DNA of 64,000 bases, taken from assembly GCA_025602905.1 (NCBI GenBank), contig JAHLKI010000001.1:744001-808000 (forward strand), in the 5' to 3' direction. Source of the stretch: Phlyctochytrium arcticum (lineage: Eukaryota; Chytridiomycota; Chytridiomycetes; Chytridiales; Chytridiaceae). Of the stretch, positions 1 to 64,000 are shown one piece after another (position 1 is the first letter of the stretch; each line of letters opens with the position of its first letter). Made by a program: the position numbers and the translations under genes. The notes under the pieces were generated by a model. The model was not told where the DNA came from. It searched no databases and saw only the letters and a list, made by a program, of their open reading frames with translations.

Positions 1-127
1 ACATCGTTAGCGGAGTCTATTTTCGATGAGGAATGGAATAACCATTAGGAGCAATCCCGAAACTATATCTGACTGGATACCGTAGGAAGTAGCAGCAGCA
101 GCAATCATTAAATATCAAGAAAGAGTC
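1..127 (+). promoter_or_regulatory. Upstream region of zinc-finger paralog 1 (partial)
   Basis: Only 127 bases precede the start codon. Positions 68-107 match the 5' flank of paralog 2 on the other strand (around 5370-5410): both carry a block reading roughly CTGAC(T/C)GGA followed by GTAGGAAGTAGCAGCA and then a start codon. This shows that the duplication that made the family included promoter-proximal DNA. No TATA box is visible. Confidence 0.45.
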
Positions 128-1825
128 ATGCCTCTCGAGCTGCCCTGCGACCAGTGCGGAGAGGTCTTTCTGACGGTGCCGACTCGCCAACGGCACATCC
201 GCATCAAACACCGCAATACTCCGGTCTCTCAAGAGTCTCATCCTTCCCCACCATCGACTCCCCCGCCTGCTGCTGCTCCCATTACTACCACTATCACAAC
301 CACGCCCACGCCTACCGCAACCAAAAAGACAGCAGCTCAAAAATCCACTCCCGCTGCTTCTCCCTCTACCACCACCAACACCACCAACACCTCCAATACA
401 CTCAAGACCACGGCCGATGCAACCAAAAAGACCGCTGCCCAAAAACCCAATCCAACGACCAAGACCACGCCCATTGCCTCTAAAAAGCCATCGCCTCCGG
501 CCAAGAAGCCAACTCATGAAGAAGAGATGAAAAGTCGCTTGGTAAAAGCACACAAGTTTGCTGATGAGCTAGCGGAATATATACCCAGCCGGGAAGACTT
601 TATTAGGGAACTAATGACTACAGACCCGCATGATCCAGGCTTCTGCCTCTTTATTCCCGAAGGTGCAGATGACGTCTCGGATGTTCAAGGTTACTATAGG
701 GACTTTTCCCAGGTGACTCCCTTGACCGATGCCAGTTTCCGAAAAAGTGTCAAGCTCCTTGCCAAGAATCCATTTACCAAGCCGAACCCAATGACAACAA
801 ACTTGCTAGATTTTGAAATGCATCTGGAAAGTGTATGTGATAGTCTCATCTCAAAGAAGGCCGTCTCGATGCCCATGCCCTTACGTTATTGGTCATATTC
901 GTTGTCTGAAATGATGCGTCGAACAATGGTGTTTATGGCTCTCCAGGATGCAGCTGCGTTGGATAAACGCATCAAGTACACTGAGGAAATGGCCAACTGC
1001 GATTATGACGGCATGCTGGTGGTGTTTGAATCCGATTTCGCATCCAAGCGAGCTGAGCAAAATCAACTTGCGGCGGCCCTGACGACGCTTGGACTCATCA
1101 AACCGGGCCAGCGTCCCGAAGATGTATCAGTGGAGACTGTGAAACAGTTTTCAAACATGACGCTGGTCCAAGTTTTGGAGTCGGTATCGGGAATGATGGA
1201 ATCTCAACGGAAGCAAATGAGAACACCTACTCCTGCCAATGCCTCTAATCCGGCCGCCTCCAAACCTGCCGCTGCTAAACCTGCCACACCTACCCCTACT
1301 GCCTCCAAACCCGCTACCCCTAAACCTGCCGCCTCTACCCCTACAGTTGCCAAACCTACCGGTGCTAAAGCCGCCACTCCTAAACCAAGCGCAAAGCCCA
1401 CTCCCGCCCCCAAACCACCCACCACAACAGGCAATGTCAGGCAAAAGGAATGTTCCCCCGACTGCCTCTGCGAAAACGAGCTGATGACGCGCAGTGTCCA
1501 ATGCTTTCATGACAACCCATTCACTCTCCCCGATCCCCTCTCCAGAAATCTCGCATCCTTCATCCACTACCTCGAAAACACTTGTGAGGGCATGTTGAGC
1601 AAACAGAGCCAATTCATGCTTGGCGCTGATTGGAGACAATCCGTCTTGACGCCCATCCAACAGGCCCAATTGTGCTTTTCGTGTGTCATGGGGGCCGGCG
1701 GCATGCGCGGCTTCGAGTGGGATATTGGAATTGAGGACGAAGACTTTGGATCCAGGATGACTCGGGTCTGTAAAGGGCTGGGAATCGACACTCCTGAGAA
1801 GATGAGGGCTTTGAAGCTTATGTAG
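128..1825 (+). CDS. C2H2 zinc-finger protein of an unrecognised multicopy family, paralog 1
   Basis: Single-exon 565-aa protein. Residues 8-29 form one classical C2H2 finger (C-x2-C-x12-H-x4-H), followed by a Thr/Pro/Ala/Lys-rich linker to about residue 135. A conserved domain of about 200 residues follows, with signatures NPFTKP, FMALQDAAA and YDGMLVVFES. A second Ala/Pro/Thr-rich linker (about 370-435) leads to a degenerate second copy of the core (NPFTLPDPLSRNL, LENTCEGMLSK), which the other paralogs lack. A DNA-binding role is suggested by the finger only; one finger alone rarely gives specificity. I do not recognise the C-terminal domain. The start is fixed by the ATG directly before the finger, shared by all four copies. 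Three relatives lie on the opposite strand within 10 kb. Confidence 0.8.
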   Translation: MPLELPCDQCGEVFLTVPTRQRHIRIKHRNTPVSQESHPSPPSTPPPAAAPITTTITTTPTPTATKKTAAQKSTPAASPSTTTNTTNTSNTLKTTADATKKTAAQKPNPTTKTTPIASKKPSPPAKKPTHEEEMKSRLVKAHKFADELAEYIPSREDFIRELMTTDPHDPGFCLFIPEGADDVSDVQGYYRDFSQVTPLTDASFRKSVKLLAKNPFTKPNPMTTNLLDFEMHLESVCDSLISKKAVSMPMPLRYWSYSLSEMMRRTMVFMALQDAAALDKRIKYTEEMANCDYDGMLVVFESDFASKRAEQNQLAAALTTLGLIKPGQRPEDVSVETVKQFSNMTLVQVLESVSGMMESQRKQMRTPTPANASNPAASKPAAAKPATPTPTASKPATPKPAASTPTVAKPTGAKAATPKPSAKPTPAPKPPTTTGNVRQKECSPDCLCENELMTRSVQCFHDNPFTLPDPLSRNLASFIHYLENTCEGMLSKQSQFMLGADWRQSVLTPIQQAQLCFSCVMGAGGMRGFEWDIGIEDEDFGSRMTRVCKGLGIDTPEKMRALKLM

Positions 1826-3094
1826 ACTGTCCCATTTTTGTCCCTCCCAATTTTCATGTTTTTGTATTTTAGTTTTTTGTCCCGCACACTTTCACTGAAT
1901 CTATTTAACTCTATTTTAATTTCACATCTACTTTCCTTGTTCTTATTTGAAATTCGTCTGTAGTCTCAGAAAGGTTGCTGCTGCAGCTGCTACAAATATG
2001 AACAAGCAAGACCCTCAAGTTGTCTTCATCACAAAAAGAGTGTAGACAGGAAGATCCGGACATCATGATAGTGCAACGTATTGAAGTGACTTTGTCTGCA
2101 TAAGTGTTGATCCTGCGAGTGATAGCAGCCCGGGACATCGCAGTATGCGAGTAATATACATGTTACTTTGGTTTTTTTTCCCACGCAGTCGTTTTGCGAT
2201 TAGGATCATGGCATCTCGGCCATTCGGGACTCTCTTTCCGGTGGCGCACCCTCCATATATCTTATCACATTCGGTTTGTACTAGGTATATTCAAAGCCTT
2301 TCAAGCTGAGGGCAGAAAGTCCAAAGGGGGAAGCCCAAAAATTGCGCGCAGCCGACCGACAAACGTATCTCCCCTATTCCCCAGCATTCCCCGGATGAAT
2401 GGCAATTGACCGATAATGACAAAACCTGTGCACACTTAGTAACAGAAAGTCAGATCTGTCTAATTGCAGCCACTTCGCAACTGCCATGTGTAATAGTTGA
2501 CCTGCAGGACAAACCTGAAAACGTCCGATAAACAGGTGCATACATAGCCGACATGCCCCTCGGTAGGCTATATATGCGCCCGTAGGAGCCTATGTTAGCA
2601 GTGGCTTAAAACCATAGGGAATAACGAAATTATCCACTCCGGCACCTCCCATCCAGCTCTCCAGATCATACGGACACGAGATCAACCAAATTGTCGTTAC
2701 GAATATAAACAAACTTGACGAGTGTAATTGTATGTATTTAAGGTCAGAGCAAAGGACAAGGGGCATATGAGGAAGCTTGTGATGATTGAGGATAATCTCT
2801 TGGGGAAGAACCCAGAGATGCCTCTTTTTATATTGAGAAATATATGATGATGTCCTCTGCGGTCAAGGCTATGCTTGCCGCAGGATTAACAATACAAAGG
2901 GACAAATGATGCAATGCTACATAAAGACTCGGGATCTAGATATGAAGACGCCTATCTAAGAGATCTTGCCAAGACTCTTGATGGTGGCTACTGGCGGCGT
3001 TGGACTCGGGACCTGATATCTGACTTCGTCAAAGTATCAACAGATACCTTGTCTAGGACAGATGTGGGATCTCATCCAACAGTATGCAAAAAGT
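1826..3094. other. Intergenic, no gene seen
   Basis: About 1.27 kb between paralog 1 and the tRNA-Ile gene. Open frames here are short, lack similarity to one another and have no splice-linked extension. I see no convincing gene. The start of the stretch is the T-rich 3' region of paralog 1. Confidence 0.5.
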
Positions 3095-3168
3095 GCTCCG
3101 CTAGCTCAGTTGGTTAGAGCGTGGTGCTAATAACGCCAAGGTCACAGGTTCGACCCCTGTGCGGAGCA
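3095..3168 (+). tRNA. tRNA-Ile (anticodon AAT)
   Basis: A 74-nt cloverleaf. The acceptor stem GCTCCGC pairs with GCGGAGC before discriminator A. The D-arm TAGCTCAGTTGGTTAGAGC, the anticodon loop CTAATAA (AAT at 3129-3131) and the T-arm with GGTTCGACCC are all intact. No intron. A T-rich run follows at about 3178-3188, consistent with an RNA polymerase III terminator. Confidence 0.95.
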
Positions 3169-4237
3169 TTCAAAATTTTCTTTTTTTTCCATTGGATTTT
3201 GTTCCAAGGCCTACTTGTCATGATCCGGGGATGATCCACACCCCTTGACTCGAGCAACCACTGTGCAAAACTTGTTTTTTTTTTTCAACTTCTGTTCACT
3301 GGTCCGGTACTGACCTGCAGAGTGTGTTGTGTTGACAATGACGATGTTAATTATAGCTAATGCACTCCTAGCCAAACGCATTAATCATGGAACGGATGGA
3401 TGCTGGGATGGGACGCAAGCTGAGTCTCTCAAAAATGAATCTGCCCGGCAGGATATGATGGTGGAGCACCCGTAAAAATGGGCGGTAAATTCGCCGGTAA
3501 TGTCACTCTGAATCCCTTTGTTCAATGGGAATCATGGCCAACAGGCCTGGAAGTGATGATTTGCACATGAAGCTCGAGAGGTCATGATTTTCCCACATAC
3601 TGCGCACGCGCGAGAGCGGGGCATATCTGTTGACATTAATGTAGGATGGGTAGTTTCTACCAACCTAATTATGAGATAACGTTCGTCCACACCATCCTAT
3701 AGACCTAGCTACGCAACTATATACTCTAATAGATACCGCAGGGCATAGGATAACAGAGGGCACTTGGCTTGCCACAACGCATCAATCAAAGTGTTTTGTC
3801 TGCACGAACTTCCTTCTTTTGAACTTGCATCTTTCTTGTTTCGTTTCAGGACGAGACCTACAACTCTCCATGCATCGCAGGACACCTCGGGAGAAAAGTC
3901 CTTGATGCGTAAAGGGCGCGCGCTGCTTCTTCCTTCTTCCCTCTGTCAACGTCGCTTCCTGATTTTCTCCTTTTTGTGCTCCTGGTGGAGACTATCACCA
4001 AGCACGGTGCCCTTCTCATGCGGTTGAACAGCGGCACGTCTCGCGTCATGCAATAAAAAGACTTTTCACGACTGACGAAGCTATCCATCTCTTTTGAAAA
4101 CTCAACTTGAAAACCAGAGGCTTTTACAATCAACCACAGGAACAGTTTAGTTTATTGGAAAAATATCGCACGAAATCTCCCAGAAAGTCACGACTACGGT
4201 TTAGGGCCCTAGTTGCAGGAGTAGGTGTAGTGATGGC
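3169..4237. other. Intergenic; contains duplicated 3' flank of paralog 2
   Basis: No gene is supported. The part at about 3885-4060 resembles the regions downstream of paralogs 3 and 4 (about 6575-6700 and 8390-8530). Shared patches include a GGGCGCGCGCTGCTT-like block and GCTCCTGGTGGAGACT. The family's duplication unit therefore extends past the stop codon. Confidence 0.5.
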
Positions 4238-5353
4238 CTACTTCTTTTGCGCCTTTTTAAATGCCATCTGTGCATCTATCGTTTGCAGAAGTTGCTCCAG
4301 CGAGTCGAAATTCATAGGATCCGCTGTCAAGTCATTGTGACTCTGGCCCGAGTTGATGGGCCGAACATCCTCAGCTCGCTTGGCATCGAGCTTGGATTCA
4401 AACACGACCAACATGTCGTGATAACCAAATTTGACCATTTCCTCACTGTATTTGATACGTTTATCGATCGCAGCTGCATCCTGGAGAGCCATAAACACCA
4501 GTGTTCGACGCGCTATTTCAGACAAGGCATAGGACCAGTAAAGCATGGGTGTGCGCATCGAGCGGGCCTTTTTGGAGACGAAGCCATTGCATACACTTTC
4601 CAGATGGATTTCAAAAGCTAATAAATTCGTTGTCAATGAGTGAGGCTTGGTAAATGGATTTTTGACGAGGAGGTTGACACATTGTCGGAATTCGGGAGTC
4701 GTCAAGGGAGGAACCCTGGAAAGTCCCCTATAGTAGCCTTGAACTTCAGAGACATCCTTTGCGCCCTTGGGGATATAGATGCAGAAGCCTGGATCATTCG
4801 GGTCTATACTCATTAGTTCCGCAACAAAGTGCTCCCGGGGGGTGGGCAGGTTGTACCCTAGCCCGTCATATAGCCTGTTGGCCTGTGCCAAGCGACTTTT
4901 CCTCTCTTCTTCGTGGGTTTGCTTATTGGCCGGAGGCGATGGTCTGGCGATGGTGGGTTTGGGTTGAGTCTTGGTCGTGGGAGGAGGGACCGCCTTTTTG
5001 GTTGCGTTGGCTATGGTCTTCGGGTTAGTAGTGGTGGTCGTGGGAGGAGGAGCGGCAGTGAATTTTGGAGCTGCTGTCTTTTCGGTTGCCTTGGATGCGG
5101 TCTTCGGTGTAGTAGTATTGGTGGTGGTGGTAGGAGCGGTGGGTTTTGTGGCTGCGGTCTTTTTGGTTGCTGTTGTGTTGGTAGTAGTGGGAGCAGCAGC
5201 AGGAGCAGCAGCAGGAGGAGGGGTGAGTGGTGGGGAAGGATGAGACTCTTGAGAGACTAGACTATTACGGTGTTTGATGCGGATATGCCGTTGGCGAGTC
5301 GATAGCGTCAGAAAAACTTCTTCGCACTGGTCGCAGGGCAGCTCGAGAGGCAT
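4238..5353 (-). CDS. C2H2 zinc-finger protein, paralog 2
   Basis: Single-exon 371-aa protein. It has the same architecture as paralog 1 without the second core copy: an N-terminal C2H2 finger (CDQC ... HIRIKH), a Thr/Ala/Pro/Lys-rich linker to about residue 140, then the conserved domain with DPNDPGF, VQGYYRGLSRV, NPFTKP, FMALQDAAAIDKRIKY and LVVFES. The C-terminus diverges from the other copies. It begins at the ATG shared by the family. A conserved element with two TTCGGACAT direct repeats lies 140-240 bp upstream, and an equivalent lies upstream of paralog 3. Function unknown; nuclear DNA-binding is inferred from the finger alone. Confidence 0.8.
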   Translation of the reverse strand: MPLELPCDQCEEVFLTLSTRQRHIRIKHRNSLVSQESHPSPPLTPPPAAAPAAAPTTTNTTATKKTAATKPTAPTTTTNTTTPKTASKATEKTAAPKFTAAPPPTTTTTNPKTIANATKKAVPPPTTKTQPKPTIARPSPPANKQTHEEERKSRLAQANRLYDGLGYNLPTPREHFVAELMSIDPNDPGFCIYIPKGAKDVSEVQGYYRGLSRVPPLTTPEFRQCVNLLVKNPFTKPHSLTTNLLAFEIHLESVCNGFVSKKARSMRTPMLYWSYALSEIARRTLVFMALQDAAAIDKRIKYSEEMVKFGYHDMLVVFESKLDAKRAEDVRPINSGQSHNDLTADPMNFDSLEQLLQTIDAQMAFKKAQKK

Positions 5354-6820
5354 GGCTCGTTCGTCGTTGTATTTGCTGTTGCTGCTACTTCCTACAGTGT
5401 CCGGTCAGGTACAGTTATTGGTTGCATTGCTGTTGCCTGAACAGTTTGCTGAACTACTCCATTGCGTAAAACTCCGCTAAAATAAACGGTCGATGTCCGA
5501 AAACGGCATGTCCGAACATCCATGTGGCGACTGCGCAGCCCCGTGGGAACGATGTAACGGATGTAAGCACTTAAAGCATCAAGCAGTTCAATATTTTGCT
5601 TGTTGTTATGTTGTACATGCTAATCTATCATCAATATTATCTTCATCAGGTTTTTCGATCATTTGCATCGGTTTTGCCTACTTGCCGGAGAAAATACATT
5701 CTTATATAAGGGGAAGGGGTGTACCACAAACATGTGGATGAGGCCCAAAATTTCGAGATATTTTGTTTCTTTCATTCTGGTTTCTGTCCTTTCATTCATT
5801 TTCTTGAAATATTTTCCTTCTCTCTTTCGACCCTTTATTCATTTTTTTTATCGAGATACTGTTCTTTCAAATAGTGCTTCTCACATATTTTTTCCCCTGT
5901 CGATACATTTCTGGTGTTCCTTAGAAAAACAGAGAGTCCTACATCCCTTTTTGTTTGTCTACCTAACAAATACCATGTCGTTCTTGACATCATGCCGAAT
6001 TCCTCGCTCTTGACCTTTGGTCACGTAAAATGAGGTCTGTTTCTGCGAACAACGCTTTCTCGGCATCACCCTTTGAGTTTTGAAAAAAACATTGTGGGAC
6101 TGTTGCCGGTACAAGCAGCTCGCCCCAAATGTTTTAGCTTCACGTATGAGTTTGTCTCACTTTTCAGTCTTGAGTTTTTTTCGACTGATAGTCGACTGAA
6201 TATGCAGAAACTTTCAGATGGATGTCCATACCAAATGTGATTTTCCAGCCACTGTGCGTGGAACAGAAGCACTCAACACTATATACTATGACTAAGTAGT
6301 TATATACAAGAATCTAAGCTACTCATCGGCTAATGATAAGGCTACAGAACACTAAAATAAATCGTACCGGGTATAGGATAATAACAGATAGCAAGTATTG
6401 TCTAAGCGGACAGCGTATTAGTCAAACATCATCTTTTTCTACACTCAGAGAGTTCTATCTTTCTTATTTGGAACATGTGGGTTTTGTTCTGAAAATTCGT
6501 TGTGGACACAGAAAGAAGAAAGATAAAGCTGACTATGCGTTGCAACACACCTTGTTCGAGAAAAAATTCTTGAATGCTGAATAAAGGGCGCAGCGCTGGT
6601 TTTTCCCTCTGCTGTTTGGCTTTACGCGCTGTCAGAGACTGTTACCAGGCGTGGAACATTTGTCAAGCGGTTAAACAGGCGCGAGGCTCACGTCTGGCCT
6701 GGGGGTTTTCGTACTTGCGAAGCTGTCCATCGCTTCTGGAAACGCGATTAAGCATAGAAACAATTTGATTGATATATCGCCCGAAATTTTCCAGCAAGGT
6801 ATGGCCACGAAGGAGAGGCA
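5354..6820. other. Intergenic between paralogs 2 and 3
   Basis: About 1.47 kb with no supported gene; open frames are short and low in coding character. It holds the upstream element of paralog 2 (5491-5583) and the duplicated 3' flank of paralog 3 (about 6575-6750). Confidence 0.5.
5491..5583 (-). promoter_or_regulatory. Conserved upstream element of paralog 2 with two TTCGGACAT repeats
   Basis: Two copies of ATGTCCGAA (TTCGGACAT in gene orientation) lie at 5493-5501 and 5508-5516. They are followed by a block with CATGTGGC, CGTGGGAACGATGT and GCATCAAG. The same ordered set lies at 7922-8010 upstream of paralog 3, at a matching distance from the start codon. A binding site is inferred from conservation and repetition; no binding protein is identified. 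Confidence 0.5.
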
Positions 6821-7758
6821 CTAGGTCTTGGTGCGGCGAAGGCTTTTCTTCTTTTGCTTCCATTGAGAATCGCGCTTTCCTAATAAATATTCCATAATTT
6901 GTGGCAGCGACCAGTTTGCAATGGCTTCCGCTGGCATATCCTCGAGACCCTGGCCAGGTTTGAGGAACCCAAGCTTCAACAGGCCTGCCGCGAGGTGACT
7001 TGGCCCAAGTTTCATGGACTTGAAGTCGAGTTCAGATTCAAACACGACCAACAAAGGGTCATAACCGTATTTGACCATTTCCTCGTTGTACTTGATACGT
7101 TTATCGATCGCAGCTGCATCCTGGAGAGCCATAAACACCAGTGTTCGACGCGCTATTTCAGACAAGGAATATTTCCAGTACCGCAAGGGCACGCGCATCG
7201 AGAGGGCCTTTTTGGTGACAAGGTTATCACACATATTTCCAGATGAATTTCAAACTCTCTCAAATCTGTTGTTAATGGGTCAGGCATCGTAAATGGATGG
7301 TCGGCCAGGAGCTTGACACTTTTGCGAAAATCATCATCGGTTAACGGAGTCACACCGGTGAGATCTTTATTGCGGGCTTGAAGTTGTGAGACGTCCACAG
7401 TGTAATCCGAAGCAAAGAGGTAAAAGTCTGGCTTAAGAGAGTCTGTATTTATCATTTCCGCGATAAAGTCTTCCCGGCTGGTGGGTAGCTCGTGCTCCAG
7501 CTTGTCGGCGAGCCTGTGTGCCCTTTTCCTGCGCATTTTTAAGGCTTCTTCTCGGACCTTCGTGGCGTCCATTGTCGTTGGCGACGTGGTCTTGCTATTT
7601 GAGGTGGAAGTAGCAGAAGCCGGGGAAGTGGATGGTGGGAAAGGATGGGACTCTTGACAGACTGGTACATTGCGGTGCTTGATGCGGATATGCCGTTGGC
7701 GAGTCGGCAACGTCAGGAATACGTCTCCGCAATGGTCGCAGGGCAGTTTAAGGGGCAT
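6821..7758 (-). pseudogene. C2H2 zinc-finger protein, paralog 3, frameshifted
   Basis: The start codon (7758), finger, linker and first half of the core domain read in one frame down to about 7235. The second half (CDNLVTKKALSM, RYWKYSLSEIARRT, FMALQDAAAIDK, VVFESELD) continues in a different frame to a stop at 6821. At the junction paralogs 1 and 2 carry CTGGAAAGTGTATGTG, whereas this copy has one base fewer, so the break is a single-base deletion at about 7235-7240. Both halves remain clearly similar to the intact copies, so the lesion is recent, or a sequencing error. Uncorrected, the product is about 201 aa and lacks half the domain. Confidence 0.75.
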
Positions 7759-8588
7759 GACTGCTTGGTCGTATTAGGTATTGTTGCTGATGCTTGCTAC
7801 CGCGTCTAGTCATGCAGATTTATCGGTATACAGCTGTTGTTTGAAGTAGTCCATTGCGCTAATTCTCTTCCTCGAAAATGTGAAGACCACATGGAAATTT
7901 GAAAACTGGAAAAGTCCGCCGTTGGTCATGTCCGAACGCGGCAAAATGTCCGAACGCTCATGTGGCTGGCTCGCGTGGGAACGATGTTAGCGATGTTCAT
8001 GCGCATCAAGTACTAGTCAAAATGTTATCATCTTCTGACCAAGCCAAGTTTCTCGGAGGATATGATTTATGCACTGAGTGCCTTCCTGAATGTACTCGGA
8101 CTGTTGAATCTAGGCATGTCATTTTGCCATGAACTGGCAGACACCATACCAAACATGATTTGCCACGAACTCTGGATGGAAAAGTCGACATGACTAAGCT
8201 ATGTACAAAAATTACAAAAAAGGGAACCAATAAGCTACTGTACTCAACGGCTAATACTAATGCTATGGAACAGTAGTGATGACTGCAACAACGCATTAAT
8301 CCGAATGGCCCTTTTTCTGCAGCTCAGAGACTGTTACCCTTCTTCTTGTGGACTTGCCGGACTCGTTCTGGAAAAGCGAGATAGGACTTTCTATGCATCG
8401 CGCGAGACACAGCTCGCTCGAGAGCAAAGTCTTGAAGGTTTTTCTTGAAGTGCTGCTTCTTGTCTTTTTGATTTCTGCGCTCCTGGTGGAGACTGTCACC
8501 ACATGTGGTGCGTGACGTGCGCAGCATTGCGTTTGGTAACGCCCAAAACCCCCCACAATAATATGGCTATGATTTGGAGGCACTACGT
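7759..8588. other. Intergenic between paralogs 3 and 4
   Basis: No gene supported. It contains the upstream element of paralog 3 (7922-8010) and the duplicated 3' flank of paralog 4 (about 8390-8530), with GCTCCTGGTGGAGACTGTCACC as the clearest shared patch. Confidence 0.5.
7922..8010 (-). promoter_or_regulatory. Conserved upstream element of paralog 3
   Basis: ATGTCCGAA at 7928-7936 and again at 7946-7954, followed by CATGTGGC, CGTGGGAACGATGT and GCATCAAG. The order and distance to the start codon match the element upstream of paralog 2. No equivalent is visible before paralog 4. Confidence 0.5.
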
Positions 8589-9626
8589 TTAGGCGCGGCC
8601 CTTGTTCTTTTGCTTCCGTTGAGAATCCCCTTTCGCATTGAAAGCCCCCACAAGCTTTTCCATCAGTTGAGGGTCCCCTTTTCCCATTAACGTCTCCAAA
8701 ATTTTTGGCAGCGACATGCCTCTAAACTGCTCCATCGTTTCCTCTGTTAAATCCTCGGGACCCTGGCCCGGATTGATGAGTCCAAGGTCCGTCATGGCCG
8801 TCGCGAGTACATCTGGCGGCATTGGGCCAAATGGCATGGACTCGGACTTGACCTCGGATTCAAACACGACCATCAGATCGTCATAATCGTAGTCGACCAT
8901 TTCCTCAGTGTATTTGATACGTTTATTGATCGCAGCTGCATCCTGGAGAGCCATAAACACCAGGGTTGAAACGCCGATTTCAGACAAGGTAAAGGGCCAA
9001 AAACGCAGTGGTTTGCGCATCGAGAGGGCCTTTTTAGTGACAAGGCGATCACAGACAAATTCCAGATGCCTTACAAAAGCAGGAAAATTAGTGGTTAATG
9101 GGCCGGGCATGGTGAATGGATTGTTGGCAAGTAGCTTGACACATTTTCGAAAGTCGGCATCGGCCAAGGGAGTCACCATAGTGTGATCTGTATAGTAGGC
9201 TTGAACTTGTGAGACGTCCACAGTGCATTCGGGAACATAGAGGTAAAAGCCTGGGTTTTCAGGGTCTGTGTTTATCATTTCCGCGATAAAGGCTTTCCGA
9301 AGGTTTGGGATGAAATCTTTGGCGAGCTTGTAGGCCTCTTCCCTCCGCTTTTTCAACGCTTCTTCTTTGAGCTTCGTGGCGTCCTTGGTCTTTGGCGGCG
9401 ACGTCTTTTTGGCGGTTGCATTGGGGTTGGTCTTGGTAGTGGGTTTTGGAGCTGTCGTCTGTTCATTGGGGGAGGGAGCAATAGAAGCGGAGGGAGTAGG
9501 TGGTGGGGAAGGATGTGTCTCTTGGGAAACTGGGATCTTGCGGTGCTTGATGCGGATATGCCGTTGGCGAGTCGGCACCGTCAAAAATACGTCGTCGCAC
9601 TGATCGCAGGGCAATTCGACGGGCAT
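8589..9626 (-). CDS. C2H2 zinc-finger protein, paralog 4
   Basis: Single-exon 345-aa protein. The C2H2 finger is at residues 8-29, followed by a shorter Pro/Thr/Lys linker and then the conserved domain: DPENPGFYLYVPE, NPFTMPGPLTTN, FMALQDAAAINKRIKY, VVFESE, then LGLINPGQGPEDL near the end. A Lys/Gln-rich tail closes the protein. It is intact and a little shorter than paralog 2. The PGQGPED stretch is shared with paralogs 1 and 3, so it belongs to the family domain. Function unknown; a DNA-binding role is inferred from the finger alone. Confidence 0.8.
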   Translation of the reverse strand: MPVELPCDQCDDVFLTVPTRQRHIRIKHRKIPVSQETHPSPPPTPSASIAPSPNEQTTAPKPTTKTNPNATAKKTSPPKTKDATKLKEEALKKRREEAYKLAKDFIPNLRKAFIAEMINTDPENPGFYLYVPECTVDVSQVQAYYTDHTMVTPLADADFRKCVKLLANNPFTMPGPLTTNFPAFVRHLEFVCDRLVTKKALSMRKPLRFWPFTLSEIGVSTLVFMALQDAAAINKRIKYTEEMVDYDYDDLMVVFESEVKSESMPFGPMPPDVLATAMTDLGLINPGQGPEDLTEETMEQFRGMSLPKILETLMGKGDPQLMEKLVGAFNAKGDSQRKQKNKGRA

Positions 9627-10314
9627 GACTGCGAATTTTTTGTTTTCTTGCTGCTAAGTTTGTTACTGTCGACGCTTATCAGGTATAGCTGCTTTGGTAC
9701 AAGTCCTTTCCACTGGTTCTTTCACTGACTCTCCAATGGCTCTCAGATTGGCTCTCCACTGGGCCAGGCCTGGGCCAGCGCTCAATCAATGGAAAACTCC
9801 GCTCGGATGTGGCGGAGGCTTGCGTGGCTTGAGTAGTGTCGCGTGACGCGTGGCTTGCGGAAAGCCCGCGACCGACGACTGCGCAGTGTGACGGGGGTGG
9901 GTATGACGTCCGTTGCGTGGATCGCTGTCGTTCGCGTCGCTTCTTTCGCTGCGTTTTCACACTCTTTGCCCCCGCTAATTATTAGGACGAACGAGCGACG
10001 ACGAGCGGCAAAGGACCGTCAGCGGAAAAGCATAGGAAGAATCACAAAAAAAACATTGGGAAAAGAATAGAAACACAATAGGAAGAAAAAGAAGGCTGAT
10101 CGGGAAACAGCACACCCTTTGCGGATCGCATCATATATCCCCACTCACACGACCAGGGTCTATCCAAATCCACACGACCCACACAGTGTGCTAAACAAGG
10201 TTGGTCAAGGGCCGTTATATTCTGCATTCCCAATGCTCACACTCTTGTCCTTCTTTCCTTGAATCATAGCGTAGCATAGCAATTATAGCACAGGAGAAAC
10301 AAGCTCACGAAAAA
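9627..10314. other. Divergent promoter region
   Basis: Lies between paralog 4 (-) and the 927-aa gene (+), so it holds both promoters. No gene is supported. The + strand side near the start codon is A-rich. I see no clear TATA box. Confidence 0.4.
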
Positions 10315-13098
10315 ATGGCTAGTGCAATGGACATCAAGCCGTCTTCGGCCCACCACCGCCGCCAGTCTTCCTCGGCCTCGTCCCCAAAATGGATCGACAC
10401 CACAGCTGCCATCCAGCCGTCCCCGCGCCGCAAACTGTCGGTCCTCGACGTTGCGTCTTCGCCCATGGCCGTCAACTTTCATACCTGGCGCATCAATGCC
10501 CTCACCACCAATGCCTTCAAGCAGGTCCAATTTCTCGAACATGCCCAGCAAGTCTTTGCCGACGCGCCCGAATCCGTCACGCGAAAGGCCGCAAAGGTCC
10601 TCAAGGACGTCAAGTTGGGCAGTGGTAGTAGCAGCCTCTCCGCTACCGCCGCCGCTTTGGCTGGCATTGATCATGCCCAGGATTTGTCCCCCATGTATAC
10701 GGGCTTGGTCCAGCTCTTGCAGGCCCCTACTCCCTCTTTGACCGACTCAGAATGGTTTGTTGTCATCAAAACCTACCTTACCGACTTTGCCGACCTCTTT
10801 GAAGAACTCAAAGATGCCTTTGGCGTCCGCGAAGAGGATTTTGTGCCCCCTGCTCCAGAACCGCAGTCGGCCGGCGACGACGATTTGTTGAGCAGTAGCG
10901 GCGCCGAGGGTGATGATGACTTGGACAACACGTCCCGCCGCTCCAGCGTCAAAGTAAAGTTTGATGCTCCCGGCACACCCAGCACCGAAGACCACGGTCA
11001 CACTTACTTTCCACCCACCCCAGCCCCCCTCAACACCCACTTGTCTCCATTTGGCCTCGACACGCAGACTGCTTCTCCTCTGCCCGTGTCGCCTGCTGCT
11101 TCTGCTGTAGTTGCCGAGCCAGAAGGCAGTGTACAGGCCGAGCCTGAAACCCCCGAGGTTTGTCTACCAGGCCATTACATTGCCTACGACCTGCACGTCG
11201 CCATGATGGACCGCCCCGCTGAAATGCGTGACCTGGTCCAACGCAACCCAGACTTGTTTGAAAATATCCGCAACGCGTGCTGCCCATCTGATGAAGCATG
11301 GTCTGATCTCGAATCCATCTTTTACGCGCCCCGTGACCAAATGGACGATCTGACCTGGATGCGCAACATTGGAGACCATCTAGAGGCCAATGCCAGTCTC
11401 CTGGCCGTCTTGAAGGAACTGGTTGGGTACGACATGTACGAGGAAGTTGCCGATGGATCGGATGTGAGCGATGCGGGTTCATCAGATGAATCTATGGGAG
11501 AGGAAGAAGCCTCGGGTCATGCTGTATGGCTAGACAAGATTGTTCGCATGCGCGACAACCCTGAAATCATGGCTCGCCTCGAAAGCGACTATCCCCAATT
11601 TTTCGCCAACGTGCAAAAAGCATTTGATCACGTCCACAGTCGCCGAGTATCACACTCTGAAGGCCATGAACCGCATCACCAATACCATCATCATCACCAC
11701 CATCAGCATCATCATCATCACCAACAACAAGCGGCAGATACCCAATTACCGACTCAATCGTCAACCGCAGCCGTAGCGGGACCTGGTCCTGTATCTCCCG
11801 CCGCGGGTCCCGCTGGTCCTACTGCGCCCAACGAATACGAAAAATTTATTTCTGTATTTTTCAGTTCCCCGGACGTGGTATCAGACCAAGCCTGGGAAGA
11901 AGCCGTTCAACAGGCTCTCTCTTCTAAACAATTACTGGGCCAACTGCGCGAAATTGCCTGCTACGAACTCGACATTGACGAGTCCAAGCTCGCACCCGCC
12001 CCTCCCGAGTCACTCTTTGAAGCCCCTGTGCAAACAGAAGACAATCTCCCTACCATTCCCATTCCGAATGCCAAGGTCATTGTCAAAGCCCGCAACGATC
12101 CCTCTATCATTCATAACCTCGAATCGGAACATCCGCTCTTCTTCAATCTTCTCCAGCGACATTTTACCATGCGCAAGGGAAACAAAAACAATAAGGATGA
12201 GTATAACCGGTTCATTCGGGCCCTGTACGCTCCCCGATCCACCATTCCAGACGATAAATGGGAGTCACTTATCACCCACCGATTCCTATCCACCGCGCGC
12301 CGTCTCCGCCAAATGTTTCGCGAGGTGGTGGATGCCACTGTGGTCAGCACATCTGAAGTCATGACTTCGGATGACGAGCAATGGACCGGTCGGTTCACGG
12401 TTCCTATTCGCTCGCAGCCCGATGGCCCTGCTCAGCTTTTGAAATTGGAGGCGGCCCACCCGGACCTCTTTGCTCGCATCAGGGCCCAATGCGGAGAACA
12501 GTATGGCCGTTTCCGGGCCTTGTTGTGTAAACCCCAGCGTGAAATCGAAGATGATACTTGGGCTGAACGTGTCGAATCCTTTTTGGGAGGAAACCTGGAT
12601 TTGGTCGCTGAATTTGCTGCCGTTGCGGGTGTCCACCAAATCCCCGTCTCGGATGAGAACAACCCGGAGCAGCGACAACCCGCCATGCAGCCAAGCCCAG
12701 CACTGCCTCCTGTATTCCCGCAGCAGCAACAACAGCAGCAACAAGCTGCCCGAAACCCCAGCCCGACTCCATCCGACCCAGCTCCCCCGACCGTCCGTGA
12801 CCAAATTCCTTCATTCATTCCGGACCTCTCCCTTTACCTCTCCCTCAAACGCACTCTCAACGACGACAAGACGTTTGGCCGCCTCCTCCACGCCACCATC
12901 GAATACCGCGAATCCGCCAAACTGGCCGCGAGGGAAGACGTGCCCGTCATGGAAGGCGTGTCCCTGGCTGCCGACGACACCCCCAGTGCTAAACCGGGAC
13001 TGGCCGAGATTCTCCGATCGGCCGCCGAGGAAGTATGCGGTCGCGACACGGAAATGATTAAGAAAATAGAAGCATGGATTGATGGACGGGAACTCTAA
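10315..13098 (+). CDS. 927-aa protein with repeated PAH-like helical units
   Basis: Intronless. About five diverged repeats each combine a helix pair of the type LESDYPQFFANV (also LESEHPLFFNLL, LEAAHPDLFARI, VQRNPDLFENI) with a segment of the type YNRFIRALYAP ... DDKW (also YGRFRALLCKP ... DDTW, YEKFISVFFSSP ... DQAW). The order and spacing recall paired amphipathic helix domains of Sin3-type corepressors, but this is resemblance by eye and unproven. Linkers are acidic and Ser/Pro-rich, with a His run (about residues 456-471) and a Gln run (about 803-810). There is no signal peptide or membrane segment. The first ATG, preceded by an A-rich leader, is used; a second in-frame ATG lies four codons later. 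Possible role: a nuclear scaffold, inferred only. Confidence 0.7.
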   Translation: MASAMDIKPSSAHHRRQSSSASSPKWIDTTAAIQPSPRRKLSVLDVASSPMAVNFHTWRINALTTNAFKQVQFLEHAQQVFADAPESVTRKAAKVLKDVKLGSGSSSLSATAAALAGIDHAQDLSPMYTGLVQLLQAPTPSLTDSEWFVVIKTYLTDFADLFEELKDAFGVREEDFVPPAPEPQSAGDDDLLSSSGAEGDDDLDNTSRRSSVKVKFDAPGTPSTEDHGHTYFPPTPAPLNTHLSPFGLDTQTASPLPVSPAASAVVAEPEGSVQAEPETPEVCLPGHYIAYDLHVAMMDRPAEMRDLVQRNPDLFENIRNACCPSDEAWSDLESIFYAPRDQMDDLTWMRNIGDHLEANASLLAVLKELVGYDMYEEVADGSDVSDAGSSDESMGEEEASGHAVWLDKIVRMRDNPEIMARLESDYPQFFANVQKAFDHVHSRRVSHSEGHEPHHQYHHHHHHQHHHHHQQQAADTQLPTQSSTAAVAGPGPVSPAAGPAGPTAPNEYEKFISVFFSSPDVVSDQAWEEAVQQALSSKQLLGQLREIACYELDIDESKLAPAPPESLFEAPVQTEDNLPTIPIPNAKVIVKARNDPSIIHNLESEHPLFFNLLQRHFTMRKGNKNNKDEYNRFIRALYAPRSTIPDDKWESLITHRFLSTARRLRQMFREVVDATVVSTSEVMTSDDEQWTGRFTVPIRSQPDGPAQLLKLEAAHPDLFARIRAQCGEQYGRFRALLCKPQREIEDDTWAERVESFLGGNLDLVAEFAAVAGVHQIPVSDENNPEQRQPAMQPSPALPPVFPQQQQQQQQAARNPSPTPSDPAPPTVRDQIPSFIPDLSLYLSLKRTLNDDKTFGRLLHATIEYRESAKLAAREDVPVMEGVSLAADDTPSAKPGLAEILRSAAEEVCGRDTEMIKKIEAWIDGREL

Positions 13099-13650
13099 CT
13101 TCTCTCTCTCACAACAAACGTCTTTGTCTAGTTTCTTCCCATTCTCCACTACATACGTTTTTTCCATTTGTTCTTTCTTTTTCTCTCCCAAAAATTCTTT
13201 CTTGTTTGTGTTTTCTTTTCCCTTCGACTCTTTGACATGCTCTTGGAGTATTTTTCCGCCCAACTGGTTTTTTTTTCTGTAAAAAATATGACATGGTTTT
13301 CAACTTGAAGTTTGGTTTCCTTTACGGATTCTGTTCCGTCATATTTTTGTTCATCAGCTGGCATTTGGCCTGCTTTGTGCTGCTTTGTGCGTGGGAAAAC
13401 GAGCTTACCAAGCAGCTTGGGCAGAGCTTGGGCGCAGTATAATGCGCAGGGTTTAGTGGCAAAATGCCCAAGCTGGGTTTGGCAGCCCCTGTTTCAAGAA
13501 AAGTGAAACGGTAAAATTGTTTGGGTCATACATAGAGATGGTTCAAATCATCCTGTTACTATGATAACAATGCCATAATTGAGATACCAGCCACGGCGAA
13601 CACCTATACGTTTCACATGTAGCCGTCTTCCATCCTCATTCTCTCCCTAG
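13099..13650. other. Intergenic, no gene seen
   Basis: A T-rich 3' region of the 927-aa gene, then about 400 bp without coding signal leading into the transposase remnant. Confidence 0.4.
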
Positions 13651-14551
13651 TTTTCGACCGGCAAGGAAGCCGGTAGTTCTCTCTCACAGGCACTCATAGA
13701 GGAAACCAAGGATCGAATAAGGGATGTTGAGACACGTATAGCAGCAGTACGGGCACTTAGAACATCGACAGCTTCCGAAGTGTGCGATACCTTCAAAGTA
13801 AGCCGACGAAGCCTTTTCCGGTGGAAAGCTCTGCGGGAGACGAGACACGACCTGTCTCCTTCCAAACGGAAGGGACCCAACTACAAGTTAACACCGGAGG
13901 AACAACAGCAGCTGTTGGTTGAGTTCGATAAATGCCCAAGTTTGACAAATGTACAAGCAGCGGCAATATTCAGCAATCGGATCAACCATCGAACTGTATC
14001 TGACTATCTTAAAAGATGGAGATACTCGCGCAAACTCTTCAGTGACGAGCAAGAGACGTATACGACTGGAACTGCACTTCAACTTGTGAAGGATTATTGC
14101 GCTGTCATTAGAGATATTCCTGCGAGTGTACGTAGACGAGAGCTTCATTTACGACAACGAGGCACCGAAACGAGGACGTGGTCCACAAGGTCAAAGAATT
14201 CCAAGAGTGCGATCGCGACATGGGAAGCGTTGGACTGTCTATGCAGCCATTCGCGAAGATGGTTTCGTTCATCCACCGATCCTTGATGCAGAAACAGCTG
14301 ACGACCTCAACTTCTATCACTATGTGTGGCGTTATCTTGCTCCAAATTTACGCGCCAATGAAATGGTTATATGGGATAGATTAGGCAAAGCCGGACGCTG
14401 TGCCAATCCGACAAAACAACATTTCAATCCCGGTGTGAGACGGCTCATTGAGCAAAAACAATGCCGGGTCATCTTCTTGCCACCAAAAGGAAAGCTATTC
14501 AATCCGATTGAGCTAGCTTTTGGAACGCTTAAGACGCATGTACGCAATTAG
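13651..14551 (+). pseudogene. Tc1/IS630-type DDE transposase, frameshifted
   Basis: The first frame (open from 13651; no good ATG) encodes a helix-turn-helix region (VCDTFKVSRRSLFRW) and a second DNA-binding part up to about 14110. The catalytic region continues one frame over from about 14120: YVDESF (first Asp), VIWDRLG (second Asp) and NPIELAFGTLK (Glu), the usual order for IS630/Tc1/mariner DDE enzymes. A +1 shift at about 14100-14125 separates the halves, so the gene is broken unless an unusual intron is present. The stop is at 14549-14551. I could not establish terminal inverted repeats or a TA duplication. Confidence 0.7.
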
Positions 14552-14902
14552 TACACAAATAGTGCGGCGAATCTCGAACAGCGACCTCGGACAGAAGAAG
14601 AGTTGAGAAAGGATTTGCAAGTTGCATCGACTATGCTGCGACCTGAACAATTTGCAGGGTTTTTTCGTGAGAGAGCGTCGGATAGAGCATTTAAATTGAT
14701 GTATCCACACATAGTATTAGAGTAAATAGGGATAATAGCCGAACAGTTTTGGCACGGAGACGTAACATGATTCAAATGGTCTGTGATCAAGAAGAGATAG
14801 ATGAATGTCGAATCGCTTATCCACATCACAAGGAAAATAAATGCAGGAAGAACGGAATATATTCAAGGGCACCGACAAAGATACTAGATTATATCAGCAC
14901 TC

Positions 14903-15361
14903 TTAATCCGCACCCTCCTCCTCTTCCCCAAACTCCAGCATCGTATATTCATCCATTTCGGGCGGTGGCTCGTACACCTCCAACATGTTGTTTGCATATT
15001 CCAACAACGCTGCCATCCTCCTACCATTCTCCACGAACAGCGCATCATACTCCTCATGTTGTCCAAACCATATTATATGAAAATGCTCCAGCAACCGCGG
15101 TTTGCCACCACCAAACACCCGCAAAAGAATGAACCGGTAACCACCATATCGCCGCGATGTCGGGAAGCTGTATAAACGTTCTGAAAACCCTGCCAAAGCT
15201 TTAAAAGGACCGCTTCGATGATTGAAAATACGATTCTGATTATGAAAAAGCTGTCCAACTAGGCGTCGATAGTTTGAGACGAATGGGTCTTGGGCATGGA
15301 GAGTTTCGATGTGGTCCGTGATTTCGGGGCGGAAGGTGAAGAGTAGTTCAGGCGTAGCCAT
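14903..15361 (-). CDS. Hypothetical 152-aa protein
   Basis: A complete frame starting at an ATG, with an aromatic- and Arg-rich middle (RYGGYRFILLRVFGGG, HFHIIWFGQHEEYD) and an acidic Glu-rich C-terminus. The composition looks like a real protein. I do not recognise it. A second ATG-initiated 76-aa frame (15489-15259) overlaps its start in another frame and could be the original N-terminus, in which case a frameshift lies near 15365. It sits in a mobile-element-rich stretch, so a decayed gene is possible. Confidence 0.45.
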   Translation of the reverse strand: MATPELLFTFRPEITDHIETLHAQDPFVSNYRRLVGQLFHNQNRIFNHRSGPFKALAGFSERLYSFPTSRRYGGYRFILLRVFGGGKPRLLEHFHIIWFGQHEEYDALFVENGRRMAALLEYANNMLEVYEPPPEMDEYTMLEFGEEEEGAD

Positions 15362-15489
15362 TCGTCCTGTAGAGTGCGCAGCGGACGGTTTCTGTCGAAC
15401 TTCGTGCTTTTGAAGAGTATGTCTTGCAACTCTGCGGCGCTCCTTCGTTCAAGGTCTTTGAGATCCTGTTTGCTTGGTTGGGCCTGCAT
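15259..15489 (-). CDS. Small frame overlapping the 152-aa ORF, possible displaced N-terminus
   Basis: 76 codons from a good ATG, rich in charged residues (QDLKDLERRSAAELQDILF looks helical). It overlaps the 152-aa frame by about 100 bp in a different frame. Either it is the true N-terminus of that protein before a frameshift, or an unrelated upstream ORF. No function is proposed. Confidence 0.3.
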   Translation of the reverse strand: MQAQPSKQDLKDLERRSAAELQDILFKSTKFDRNRPLRTLQDEWLRLNYSSPSAPKSRTTSKLSMPKTHSSQTIDA

Positions 15490-15776
15490 TGCTTAACAAA
15501 GCCTTACAAAATAACAATAAGAACTTAAACGACGAAAATCAGTTGCCGAAAGCCCACTCACCGTTGCGCGCTGCCGCTTGCTCTATTGACAACGGGAGTT
15601 GGTGCTAGTGAAGTATGTATTACTGAGGTTTGTTGGCGGACGCGAAGAAGGACTTCGGAAGGAGTGGTATTTATCATGTTTCGACCCTTGACCACGTGAC
15701 GACCTTGAAACATTATTGGACGCCGCATCTAGTTAGGTTCGAATGGATTGGATCAGAATTTAAATCGTTCGCCTAG

Positions 15777-17067
15777 TGCCAACACGAATTCGAAAATCTC
15801 ATTGGCCCACGGACAGTGGTGCTTTGCTCTTTAGCGCAGTTATCAAACCCAAATTTGGTTTCGGTTTTCCGAGCTCGAAGAGTTACCCATATCGTCATTG
15901 ACGAAGCCTCTCAGATATCGCTAGTCAATATTCCCCATATTCTCGCATTGTATGCTACGTCGCTTCAACGACTGACGTTTGTGGGGGACCCCAAGCAACT
16001 GGCTCCCTTTGGCAATGAAGCGCACCCAGGGGTTGAAAGTGTTTTCGAACGGCTACCAGCGGATGTTATGCTAAACACCTAGTATCGAATGCCAAACGAC
16101 CTTGGGTCATTCATTTCGAGGTGGGTGTACAAGGGCAGGCTGCTTACCGAGAAGAAGCCGCGGACACAAACCAGTATAGCACTGGTGAATGTTGAAGGGG
16201 CGACAGAAGTAAAATCAAAGACCTCGTTTAAGGTAAGTGTTGCCCGCAGCATTTAGGCTTATACTGGTAACCCCACTCACAACTCTTGGTAGAACTCCCG
16301 AGAAGCTGACACAGTGGTGGCTCTCATCATGAACAATTACCTGAAAGAGGAATTTCTGATTATCACACCGTATGTGGCGCAAAAAGATCTGATTGTCCTT
16401 CGACTTGAAGAGGCCATCAGGAGACGCAGAGCTCAACAGAAATTTGATGTACCCCTGGAGTTGGCCGCTGAAAGGGTCCATACAGTGGATACGGTTCAGG
16501 GTCAGGAGGCCAACATCATTGTTTTCAGCGCTGTTCGGACTTTTCAACCCGGGTTCTTAAACAATAAGCGACGTATGAATGTGGCCTTGACACGGGCAAA
16601 GGACCGGTTGATTATCGTTGCCAAAATGTCACTGTTTCGCTCTGGATCTGGCAGCAAAAGCTTGCTGGGAGATTTCGTGCGTAGTCTTGATCGCGTTTGT
16701 CCAATGGGACGAGATCCCTCATGAGGTCCATGAGGGTTCCAGAGGACCAAAGGACTCTTCCAGCTTTGGCCTGACGCCTTCTCGCAATTTTATCACGAAG
16801 CGTAGAGTGCGATTCCGAGGGACCCAGAAGCGAAGGCTTTCGATTAACAAACCTTTGGCGACGGACGAGAAGCCATCTCCTTTTGCGCGGTCTCCACCCG
16901 TCCCGCACACTCCAGACCCGCCACCACCACCGGCTCCTCCCCCCACCCAAATGGCTCTGCAGAAAGTCAAGCCAAAGCTGCAATCACCGGCTTCTCCACC
17001 AATGAGAAGAAGCGATACACTGCCATTGAAGAATACAGGTAAGGCAATTGACAGTTGTATTCCGTAA
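15777..17067 (+). pseudogene. Superfamily 1 helicase (UPF1/DNA2/NAM7 type), decayed
   Basis: Helicase motifs are visible in order. IDEASQ (Walker B type) and GDPKQLAP (motif III) lie in the first exon. YRM follows an in-frame TAG at 16080-16082. A probable intron at about 16232-16293 comes next, then DTVQGQEANIIVFSAVRT (motif V) and NVALTRAKDRL (motif VI). The N-terminal Walker A region is absent; the frame opens only at 15777 after a stop. The TAG stands where relatives carry Gln before YRM, so one C-to-T change explains it. After about 16700 the tail (WDEIPHEVHEG, then Pro-rich) continues in another frame. Truncated and disabled. Confidence 0.75.
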
Positions 17068-17382
17068 TGGCCATTACCCAGTTACTGATTATGCCCAATT
17101 AGCAGCTAAAGGTGGGCCAGTTCGGTCCGGTTCCATGTGTAGGCGCCGACAGTGTACCCAACAGGATCAATCCTGAAAGCATCAGTATCAAACCTCAAAT
17201 TTCTCAATCAACATCATTGCATCCCTTGAATACCATTTCCGGTCGGCACTCACCACAACACTTGTGGCTCCTCATTGTCTCAGTTTATGTACAGCGTGTA
17301 ATTCTAGAAATGAATTTCTTTATGATGAGGGCTAAAAGTAGCAAGTAAAAGTTGTCAATCTACTGCTATTCAAGAGTCATCT

Positions 17383-18012
17383 GTGAACGGCTTACTGAGA
17401 AGTTTGGTACTACTCTACACCAATCAATCATATCCACGAGATTACGTTTTTACTCCGGCTGCATCTGACGGACGGATACCAACCATTCATGATACCCTCG
17501 GCTACGCTGATTCGGGATATCTCTCACACATGACGAAAGGCAAATCTCAATCTGGCTATGTCTTCATCCGAAACGGCGCCGCTATCTCATGGCGTTCTAC
17601 TCTCACAACCATGACACCGTCGAGCACGAATCACGCCGAAATCATTGCTCTTCATGAAGCCGCCCGCGAAGCTGTCTGGTTACGTCTTATGCAACAACAT
17701 ATATCTACGGCATCAAATCGGCCTATTCCTGATACTCCAACCGTGATATACGAAGACAACCAAGCTGCTATTGCGCAAATTCGATCTGGCTACATCAAGG
17801 GCGATCGGATCAAGCATATCGCTCCAAAGTTCTTCAGCACATCAGACATGAACGGGACCGAAATCGACATCGTCAATATACCCGGTGTTCATAACCTCGC
17901 AGACATTTTCACCAAAACGCTGCATGCTCCGGCACACGCCTATCTCCGGACTGGACTAGGCCTCCATAGCTTGCAATCACTCCGCGAGCGCTTGACTCCA
18001 TCCGCTCCTTGA
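17383..18012 (+). pseudogene. Ty1/copia retrotransposon, RNase H end of pol (5'-truncated)
   Basis: The frame encodes the copia RNase H domain: YADSGYLSHMTKGKSQSGY (first Asp), TNHAEIIALHEAAREA (Glu), YEDNQAAIAQI (Asp), KHIAPKFF and a DIFTKTL-type C-terminus, ending in a stop at 18010-18012. Protease, integrase and reverse transcriptase are missing upstream, so this is only the 3' end of an element. A polypurine tract and LTR follow in the expected place. Confidence 0.85.
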
Positions 18013-18241
18013 TCAAGGGGAGTCTCTTCAACTCATATATAATCATACTCGACATCGACATTCGCGATCTACTCTTTTTCCTCCTGAACTTTTATCCCAC
18101 TGGGTTTTCACAGAAGGCCTCTTTTTAATGAGGGATCATCATCATCATCATCGTCATCGAGTTTACCACTACCACACATATCCTATTCACCGACTCTCAC
18201 TTCCCAATTCAGTTTCGTCGTCCCGCTTTGACGAAGGGGAG

Positions 18242-18464
18242 TGTTGTGCAACCATGGCCGCTGGTTCATCAGTAACGGCCATCTGAGGCGTCACCGCTGG
18301 ACGGTCACATACAAGGTGACCGCAACTCTACTGTACTCAGTGTTTCATATAGATGTACATAGTGTGGTCCTTCCTCACTCCATTGGTATATAAGCTAGCA
18401 TTACTTCGTCTTCCTCATAATGATCACAATAATACATACTCTGCTCACACATAGTATTTCAACA
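18242..18464 (+). repeat. 3' LTR of the copia remnant
   Basis: A 223-bp block starting TGTTG and ending CAACA, the usual copia LTR termini. It is directly preceded by the polypurine tract GAAGGGGAG (18233-18241). It contains a TATA-like GGTATATAAGC near 18384. No second copy (5' LTR) is present in the window, which agrees with a 5'-truncated element. Confidence 0.75.
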
Positions 18465-18763
18465 TAAATCATGTCCGGACCTGACTTGACAGGCTGTGTT
18501 TCAGGTGTAGGACATGATATGGGTCATGTTTTCAGGTCATTTTGAATGACTTTGCCTCAGTGCTTTAGCCGCTTTCGCATAAATTACAAGCGCTGTTTGA
18601 AATTTTGACCGCATGAATAATGAGACTTTGGCTTTTACCTTTGACATACAAACTGACTGAAAATCGCTTTACCATCCATATTTCTCATTACCATCGTCCC
18701 CCCACTTGATTGCATACACCGAATTGTTGAGCGGGTTTAGCCCCCTCCACCTTCCACTCGAAA

Positions 18764-19577
18764 ATGCCCACAGCAGAGGATATCGAGCATGATATCCGCA
18801 ACAATATGGCACTGGCTAGCGCCGTCCAAATGACTATCGCTGATGCCGCCAGAGCTCGGCCTAAAAGTACTGCGGCCGCCTACGATCCTGTCGCTGCAGA
18901 ATGGACTGTAAGTGATAAATAATTGAGATTGAACTGTATCATGATCCGAATGTTAATTATATATTTGGACTGATCAGGATTGGTGTACCAACACGATGCG
19001 ATTCCAAGACGGCTGCGCGGTCAAAGAGGATAAGCTAGTCTTATTTTTGAGAAGTGTAGTGATTCCCAGAGGAAACAAAAACTTGAGAAAAGTTCTACCT
19101 GATGGGACGGTCCAAACAGTTCCGCTTGCGGTTGGGGGAGTTCAAACTTACGCGAAGGCTGTTGTCGATGTCTTTAAGACTCAAACGGCATTGGGACAGA
19201 ATTCACACCCACATCCCCGCGGGAAGGCTTTGAACAGCCTGCTAGATTCTATCTCCCGTTCCCAGCATGTTACCGATCGGGTAAACTACAAAGAACGCGG
19301 ACAGGGAACAATGTTGGACGGGTACTCCGAGGAGGAATTAGTCGATATCGTAGACCATAATTGGTCGTTGCCCAAGGCCCGGGGACTCAGGCACAACACC
19401 GATATTCTTCTTGGCCATCATACCCTCACTCGGGGTGAATCGCGTCGTGAGCATCAACTTGCTGATTTGTTTACGCTTGAGTTGAAGGACGAAGGGCCTT
19501 CCGAGTGCTTTGCCTTGATTGCGCTCGGGAAGAGTTTGGATGGCTTCACAAAATATCTCAAACAAGTAGCAGTTTGA
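18764..19577 (+). CDS. Ndc10 domain II / Crypton-like protein, C-terminally truncated
   Basis: Two exons: 18764-18907 and 18979-19577, with intron GTAAGT...CAG. The joined protein (about 247 aa) has the start of the family seen in fungal Crypton-type tyrosine recombinases and Ndc10-domain proteins: AAYDPVAAEW, EDKLVLFLRSVV, TYAKAVVDVFKTQTALG, RGQGTMLDGYSEEELVDI and LLGHHTLTRGESRREHQLADL. The family normally continues through a C-terminal catalytic half with a Tyr. Here the protein stops soon after FALIALGKS, so it is a fragment. I assign it from motif recall. It may be a dead Crypton or a domesticated DNA-binding remnant. Confidence 0.6.
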
Positions 19578-20793
19578 ATCAGCTCTTGTTCGTTTCCTTC
19601 TTTTCCATCCATTTTCGGTACCGAATGCTTCTCGTTGTCCAATCATCTAGTCAGTTATCTTTTATATTAGTTTTTTTCGTGTCAGTTAGCTAGTCAGTTT
19701 AGTTAGTTTGCAAGTTGTTTTGTTGCCAAGTTCTTTCAAAAATATTTATAAAGTGTGTATTCACAACCAGCTCCGACATCTGGTATTGGTGTAAACAAAG
19801 GTGCATTCGAGAAAAGAAGCGAGCTGGTAGAGTAATGAGAGCAGAGTAATGGACTAGGTAACGGAGGGAGGGAGGGTGAAAGAAAGAAGGAAGGAAGATC
19901 TAAAGGAAGATGGCCCGCGCGACGCGATAATTCTGATTTCATGTCAATCATCACTGGGACATATTGGTGGCTGTGCCACCATGACCCAGGTCATGTCCTT
20001 ATATGACCGAGATCGGCAGACACTCTCTGTCACCTACTCAAGAATGCTGCATTTTAATTGTTACGGAATGACTGGACCCCCATTCTTAGCCAGAATTGCA
20101 ACTTACTATGTCCAGAATGACTGGCTCCGGTGACCCCCCCCGTTCTTAGCCATAATTGCAACTTACTATGCCCAGAATGACTGGCCCCCATATGCTCATA
20201 TGCTCACTAAACGTCCCAATTTTCGCGCTCAAATTGTTAACCGCTCAAATTGTTTAGCGCATAAGTTTTCAAACCTTTGACTTGCCCGATATCTTTCGCT
20301 GCAACCACCCGTTGGCCCGACCTGGTTTCTTTGGTTTCTTTCTCGCTTTCTTTGGTTTCTTTCTTTGTTATCGATAACAACTCCACTCCCAACCGCCGTC
20401 CCAGCAACATCACCCACACTTCTCACTGTAAACGACCCGTCTACTACAATCGACGCCGCCAAGCAACCCTCCTACAACGCCGCAAAGCAACCACGCAACC
20501 ACTGACCAATGACCACTGACCACGGGCAGGCAACCACCTGGCGGCAACTAAGTTACCACAAACGTACATCTCCAAGTTACATCTCAAAAAGTAGCCCTGT
20601 GCTAACCAGAGGGGGTGTTACCTTATATGTAAACCTGGGTTGGTTAGCAGACGGATACCTTTCGTTGAATCTTTTTCCTTGTTACTCGGTCGCATCCCGG
20701 CCTTCCTCGTCCAACTGAATTCCTGCATCTTTGTCCACGTACGTCCCGTGGAAAGTCCCAGTCACGTGACCAGTCGGCAACACTCAAGACAAC
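19578..20793. other. Intergenic with short repeats
   Basis: No gene supported. It contains GA-rich tracts at 19861-19905, the imperfect tandem repeat at 20066-20194, and a CTTTGGTTT-type repeat at about 20325-20370. Confidence 0.5.
20066..20194. repeat. Imperfect tandem repeat, about 2.3 units
   Basis: Units start GAATGACTGG at 20066, 20115 and 20175. The first two share TTCTTAGCCA(G/T)AATTGCAACTTACTATG(T/C)CCA; the third is partial. Unit lengths are 49 and 60 bp. Origin unknown. Confidence 0.7.
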
Positions 20794-21141
20794 CTAGAAT
20801 TCGAGCATCTGTAAATCAATACGACAATATGCATCGAAACTTAGAGAACAACCAGTCCAAGTTAGCGTGAAAGTGTGGGACCCCAATGATAACCCAGCTG
20901 TAAAAAAGTTGAACGGCAATCGATTAACGACATTCATCTGATTGAAAGAATGGTACCACGTCTTTACAACATCACCGTGAACCCGACACGAGAATGTGAC
21001 ATTTGCGCTAAGTTGCTTGCAATAAATGGCTAAACTGCCGCTATACAATTGCGTGGACCTCGTCGTTGTAAAGGTCTTTGCAAACCCGTTCGGAATGGTA
21101 GCATTCTGACCCGTCGAGGTTATCCCATATGTTAGCAACAA
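20794..21141 (-). CDS. Possible exon or fragment of a secreted-type protein
   Basis: A 115-codon open frame with Thr/Ser/Tyr/Cys-rich composition (STQLYSGSLAIYCKQL, GSHTFTLTWTGCSLSFDAYC) that resembles an extracellular beta-rich domain. It has no ATG at the 5' end; an acceptor-like CAG lies just upstream, so it could be a last exon. I do not recognise the family and it may be a relic. Confidence 0.25.
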   Translation of the reverse strand: MLLTYGITSTGQNATIPNGFAKTFTTTRSTQLYSGSLAIYCKQLSANVTFSCRVHGDVVKTWYHSFNQMNVVNRLPFNFFTAGLSLGSHTFTLTWTGCSLSFDAYCRIDLQMLEF

Positions 21142-21149
21142 CGGGACGT

Positions 21150-22552
21150 GTAATTATTCCACCATCTGGTGAGTCTAGATACAAACCATTGGAACATTGT
21201 ACCCCCAGCAATTACAAATCAGGTGTCTGGAATTGTAGCGACCAGGCCCGTGTAATCTAATACGGATTTCGAAAGAGGCTGGGCACAGCCGTGTCCGTTA
21301 GCGAGAAGTATTGTAGACGCCGTACAATTTTCGTGCCCCTACATGTACAATCTCAGACAGTACATGTCCACTTGTATGGTATATGTACCCCAAAAGTCTG
21401 ACCATACTCACACATATATATACATAGACTACACCCGTTACCAAAATGGGAGAGCACCGGAGAGCATGCATTTTGACATTCCAAATACTAGCAGAAACCG
21501 GTATAGAGAACGTCGGTTTGCCGCAAGTGAAGTTTTTCGAACAGATTTCATCATGTTAAGGAAGTCTGCGAGGAAAGGTGCATCATGGTAACGCTTCAAC
21601 GCCTCCAAGTTTATCGGAGGTACCTCCCTCCCTTTAGTCCCTTACCTCCCTCCCTATATATCATAATGAAATTGGTACTGCCTGAGATTTGCCTGCCCCA
21701 GACGAAAAGAGTACCACTGTCATCTTCAAGATAGTGCGAATTCTCTTACGCAACATGAATGGTACTTACTGGATTGGTTCGTTGCCCCCATCTCCGCCCC
21801 AAAAAAATAAACTATGGTTATAATACAATACGGTACTACGGTACTCCTCAAGGAGAAAACTGACAGCAACATTCCGACGCGTAAGACCTTCTATTACCTG
21901 AAATCTGTTATGAAATAAGCGCGATCTTAGTTTCCCTTAATTTCCCACTGTCTTTTTACTTGTGGAGACGTTTGTGGGGAGAACGACACGTATATATGTT
22001 GAGGCCTCCCTCACGCTCCCTTTGGAATACTTTACGGTTTTCACCAAAAAGAACAACCTCGATAACCTTTGCAGTCCTCACGCCCAATCCGTATATCTAT
22101 AACAGAGTTCACTTTACAACACGTCGGAATCTTTATTTGTTGCTCCGGATATCCCATTCGTTTTGACGACGTAGGTTGACAATGTCTTTGCGAGTTCTTT
22201 GAACACATAACTGATCTTTGTTGCAGGAGAATATTTCCGAACTCTGATCTCTCGTTTCTCCGCAAAACGGTCGTTTTCCTTGTTCGGTCGAAACCTTGAA
22301 CACATTTGCCGATAATCATCATTGTCGTTCGAAACTTTCCAGTTTCCTCTGAACATGTAGGTTAACGTAGCTTTTCCACGCTTACCGGATGGATCACTAA
22401 CTTTTTTTAAAGCATTTAGAGAACTTGCTCATAAAATTTGACGGCTCTCAGTCAACAAGACCGTTTTCTGACCCCGCTTTTGGCTTGCGCCCTTCCCTAC
22501 GTCTTTGCGACCCGGAGCTCATCGCGCCCACCCCCTCTCCGGAACTTTTTAT
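21150..22552. other. Gene-free stretch upstream of the Fanzor gene
   Basis: About 1.4 kb with stop-rich frames, a TA-rich microsatellite at about 21409-21425 and CCTCCCTCCC patches at 21623-21655. No terminal inverted repeat matching the DNA downstream of the Fanzor gene was found by eye. Confidence 0.4.
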
Positions 22553-22617
22553 GTAAGTTTGTCTTGCATACTACCAAATTCTCCAATGATTGAACTCTCA
22601 ATGGTTTATTTATGCAG
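22553..22617 (+). other. Possible 5' UTR intron of the Fanzor gene
   Basis: GTAAGT at 22553 and a pyrimidine-flanked TATGCAG ending at 22617 would define a 65-nt intron ahead of the start codon. It cannot add coding sequence in the main frame, because a TGA at 22649-22651 lies between it and the ATG at 22685. Confidence 0.35.
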
Positions 22618-22684
22618 CGCGTCATCTGCTGCTGTTGCCCGACCATCATGATCTGATTGCACAAACCCTCCATCTACATCGACC

Positions 22685-25600
22685 ATGGCGACCGGTTATC
22701 ACATCACTCGGCCCGTGGGACGACTCAGGGGTCTTTGCCAAACCGGGCATCCCGAGATCGAAACACTTCTTTGCAATGCGGTCGAGGAGGTTGATGCCGC
22801 GATTTTCGATGCTTGCAACTTGGCCCATGTCCATTCTCAACGTCAAGCCGGTGCGTTTATATCAGCTTGCACGGATGATCAACACCCCGGAGGTAAGTCT
22901 TGTCATTCGGTTGAGTCGGAGAGCAATCTCAGTAATTGTCGCTTGTGCTGCAGATTTCAAGGTGCCTGATAATCTGACATTAAACGGTTGCGGGTCCAGT
23001 CACATTTTCTTCAACAACCTCTTACGGATCGCGGCAGGGATCCCCACTCCCGGTACACTCGCCAACCCTGTTCCTGCGTCTCTCGTTACATCCAACAATC
23101 ACTTTCTCGGCGCTGCGCAACATGCCAACTTCACCTGGCCAGCTAATGCAGTTGTGCCCAATCGTCCAGCCCAAGGCACTGCGCCGCTGCACACAAAACC
23201 AAATTATGTGCTCACTCAGCATGAACAACTGTTTGCCATTGAGTCCAAAAAGATGAGGGTAGCGTTCACCACGTATGTGGCATACAGCGCGCAAGATCAT
23301 ATCGAGCAAACGATCAGCCACTGGCTGAGGCATCACGGTAATTTGGGACTTGCCGCTGGAGAACGGGACCGACTTGGTATGAATTTGAGAATCATTATTT
23401 TCCCATGCAGTTTCACCAATGAACCTTTTGAACGCTAGTGGCAAGAACGCTGCTTCTACTGCAGCCGCTTTTCCTGTGCACCTCAACTCACTACGCTGTG
23501 GATGAGCATACCATCACGTCAGGAAATGTTATTCTTTTTGCTGGGTTACATTTGACGACCGCGCGACAGGATAATTACATCAAGTTCTTGGAGTAAGTGT
23601 TCCAGCTACGACGCGACCTGGAATGTATGCTTACTGCATTTATTACAGACCAATAATTGAACTCAGTACTTGGGCCGCAACGTTGATCTCAGTTGAAGAT
23701 TTTGATGGCGAACCACCCCAGAGTGCGGCGACGTCTGAAGCGGCAGCGCAGGACGACCTACATGCCAACCCGGCTTGGAAGTGGAAACGGTTTGTGGGTA
23801 GCAAGCACAACCGGGCCCATTATCTACTTCCTCTGCTGGAATGGCTATCCCAGTATGAGGCCAGTCATCGCCCTCCGCCCGGACAAGTCCAAGGTCCGGT
23901 GCAAGCTCCGGTGCGACGTTCCCTTGAGCATGTTGCCCTCTGCCCCGGTGCGACAAAACGAGGAGTGCGTTACGTACAGTTTGACTATCGTGCCTTGTGC
24001 AATATTTTGGGTCGTCGGGCTAATCCCCCCATCATGATTACGGATCCGACGGCGGCATTGGTTAGGGCCCTATCCAAGAATGGAAGAGATTTCTCCAACG
24101 ACAACAACTCCCGAATGGATGTCTTTTTCCAAATCTTCAACCGGGGAAAAGCCCGCTTTCTGACGCTTGACCATGCAGGCCGGAACTGCTTGCGGCGCGG
24201 AGGACACCTCATCCCAATCACCCGTCTGAGCCTGATCACGAATGGGTACATCGCAAAACTCACTTTTGAGGTGCTGGGTCGGGGTGTTCTACGAGAACGT
24301 AAGTAGCTTGGAAATACGTTGTATTCCTCATCTTTTCTGAAACAAGTCTTTGCCTAGGGCGAATCCCGATGATTGCCGAACTGTCTGACTTTGGTGAACG
24401 CGCCCACGCGGAATTTCGTCGCATTGACAATCCGGATGTCAGTGGAGGCGGTCTTTTCGCCATCAACCGACGCCCGATTGCTCCCGCTGGACGGGTCATC
24501 CACCTCCCATCTCCACCGTCACCCAGCCCATTTGATCCAACCGTGCAGGTGCCAGCCACAAGACGTGTTCTGGGTATTGACTTTGGTCAAAAATTCCAGA
24601 TAGTCGCGGTGTCCGACAACCTGAGCTCTATGGCTGACCGTGCGCGACAACGTCTCCAGCAGCCCAATGCTGCCGACGCCACCATACGGCAAGGCCATCG
24701 CCACCAGCGCTCCCAAGCAATCGCACGCGTGAGGGGCAGGCATTATCGGGAAAAGTGCCTCACAGCATGGTTTGAGAGGAAGGATGCTCGTCGGCAGACA
24801 GCAGATGGGGTGCAAGGTTGGTCGTTCACTTGCGTTCCGTTTTCGAATCCATACTGGATACTGATTTGCCTTGACTCTTTTCTTTCCTCCTATATCAGGC
24901 TCCATTGAACTGCTGCGCGGCAGAGGTGACGAGATGAACGGATTGGGGTTGAGAAATACCCTTTCGTACCTTCAAACGGTCTACACTAGTTTAGACCAAA
25001 TGCGAACGCATTTCCGGGGCGGCTTTTACCAACGCTGCACCCTGACACGGGAGACGGCTCGACAGAGCGCGTTAACCACCACCGCCCGCTTCATCATCAA
25101 CCCCACCTTCATCAACGCGCAAGGTGTCCCCCTCCTCAACCAGATGCGACGCATTGGCAAGTCCCACGCCATGCAAGATCGCCAAAGTCGACGACGCGCG
25201 GCCAATTTGCAGCCAGGCAATGCGCAAGGTAAAGTCAATCTTTTGAGTTCCGATGATTTCCTTCATTGCACTAACTCAATTTGACTCTATTAGTGATTCC
25301 CCCAGCCCCTCTCATCGCTTGTGGGTGGGCGAATTTCAAATGGGCCAAGGGCCACGGCTCTGTACCCACCAAGAGCCTGGCCAGGGAGCTCGCGGTCCAA
25401 GGTGCCACTGTTGTGATGATGTCCGAGAAAGGGACGACCGAACGCGACTCAGCCGGCCTCTCCCACTTTGAAGAGCACACTGTGTTGGGCCAGCCTTCTC
25501 CCAACCTCCCACTCACCAACGACGTCAGGCTGCAGGTCCCGCGATGCACCCAACATCCCAAGAAGCGGCTGCGTCGTAGCCATCAACCCCCTGCTGGCCA

Positions 25601-25999
25601 TCGCCTTCGCCTCCACTGCACACTCCCCGACAACGACCCTCAGAACCCGGGGATGCCCCTTCACCTCACGTCCACCTGCCCCACCAATCTACCCCCTCTC
25701 CCGCCTCAGCCAGGCGTACTCCTGCACCGACTCCGCCGGAGCCGCACCACCCCCATTATCCTGCACCAGCCCGCGCAAGGTAATTATGTTACTGATGATG
25801 GATGTATTTTGTTACGTGTGCTAACGATGAACAACCACAAGCACCACCAGCGCGTGTTATTGTCGACAGAGACATCAACGCCGGGAGCGACATGCGCCAT
25901 CTTTTGTGGAAGTATTGTCACGATGGCGGGGCCCGAGTAGCTTGGAACGTTCCTACTGGATTTGCGTACCAACCCCCACCGCCCAACCTGTGGCACTAG
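22685..25999 (+). CDS. Fanzor, eukaryotic TnpB-like RNA-guided endonuclease
   Basis: Eight exons (22685-22892, 22954-23376, 23439-23592, 23649-24298, 24358-24816, 24899-25228, 25294-25779, 25842-25999) join in frame through seven GT-AG introns of 56-82 nt to 955 aa. Seen: an N-terminal helical part; a wedge-type segment LITNGYIAKLTFE (about 458-470), where relatives have TDG; RuvC-I VLGIDFGQKF with D553; a linker with Arg-rich helices; GHGSVPTK, then RuvC-II VVMMSEKGTT with E786; RuvC-III VIVDRDINAG with D914. Established: Fanzors are nuclear nucleases that cut DNA guided by a noncoding RNA made from their 3' region. Odd: the Cys pairs normally between RuvC-II and RuvC-III are not evident, replaced by a Pro/Arg-rich stretch. 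The start ATG lies in a good context (ACCATGG). It lies next to transposon remnants, but no element termini were found. Confidence 0.82.
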
Positions 26000-26006
26000 T
26001 TCACAG

Positions 26007-26037
26007 TGATGGCACACTGAACGGTGTGCATCCATCA
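26007..26037 (+). ncRNA. Hairpin just downstream of the Fanzor stop, candidate guide-RNA scaffold
   Basis: TGATG-GCACAC, loop TGAACG, then GTGTGC-ATC-CATCA forms a 6-bp plus 5-bp stem with a 3-nt bulge, starting 8 nt after the stop codon. In TnpB and Fanzor loci the guide RNA scaffold overlaps the 3' end of the gene, so the position fits. Assignment as guide RNA is inference; a plain mRNA hairpin is the alternative. Confidence 0.35.
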
Positions 26038-26394
26038 ATATACAGAAATGGTAAGTTGCTCAATCTTTTACAAGTCACTTGTCGTTGCACGCACTAAACA
26101 TCGTAACCCTCTCTCTCCCTGTCCGTCTCCCTGGTTGTCTCGATCTCTCTCTTCTCTCTCTCTCTTGCCTTCACTGCTTCACTGTAATCGTGATTATGTA
26201 ATAATGGTTCGAATCTTTGCGAATATAGTATGTTTGATCAATTCAAAAACTGAGGTGTATTAAGAACATAAGATAAAAGAGATTAAAGGAGCCAGCCGAT
26301 ATCAGTAAGATGGGGGAAGAAACATGTATATGAGGGGAAAATGGAAAGAGGTGTTAAAAGAAAATGAGGGGAATAGTCAAAAGTTGCTTTTTTT
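26038..26394. other. Intergenic; CT-rich tract
   Basis: A GTAAGT at about 26050 could be an unused donor. A pyrimidine tract of CTCTCT repeats lies at about 26107-26166. The right edge reaches the stop of the GH16 gene. No gene seen. Confidence 0.4.
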
Positions 26395-27636
26395 TTAGCA
26401 CATCTTCCACATCTTTACAGAGTCAATCTTGAGAACGGACTTCTCCTTGGTCCAGGTCTTTCCCCAACCACTGTCCTTGGCCGTCCAAAAGTCCTTGGCG
26501 GCAGACTTGCTGTCCTTGGCCCATGGTCGGTCTGGTCCGTCCTTGAAAAATCCAGATGTTCCACCAACAGCCAAGTTGATGACCAGGTAAAACTCTTGAT
26601 CGAAAGGAGCCGAAGAGCAAGTGGCGGTTTCCCACGGGTTGGCAGCGCTGGTTCCAAGTTTGGACTGCTCCCACCAGTTTTGGTTCTTGACTTCGAGAAT
26701 CACGTTTTTTGGGTCGTCGACGTAGGTGACAATCTTCTCGGGGGTCCATTCGACACCAAATGTGTGGAAAGCGTCGGCGTAGGTACCGCCTGATGCCGCC
26801 TTTTCACCGACCGTCTTCTCGAATTGATTGGCGGATGAGTACGGACCCCAATGCAAAGCCGACGAAGATTGATCGTAACCCTTTTGTCCAGGTCCGTTGC
26901 CGCGCGCCTCCATAATGTCAATTTCACCGGATGCCGGCCATGGTCCGTAGGCAGAGTTTTTGGGCAACATCCAAATAGCGGGCCACAACCAGTCTCCAAC
27001 GGGAAGTTGGGCCTTGACTTCAACCCGACCGAACCGGATACTGGCCGAGTCGACAGTGGAGATACGGGCTGATTGAATGGGGTTGATGATGTTGGTTCCG
27101 TCGGATGAGCGCATGCATCCAAACGAGCTGGGGTCTGTACAGTGCACTCCGTTCTCATTCTGATTGAGGTCCATGACTCCTCCGTTCAGTAGCTTGTCGG
27201 CGCCAATCACATCGGATGTGAATGTGGGTCGGATTTCCAGGACGCCATCCTTGACGTAGGAGTTGGTGCGATTGTTGACATACATTTGGAATTCCCAATT
27301 TCTAATGAGAAAAAAAAGAAACGATAGATTAATAAATGTGTGTAGGGTTGTCAAGACAAGACATCAACAAAGTACGTACCCTCCACCAGACATGGTCACA
27401 TCATGCTTCCATTTGGACAGGTCAAAGGTATCAAAGTTGTCCTCAAAGACTGGGCAAAAGTTTCCGGAACTCTGGCCGCACCCCTTGGCCGATGGAGCTG
27501 ATGTCGATCCAGGTGCAGGGGCAGCAGTCTTGGAAGCAGCTTGTCGAGGAAGGATGGCCGCGGAGACTCCAGAGGCCAGGAAGGCAGTTGAAAGCACGGC
27601 CAGCGTAGCAGAGACAGTGGAGAGGTTGACAATCAT
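26395..27636 (-). CDS. Secreted GH16 beta-glucanase (laminarinase type)
   Basis: Two exons: 27636-27380 and 27301-26395, with a 78-nt GT-AG intron; 387 aa. Residues 1-26 are a signal peptide (VLSTAFLASGVSA). The catalytic motif GEIDIMEARG puts the family's E-x-D-x-x-E at E212, D214 and E217, with WLWPAIWMLP just before. Length and motifs fit the GH16 endo-1,3(4)-beta-glucanase / glucan-binding group. Expected role: cutting beta-1,3-glucan outside the cell, in wall remodelling or feeding. No GPI signal or carbohydrate-binding module is visible after the catalytic domain. A TATA box lies about 120 bp upstream. Confidence 0.92.
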
Positions 27637-27754
27637 CGTGAACGGAAAAAAAATCTATAAGTCTAAAATCTAAAGAAAATCTAAAAGGTATTGAAGAACC
27701 GGGAAAATTTCTGGGTGTGAGTGCTGAGAGAAAGGACAAGGATCTCCCCTGGCT

Positions 27755-27762
27755 TTATATAA
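27755..27762 (-). promoter_or_regulatory. TATA box of the GH16 gene
   Basis: On the minus strand CTTATATAAAGCC lies about 120 bp before the start codon, a usual distance for a strongly transcribed fungal secreted-enzyme gene. Confidence 0.5.
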
Positions 27763-29446
27763 GAGAAAGCAGACATCGTCATCGCAAAGTGGTCAAGCAA
27801 AAGGCACAATGTTATGAAACGGCTCTGCTCGAAATGTGGGGAAATAAGCCTACTATGCGTGTTCACCAGCCCAATTTCTGTGACTTTGACGCAGCAACTT
27901 ATGTCCCCGCATGAGTTTTTCTCAAACATTGTGTTCCTGGCGCCGGGTCCTCCCTACCATGTCTTTACACTCAACCTGGCTTGTAAAATTTGCCAAATGA
28001 ATCATTGATTCTGGTAATGCCAACTTATGATATTCGCAGGCATGGCCGCTTATACATACAGACGTTTTTGTTTCAGGCGAGTAATGCGACTAATGCATAG
28101 ATTTTGTTTTGGTTTTCACACAGACAGCACTATACAGTTTTCCGTGAAAGGTCCCGTGTTTGTCCGTGCCATTGACATGGCATCATAACTCAAATTCCAA
28201 TCGTCATATTACATCTGTTCTTACGTTTAGGTGCGACCGACAAGGCCGAAGTTCGGGCTCGCAAAAACGCGTCGGGCTGAGAGATTTGTTTCAGAAAGGT
28301 CTGCCAGTTCTGCCCTGTGGGGGTTCGAACGCCAAAAAATATGAGGCCAAAGAAACGATCATCGTAACCGAAACAAGTGGCATATTTCGAGTTCAAGCTT
28401 ACTTTCTCGGTAAGTTTGAATCACAGCGCAAATTTATTCGTAATATCCTGTCATAGTTAGCAAATGACCGATGTGATATAGGCAGATGAATCCCGAATCA
28501 AAGAGTTCATACTAATTGACCGAATTTTCCCGGCTTGCTTCTGGGGCATCAGCACATTCTCACTGATGGAGACATCAAGGCGTTGATCGTAAAATATGAT
28601 AGCATCCCTACGCCAAATCGTCCTTCAGGCGTTTTGCCAATTCCCGAAAACTTGGAGATGTGGTATATATGTTGTAGATCGGTGAACCGATGTCAAAAGC
28701 GCCAGCCCGTCGGCGGAAAAGTAGCTCTCAGGGCGGGTAAATCTGAAACAAAATGCTTTTTATAGGATAACTTTCGGACCCGTGGACGAGATAGTTTCTG
28801 GGTAAATGCTCCAAACGTTTGTAGACTTTTGATGTGTGGCCAACTACAAAGTTCAAAAATGCTTGCAGGGTTGGCCGACCTCCATGCCTGTCTAACTGAG
28901 CTACCAAAAGTTTAAATTTCATCTGGAGAATCGTCACAAACTTTCTTTTTGTGCCGGGGACCCTGACTTTGCGCTCTGGAGAACGGGTAAGATCTCTGGC
29001 ATAGCAAGATATGATATCCCCACGGCCGGCCTGCACGGGAACTCGGGCATCAAGTGCAACTTCAAGTGGCATGGCTTTAGGCCATATGATGCCAGGCTTT
29101 TGACCGAGAGTAATCTTTGAAGTGCCTTTCCTTTTTTGAGATTTTGGTCAATCTATTTTGAACTGAATAATAATAACGATTACTGCAAAGATTGTATGTA
29201 CTACGAAGTACATACTCGTAGGTACAACGTTTGTTAATTCGTGATCGTATTTTAGAGTATATGTATGCGACGAAGGGTATCCTTAGGTTGATGGACGAGA
29301 TGAAAGGCCATTTTTCTTTGGGATTTTTGTCATCCTTGAATCACAATATGCATGCAACGGGCAGAGGGCAAATAAAAGAACGAATCCTTGCATCGCATCG
29401 AGTTTGAATGTGGCGAGAGCAAAAAAGCAAAAAAGAATTTTTCGAA
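27763..29446. other. Intergenic between the GH16 gene and tRNA-Phe
   Basis: About 1.7 kb. Apart from one ATG-initiated 114-codon frame on the minus strand (28728-29072, listed separately) I see no gene-like signal. AT-rich. Confidence 0.4.
28728..29072 (-). CDS. Hypothetical small protein, weak
   Basis: 114 codons from a true ATG. Basic composition with patches such as KLLVAQLDRHGGRPTLQAF. No splice-linked neighbours and no recognised domain. It may be chance. Confidence 0.2.
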   Translation of the reverse strand: MPLEVALDARVPVQAGRGDIISCYARDLTRSPERKVRVPGTKRKFVTILQMKFKLLVAQLDRHGGRPTLQAFLNFVVGHTSKVYKRLEHLPRNYLVHGSESYPIKSILFQIYPP

Positions 29447-29519
29447 TGCCCCCAACCCGGATTGAACGGGTGACCTTTAGATCTTCAGTCTAACGCTCTC
29501 CCAACTGAGCTATAGAGGC
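29447..29519 (-). tRNA. tRNA-Phe (anticodon GAA)
   Basis: A 73-nt cloverleaf on the minus strand: acceptor GCCTCTA pairing with TGGGGGC (two G-U pairs), D-arm TAGCTCAGTTGGGAGAGC, anticodon loop with GAA (29484-29486 on the plus strand), T-arm GGTTC-type with TTCAATCC, discriminator A. No intron. Confidence 0.95.
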
Positions 29520-30177
29520 TTCATGAAATTTCTGGACAAACGTAAGTACCTATTCCTCATTTTCAGACAGAGTTTGTTAACCACCGTGGGAAGACAATCG
29601 GTCCAACTTTAGGGGGCCTTCAGTGGACTATCATTTCAGTTTGTTTTCCTTCGTCCCTTCAGTTGGTTTCTAGATACTGGAAACTACGCGTACCTGTACA
29701 CCAAGCTCACTCCGCTACCTTCTTATAATCTGTTGCATTTCTTCGAGCATTGATTGTACTGGGTCCGACTCCCACATGGACTTTTCAGGAACATTGTCGT
29801 CCTGGCTGCGGTCAGCACGAATTTGCAGTCATTCTTAGTGTGAGAACCAGAACCTATGTTACGGCCTAGCCGTTGTTTCACCCAGTCATACCACTCGTTG
29901 TACTCTACCCTCTCTAGCTGGATTCAGATGAACGTTACATGATAACTTCGGCCCATTGGAAGGATCGCAGGTATGATGGAAAACAGTTTACTGTACTAAC
30001 TGTACTACTGTAGACACTGTAGACACTGAGGGTATTGATGTATTAATTGAGTTACATTGCATGAATGTGGAGACTTTGCTATTTGGGATTTGATAACTTA
30101 AACGGCGAAAAGCTAGATATATAGACTGTTCTACGCTAAGAGAAAGAGACGACTGGTAAAGTGGGAATTTGTAAATT
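29520..30177. other. Intergenic, no gene seen
   Basis: About 650 bp upstream of tRNA-Phe and downstream of the SAM-domain gene. AT-rich; short imperfect repeats of TGTACTACTGTAGACACTG near 29998-30028. Confidence 0.4.
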
Positions 30178-31067
30178 TCAGAATCGCCGCCTTCCGCCGC
30201 CCCATCGCAGCATCATCCAAGTCACAAGGGCGCCGGCCATGAAGCCTTGGACAAAACTATCACCGACGCCAAATACCCCTTTGGGTATATCGGGCGCTGG
30301 CCGTGCTGATGATCGGTGGCGAGAATGTCGGACAGTAGAGTGGACAGACGACTGACTTTGGGAGTCTTCAGAATAGCGCCGGGTATCTTGTGCGAAGCGC
30401 TCAGGCGGAGGGTGTATGGCTTGATTCTGAGATGTAGCTGGAAAGCTTGCTGGGGATGTGGTATCTGATGACGGAGATTCGGAAGTAGATGGCAGGGTCG
30501 GTACGTCCCCATAGTCGCCCCTTTCTTCTCGTATTGGACCAGATGATATACCTAGCCCCAAATCTCGCAGTGACCGTATAACTCGCTGGAAAAACAATGC
30601 CAAGCTATTTTTGAGCGACGCGTGATAGGTCTCGACTTGGGCTGCAAATGATTGTTGAAGCTGGGATTGGTGGGCATGCAGAAAGAGTTGCATATGGGGA
30701 CCTGAGGAAAACATTGACAACTCGCTATTTATCACACATTCGATTGGTAACACTGACCTCCATACTGTAAACAGCGGATCGCTAGAACAACCCGAACGCG
30801 CTCCTCTTCAACCTTGTCTTCATCACTAAGGCCGTCCCCCAATATCCTTCCGACGTCTTTTTCGGTGAGTTCGACAACCTCTGTCCCGCTTAGTTGTGCG
30901 TCCACAATGTGATTCTGAAAGGTCTGTGGAAGATTCAACGCGCGAGCCCAAGTGCGGACGTGAGAAGGACGCCAGGTTGTTAGGTCGGCAGGAAGAGAGG
31001 TGGTGGGAGTCAAAGAGGAATATGTGAGAGTCGTTGCTGAGGAGAGAGATCGCTCTGAAGTCAGCAT
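30178..31067 (-). CDS. SAM-domain protein with a C-terminal membrane anchor
   Basis: Two exons: 31067-30758 and 30701-30178, joined in frame across a 56-nt GT-AG intron; 277 aa. Residues about 27-100 form a sterile alpha motif: LTTWRPSHVRTWARAL, LPQTFQNHIVDAQLSG, LTEKDVGRILGDG. A helical region follows (QSQLQQSFAAQVETYHASL), then a Ser/Pro-rich linker, and near the C-terminus one hydrophobic segment (DSFVQGFMAGALVTWMMLRWG) ahead of a basic tail, as in tail-anchored proteins. Expected role: protein-protein interaction at a membrane. It resembles Ste50-type SAM proteins only in the SAM part. Specific function unknown. Confidence 0.75.
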
Positions 31068-31433
31068 TTGACACTCTTTGGTATGTAGCTGATTTCGTTC
31101 CTGATTGCTATGGCGATCTCGCGGCGTTTCAAGAATTCAACAAGCCAGGCGCGCTCTTGGAATTGGCGTCCCGTAGCGTCCCGTCCCTCACGACTCACGA
31201 TCTGAATCCTCCGAGGCTCCGACCCCTCCGATATTTTATGACATCCAAGTCCGGAGAGACATCCCCGTCGGGAAGAGTAAGACACTCCAGATTATTTAGA
31301 GACATGCCATATGCTGGGTCATTTTCCATTTATCGCAGCTCGTCTGTGCCCGGCCCGCACTACATACAAATTGCTGGCAGCCACATATAGTCGACCCATA
31401 AGTAATACATATACTATGAGATTTACAGTTGCT

Positions 31434-31717
31434 GCTTAGACTATTATGATACACCCGAGTACGACTATTGGCAAGTTCGAGGATGGACTCCGATGGAGCA
31501 ATATCCGCAATATGATAGTGGGCCAAAGTATGGAACATTTTCGGTCGCACGAAAAGAATACAATTCCGCTTTTGGGCAAAATGACGGCGGCCAATGGCGA
31601 TGGGTGGGTGGAGCCACAAAAGCCAGCGAACAACTGCCGGATCCTTTGGAATTGGAACAGCCATCACTGGGAATTCGTAGACATTTAGAAGCGGACGGGC
31701 GGCAAGCAACTTTCTAG
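31434..31717 (+). CDS. Possible last exon of a small Tyr/Trp/Gly-rich protein
   Basis: After an acceptor-like TGCTTAG (ending 31438) the frame reads YYDTPEYDYWQVRGW, then GQNDGGQWRWVGGATKASEQL, to a stop at 31715-31717. The composition is unlike random translation. I could not link an upstream exon with an ATG in phase. Otherwise the stretch 31068-31946 holds only promoter sequence for the SAM gene (-) and the histidine kinase (+). Confidence 0.3.
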
Positions 31718-31946
31718 CAGAAAAGAAACGATACATATAGTGCGCAGGTTCGATCATCCTGAGCGGTTCGCCATTTCAGCCGGCACCCTGTTCCCTCGTT
31801 TCGTAACATACCGTCCGTTCGGTTGGCCTCTGCACTTTCAACTCTCAAGATACTTGAAGAAATCTTGCCCATTGTTTATGAACCATTCGGAAACATAACA
31901 TACTTTTCATTGTGATTACAAGTCTGTGCTGGCGGTAACCCCTGCC

Positions 31947-34900
31947 ATGCCTGCCCTGATGGATAATATCGAGTCGGCTCTGCGCTTGGTCAACTCTGGA
32001 CAACTTCCCTCCGCTGTTGCGCTTCTCGATACCCTCAATACAACATCAACCAACAAACCCACCTCGCCCGCCTCAATAACTACTTCGGCACCCGGCATTT
32101 ACAATGCCATCAACAACGGACCCGCCAGGACGACGACGCGTTCAAAATCAATAACAGCAAAAATTGGCCAAGTACTGTTCCGATCAAGTTCGCCGACTAG
32201 CGCGCAAAAACGGCAAGCACCACCACTCTCCGCTTTGCAAACTCATGAAGGAGATGTTGATAGCGATAAATCTGCCGAGAGTGTCATCAGCGCAGAGGCG
32301 GATCTGGAGGAACAAGCAGAACGCATGCAAAGTATGCTGCGCATCTTACTTAGTGAACATCAGAGCTTGTTAGAAGACCGGAAGGGTAGGTTTGACTCTC
32401 CGTTATGCAAGGCTGTTCCTTACTGATACGCAATATATTGTTTTTGCATCTAGAGCTACAGCGCGTGAGAGAGTTCCAGAAACCCCGCGAACCACATTTG
32501 GAAGCCGGGCACAGTTTGCCCACCCCTCCGGCTCAAGCTCCGCCTGCTGCCAATCAAGATGTTCGTGAATCAAGTGTGCCCGATCGCTCAAAGTTGCGAC
32601 CAGCTGGGCAACCTACTCCACCGGTTCATAAAACTGATCGTGAATCAAGTGTGCCCGATCGCTCAAAGTTGCGACCAGCTGGGCAACCTACTCCACCGGT
32701 TCATAAAACCGATATTGTCTTTGCGCCGGATCCAATGGTTGTCGAATGTATTCGGGTTGTTAATGCTATTGGCAAAGGCGACTTCAGTCAGCGCGTTGAG
32801 CTCTCAAATGTGGACTCCCGCAGTGCCAATTACCCGCTATATGAATCTGTCAACGCAACTGTTGATCGCCTATCTGGAATTGTCGACCCAATGCTCCAGG
32901 TCATGAGCGACGTGGCTGACGAGGGAAAGCTCAACTTACAGGTCCAGTTCAACACTGCCGAGGGGAAATGGGCGGACATGGTTGTAGGCATGAACCATGT
33001 TACCCGAACACACTGGGACCGCCTGCGGGAAATTGTTGAAGTTTGTAAAGCTGTCGCCGCTGGCGATTTGACTCGTGAGATCCGCGTTGATTTGAAGGGC
33101 GACGCACTCATTCTTAAGCATACAATCAACACAATGGTGATCACCTTGGGCACATTCGCCACTGAGGTCAGACTAGATGATTGTCAAAAACAATTATAGC
33201 CGACAACTGATGATTCGTTCTTGTTCCATTAGGTGACAAAAGTGGCTCATTTGGTAGGGACGGAGGGTCAGCTCGGTGTACAAGCACAGGTTCACGGCGT
33301 CGGTGGAACTTGGGCAGTGTTGACCGATAACGTCAACAGAATGGCTGCTAATCTTACAGGTTTGTCCCGGTTGGTTGCGTGCCCTAGCGTTTCTTCTAAT
33401 GACCCTTTTTCTCTGCAGATCAAGTTCGAGACATTGCAAATGTCACAAAAGCAATTGCACGGGGTGATTTGAGTAAAAAAGTCCGGGTCGATGGAAGAGG
33501 CGAAATTTTGGAATTGAAGGAAACTGTCAATAGTTTGGTGGATCAGCTGACAACATTTGCGGCCGAGGTACTGACATTTTTGCCATATGAGTCGTAGTCA
33601 ATCCTCTAATTCCAGGGAACCATAGGTCACGCGTGTTGCTCGGGAGGTTGGAACAGAGGGTCGATTAGGCGGGCAAGCTGTTGTAAAAGATGTTGGTGGG
33701 ACGTGGAAAGAGTTGACAGAGTCCGTGAATGCAATGGCTGGAAATCTGACTGCTCAAGGTGCATCCGTGATCTATTTCTCGTTTCTTCCAGAATTAGTGA
33801 ACTGACATGATTTCTCACAGTGCGGGACATTTCGTCAGTCAGTTCTGCAATTGCTCGGGGAGATCTAAGTCGAACAGTCACAGTGGACGTCCGTGGAGAG
33901 ATGCTTGAATTAAAAGAGACGGTGAATTCTCTGGTTGACCAGTTGCGGACGTTTGCTAGTGAAGTCACTCGAGTTGCGCGAGAAGTCGGTACTGAAGGTG
34001 TCCTTGGTGGTCAAGCTGTCGTCAAAGATGTGGCAGGCACCTGGAAAGAACTGACAGAATCCGTCAATGCCATGGCAGCGAATTTGACTGCACAAGTACG
34101 GGACATTGCGGATGTTACCAAAGCCATCGCCAAGGGAGACCTCAGTCGGAAAGTCAGGGTTGATGGTCGAGGTGAAATTTTGGAGCTGAAAGAGACTGTC
34201 AATAGTTTGGTGGAGCAGTTGACCACTTTTGCATCGGAGGTGCGTATAGTTCCCGCAAATGCACGTTTGGCCGAGCTGATCCGATTCACGCTCTACAGGT
34301 TACTCGTGTGGCAAGGGAGGTCGGAACCGATGGAAAGCTGGGAGGTCAAGCTGTAGTTGAGAATGTTGCTGGTACTTGGCGGGAGTTGACAGAGTCCGTC
34401 AATGCCATGGCAAGGTATGTACAAGCGTGATTGAGTCTTGCTGGCGTGGAAAGATGATTAATGCTTCTGTAGTAATTTGACGGCTCAGTTGCGCGATATT
34501 GCTTCCGTCAGTTCGGCCATTGCCAAAGGAGACCTTAGTCGGACAGTCACAGTCAATGTGGAGGGTGAAATGCTTGAACTGAAGGAGACAGTTAATAGTC
34601 TCGTTGACCAGCTCCGAACATTTGCAAGTGAGGTGACTCGAGTGGCTAGGGAGGTGGGTACAGAAGGAAAATTAGGCGGTCAAGCTGTTGTCAAGGATGT
34701 GGCAGGCACTTGGAAAGAACTCACAGAGTCGGTCAATGCGATGGCTGCCAATTTGACGGCTCAAGTACGAGATATCGCTTCAGTTAGTACTGCAATTGCC
34801 GCGGGAGACTTGTCGAAAACTGTCACAGTCATTGTACAAGGCGAAATGTTGCAATTGAAGGAAACCGTTAATAGCTTGCTGGATCAGCTGCGAACCTTTG

Positions 34901-37900
34901 CCCGGGAAGTGACTCGAGTCGCAAAGGAAGTCGGGACTGAGGGCAAGCTGGGCGGTCAGGCCGTTGTCAAGGACGTTGCGGGCACCTGGAAAGATTTGAC
35001 GGACTCTGTGAATGCAATGGCAGCCAATCTAACGGCGCAAGTGCGGGACATTGCATCGGTCAGTACCGCCATTGCTACTGGAGATTTATCCAAAACAGTC
35101 ACCGTCGAAGTTCAAGGAGAGATGTTGGAGCTAAAAGAGACAGTCAACAGTCTTGTGGATCAGCTGCGGACGTTTGCGCGCGAGGTTACCCGAGTTGCCA
35201 AAGAGGTCGGCACTGAAGGAAAGCTGGGCGGGCAAGCGGTCGTTAAAGATGTGGCGGGTACGTGGAAAGACCTTACCGATTCCGTCAATGCCATGGCCGC
35301 CAATTTGACTGCTCAAGTGCGTGATATTGCCTCTGTCAGTACCGCGATCGCTGCAGGCGACTTGTCCAAAACTGTTACCGTAGACGTGCAGGGTGAGATG
35401 CTCCAATTGAAAGAAACTGTCAACTCGCTGGTCGATCAACTTCGAACGTTTGCCCGTGAAGTAACACGAGTTGCGCGAGAGGTGGGTACGGAAGGAAAGT
35501 TGGGTGGCCAGGCCGTCGTCAAAGATGTTGCCGGAACCTGGAAGGAGCTGACTGAAGCAGTCAATGCAATGGCTGACAATCTGACGGTAAGTTCCGTTTG
35601 TGTCACCTCGCCCGATACAGGAAAATACTAACGCCATCTGGTGGGGTGAGTAGACACAAGTGCGTGACATTGGTCGAGTCAGTAAATGCATTGCACGCGG
35701 TGATCTCAGTAGTAAGATTGAGGTCGATGTTCGGGGTGAAATGTTGGAGCTCAAAGAAACGGTCAACTCGCTTGTCGATCAGTTGCGGTTGTTCGCCAGT
35801 GAAGTTACCCGGGTGGCCCGGGAGGTAGGCACGGAAGGCAAATTGGGCGGACAAGCCCATGTTAAAGACGTCGCTGGTATCTGGGAAGAGCTGACAAAAT
35901 CTGTCAATGCTATGGCCGCGAATCTGACCGCTCAAGTCCGGGATATCGCGGGTGTAACCAAAGCTGTTGCTCGCGGAGATCTGGGCCGTAAAATTGTTGT
36001 CGAAGGCGGTGGAGAAATTCTGGAGTTGAAAGATACGGTCAACCGCATGGTGGATCAGCTTCGGACGTTTGCGGCAGAAGTTACTCGGGTTGCGCGCGAA
36101 GTAGGCACTGAGGGAAAACTTGGGGTACAGGCTCAAGTCGACGATGTCGAGGGCACATGGCGCACCATTATTGTCAATGTCAACACGATGGCTGCCAATC
36201 TTACCTCACAAGTTCGCGCTTTCGCCGATATTTCTGCCGCAGCTACGGACGGTGATTTCACTCGACTTATTGACATTAAAGTGGAGGGTGAAATGGCCAG
36301 TCTCAAGTCCAAAATCAACCAAATGGTTTTGACCCTGCGCGATTCGATTCAGAAGAATACAGCTGCACGAGAGGCTGCCGAACTTGCCAATCGTGCCAAA
36401 TCCGAGTTTTTGGCCAACATGTCGCACGAGATTCGCACCCCGATGAACGGCATTCTGGGCATGACTGCTCTTACACTTGAAACCGATTTAACTCGCCAGC
36501 AAAAGGATAATCTAATTATCGTCTCATCCCTAGCCAATTCGTTGCTTTCGATTATTGATGATATTTTGGATATTTCAAAGATTGAAGCGGGCCGTATGCA
36601 AATGGAAGAGATACCGATGAGTCTGCGCAGCGTCGTGTTTTCGGTCCTCAAAACCTTGGCTGTTCGCGCCCACCAGAAGACATTGACATTGGTCCTGGAC
36701 GTGGATAATGGAATTCCCGATCAACTCGTTGGTGACCCGCTTCGCCTAAAGCAAGTCATTACAAATCTCGTTGGTAAGCTTGAAGCGCAAAATATCTAGT
36801 ATCTTCTTGGAAATGGTATTAACTTGTAATTCTAGGAAATGCTATTAAATTTACAGCTGAGGGTATTGATCGTTCAACTACCCCCCGAAAGGGTATTTGT
36901 TTTTCGCATTTTCACGCTTTCCATTTTGGAACTAACTTGTTGGTCTCCCCTTTTTCTTTGTTGTTCCTCTCGATCAGGCGAAGTTGTTCTACATGCCACA
37001 TTTAAGGGGATCGACGGAGATGAAGTGGAGTTAGTATTTTGTTGCTCGGACACTGGAATCGGGATCGAGGACAGTAAAGTAGAGTTGATTTTTGACACCT
37101 TTTGTCAAGGTATGGGGTTGGGATAATGCTAATGTTGCGGGCGTGCCTCTCATTGTTAAAATTTCCAGCGGACGGCTCAACAACACGCAAATTCGGTGGT
37201 ACTGGTCTTGGGCTTACAATATCTCGTCGACTGGTCGCATTGATGGGTGGTGACTTATGGGTCACATCAGTATTTGGCGAGGGCAGTCGGTTTTACTTTA
37301 ATGTGCGCTTCAAATTGTATCGGCGCAATGGCCACGAAGACATCGATCCAAAACTTGCTGCTTTCAAGAAGGCAAACATTTTGATACTGGATGAGGATGA
37401 AGTTGCGCCTGAGTCGCCGATCATAACAGAAATCGATGACTCTGGGATCGGTCCCGGTTTGGCGACAGAGGAACGTCTGCAATTAGTCAAGCGCCTGAAC
37501 CCACCAGGAACTCCCGGAACATTACCACCAGCCGAATCTCTCGAGTCACTGCAGCCTGCGCTTCAGCAACTCGGTTTCATCACAGCACACGTGAAGACCT
37601 TGGCGGAAGCATCCGCTTGTGCTGAAACAGTGACTTATTCCACCATCATCCTATCTTCACTCGCCATGCTTGAACGGGTCAGGAACGACCCACGGTTACG
37701 CTACATCCCAGTCATGTTCTTTGCGCTTACACCGCGAATGCGACTTGACATGAAATGGTGCATCGATGTTGGTATCGCATCATATGCGTCTGCACCAGCT
37801 ACCAAAGAAGATGTGGTAAATGCTCTCATCCCATCTCTGGAGAGTTCAGTGCAAAGCGGACGACATGGATCGGGTGAGGCTGGAACTGCTAGCGGGTCGG

Positions 37901-38451
37901 CAGGCTCGGGCTATGAGGTTCTTTTGGCCGAAGACAACGTAGTCAATCAAAAACTGGCGTTGAAAATTTTGGAGCGTTTTGGCCACAAAGCCGTGGTGGT
38001 TGAGAACGGAAAACTGGCTGTCGAGATGTTCCAACAAAGCGCATTCGATCTTATCCTGATGGACGTGCAGATGCCCATCATGGGCGGTTTCGAGGCTACT
38101 CAACAGATTCGTGCTTTGGAGAAGGCTAGCGGCCACGACACACCTCTCAAACGTATTCCTATTGTAGCGGTGACTGCACACGCTATGATTGGTGACCGCG
38201 AAAAGTGCCTCAATGCGGGAATGGACGAGTACATAACGAAACCGCTTCGTATGAATGAATTGAACGCCATCATCAATAGGTTCCCCCGACGAGTGCATCA
38301 AGCGCATGTTACAGGAGGCAGAGCAGCAGTTGCCACAGGAGGGGCCGCTAGTGCTGGACTCGTAGTCGGTCAGGACGTCAAAATGGGCAAGACAGATGAC
38401 GCGAAAACCAGCGACTCCAGGGACAGTGTGGACAAGGTTGAGATGTCATGA
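31947..38451 (+). CDS. Group III hybrid histidine kinase (Nik1/Os-1 type) with enlarged HAMP array
   Basis: Twelve exons (31947-32385, 32454-33166, 33233-33359, 33419-33567, 33626-33758, 33821-34239, 34299-34414, 34473-35586, 35654-36773, 36836-36862, 36978-37109, 37169-38451) join in frame to 1923 aa. A linker with a 25-residue tandem duplication is followed by about 12 HAMP units (GDLS..V.V...GE.LELK) alternating with diverged units ([20 protein letters not shown]). Then come HisKA (SHEIRTP, H1328), HATPase ([14 protein letters not shown]) and a receiver ([10 protein letters not shown]1795). No membrane segment, so cytosolic. Family role: osmotic and stress signalling to the HOG MAPK pathway; it is the target of phenylpyrrole and dicarboximide fungicides. 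Typical members have five or six HAMP repeats and about 1300 aa, so this one is clearly longer. Confidence 0.95.
32564..32713 (+). repeat. Near-perfect 75-bp tandem duplication inside the kinase gene
   Basis: Units 32564-32638 and 32639-32713 are identical except for one base near the end (ACTGAT against ACCGAT). The frame is kept (25 residues each, starting [16 protein letters not shown]). Confidence 0.95.
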
Positions 38452-39088
38452 TGAACCTGCCCACCTTTGCTCCTTCGTGTGTCAAATCCCCCACACACAC
38501 ATCTGATTTGTGGACCTTGTACATATCCACCCACCATTACCTTCCCTAAGGAGACCCACCCTTTCCTTATTTCACTTTGCACTTTGTATTTATTGTTAAT
38601 TTTTTTTGCTGGATTGTACTGTGTGATGCGCGTTTCTCGTTAAATGTGATAGATTGAATTGAATAGGTCCGAGTCTAAGATTCATCCTGATGAATAAACA
38701 ATTCCCAGAGTCACCCAGGCCAATGTCTGGTGGAGCTTTCAACAACATCAGCCCAATCCAAGGCCCCACGTACAAAATCCGCGCGACGAAAAAAATGCTA
38801 GTGAGGTCGGTTGTTCCGACGAATCTAGCCGAATTTGGCGATTTTATTAACTAAAACGGCTGCCTGTCCATGCATTTTTCTGTTGTTCAGTGTTATCTGC
38901 GTGCTGTATCCCTGGAAAAACAAAACAAGACGTTAACTTCCAAACGCCTGGGTTGCGAGCTGCTGCCGCACGCGTATCGAAATAAACAAACGCCAAACGC
39001 GTAGAGCAGGGCGAGTTCCTGCTTCCTGGGCGAGATCGCAGAGCTTAAACGCAACATCCACTGAAAGCTGCGAAAGTCAAGGCTTCTG
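38452..39088. other. Intergenic, no gene seen
   Basis: About 640 bp between the kinase stop and the start of the coiled-coil gene; both on +. No coding or RNA signal recognised. Confidence 0.4.
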
Positions 39089-42000
39089 ATGGACACGGAC
39101 GCCGGCAACGGAACAGATGCAGAATCCGAGATTTCCATGCTGGAAGCACTCTCCCATTCGGAAAAGTTTGAGAATGTAAGCGGCGGCAAATTGTGCAAAA
39201 CAAGATTTGGAAACTGAACGAGGGCCTTTTGCTTAACCAAAAGGGTGACATAACTTTTGACTGGCGCAAGCTTCCACCACATTATATATCTGCTCTACCC
39301 GATCCTCCCCCTTCGGCGAAGAAATACTTGCAGCGCAGGCTGGACCGGCACGCCAGAGAAGAGCAGCGGGAGAAGGAGGTGCAAAGCGACCGACAATACA
39401 TAGAAAACAAGCTGGCAAGCTGGAGAGAGGATAGGAGTGGAAGTATGGATCTCAATTTGCTCAAGAAAGTCGTTGGATGACATACTGACGACAGAATAGC
39501 TAGAAGTGCATCTGAAGTGTCCAACATCAGGAAGCCGAATAAGAACGCCACCACTGAAACAGGGACTACCAGCGGACTCCTTGACTCTGAAAATCCTTTC
39601 TTCATACCTGATCCAGAGGTAGTTCATGTCCCTGGACGGGACACGGCACCATCTACTCCGCAACCGCGACACACCAGCCCCAAGATCACAAATGTCCATC
39701 AGCCCGTGGACTCGCATCAGTCCAATTTGCCCCTCCCGTCGAATTTTTTCTCATCAATCCTTCCCTCTTTTACGTTTGCTGACATACAGCCGAATGATGA
39801 GCCATCTCGTGCGAACGACCCTGATCCATCGACCCATGTCACCACCGGCACCGCGGCAACAACCACAACAACTACCTCCGCAATGACTGGAAAGAATGGC
39901 AAGGCGAAAGGAGGTGGGAAGGATAAGGAAAAGCGGTACACTTTCAATAATTGCCAGTTTACATATGCTGGAAAGGCGGGGGTTGTGGCTCCGCCACTTG
40001 TGGCAGACAAAGAAGAGGGACTTCTGAAAACAAATCTTGGAGATATCGCACATAACGCCATGTCTACCGGGGAGAAGAGGAATCCTGACCCAAACAAGTT
40101 CGCCCAAGCTAGGTCACGGACAAGTACCGGAGCGCCATTTGCTCATGATGGTCGCGCGGCTGGCGGTGAAGCAGCTGGATCAAACGTATTCGGAAATCCC
40201 GCGGCGAGTGTTGCGGAGCAGTTGGAAAATTATACCCCTATCGACTTACTGAATGGTGCGCCAAATCAAGTGCTATGAATTGAGAGGACCCTCAACGTCG
40301 TGAACTTACTGCTCTCTCATATAGATGCACCTCCTGATGAGCTCACTCAATTGTTAAATCGGCTACATGCCTCGGCCTCAGCCAGCCAACAACATATTTC
40401 TGTGTCTCCTAATGCAGAGAAGGCAGTGCGAGAAGCCTCCCTTTCCCGTTCCCGCTCTGCCTCTCGTGGTCGAGCGGCTCATCATTTTCGAGTAAGTTTT
40501 TCATTGGTGATGAGATCTCCATTCATTGCATTTTCGATGTGGGGTTGGTCACTTACTTACCTGAAGGCTTCAACAGAAGAGAGTGAGCAAGCTCTGTCAG
40601 TGGCAGATCTCCGGTCTCGCGAGGGAAGTCAAATCCTGCATCGTCAAAATCCCTCAAAGTTATCCCGAGAACATGCCGGTCGACCGGTAAGTATCTGTGC
40701 CATCCCTAATCCGCGTCTTACCAGCACTGACGTTCAATACAAAGAGCTCTCAAACACCTTCCGTCCAAGCTGCTAGTAATGCCTCGACCACTCGGTCGCG
40801 CCAACAAAAGCTGTTTCATATACATGATGAATTATCTGCATTGGCTACCCACCTCAAGAAGGAGCGCACAACACTCGACGCGAAAAACTTAGATCTGGCG
40901 GCGCGAGAGCAAGCTTTGAAAGCTAGAGAGGCCGGTCTTGTAAAGGAAATTGAACGATTAGTCAAAGTGCGATTGGTCAAGAAAGAGGAGGCATATAAAC
41001 AGGTTGGTAGAATAACAAGTTTCTTATTGCATTGAATCAAACTAACTCGTTTGATTAGGATGCGGATCTCCTGGTCGAAAAGTACAATGAAATGCTTGGT
41101 GTGACGCAGCGAGAAAACAAACGCTTGCAAGTCTCGCTGAAAGATTTGGTGACTACCAATCGGCAACTTCGCGAACAGGTATACTGATGATTTTGGCCTC
41201 CGATTTCGTTTCGGCAGACAAATGTGATAACCGTGCTTGCATTTCAGATTCAGCAGTGGACGGCCCGTGCTGTGAGTGCCGAACATGAGCTGGAAGCTCG
41301 GAAGGCGCAATTGAAGCAGGTGAGATGAGAGGCGCATATTTTGGATTACGCATCAGTGCTAAAGGTTCTGTAGGCACGAGATCGGAATACGCGCATGAAG
41401 ACGACTCTGAATGGGGTTGCGACCCGGAGGACCACTACAGCGTCCCCCAAGAAATCTGGCCCGTCGGTGGCGGACCTGATTAAGCTTATGCAAGGCCAAC
41501 AACAGAAAGCAGCCATGCGTCCAGGTTTGCATGCATTCATAGGATGCCGGCTTGTTTTTCACTAAAATAGTCAACTGATAGCGAGCACACAAACCGATAC
41601 CCCGATGACACCAAACCCATCTGTCGCAAAAGAGTACGCCCCAGCTTCTTCAACAACTGCAGACTTGTCTTCTGGAACTTCTCCGCTCACTGCGCTCGAA
41701 AACCTCACTACGACGCTTCTCCGGCTCCGCTCTGAACATCAGCAAGAGTGCAAATTCCCCCATCCGCTGGCGGGTGATGTGGGAGGCTCCCATGCTGCTG
41801 TCGCTGGCTCAATGTCCTATCTCGTATCGCCTGGGACAGAGACAGCAAGTGACCGGTTGGACCATGGATCAAGAGCGCACCACCCGGCTAGTGGCAAGTG
41901 GAAATTGGCTGTTTTACCTTTTATAATCGAATGCCTCTTGTTTGGAGGATACAGCGTCGCTCAGGTGCGTTCAGTGAAAAGAATTTTTCTATTGATTGGA

Positions 42001-42889
42001 TGATTGACAGAGCCGCTATTTTAGAAATATGTGATTTCCGCCATTGCGTACGAGGGGTACGCGTCCCTGCCCATGTCAAGCACTCGCTCACTGTCCAATC
42101 ACGGCAAGACCAAGCACACCACCAAAGCAAATCACCGACAGGGTAGCTTGGACCAAAAGATCAAACTCATGCTGGCACTCGTGGTCTTGGCCGGCATCGC
42201 CCGTGCCGATATCCAAGAACAAGTTATGGATGCCATTCTGAATGACCTTAGCCAGTCTGATAGTGTACGTTCTGCACGTCTACTAACCCAATGCAATATT
42301 AACGGATGCGTTATAGGCCAAATTGGCATTTCTGTCGCAACACTGTCTGGACATTATCCTCCCGTTTCTCCACCCAACATGTTCACTGCAACTCCGTCTA
42401 TTGACGTCTTCCCTCTTGTTACTCTTTTGCGTCCCCGGACCGGTACAAGAGCGGTTTGTGAGCTGCTGTGGAACGACGGAGGTTGTGGATGCATTGGCGA
42501 ACGGACTGGAGGGGAGTGATAAGCAGACTTTATCAGGTACCGCGGACGAAATTGGAGTGCTGGAGAATGTTGTCGTGGCACTGCATAAAGTGGCTGGTGT
42601 CAGGTAAAGAGTTTTTGTTGTTCATTAGATAAACTTTTTCTGACTAAAATGATATAGTCACAATGCTGCCTTGCTGCGCGACCAACCAACCCTTATCCCC
42701 CGACTTCGCTCCTTGCTACAACTTCATTCGAATCATCCTCCAGCAACTGATTCAGACGTCGCCGATCGTACCAGTGTCAGTATGAGCACCAGTGGGGCGC
42801 TCACTCATAGGACGAGAGGAGAGACTGAAGGATCCGAATTTTTGTGTGTTAATATTCAAGCTGTCCTGTGTATTCTTGAGCAATATTGA
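39089..42889 (+). CDS. Coiled-coil protein with helical-repeat C-terminus, unrecognised
   Basis: Thirteen exons (39089-39175, 39244-39442, 39500-40255, 40325-40491, 40567-40686, 40745-41002, 41059-41178, 41249-41320, 41374-41524, 41582-41964, 42025-42264, 42317-42603, 42658-42889) join in frame to 1023 aa. The N-terminus has a DWRKLPPHYISALPDPP motif and a charged helix. A low-complexity Thr/Ser/Gly region follows, then strong coiled coil at about 460-600 (LATHLKKERTTLDAKN, REQALKAREAGLVKEIERL, KRLQVSLKDL). The C-terminal third is Leu-rich helical (KLMLALVVLAGIARADIQ, AFLSQHCLDIILPFL, LRLLTSSLLLLF) and looks like armadillo-type repeats. A centrosome/basal-body role would fit the architecture but is a guess. 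The exon structure itself is well supported by phase. Confidence 0.8.
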
Positions 42890-43094
42890 ATCATACAAAA
42901 ACTCCCGACCCCAAGTATAAATTGGACTGGAACTCCAAATCACTTTTGGCCCCTGCCACGACGATGTGTTCACTGAAACAAAGATGCTCTTATCTAACAT
43001 TACACTTCCAAAAAAATATCTTCCCAAATCGGAAAATCGTGAGGAATGATGAACCAACCGGACTCCCTCATCCCTTTCTCTGGACACTATCAAT

Positions 43095-44376
43095 TCATGC
43101 AAAAACGTACTCCATAAATGTCCGGGCTGGATGGCATGATCCGGGGAGACGCGAAGTCGAGATATAAGTGTATCGCTTCCCATCGGCTTCATCAGAACCT
43201 GTAAAAATCAAGAGGAGCCTTTTGAGCATTTTTTTCGGTGTCAACGTTGATTGAACGTGACACTTACTGTGAGAAGCCAATGCATAGTATTTGCATAGTG
43301 TGTGAGTAATGAGTCGCAGGAAGGTGTTTGAGATGTGGAGACGGAGGAATGAGTTTGCGGGAGTTTTGGTGACAGTTGTGGGGACAGTTATGGTGGGCTT
43401 GGGGCTTGGGATGACGGTCCAACCCTCTGCTGTTATGGCTGGCGGTTCGTCTGATTCCGAGTCTGAAGCAGGTCGCTCAATCTTTTGCAACCTTTCCTCA
43501 TCATCTTCCGACTCGGAAGCAGATGAGCAAGAAGAGCCACTGTCTGAAACGGCGCGGCGAATCACGCCCTCTACTTCTCGGATAAATTCAACCGACCCAC
43601 CAGTGCGTCGCAAGACGCCACGAAGACGTCTATCTTCGCGAGTCAAGTGTCCAAGACCAACAGAGTGTACTTCTCGTCGTTCGAGCTGGAACGCCGCATC
43701 GCCGGGTTGATCCGTGGATGCGTTGACAATGAGAGCGGTTGCATTTAATGGGACAGTGGAAAAGGCGGTGGGTGGCCGAGGGATAGCAGGGCCTGGGGGA
43801 TGGGCAAGAGGGTGCAAGCTTGAAGGGTCTTCGTGGGCCAAGAGTTTGACGATGGGGTTGTCTTTGAATGTGCCTGCCCCACGCACATCAGTCGCGCCAT
43901 TTACAGAAAAGGTCTTTGGTCGGCACGACAAAACTTACTGTGATCGTGCCGTCTTCGCCGCCTTGAGCCTGCCTTGCCAATCGACATGCGTTTGGCCAGT
44001 GAGTCCCGATTGGGTACCCATCGCTTCTTTGCTTTACGGGGTTCTAGCCCATTGACCGCTTCCTCTGCAACCACAAGGTTGAGAGGGGTGGGATTAGCGG
44101 GGGCCGGTCCGTAGACCAAAGCCCGGATGGAGGTTTGCGCTGTGAGCAAGCTGGAGCTCGAATCACTCTCTGAATCGGCTGGTCGCTCTCGGCGAGGACT
44201 GCGTCGTGGGGCAGGCGCACCTAGAGTTGTTCCGTGCCTGCAGACGGAAGAGCATAGTAAGCAACAGTCATCTCCTGAGCACCCTAGGGGTTCTCTTTAT
44301 AACGGATGTACCTGGGAGGAAGTTGAGCGCGGGGTTGGTCCCGGGGGTCAGCGGGGTCTACTTCAAGAATCGCCAT
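43095..44376 (-). CDS. R3H-domain protein
   Basis: Four exons (44376-44312, 44237-43939, 43873-43268, 43198-43095) join in frame to 357 aa. The N-terminus is disordered with acidic Ser runs (ADSESDSSSS) and an Arg-rich patch (GSRRRRRHDHS). The middle (LTREDRRLRGVLRRTGG, EFIREVEGVIRRAV) is basic and helical. The C-terminus carries an R3H-like motif: R-x3-H in LRLITHTLCKYYALASHS, followed by a short beta-type tail (RYTYISTS). R3H domains bind single-stranded nucleic acid, so an RNA-linked role is likely. The motif is at the edge of recognition, and the last exon is needed to complete it. Confidence 0.65.
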
Positions 44377-45235
44377 GACTGCACAGTTGTTGTTGTTGCC
44401 GGTCGTTGTTTTGCAAGCGTGAATGGTAGTGCCGGTGAGTGGAGTTGAAAGACTGGTGCTGGTCGCTATTGCTTTCTGGTGGGCGGGGTTTCGCAGCTGC
44501 CGAGACGGAGGGAGGATGCTAATGGGGCCCAGGATGCTTTTATACCCAGACCTGGAGTGCTGCGCGCCGATTTCAACGGCCGCTGACCCACAAATCACGT
44601 TCTGTTGCTGCTCCGCCTGATTGGGTCTTGGCGGCTCTCCGTTTTACCTCAGGGCTAATCTTAAAAATTCGGATGCAAATCCAGAAGGACCATTAGGAAA
44701 AAGTTCGTTGGTGGAAAAGTCTACGTGGTAGTCTTGGCAGAATGTGGGTGCGGGACTGTCCATCCTGTCCAGCGGTGGTACATTGGGCATATATTATGGG
44801 GAGCGGGTAGGAGCATCACTTGGCTTTCAGTTGCAAGTTTACAAATTCAAAGGTGCGTTTGCAAAAGGTCGGGCATGATCAACTTTGCGGAGTTTGCTTT
44901 TTTGGAGAGGGAGGACTGACAACGTGGCGCAGCTCTTGGACTGGAAACTCTGGAATCTTCAAACTTGCGTTTCGTGATTGTCGTCGGTGGAATTGGGTGA
45001 CAAGTGAACCAAGGACGGAGCCAACCAAAAGTGAATGATCAAGTATGTAAGGTATATTTGCTAATGAACATGACGTCTAGGAAGTTTTATGTACAAAACA
45101 CCGCAACCGGGCCCAACCAAAGAATGTTTCAAAAAGACAATTAATAAAACAGACTGTCAGGGTTGGCACTGGGGGTTCATTCTAATCGAAAATCTTTGTG
45201 CAAAAGGAAGGGGGGGAGTCCACCGAGTTGGAAAG
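44377..45235. other. Intergenic, no gene seen
   Basis: About 860 bp holding the promoter of the R3H gene (-) and the 3' side of the next minus-strand gene. No supported coding frame. Confidence 0.4.
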
Positions 45236-46483
45236 CTAAACACGAGCTGACTGAAGGTTATAGTGGGGTGAGGGAGGCTGGCATCGGAACCGTTTCAACT
45301 CGGGAAACTCGTCAAGAATGTCTCGATGGTGGTGGTACAATGGAAGGGTGGCGGTCGAAGATTGATAGGCGGGATGGTCAAAGGATTTTAAGGATCGGAC
45401 TGTGGATGTTGAGTCGGGAATGATGCTGGTGGTGGTGGTGACGGGGTCAAAGCAGGTGGATGCGCTGCTTGAGCACGTGTTGGAGGATGAGTTGCTAGAG
45501 ACGGAAGAGGCCGAGGATGGGCTGGCAGAGTTTGTGGTGGGGGATCCGGCAGCGGATTTCGCAGCAGCAGCATGAGCTGCGGCAGCCGCGGCCGTTGCGG
45601 GAGTGTGTTTGATGGGTGTTGTGTTGGGCTCTACAGTAACGGTGAACCGTCCCACTTTGTGGACCGCGATTGGAGTAGTCGCGGACGGGCTTTGAAGAGA
45701 GGGAGTTGAGACAAAAGAGGATGAGGCCAAAGGGGATAAGGTAGGTGCGTCACGGGCACAGGCTGCAGAGATTGGGCTCGGCGCAGATGACTCTGGAGCC
45801 GATTGTCGGCGTGCCAATCGACTCGGCGGTTGATAAAATAGGGGGCTCAGAATCGTCACTGGGGTAAGTGGAGAAGGGGGCACCGTCTGGTTGACAAATG
45901 ATCCGGTCGTGAGAAGCGTGGACGTAAGGCCTGTGGGGTCAAACTTGACAGCGGGGGTGTTGCTGCGGAAGGTCGTTTGATCCGCTTCCTGATCATCCGT
46001 GGTGACTTGAACAGCAATGTGGGCTGCCGATGCGAATTCGAGGGCAGTTAGGCGCTCTGTTCTCGGCGACTCTACCAACGTCTTCAGCGATGGGTGATTG
46101 AGATGGGTATGTACTACTAGAACAGGCTTGATCTTTGGTAGGGATTGTGATCGCTGATGCCCCAGTGGTGAAGATGCCAGGCCAGCCGGAACTTTTAGGG
46201 TGGCAAACCTTGTCGCATTGGAAGAAGAAGAAGAAGATGAGTTGCGTCGCAAGTTGGTGTTGGCTGCATTCTTTGCTCCCGCCATGTGCTTGGAAAGCCA
46301 TTGCCGGACATTGCATCGCAGCTGGCCGATTGATGATCGACGCCGACCTGATGCCGCGGTGAGGAGGGATGAGTCCCCAGTGTCGTAGCGATCTAGTCGC
46401 TGCCCCGCAGAAGCTGGTGAAGATGGAGTAGCCGACGAACAACGACGGCCGCCCGATGACAAAGCGGCAAACGACGTCGACAT
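45236..46483 (-). CDS. 415-aa low-complexity protein, unrecognised
   Basis: Single exon. Rich in Ser, Thr, Ala and Pro, with a poly-Ser run (about 81-88), a poly-Ala stretch (about 295-310) and Ser/Thr-Pro sites that would suit kinase regulation. The only ordered-looking motif is AVHKVGRFTVTVEP (about 275-288). RFTV fits the RFx(V/I) docking motif read by SPAK/OSR1-type kinases, but such short motifs occur by chance. No signal peptide or membrane segment. Long frames on the opposite strand are shadows caused by codon bias. Confidence 0.6.
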   Translation of the reverse strand: MSTSFAALSSGGRRCSSATPSSPASAGQRLDRYDTGDSSLLTAASGRRRSSIGQLRCNVRQWLSKHMAGAKNAANTNLRRNSSSSSSSNATRFATLKVPAGLASSPLGHQRSQSLPKIKPVLVVHTHLNHPSLKTLVESPRTERLTALEFASAAHIAVQVTTDDQEADQTTFRSNTPAVKFDPTGLTSTLLTTGSFVNQTVPPSPLTPVTILSPLFYQPPSRLARRQSAPESSAPSPISAACARDAPTLSPLASSSFVSTPSLQSPSATTPIAVHKVGRFTVTVEPNTTPIKHTPATAAAAAAHAAAAKSAAGSPTTNSASPSSASSVSSNSSSNTCSSSASTCFDPVTTTTSIIPDSTSTVRSLKSFDHPAYQSSTATLPLYHHHRDILDEFPELKRFRCQPPSPHYNLQSARV

Positions 46484-47700
46484 TGGTGGAAGCGCGACGG
46501 AAAGGAAGAGATGCGATGAAGGGCGGTATTCCCCGCCGGCAGAGTTGGTAGCAATAAGGTGGAAGTAGCAGTTAGCAGCCAGACTGCCTGCCTATATGAA
46601 TGTTCCGGCAATGCGAGGTCCAGATTATTAAGTTGCAACAAACTCTAAAAGCCTGCTTGAAAGGCGAGCCGGAACAGCAATGGAATATTTAACTGTTAGT
46701 GACGCGAGGGCGTAAAATTATTACTGGCGGCGTTGAAGGCGCGTCTGTCCGGTTCTCTGTATGAACCACTCCGGCGCTCGATGTCTTGGCTTTTTGCCGT
46801 GGGCGAGCCTTCCTCTTGGCGGAAGCAGAGCGCTCAAATCTCGTATATGCGGTCCCAAGCGTTTAGGCTAAGTATCGCCAAAAACTGGTATGATGGCACG
46901 CCGAAACTGGTATGAAATAATAACACTCCAAAGCCAAATAAAAAAGTCTACTGCGATGCTAATGTCGTGTTTTCTCTGTAGAATTCTGTAAATGATAAAT
47001 CGTCCCTGGGCGGCCTGGGATTAATGTGTAAAAGTCAAAGTCGCTTTGCCCGGCTGGTCAGGATGGCTTCTCTCGGAATAGTCAAGAGATGATACTTTGA
47101 GCGGCGGAAAAAGGTCGACACCTATCGCATCCACACAAGAATATATCGTCACTAGGACAAAAAGTGTTACAAATCGCCAGATTCCACATAATATTGTGGG
47201 GGATCCATGCTTTCACAGTTTTAACGCGCACCATAGAGTCCATTTTGGGGTTGGGAAAAAAACGCGCGAACGCGGCCTGGCTGGCCATGGTGAGAAATTC
47301 TGGGGTGTGCTGAAACAAAGGGGCCGGGTGTTACGCGACCAGAGCGGCCAAGTGTGCGCTCAATGGCGTCCATACAAGGAAAGAAACTTTCATGGTTTCA
47401 GTTGGGATCCCCTTTGGCATCATCCCGGCGCGCCCCAGAGTATCATAGAAGGATGTAGGGTGGGAACTTTTTGTTGCCATGACCCTGGCCCCCGCAACTC
47501 GGTGCCAGATATGAATGAACTGGCATGCGCGACAAGAGAAGGTGCCGTCCCAAATGTTCTTTTTGTGCTCGTTTTTGGCAGAAAGGAAAAGAAAAGAATG
47601 CCGTATCTTTGCTACACATCGGTATCTGGCTTTACCCCACCCAGCTGTGATTCTTGACACTCCAGCCAGGTGTTATATATGAGAACCTAAAAAGTTTATC
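46484..47700. other. Intergenic, no gene seen
   Basis: About 1.2 kb. The longest frame (47097-47657, +) has no domain, no good leader and an improbable composition, so I do not call it. Confidence 0.4.
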
Positions 47701-47727
47701 AAAAACATGTACAACTACAACCTCTAG

Positions 47728-48177
47728 CACAATTCTAAAACGGTTGGCGTCAAACAAGTTGGCGACGGCGTGCCAAGCATCAGCATTCTCTCTCGCCGTA
47801 ATTCTTTGGGCAACTCATTCACTTATACGACTACAGCTGCGCGCTTGCACCCTGCGCTGATCAAGCAACATTTACTTCTGTGTGCAGACTTCTATAGAGA
47901 GAGCGGCTTCAATCAGAACCCGGCCCTGCCAAAGCTTGATATACACTCCCCATTCGCGTCCCATGATGCACACATACCAAAATGGTACTGTATGAAATCA
48001 CTTCTGCTTGCATCCAATACGGGATACGGTCATTATCTTATGCCACCGAGGCCTGACTTGATCGGAGTTTGCCAACAATGTGATGAGGTAATCAGCGACG
48101 CGTCTTCAGAATCTGTCGCGTTAAACGCTCCGTCGATGCCCGTTGTACACGACGACACAGAAATGGCGGATGAATAA
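47728..48177 (+). CDS. Possible small gene, incomplete 5' end
   Basis: An open frame of about 150 codons preceded by CCTCTAG, which could be a splice acceptor. It encodes SRRNSLGNSFTYTT, ALIKQHLLLCADFYRESGFN, PKLDIHSPFASHDAHIPKWY and an acidic end (VHDDTEMADE). The first in-frame ATG is late (within WYCMKS), so an upstream exon is required. I do not recognise it. Confidence 0.35.
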   Translation, partial: HNSKTVGVKQVGDGVPSISILSRRNSLGNSFTYTTTAARLHPALIKQHLLLCADFYRESGFNQNPALPKLDIHSPFASHDAHIPKWYCMKSLLLASNTGYGHYLMPPRPDLIGVCQQCDEVISDASSESVALNAPSMPVVHDDTEMADE

Positions 48178-48340
48178 ATAGGTAGAGAGAATGACTAGTA
48201 GTTGCGTCCTTATTGGAGATGCGACGGAGGGTGCACCAGATCTTGTCCATGGAGTTGAGGTCACTGGAGTTTCTTGCCTTTGTATAAATAGGGGGGCAGA
48301 GTATTTACAATAGTTGCAGAGGGTTGTGAGCTTGTACAGG

Positions 48341-50056
48341 CTAGATCCGTTCAATCTCCAGGTTTTGCTCAAATGGCTCCCAATCGTCAAAATCATCGTC
48401 CGACAGTTTATCTACAGAATGACTGCCCCCTCCTCGTTCCACAAGGACGTAGGCTCCCGGACCCTCCCCACGAACCGGTACCTCAGCGTCCTTCTCGGGT
48501 CGTTCTAGAACCCCACCCGTGTACTTTCGGTCGTGCCAAAACAATAGTACGGCAATGGCTGAACCAAGAATCGAACAGGTTACAAAGAACAGCTCGGTCA
48601 GGACGTAGGATGGGTCCATCACAATCAGCTGCGCTACCACAATGGGAAAAACTGTTAGTGAGATGTTCAAAAACGATGTCGCCAGACCGCTAAATGGTGG
48701 AGTATCAGTGAAAACAATCCGGCTGTTTGAATGGTAGAGATGTTCCCGTTTACATACAAGGCAGTGGCGCTCCCTTCTTCCCCGACCACGATGGCAACAC
48801 AAGGCCAAAATGTCAGTAGCATGGCGTATGTCCCGCCAAGTAAGACTAGTGCCGGCACGGGGGATGTCCCCACATTGCTGACCATCCCCAGATAGAAGTG
48901 AATCGCGGCCATGAGAAGACCGCACGTGATGATGGTCTTGACGCGATGGCCGTAGATGTCAGAGTAGAGACCCATCAGAGGTGTAAGGATGGCAGACAGG
49001 GTATCCGGTATTGCTGTCAGCTGCGCGGCTATAAGAGAAGATGGGTGAATGCGAGAAACGTAAAATACTCAGAAGCAAAATCCACTACCTCTTTCCGGAT
49101 CCTTGGGATACCACTTCCTTTGAAGAAATCCCGCATGAATGGTATTGAATGGGATAACAGTTGCATACAATGCACATAGGATACAACACAGCATCCAAAA
49201 CGCCTTTGGGTAGGTTTTAATGACGGTAGTAGTCAGCTTGTCGGAACCGGATCTGAGATCAACTTGCGATACCAATGCCGCCTTCCGATCAATTCGAAGA
49301 AGACCGAGCCCACAGGCAAATGAGAGGAGGCAGGCAAAAAGTCCCATCCAAACTGCAAAAGGGACAGAGATACTATACGCGAGGTGAGGCGTGAGCAAGT
49401 CATTGAAGACAGTACCGAGCCGGGCAACGCTTAGATTGACGCCTATATGAAAGTTGGTGAGAAAGGGGGGTGCCGGGATTGACTGTCAGTAAGAACACGC
49501 ACCCAAAGCTAAAGCGAGCTCTTTGCCGCGAAACCATTTTGTTGTCATTCTGGTTTGCTGGTAATCAAAGAGTTCATTCATTATCTCTTCACAATGCTGT
49601 TTGGTCTACCTACCGCAACACTCAAACTCTCTGCACCAATGCCAAAAATCAACCTGCCGATCCAGACGCTCCATCCCACCTTCCACTGCACGGCCAAGGC
49701 CACACATCCCTGTCCCAGACACACAATCATTCCAAGTATCGAAATCATGCGGCCGGAACCGTATTTATCCACAAGATATCCTCCCCAGAAGGGAAGAATG
49801 GTGTTTGGTAGAGAGTACAGCGCATAGTAGGCATTCAAGTTATACTGGAGTTCGGCAGGTTCAAACCCAAAGTGGGACGCGAATCCCGTGGAGAGTGATG
49901 CTGGAATATCGTAGGCGTAATAATTCTTTGAAACATGCTGATATTAATGGGCTTTTCATTTGCATTTGTACGTATACCGAAGGGAAAGCTCACCCCAAAC
50001 ATCAAAACAGATCCCAAGGCCAATACAAGCCAACGTTGTGACGCCGTCGAAGCCAT
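48341..50056 (-). CDS. MFSD1-like major facilitator transporter
   Basis: Multi-exon minus-strand gene. Exon 1 (50056-49994) starts MASTASQRWLVLALG. Exon 2 (49925-49614) has NYYAYDIPASL, YALYSLPNTILPFWGGYLVDKYG and GRLIFGIGAESLSVA. Exon 3 (49557-49503) has KWFRGKELALAL. Later exons carry NLSVARLGTVFNDLL, several membrane helices and MGLYSDIYGHRVKT. About 12 hydrophobic helices are present. These blocks match the MFSD1 family, which in animals exports dipeptides from lysosomes; a vacuolar role is the natural inference. The cytosolic tail is acidic (SDDDFDDWEPFEQNLE). The GKEL block joins in frame only if exon 3 begins at 49557, which decides that splice site. Confidence 0.85.
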
Positions 50057-50238
50057 CGACACTACCTTCTTGCCATTTTTTTGTGGAAAGGTCTACAAGA
50101 TTGCCGTCTTCAACTTTTTGATCTTCTTACTGCTTCCTCGATCTACTGATCTGCCGTCTACGCGAGTGCCATGTCTCCACTAATTTTTCACGTCACTGGC
50201 TGTGCATGTGTCACCACTTTCACGTCGACAGATCGATC

Positions 50239-51127
50239 ATGCGACAAGCATATTGGCAACATGCCCGACAACTCCCGAAGACCATGCCGGCGAGGTCATG
50301 TAGTATCTCCATAAGACGAGCAATCACTTCCACAATTGCCGTCAAAATATCTGCCCCCATCCCTCCAAAACCAAGATCAAGCCAACGAGAGTACTTTTAC
50401 CACATTGATGTACATGGCCTGGTGAGTTGCCAATCAACTGTTTTTGTAGGTCCAACTACTACCAGATGTATCTCCAGTTGTTCTTGCATGAAACCAAACA
50501 CCGGATCTTCACCACTAGTACTTCCCGTTTGTTTACCCAACCTTGGACTGTTTATTCAATGATCTTTGCTATAGGTTTCAAGGATAAAAAGTTTCTGGAT
50601 TTCTTTTTCTCAAGGCTCCAGTATAATGACTTGAATGATACATACAAGGAGAATGGGTTTGGGTTTGTCAGTCCATGTGGGCCTGAGATGAATTATGTTG
50701 AGGTGGAGGACGGTAAGAAAATCTTACTCTCTTTCAATGAAATGTGTTTGATCTTGGCTTGGTGCTTTAGCACCCATTGTTTTCCATGATCTGACGGCGG
50801 ATGGTATGGCTGGTCATTTAAAATCTTGGAAATCATGTTTTTGATCATTTCTCAGATACAAAGTTGATGTACGCCGGAACCAAGAGCCATCCATTGGACC
50901 CTTCCTGTCTCTACATGTCTCTTTCTTCCGGCCGGCTGTACCATCCCCTTCCTGGCCACCTCGATCTGGCCCCCCTTTGGCAGCGCAACTCATCGGCACG
51001 CAAGGATATGCCGCAACTGGGATTGCTCAAATCCTCATTGGTGCTAGGCAGATTTTTTGGAGGACTTGATGTAGATAGGGAAGCGGTAACATGGGAGGGT
51101 CAAGAGTATAAATTGAACTTTATATAA
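50239..51127 (+). CDS. UPF0598 family protein (C8orf82-like)
   Basis: Five exons (50239-50421, 50478-50517, 50575-50712, 50771-50803, 50856-51127) join in frame to 221 aa. Family blocks in order: YFYHIDVHGL, TTSFKDKKFLDFFFSRLQYN, GFGFVSPCGPEMNYVE, APIVFHDL, LMYAGTK, SGRLYHPLP and GLLKSSLVL. The N-terminus is basic and Ser/Ala-containing (MRQAYWQHARQL), consistent with a mitochondrial presequence. The family has no established biochemical function. Exon 4 is only 33 nt and its phase is confirmed by the conserved VFHDL block. Confidence 0.88.
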
Positions 51128-51402
51128 TGCATGCCTTCCAAGCAAACGACTTCTTCATCAACAAACAACAATATCGAACTTCCTTCTGGGGGTTTGATTT
51201 TCATGTTCAAATGCTGCCCCGATTAACCTTTTGACGGGATATATACGTTAGAGACATGATAATCTTTTGGACTTGCTACCGCTGCTCTTTAGCATGCAAG
51301 GAAGAAAGTCTTGGTATGTAAAAAGTTGAAGCTGAAGGTCTCTACCGGCGGCTCAGCACAACATTTTGCGCAGCCGATCTGAGTTCCGAAATCGGTGACG
51401 TT

Positions 51403-53877
51403 ATGACTTTTGGGCAGACGAAATTTACTGCAGATCAATACCAAAATCCACAAATGCCAGCAGCCAAGAAACGTTCTCGAGAAAGTGATGAGAGCGAGAA
51501 CCAGGGCACAAAGTCGTCCAGGACAAACGGTACCTAGATCGCTTGATCACCTCACTGATCTAGTTTTAACATTCATGCAAGGTAAACAAAAGGAAAATGT
51601 GAATGAAGAAGTAGAGGACAATGGGCGGTTTGCGGGTGTATCAGCCCGACTCAGAAGTTCTTTTGTCTACAAAGGTAATATTATATTGAATCTTAGGTGG
51701 GCTGAGAATAGGTTGTTTACGATTTGCCATATGGAATAGCGGATGAAGCGCCATCACCAGGGGTAAAAACTGATGCGACGACAAATGCGAGCCAATCGAC
51801 TGCCACTATAGTGACTGCCAAGAAGCCTGTGGTGAAAAAACCGGCTGTGAAAGCAGTCTCGGCGGCGAAAGGAAAAGGGAAAGCTTCAAAAGCAGCTCCA
51901 TTAGTAGAGGAAGGCAGGGATGAAGGCGAGGATTACGATGATGATGAAGATGATGCCGAAGAGGGTGGCAGATCTAGGTCAAAGAAAGGAAAGGGAAAAG
52001 CTAAACTGGAAGATGATCCCTCCGTCATTTTCCCGGCTCCTTCACGGACTGATCCCTTCTACAATGAAGAACAACATCCGTATACCTTCCCATGGCACCG
52101 GTCACAGCCGCTCCGCCATCTATCCCCAGTTTCGAGACTCCTTCATCGCCTATCCACAGATGTACCGACCGCCCGAAGCCAGCTCCCCATACTGCCACTT
52201 CCCTTCTATCTCAACCGGCTCCGGAATCTTCGCGTATTCCGGACGGCAAACTATTTTGACCGTCGCGTGTCGGCTTTAGAGTGGCATCCACATCCCAACC
52301 ATCGGACGGTGCTGGCTATGGCATCAAAAACTGGAGATGTCGCGTGGTGGGACTTTGTACAGAACGGACGGCACGAGGGGTATGTACCCGACGTGCCGTC
52401 CGCTGGGGAAGACCTCATCAGCGATCGAGATCAGACTGCAATACCTTTTCTTTATGGACGTGGAGCGGGTGGCACGATTACGGCGGCAAGTATATCTATC
52501 TCTTGACCACTGGCATATTGACTAACATTTCAATTCAGATGAAATTTCACCCAACAGAACCCAACATGGTAAAGATTACCGGCTTTGACTCACGCGCTCG
52601 TACCTAACCGAGGGTTCCCTTTAGATCTACACAACCTCTGGCGACGGAACAGTGAAACTGCAAGACTTTGAGGGTCGGCGAGGCCAAGTGTTTCTTGACA
52701 CCATGGACAGGATGAAGTGGCACACGGCCCTTGATATATCCCGCGATTCCCAACTTTTGATGGTTGGAAGTAACACTGGGCACTGCGTCATGACAGATCT
52801 GGATGGCGTGCCAGTATGGCAAGGGCGACTGCATAAAGCCAAATGCCACGATGTTGAGTTTCATCCCGCCGGAGAGAGGGTGGTTGTCACGGCAGGGAAC
52901 GACCGGGTATGTAGTTTTTGCTTTTTGTTTTTAGTAACGGGACTACTTAATGCTTATTTGATTGTGTAGGTCGTTAAGATCTGGGATTTGCGAATGATGC
53001 GGGAGAGCCAACAGGAAGGGGATATGCAGGTGCCACTGCAGACTCTGGACCACGAAGGCGTTGTCAACTCCGGTATGTTTACCAGGTTTTGCATAGTTAT
53101 TCGCGGCGCAATGTAACTCATGTTTGTTCCACCTGCAGCAACTTTCTCACCTCTTGCACCATATTCCTTGCTCACAACATCCCAAGACAGTGTAAGTTGT
53201 AACCATGCCTGTTGTCATCAATCGTCTTACACCCCCCATCAGGTTTGCCGTCTTTACAGCGACCCACTAAACACGCCCCGCGTCACTGCCATCCTTCCCC
53301 ATCCCCATCGCCCCTTCCAGCACCTGACGGCCATCCGCGCGTCATGGTCCCCCGTCATGCCCGACTTGTTTGTCGTGGGCCGATACCCAGATACGGCATC
53401 GGATCGACGGACAATCGATATGTATCAGTATACACCGGGAATGGAGGGAGGTGGGGGTGTGCGATGTGTCACTCGCGTGGAGGATGTCCGGGTGAGCGGG
53501 ATACAAGTTGTAAGTTTTCTCACACGATTTCACAACGCGTTGATGTCCGACCCCCTCATCTAATTTTGTTACTAGCTCGCCAAGTTTGATTATACCGGCG
53601 AATACCTCGCAACTTGTTCAGGTAAGGCCGACAATGCGACCAACGATCTCTATTCGACTAAATCCATATACTAGGGTTTACGACCTACATGTGGAGTATA
53701 CCGGAAAACTCTGATTCGGATCACGAAGATGATGATGATGCAGGGGGAGGTGGCGGCGGTGGAGGGGCGGGCTCGACGCTGAAGCGAAAACCGTCAGGGA
53801 AAAAGGATAATTTTGGAAGAGGGAATGCGAAATCAAAGGGAAAGGGCGCGAAGGCATCGAAGAAAACTGTTTCTTAG
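51403..53877 (+). CDS. DDB2-like WD40 damaged-DNA-binding protein
   Basis: Ten exons (51403-51529, 51582-51674, 51740-52485, 52539-52568, 52625-52906, 52970-53072, 53139-53191, 53243-53509, 53576-53621, 53675-53877) join in frame to 649 aa. Blocks characteristic of DDB2: FDRRVSALEWHPHP, GAGGTITAMKFHPTEPNM, TVKLQDFEG, VVKIWDLR (DWD-type box), PHPHRPFQHLTAIRASW and VVGRYPD. The FQH triad is the hairpin that DDB2 inserts at UV lesions. Expected role: recognising UV photoproducts with DDB1-CUL4 in the nucleus to start nucleotide excision repair. The N-terminus adds about 200 residues of Lys/Glu/Asp-rich disorder, and the tail is Gly-rich then basic. The intron at 52486-52538 has a GC donor. Confidence 0.9.
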
Positions 53878-54213
53878 ATAACTGCACATCTACATATTTC
53901 AACCGATCTGGTTCATTAGTGTTTTTTAAACATATCCCAGATCGGATTAATGTCCCGAAAAGCTAATCATTTCAAGCTCAAAGTTTCCAGAGTCAGCAGG
54001 TCCTCGAGGTCGCTCATCACGTCAGCAGGGCACAATTTTTTCCGACGCCTGCAATCTTCAAAAAGTTCCCTCTTGCAACGAGATTTCTGCTATAAAGGAC
54101 AACCACATTCTGATCCCGAAGAACACTCATACGATATAAGCTCAAGCCCGAGCCCAGATTTTTTTTAACAACCCCTCAAATCTACTGGTACCACCCCGCG
54201 GCAATCAGTAAAG
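53878..54213 (+). promoter_or_regulatory. Promoter of the 195-aa gene
   Basis: TATAAAG at 54091-54097 lies about 120 bp before the ATG at 54214. No other feature seen in this stretch. Confidence 0.45.
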
Positions 54214-54801
54214 ATGCCTGACGTACTCGGCAACATGGAAATAACCTGCATTTCGGTCACCCTCCCCAAAGACGTGAACTTGACCAACAAGGAACTCTAC
54301 TCAAGACTCTCACTGGACGGGTCGGACTGGCGCAAGACGCTTGTTCGCAGTGTTCCCGAGTCATCAACCGGAAAACGTACCATCCAACTCGAAACCACTC
54401 CCATCGTGCTCCCTGTATCAAGCGAGCACCACCACGTGCACGTCGAGATATGGAGTTATAAACGGAGCGAGGATAAAGATGATATGGTGGCTAAAGGAAA
54501 ACATTCGCTCAAGGAGGCCCTAGCGTCAGATCGGAGTGTGGAATTTGATGTGGATTTGCATCATCATGTGGCCATCAAAAGTGGGACGGCCCATGTTCGG
54601 TTGCGGTTTCTCAAACAGATTCCGGGGCCGCCCATTGTTCCGACACCACATGGAGTGTACCAGGATGGGATTGTGGGGAGTCCACCGGATCGGCATGAGA
54701 AGGGGAATTTGGTGGATAAGTTGAAGGACATCGTTCGGCGAGGCAGTAAGGCACAGGGAATAGAGAAGGAGCGGTCGGATGGGGAATTGTCACCTCTTTA
54801 G
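54214..54801 (+). CDS. 195-aa small protein with a beta-rich (possibly C2-like) domain
   Basis: Single exon. The first 135 residues alternate beta-type strands (MEITCISVTLP, RTIQLETTPIVLPV, HHVHVEIWSY, VEFDVDLHHHVAI, GTAHVRLRFL) in a pattern like a C2 or similar beta-sandwich. The C-terminus is basic and helical (VDKLKDIVRRGSKAQG). No Asp cluster for calcium is obvious, no signal peptide, no membrane segment. The TATA box upstream suggests a regulated promoter. I do not recognise the family. Confidence 0.6.
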   Translation: MPDVLGNMEITCISVTLPKDVNLTNKELYSRLSLDGSDWRKTLVRSVPESSTGKRTIQLETTPIVLPVSSEHHHVHVEIWSYKRSEDKDDMVAKGKHSLKEALASDRSVEFDVDLHHHVAIKSGTAHVRLRFLKQIPGPPIVPTPHGVYQDGIVGSPPDRHEKGNLVDKLKDIVRRGSKAQGIEKERSDGELSPL

Positions 54802-55056
54802 TTTTTTTCTTTGTCTAGATTCAGTTCGTTATTGTACATAGGTCACCATACCATTTTGATATTTCCTTTCGGCCATTTCAAATACCAATTTCTACAAACT
54901 TTTGATTTTATTGACAGATGATGATAACAAACAGATGATGAGGGATAGGTATATACACACAGCGTCTTAGCCTACATAGGGGAGGTAAGTCATTAGGGAG
55001 GAACAAAATGTAAATGTAAACGGTCTCTTCCGCAGAGCACGATCGGGGTTGCGATT

Positions 55057-56444
55057 TTACAGACTGGGTGCTGAAACATGGTGATCAGCATGCTCTACTT
55101 GCTTCGCCTTGCCGGGAACATCGGGAGCAGCCACCTGAACAAAAGCTTTGGATTTGGCGAAGGTCTCGGTCAACACTTCATGGAAGCGATGCACGTCTTC
55201 TTGGGCAAGACCATGTCCAGATCCGTGGAATATTTCAATGGGACAATTAATGCTTCGTGCAATGTGGTGCGAGTTGTTTGGTCGAATGAGCTATGAGAAA
55301 GGATCGCGTCAGATGTTTGGTTTCAAAAAGTTAGCAGTGAAATACGAACATTATCCTCAGTTCCGGTCATGACAATGATGGGAATGTGTAAACGCCCAAT
55401 CTGCGCAAGGCGTTCGGGCGAGACTTTGTGTTGCTTGATTGCGGCCATTTGACCTTTACGACCCTTGTCGGTCTGTAAGCCCTTCTCAGCATACACCTTT
55501 CTCATAACCTGTTTGACTGTCAGTAAATACAATCGGCAACTTGGGGGGATGTCAACTCCTTACACTGAACATTCGTTCCTTGTTAGTAGCAAACTCAGGG
55601 TCATTGTCCGGTTTGGCATTCACCCATCGCTATGGAGAAAGCTTCTGTCAAATGCCATGTGTGTAGGATCCCCGATAGAAAAGCCAACTTACAGGAGCAA
55701 ATACTAAATCACAAAAGGTATCAATGTTTTCGTCAATGGATCGCTCCCGCGGGAACAAAATTTGCGGTCCGAGCTTCCAGATGGTTTTCAACTGTGCATA
55801 CCAAAGATGATCAGATAAGGATTCACAATGGACAGGCATGACATTGATACTTACGGGTGGAATAGTTCCTCCTGCATGCGTGGAGATCAGGGCAACTGCA
55901 GCAAAAGTGCCCGCGGGCGCCAAGAGTATCAATTCCTGTGAGATCATTCCGCCTGTATATAAACAGAAATGAGCGATACGCCAGCTGAAAGTCATCTGTC
56001 AACCAGATACTCACCCATAGAGACTCCGGCAAGAAACACATCCTTGCTCCACCCCAAATGCTGTAGTAGGCCGTACGCATCTTCGGCCATATTTCGGATT
56101 CTACAAACCGGCATTTGTTTATTCTGGTGATTTCTGGCAAGATAATGGTTGGCACTCACGAGTATCCTGGGTTGGGAACCGTCGAGTGACCAATGCCACG
56201 GTTATCAAAGATGCATATCTCGTACCCTCCACGGGCAAGGAGCTGCTCAACAGTGGTATCCCAGGATCTAAGAGTCGCGGAAAGACCTTCACATATTATT
56301 CTTTAGAGGCGAATTGCAGATTTTGAAAGCAAGACGGTCCATACCCATAATCAGTAAGACCTTGTTGGGCCCACTTCCATGAAGCTCGTAGCATATTTGG
56401 ACGGGTCCGCCGGACGCCTCCGCGGGTAAGGTACAGAAAGGCAT
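55057..56444 (-). CDS. Alpha/beta hydrolase
   Basis: A minus-strand gene with several short introns; the first exons (56444-56345, 56286-56160, then from about 56101) join in frame. Seen: an oxyanion-side segment NKVLLIMG, FDNRGIGHS, the nucleophile elbow GVSMGG split by an intron, an Asp-containing MTGTEDN strand and the catalytic His in HGSGHGLAQ. Together this is a complete Ser-Asp-His fold. No signal peptide, so probably cytosolic or organellar. It ends near VSAPSL at 55057. The substrate cannot be told from sequence. Confidence 0.85.
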
Positions 56445-56865
56445 GGTATAAACGAACTAAGTAATTGCTTGGCTTTGAGCCTCTGTATTTAGCAACCAAA
56501 AATTAGAAGGAATTCCAAAGTCCGGTAGAGGTTTCCTAGGTCAAAATGGAGTTGGAAACTTGGGAGCGGTGGGCAGCGAACGATTTATATGACAAAGTGC
56601 TCGGCTTCATGTTGAGCCGAGCGGCAACACCATGCGCTGCGCGCACCACGCGACTGACGGTCTCACGGTCTCACCGCACGGTCAACACGCGTTTGGCACG
56701 CCGAACCAGGTCTGAATTTTGGACAGGACGACCAAAGACATCAGGATTCAGATTGAAGCGACATGATATGATATTAACACGGCAAAACAAACGTTAAATA
56801 CAGAGATTAAAAAGTGCAATTTCCAAAAAATAATGTAAAAAGATGGCGTTTCCCTGCAGGTTTCT
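56445..56865. other. Intergenic, no gene seen
   Basis: About 420 bp between the start of the hydrolase gene and the stop of the CLC gene, both on the minus strand. No feature recognised. Confidence 0.4.
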
Positions 56866-59800
56866 TTACCCCATCATCGACCCATTCCTCTCGCTCCTCG
56901 CTCTCTGCCCACCAACTCTAGATCTCAGTCTAGAATCCCCCTCTTGACCAATGGTAACACTCCCGCGTCCAACATGTTCCGTTCCACTCTTTACCGAATG
57001 CACATGTCGCAACACATCCTTCTTCGTCACAATCCCGACCAGGAAGCCGTCTTGGACGACAAGGACATAGCGCACCCCCATTTTCTTAAACAGCTCCATG
57101 ACGAGCTCCATTGGGAACTTCGGGGATATGGTCGGCGGGGTCTGGTCGGTCCAGGGGCGGAGGTCTAAATAACTTGAAGATGGAGAAGATGGCGAGGAAG
57201 GAAGGGTTTGAATGCTGATAGGGGTCGATGAGGCGTCGGTGAGGTCGGTAAAGACACAAATACTGGAGGGTGGCAAATTTGATTTGTGGGCTTGCGCTGG
57301 AGATCAAATAAGTAAACGAACGGATGTATCAGAAAGGATCCGCGTATGAACACGTACCAACTGCATATCTCAATTCTGCGCTCCCTGCATACCCGACCAA
57401 CATGCCCCCCTCACCCTCCACGACAGGATATCCCTTGTACTCTGTTCCTTGAAGCAGCTCATCAAGTACCTCCAGGGTACATCCTCCCGTAGTAATACAA
57501 TCAATCTCCTGCACGCGGGTCATGACAGCTTGAACCGTAGTATTATAAGGGTATTCTTCGTTGGCGTCCAGGAACGGGTAACCGTTGAGATGAATCAGCG
57601 CGTCGTAGATCGAGTCTTTGCCCAGGGCATCGCCGGTCCATTTCGCGACCATCACCGTCAGCATAATAGGCAGGACTGATTGAATTTACGGTTAAGCATC
57701 TGTTGTGGATGCGCCGCCTTTCAAAACTTACTGTAAGTCAGGGCTCCAGTTAATTCAAACATAATGACAGTCAAAGACACCGTCATCCGCGTTACACCTC
57801 CCAGAGCCGCGGCTGCGCCCACCACTGAAGAATCTCATTAGTAACCAACTCCATCTCAATCACTGTCAAAGATAAAACTCACTCGCATAAGTGCCAGGTG
57901 TAACACACTTTTCGTGCGGTTGACATGACGAAAACATCCACATGTTGGGGTACGCAAGTTGCCACAACTGCATAACGATACCCAGTGCTCGACCTACACA
58001 AGCACCGACTGCCATAGATGGAATGAAAATTCCGGCGGGGACTTTGACACCAAACGTAAAGATGGTGAAAAAGATTTTGATGCAGGTCGCAAGAATGAGG
58101 TATTTTATGACGGAGCTGAGGGCTTCGGATGGATCACTGCAACCATTTGATAAGTACGTGGTACAAGGAATATTGTTTATGCAATGAGGGGTACCTGCAT
58201 AAACCGTAAAAATCTCCTTCCTGGTCAACACACTCTTTGAACAGGTTTGCAACAAGCTCTACCGTACTGACTCTACGAATGGAAAATGTCACTACACATG
58301 TTTCGACCAAAACCGAATTCTAACGCGTGCCATACCTCAGAAACGGATGTGCAAAACTCAAGACAACCGTGACCAAAGCCACTATTCCAACTTCCAGAAC
58401 TGGCCAGTGACGCAGCCAGGAGGTTTTGCGGTATGCCGCCACTTTTATATTTAAATGTATAAACAACGAACCATATAAACCCTACCAAAGAATTAGGTCA
58501 AAATCAAAGTGTCTCAAATTACACCCAGCCTGGAAACTCACCCCCAATATTCCCAGCATGACGAAAAAGGGCAATTCAAAGCCACGCCAAGCCCGTTTGT
58601 ATTCCACTGCAAAGAGAACCAGCTTTCCGGTTCGAAAGGGGTTGACGAGCTGAAGGGAGAGAGCGGCTACCATGGCACAAAAGAACGAGCGCCACATGGT
58701 TTTGTAGGAAAAGTAGTAAGACACTTCTTCAAGAGAAAACAGCACACCGCCGATGGGGGCGCCAAAGGCTACTGAGACGCCGGCCGCACTGGCTGCACTC
58801 TAAAATGTAATGCCACGGTCAGAGATATTACCGAATTGGATGATTATCACGCATTGCTACGCACCAATATTTCTCGCCGTTTTGCTTCGTTTTTTGCGTA
58901 CTTTTCAAATATCCGAGGAATAATATTTCCCACACAGCATGCGACATGGACCAGGGGACCTTCCTTCCCGAGCGACATGCCCGATCCAACCGATAAACAC
59001 AATCCAATGCATTTGACCTGAATAAGTAATTTATTAGAAATTAAACCAGGGGAATACAGTATGCCATAACCTACCAGCAGTGTCCATCCCCCGAGAAATT
59101 TGCGAATCACAAATCCTCCCAGGATTGTTTTGACTTCTGGGATACCCGATCCGGCGGCATACCTGCCAGCATTGTCAAATTAGCATCTTGTGTAAAGTAG
59201 ATGGCGAAAAACGAAACGGGGATAACTCACGGAGCATATACTCGAACCAGAATAGCACTGGCAAGGGCCAAGGCGACTCCAACTACAATGTACATAAAGT
59301 ATTCAGCTGCGAAAATGGCAAATCTTGATTCGGCGTGAAAGGCAGAGCTCCATGTAGACCACTGATGGCACTGCTCTTCGCCTGTACCTCCAACATATCA
59401 ATACAGATAATGAGAGTTAAACTGAGTCTGTGAACGCTCACCTTTGGTATACCAGCAGCAGAATTTGCGCGATAAGTAAAAGCCTTCAAGGCAGTATCCC
59501 TCTTTCAAATCCGTGGCCCATTCCGATACAATGTCAATATATGCTGCCAGGTATCCAGTGACGGCGCCTGCACGCCGAGTTTTAGCAACATATAAGTCTT
59601 ATCTACGGAACCAGGACGAATGACCTACCAATTATAAATACAACAATCCAGGCTTGGCACGCATCGTACGCTTGCATCAAAGAGCCTTTGATACCAGGAG
59701 TGTTTTGAAGATTACGTTTTCGGACCCGCTCTGATATCTCGATTGAGCGCCCGTGTTGCAGCAACTCGGAACTTGTGTGTGATCACATACCTTTAGTAAA

Positions 59801-60511
59801 GTCGTGAATCCAATCTGTGGAAGGAGCTGTGAGTAATAGACCTCAGAATATGTATGATCAGATGTGTACCTATAGTAGTGAAGTCATTATATGCCACCCG
59901 CCGCCCAGTGCCTTCCATGGCCCAATCTTCTGAATCTGGGTCATAGTTGTCAACCTAAACCACAACCATTTAGATCGGCCGGCCCTGCTTGCCTGCTATA
60001 TACCTATGCCCATACCTGGTCAGCCCGTGACGGCCCATAATACAATCCAGGGGTTTCGCGGGCCGCCGATTGAGGTCGCAATGATGATTTGAGGGTTGAA
60101 GCAAGACCGGTCAATAACCGTCGGCCCGCACTTTGATTTCGTGTATGTGAAGGACCGGATCGTGTAGGAGATAGGAGTGATGAAGAAGAAGCTTGTCGAG
60201 ATGTATACGGGCGCTTAAAGGTTATCGGCTCGGTGGGGGGTGGCCTGATGGGTCACAAAGTCATTCATTGAGTATCTGGCATGCATTTCCCAAGACCTCA
60301 GAAGAACCTACATCAGTCCCTCCCCAAACATCCCTGCCTCGTCTTCCTCCCGATCAAACATGGTGATTCCAGCTGCAGCCGCTGCAGCCCTGTAATCATC
60401 TTCATCCTCGGTCTGCGGCGTCAAAATCGAATCGCCGCCTAGGGTATCCATGCTCCCGCGGGGAAGTAGCGGGGCATTTGATAGAGTGGAGGGTGGTCGT
60501 TCTATTGACAT
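56866..60511 (-). CDS. CLC chloride channel/transporter with two CBS domains (Gef1/CLC-3 type)
   Basis: A large multi-exon minus-strand gene. The disordered N-terminus starts [10 protein letters not shown] (60511). Next come [16 protein letters not shown] residues and then the CLC core: [33 protein letters not shown] with the gating Glu, and [19 protein letters not shown]. Further helices include [18 protein letters not shown]. The C-terminus holds a CBS pair ([15 protein letters not shown] and [19 protein letters not shown]). These signatures match the endosomal/Golgi CLC-3/4/5 and yeast Gef1 group, so Cl-/H+ exchange in late secretory compartments is likely. An Arg/Ser tail ends at 56866. 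Exon borders inside the core were not all resolved. Confidence 0.9.
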
Positions 60512-61573
60512 GATCGGTTGACGAGTGTGTTATTTGGGTGCCAGCCCCGTTCTGGTTCCGAGAATTGTTGCAGTATGACACCGCTTTTTGACAAATGTCA
60601 AAGTAAGATTCTGCTGATCCCCGACCCCCACCCAGACCCACCAAGCACGAAAAACTTGTCGCCGCTAGACAGATTGCCCCTCCTATGTAGTAGCCAAGCC
60701 GTTTCTTCTAGCCAGTTCCTATGTATTCGCGCGTACAGAATTTGGGATGGGCAATTTCTGAATTTCATGAAGCGGCGACATTCATTGTGTCATGCCAAGT
60801 TGGTTACACGCCCAATAAATGTTGACTGCATCGCAGACCTGATATAGCAACACGCAACTATCATTTCGAAAGGGTAGTCAAGAATGACTTTCGAGAGTGT
60901 GAGGGCAACTGGGTACAACATCACCCCGTGGGAACATCATGAACATGACCAGGAATCCGCTGGTATAGAGACCCAGCATATGCGACATTTGCTTTTCTTC
61001 TTGATCCGTAAGTTACACGTAGACCGAGCTAGAATATCAAACCACATTTCTTTGGAGAGAGTCCCTGACGACAACCAACCCTTACGGTCCCCGAGTGGGT
61101 TGCGTACCTCATGAGTTGGAATGTTACGTAGAATACATTCATAGCCCATTTGATGAAAACAGCTTTGAAGCTCCTTTAGTCCCTCTATTGGATGATGAGA
61201 CATCAAACTTCCGCAGAACTTCACCTCGCTAAAAGAGCTCGAAATTTATTGAACCCTCGTAAAGATGGTTCCCACTGTGATCGATAATTTCCCCCGGCTA
61301 CCGTTTTGAATGAAGGATTGCCGAACAGGCGAGATGTACATATATTAAACATAAAGTAAATGGAAATACAACAATGTAAGAATAGGTAAATTAATCTGTA
61401 AGGTTTAAGCGAAAAGAAGTACATGCGGATACGCCAGTAAGGTACAATCCGATAAAGTGAGCGCTACGCCGCTTCGTCATAGAAACTGGACCGGATACAT
61501 CGCAATGTGGAAAGAATGCAAGAGGATGTTGTGGTATCCCGTCGGATTGTGGAACATGAAGAATGATGCACTT
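60512..61573. other. Intergenic, no gene seen
   Basis: About 1.06 kb between the CLC promoter and the 3' end of the alginate-lyase-like gene. Frames are short and overlap on both strands without domains. Confidence 0.4.
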
Positions 61574-63221
61574 TCACAGAGCGGAAATAACGAAAGCGCT
61601 CAGAACTCCCAGCCCCAGAAATCCCGTAAAAGATGTCAAGGACTGCGATCGCCCCCGACTTCCACTCCTTTCGGCTGCATCTATGCTTAAATATGGCGCC
61701 CAAAGCCGATTCAAGTTCCAAACCTCCACTCCTTCCCCATCAACCACCTCTCCAGCCCGTTTATAGATGTCATCTCCCCAAATAATGTAAGCCTGCTTGA
61801 GCAAATCTGGGAGAGCTGTTCCAATTGTAAACTCATCATTGGGGGGTGTTGGCCAGCCAGTGCCGTTTGCGAGAGCAAACGGGTATAGGAAATCAAGAGC
61901 ACGGCGAATTGGGTTGAGTGCTGGCGAAGAAGTGGTCGAATTGGTTCCCGTTGTCGCATTTACGGTAGCCGTTGTAAAAGAAAACAGGTCGATGGGCAGA
62001 CTGGATTGACGCGACATTTGGCCCAAGGTAAACAATCCGTGGAGGTATGATACGCTGGCAAACCAACTTCCTGGTTTAGCCATCTCCACCGTAATACGAC
62101 CCTGCTCATCCATGGCTGCCGCCACTCGCTCCGCAGAACGAATCATCACCAAATTTGCGGCAGTCAGATTTCCCGTGTACAGGTACAGTGCGGCCTCTTG
62201 CACATCAAGCCAGATACCTCGATAATCTGGCCGAGAGCGTTCGTAGGCGGCCAACGTTGACGTTTGGATCCATTTCAAATACGACTTAAGCCAGTCTTGC
62301 ACTATAGAGAGAGATGTTGCCGGGAAGCTGGGTGAACGAGTAAGGAGGATTATTCCATCCAGGAGATAGGGCAATTCCGACATGACTATCCAGGAACGCT
62401 CTGTTTAGTTGCTATGCCAGGTTACGCGGTTATGAGTTTGACTTACCCATCATACTTCCATTCACTGGAGTGAGCGTGTTCCAGCCTTTCGCGACTGCTG
62501 GGAACTGGCGTCGCGTCACTCCAGCTGGTTTGCCAGGCCATCCGTCAGGGATGTGATCCCACACATCCTCATCCTCAACGGACACTGTGGTGCCGGTAAC
62601 AACTCCAGGCACTGCCTCCACGGCACCCGGGACAACCCCTGGGATGGGTTCCCGTCCCCTGACAATCTCGGCCCATTGTAGATTTGGATTCATTCTTGTC
62701 TGATTGTTGACGAACCACGCCTCGAGACGTTTGATTCCCGTTGACGCGGTGACTTCATCGCCCGTCAGGAAATATGCCAATCCCGTATAAAAGACATCCT
62801 GTAGGAATTGGACCAAATAATTTGCATCCTGAACTTCCAAAACATCGGGATTGAGATTATTCGGCAGACGAACATACGGAAGTTTCGTGGCGGTAAGATT
62901 GTTTGGCCACCAAAAGGGAGAGAGTGAGTAGAAATCATGTGGATCTTTGGAAGGTGGAAGCATGGATTTTGGTTTGGCTGTGACGGTCGTATTGGAAGGA
63001 TTGATCGTTGCAGCTTCCGTAGCAAGACGAGTGACGCGGTTGATGGCCGGATTTAAATCCCGGAGGCCTTGCGCGCTAAGCGCACGATTGCGAGTGAGAT
63101 GGTATGCATCAAGGTAAACCGTTGGTGGGGGAGTAGCGGGATCCGTTTGGGCAAGTGTTGCAGGGACCCAAAAAAGACTACATAGTACTAAGATTGCTGC
63201 AAATTTTGTCGGGTATGTCAT
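61574..63221 (-). CDS. Secreted, GPI-type alginate-lyase-domain protein
   Basis: Two exons (63221-62447 and 62385-61574) join in frame to 528 aa. Residues 1-25 are a signal peptide (AILVLCSLFWVPATLA). DFYSLSPFWWPNN matches the DYxSxxPYWWPN block of the alginate lyase superfamily (PF05426-type), followed by alpha-barrel helices and Asn-rich glycosylation sites. The C-terminus ends in a small-residue site and a hydrophobic tail (FTGFLGLGVLSAFVISAL), a GPI-anchor pattern. In fungi this domain occurs without proven alginate activity, so the substrate is open. The first ATG giving a signal peptide was chosen over an upstream in-frame start that would bury it. Confidence 0.85.
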
Positions 63222-64000
63222 TGCCCTTGGCGACGGCAAATCAGCGATTTCGTTATTCCGAGTCGAACGAGCCTTGCTTACTCGAGTATTATGCGAGCGC
63301 ACCTCCTTCGATAATAGGAGAGATGTTTTGACTGATGACCTTGCTTTCAATGAATGGTGGAAAACTGCTCGCAATAGTCAGATTTCAAGTGCATCCTCAC
63401 AGAGCGCGCTCGTTGGCGCTCGCGTCGCGTCCCTGACGCGGTCAATTGCCAACGTAAGCATCAGAAATTCTCACCGCCATGCTCAGATGCTCACGAATTG
63501 CGGGTCCTGAAGGTTAAAATCTAAAATCTAAAAAGTGTCTTAAATGTTATGCCTTACTGCACGCCTCGACGGCGGCCTCGCACTGTCCACGAAAGCTGGA
63601 AAAAGTTACGGTGCGACTTCATATATGATACAAGCTGGCAAACCCGAGCTTTGCTCGGGATACAAACTTTGTAATTCGAGATGACAAATCTCGAATACCA
63701 ATAGCGACAGAGCGTGAACTCTGCCGGATACACTATCCTACGTCTATATAAAACTATATACAAAAGACATCACTAACCACGGGCAAAGGGCGCTGGCCGG
63801 CCGTTCCCGGCTAACATGGACCGGACGATGAATGCCATGTTTGCGGTACTGAGCTTGTCTCGGTTGTGATATCTTGTCGGAACTCCCAGGGTCGCGTCGT
63901 TCGTCCAGAGGGCTTGTGTGCATTGGAGGTTGGTACAACCTAGCAAGCCATGAACGTTTTCGTCGTGTCCTTGGGCCCGTCGCCAGGGCCGTGAGCTTGG
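63222..64000. other. End of window, no gene seen
   Basis: Promoter side of the alginate-lyase-like gene followed by about 700 bp without supported coding frames. Confidence 0.35.

Follow-up and report, generated by a model that had tools for sequence, protein, structure and literature searches.

Results

An Intact, Multi-Exon Gene within a Transposon Copy

We analyzed a 64,000-nucleotide stretch of contig JAHLKI010000001.1 of Phlyctochytrium arcticum (the window; all coordinates below are positions within it unless a contig is named). A gene on the forward strand at 22685-25999 comprises eight exons (22685-22892, 22954-23376, 23439-23592, 23649-24298, 24358-24816, 24899-25228, 25294-25779 and 25842-25999), which join into 955 codons and a stop codon with no internal stop. 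All seven introns are 56-82 nt in length and bounded by GT-AG, suggesting that the transcript is spliced as predicted from the sequence. The joined open frame and the seven GT-AG introns bear out the proposal, made in an earlier sequence-only reading of this DNA, of an intact spliced gene of 955 codons in eight exons. The same structure is open in a second copy, C1b, which has a 955-codon frame and GT-AG sites identical in layout to those of the window copy. From blastn comparisons between copies and a reading of their junctions, the gene lies in a transposon copy of about 4.85 kb at 21380-26230 (+).

A glycosyl hydrolase family 16 gene (26395-27654, -; Pfam match on 26398-27363) adjoins the right end of the element. 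The window also contains a gene for a HAMP-repeat hybrid histidine kinase (34462-38448, +) with HisKA, HATPase and response-regulator parts, and a piece of an alginate-lyase-family gene (62430-63377, -). Three long open frames, at 10270-13095 (+, 942 aa), 86-1822 (+, 579 aa) and 45239-46591 (-, 451 aa), had no Pfam match at E ≤ 0.001.

Conserved RuvC-Like Motifs and a Candidate Zinc Site

The sequence-only reading had also assigned a TNG segment and three acidic RuvC positions to the protein. We found TNG459-461 (24238-24246), D553 in the RuvC-I-like motif GIDFG (24579-24581), E786 in SEKGTT at the alternative-glutamate position (25425-25427) and D914 in the RuvC-III-like motif DRDIN (25871-25873), all on the forward strand, at the positions claimed and in the right order. 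Each of these columns is invariant in A1, an alignment of six family members out of 21 loci; two other alignments, A5 and A8, hold 14 and 15 rows, respectively, from 8 loci each. The motifs also persisted in the wider set of copies. Among the 17 copies spanning the first motif, 15 have DFG, one DLG, one NFG and none DPG, so that its aspartate is present in 16. EKG[TS][TS] is retained in 12/12 copies spanning residue 786, and its glutamate, judging from position, is placed as the alternative glutamate (Ealt) ahead of the zinc finger. D914 is retained in all ten copies that span it and R913 in nine of the ten, the third motif of the family being DRD[IV]N.

When SEKGTTERD of the window family was set against TEEYTTKQC of a canonical chytrid family, E786 matched the glutamate of E-x6-C, and D793, which lies seven residues past E786 and is invariant in 12/12 copies, replaced the first cysteine of the C4 ribbon. 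The C4 zinc ribbon expected right after [TS][TS]-X-X is absent from the family; conserved instead, among the members aligned there, is a later set, C826-x2-H829...C850...C870 (25545-25679, +), a candidate zinc site replacing the CxxC ribbon. The DRDIN of the window protein is similar to DRDVNG in a PF07282-matching frame of the same genome. The spacing from D553 to TT789 agrees with D-X(125,275)-[TS][TS], as given in PMC3627910. The pattern DxG...E..[TS][TS]...RD.N[AG], which was partly picked post hoc, was found in 0.021% of 100,000 shuffles of the window protein.

Profile, Database and Structure Searches

With the window protein as query, no Pfam family was matched at E ≤ 10, and the TnpB family was matched by none of six members; weak matches of single members to RuvX (E 0.19) and RRXRR (E 0.047) are evidence neither way. 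Scans of NCBIfam and PHROGs profiles returned nothing relevant to TnpB or Fanzor, and searches of the PDB by phmmer and hmmsearch returned no TnpB, Cas12 or Fanzor. Across these searches, the top matches other than TnpB (FabG, 0.046; ABZJ_00895, 0.0036, for one member) were at chance level. The sequence-only reading had stated that a lack of matches to Fanzor/TnpB profiles would refute it, and no such match was obtained from Pfam, NCBIfam, PHROGs or the PDB. Sequence search is, however, a weak test at such distance, because a control profile (A6) from 14 canonical chytrid relatives, although it placed TnpBs as PDB hits 1, 2, 3 and 5, reached them only at E = 0.15-0.22. PF07282, the ribbon model, matched 15 other places in the genome, 13 of them above the cut-off. 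Comparison with the canonical chytrid relatives by hhalign, on shallow alignments and without a working positive control, was not significant.

Two AlphaFold2 models (pLDDT 41 and 50, pTM 0.24 for both) were too poor to use, and Foldseek on the first of them (pLDDT 41) found nothing at E ≤ 0.001. In the protein database, with about 8,000 candidates scored in each search, the window protein retrieved nothing and the family profile retrieved one match, a 447-aa hypothetical protein (P0002) of P. arcticum. No relative of the family was found in IMG/VR and GTDB contigs; the canonical family was likewise unmatched in viral contigs.

A Multi-Copy Family under Purifying Selection

The window protein matched 91 places in the genome (31.48 Mb, 91 contigs), representing at least 21 loci including that of the window; this count is a lower bound, with 48 of 76 candidates scored and matches grouped by hand. 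Identity to the window protein ranges across copies from 99% down to about 45%. C1b (C1:849338-852649), which lies inverted on the same contig about 79 kb away, is 99.7% identical to the window copy over 3,633 bp. C18 is about 99% identical to the window copy but frameshifted, and C5a is also frameshifted.

Purifying selection has acted between copies. The dN/dS values against the window copy were 0.33 for C1b, 0.57 for C18, 0.43 for C24, 0.26 for C5a, 0.28 for C15, 0.21 for C8b, 0.10 for C43 and 0.13 for C49, and the value between C43 and C49 was 0.72; all were taken from well-aligned stretches only, which biases them towards conserved sequence. For C5b, C52, C8, C4 and C12, dS against the window copy was saturated and hence uninformative.

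A Constant Right End and Variable Left Ends

The element ends on the right at GCGAATATAGTA (26219-26230, +), where 7/7 matches stop and differing flanks begin. A search with the terminal 83 bp of the window copy matched only seven places, the window included, and all seven end at ATAGTA. The distant copies C5b, C8, C4 and C5d likewise end in ATAGTA; this end is lost in C6, and C52 and C2 break off ahead of the terminus. The 5' limits differ, from 21380 in the window copy to 22601 in C1b, and C41 keeps only about the last 63 bp. The left limit of the window copy is where similarity to C18, C43 and C49 ends, those copies extending about 170 bp further left. TTTT directly precedes C18, C43 and C49 only, and neither the window copy nor C1b. 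The C43 copy (contig C43, about 60221 to 67443) is apparently split by an insert of about 7 kb, which leaves the final 73 bp of the copy at 67443-67515.

Examination of copy junctions by eye gave no convincing target duplications, and within the element neither inverted repeats nor a transposase gene were found. The joined flanks of the window copy had no second contiguous site, a result that says little when drawn from one genome. Helitron_like_N had 101 matches in the genome. A LINE origin, which could be considered from the constant 3' end and variable 5' end, is disfavored because the copies keep their introns. We conclude that this is a transposon family rather than a lone domesticated gene, since it occupies 21 loci and has a precise right end and a nearly identical intact sister copy.

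Near-Identical Shells around Diverged Coding Regions

The coding region is enclosed by non-coding shells. The 5' shell (21380-22684, +), where open frames of more than 111 aa neither start nor end wholly inside, is 0.88-0.97 identical to C49 and C43, whose coding regions are far more diverged. For the same two copies, identity to the window copy was 0.91-0.99 in the 3' shell, 0.60-0.74 in exons and 0.57-0.72 in introns. Against C49, identity was about 0.9 ahead of the ATG and fell to 0.66 inside exon 1, was 0.60-0.86 in the windows that cover exon 8 and the vicinity of the stop, and reached 100% over 26030-26230, so that the shifts near the start and stop codons are abrupt. Against C5a, identity was 0.97-0.98 over 21919-22684 and 0.62 further left, owing to indels, and on the 3' side the contrast was weaker (intron 7 0.97, exon 8 0.86). 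In the region of 21864-21918, 40-56 bp of the 5' shell are tandemly duplicated in C18 and C43 (L018, L019) and single in the window copy.

One possible explanation for the near-identical ends is ectopic gene conversion, or the acquisition of different coding cassettes by one shell, rather than selection on the ends. The abrupt drop between shells and coding region in the comparison with C49, where introns are as diverged as exons, argues for such an exchange, and we consider it likely. However, the 5' region of the window copy is 79% identical to that of C4, whose synonymous sites are saturated, which suggests that long-term constraint may contribute, and the weaker 3' contrast of C5a also fits exchange less well. 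Gene conversion or cassette exchange is thus the simplest reading of the shells, with room left for constraint.

A Hairpin and an Intron-Like Segment at the 3' End

Just past the stop codon lies a hairpin, GCACAC/GTGTGC (26011-26029, +), which is found in nine copies, is missing from C52, C2 and C6 through loss or truncation, and is a candidate guide-RNA scaffold. Its covariation consists of one compensatory pair, equaled in 175 of 500 shuffles and therefore not significant, and Rfam gave no match at E ≤ 1 over 21300-26400. A 26-nt inverted repeat, 73% complementary, links intron 7 (25796-25821) with the hairpin region (26012-26037); intron 7 is the best-conserved intron in comparison with C5a (0.97) and is nearly absent in C49 and C43.

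On the 3' side of the hairpin, TACAGAAATG/GTA[AC]GTTG (the slash marking the putative junction) is conserved between two deep subfamilies and lost in C4. Next come CTAAC or CTAAA, a pyrimidine tract and the terminal AG of the element. In the window copy, these features delimit a putative intron-like terminal segment of 178 bp (26051-26228, +) with GTAAGT, CTAAA/GTAAC, a pyrimidine tract and the terminal AG. Given its base composition, the absence of AG from the 3' stretch is slightly unusual (P from shuffling 0.014 in the window copy, 0.042 in C8 and 0.20 in C5b), and the broken copies C5a and C49 contain internal AGs there. An ordinary intron at the terminus is disfavored because the branch-like site sits 103-135 nt from the AG, a distance that is 21-23 nt for coding introns 6 and 7.

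One conceivable role for this arrangement is a guide RNA assembled by the spliceosome, in which the 51-nt hairpin stretch (26000-26050) would be spliced over the 178-nt intron onto TA and the flanking guide. We regard this as quite improbable. With its 51-nt scaffold and a guide, the proposed RNA would be about as long as the trimmed RNA of SpuFz1, the Fanzor1 of another chytrid, Spizellomyces punctatus, which consists of a 52-nt scaffold and a 15-nt guide (PMC10432273). At the level of search listings, the literature on Fanzor and on IStrons with TnpB yielded nothing on splice-assembled guide RNA. If such a guide were made, the DNA ends for transposition could sit between scaffold and guide, outside the RNA.

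Discussion

The window protein resembles Fanzor in its motif order, namely GIDFG, EKGTT with a Fanzor-type glutamate, and DRDIN. The identification as Fanzor made in the sequence-only reading holds for the conserved D-E-D order and the position of the glutamate, and falls short in DPG, the adjoining CxxC ribbon and profile matches. The Fanzor fingerprint is described as DPG with an alternative glutamate (PMC10711439), and the window family has the glutamate position and lacks DPG. Similarly, of the pattern D-X(125,275)-[TS][TS]-X-X-[C4]-X(5,50)-RD reported for Fanzor (PMC3627910), the first spacing fits the window family whereas the adjoining C4 does not. The combination of DFG and Ealt is, by contrast, the fingerprint of a TnpB clade with D(hydrophobic)G and an alternative glutamate described in PMC10711439; unlike that clade, the window family is eukaryotic and spliced, and has neither a CxxC ribbon nor a profile match. 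In our judgment, the window protein is probably a diverged TnpB-type nuclease that falls outside Fanzor in its published definition.

SpuFz1 shares with the window protein the D-E-D order and the glutamate ahead of the metal-site region. In the window family, by contrast, DFG stands in place of DPG, the adjoining CxxC ribbon is absent, the 955 aa are spread over eight exons and the D-E-D spacings are 233 and 128 residues, compared with 158 and 65 in SpuFz1 (D383, E541, D606; PMC11423790); inverted repeats were not recognized in the window element. SpuFz1 takes its guide RNA from the DNA between the stop codon and the right end, together with 14-15 nt of the flank (PMC10432273), and the conserved hairpin of the window family occupies the place of this region. 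The same genome also carries TnpB/Fanzor-type genes of the canonical kind, at L007 (G000:C8:349045) and L001, in which DPG or CxxC motifs are present. The E-x6 position of the Fanzor2/IS607-type L007 family can be aligned with the window family, but DPG and CxxC are present there and profile similarity between the two is not significant; among relatives of L007 in other chytrids, one carries a serine-recombinase domain.

As elements, the closest parallels are the CRe-1,2,3 Fanzor1 elements of Chlamydomonas, described in PMC3627910 as likewise multi-exon, with intact 3' ends, frequent 5' truncation and internal deletion, and interpreted there as products of one-ended Helitron2 transposition. 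The window family also shows a constant 3' end and 5' truncation, with 7/7 right ends identical and differing 5' limits; it differs in that no target duplications were seen and in that only C18, C43 and C49, and neither the window copy nor C1b, follow TTTT. IStrons (PMC4227781) likewise combine a transposon with splicing ability, with a group I intron there and a putative spliceosomal-type terminal intron here.

Taken together, the best explanation of these data, and one to which we give somewhat better than even credence, is that the product of the window gene is a RuvC nuclease of TnpB/Fanzor-like type that has diverged strongly and belongs to a chytrid transposon family with many copies and plausibly recent mobility. 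On the model of Fanzor and TnpB, the nuclease would bind RNA made from the 3' end of the element and its flanking DNA, and the RNA-bound nuclease would cut DNA matching the flank, by which the element may persist or spread. Nuclease activity, RNA guidance and the location of the scaffold in the 3' non-coding region are thus proposed from these known systems. It could be argued that the gene encodes an unrelated transposon protein, such as another RNase H-type protein or a non-nuclease, which is TnpB-like by chance at three short motifs, and the missing profile and profile-profile matches and the poor structure models would agree with this. However, the ordered motifs are rare in shuffles, even with the pattern partly fitted, and the three acidic residues are invariant in 6/6 members and kept in 16/17, 12/12 and 10/10 copies, so that we consider a chance resemblance rather unlikely.

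The sequence-only reading had further raised the possibility that the gene is domesticated. An intact frame and purifying selection would be expected of a host gene; the 21 loci, the constant right end, the differing 5' limits and an intact sister copy 79 kb away that is just 0.3% different make domestication highly improbable. This suggestion is accordingly not supported, and we prefer the hypothesis of a TnpB/Fanzor-like nuclease belonging to a transposon.

Should the protein prove to be a TnpB-type nuclease, it would represent a eukaryotic lineage that lies outside the Fanzor fingerprint and is missed by the profile searches used, and RNA-guided nucleases in fungi would therefore be undercounted. 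With a difference of 0.3% between the two intact copies, recent mobility is plausible and activity can be put to the test. The intron-like terminus and the shared shells pose the question of how such an element may produce guide RNA where the host cell performs splicing.
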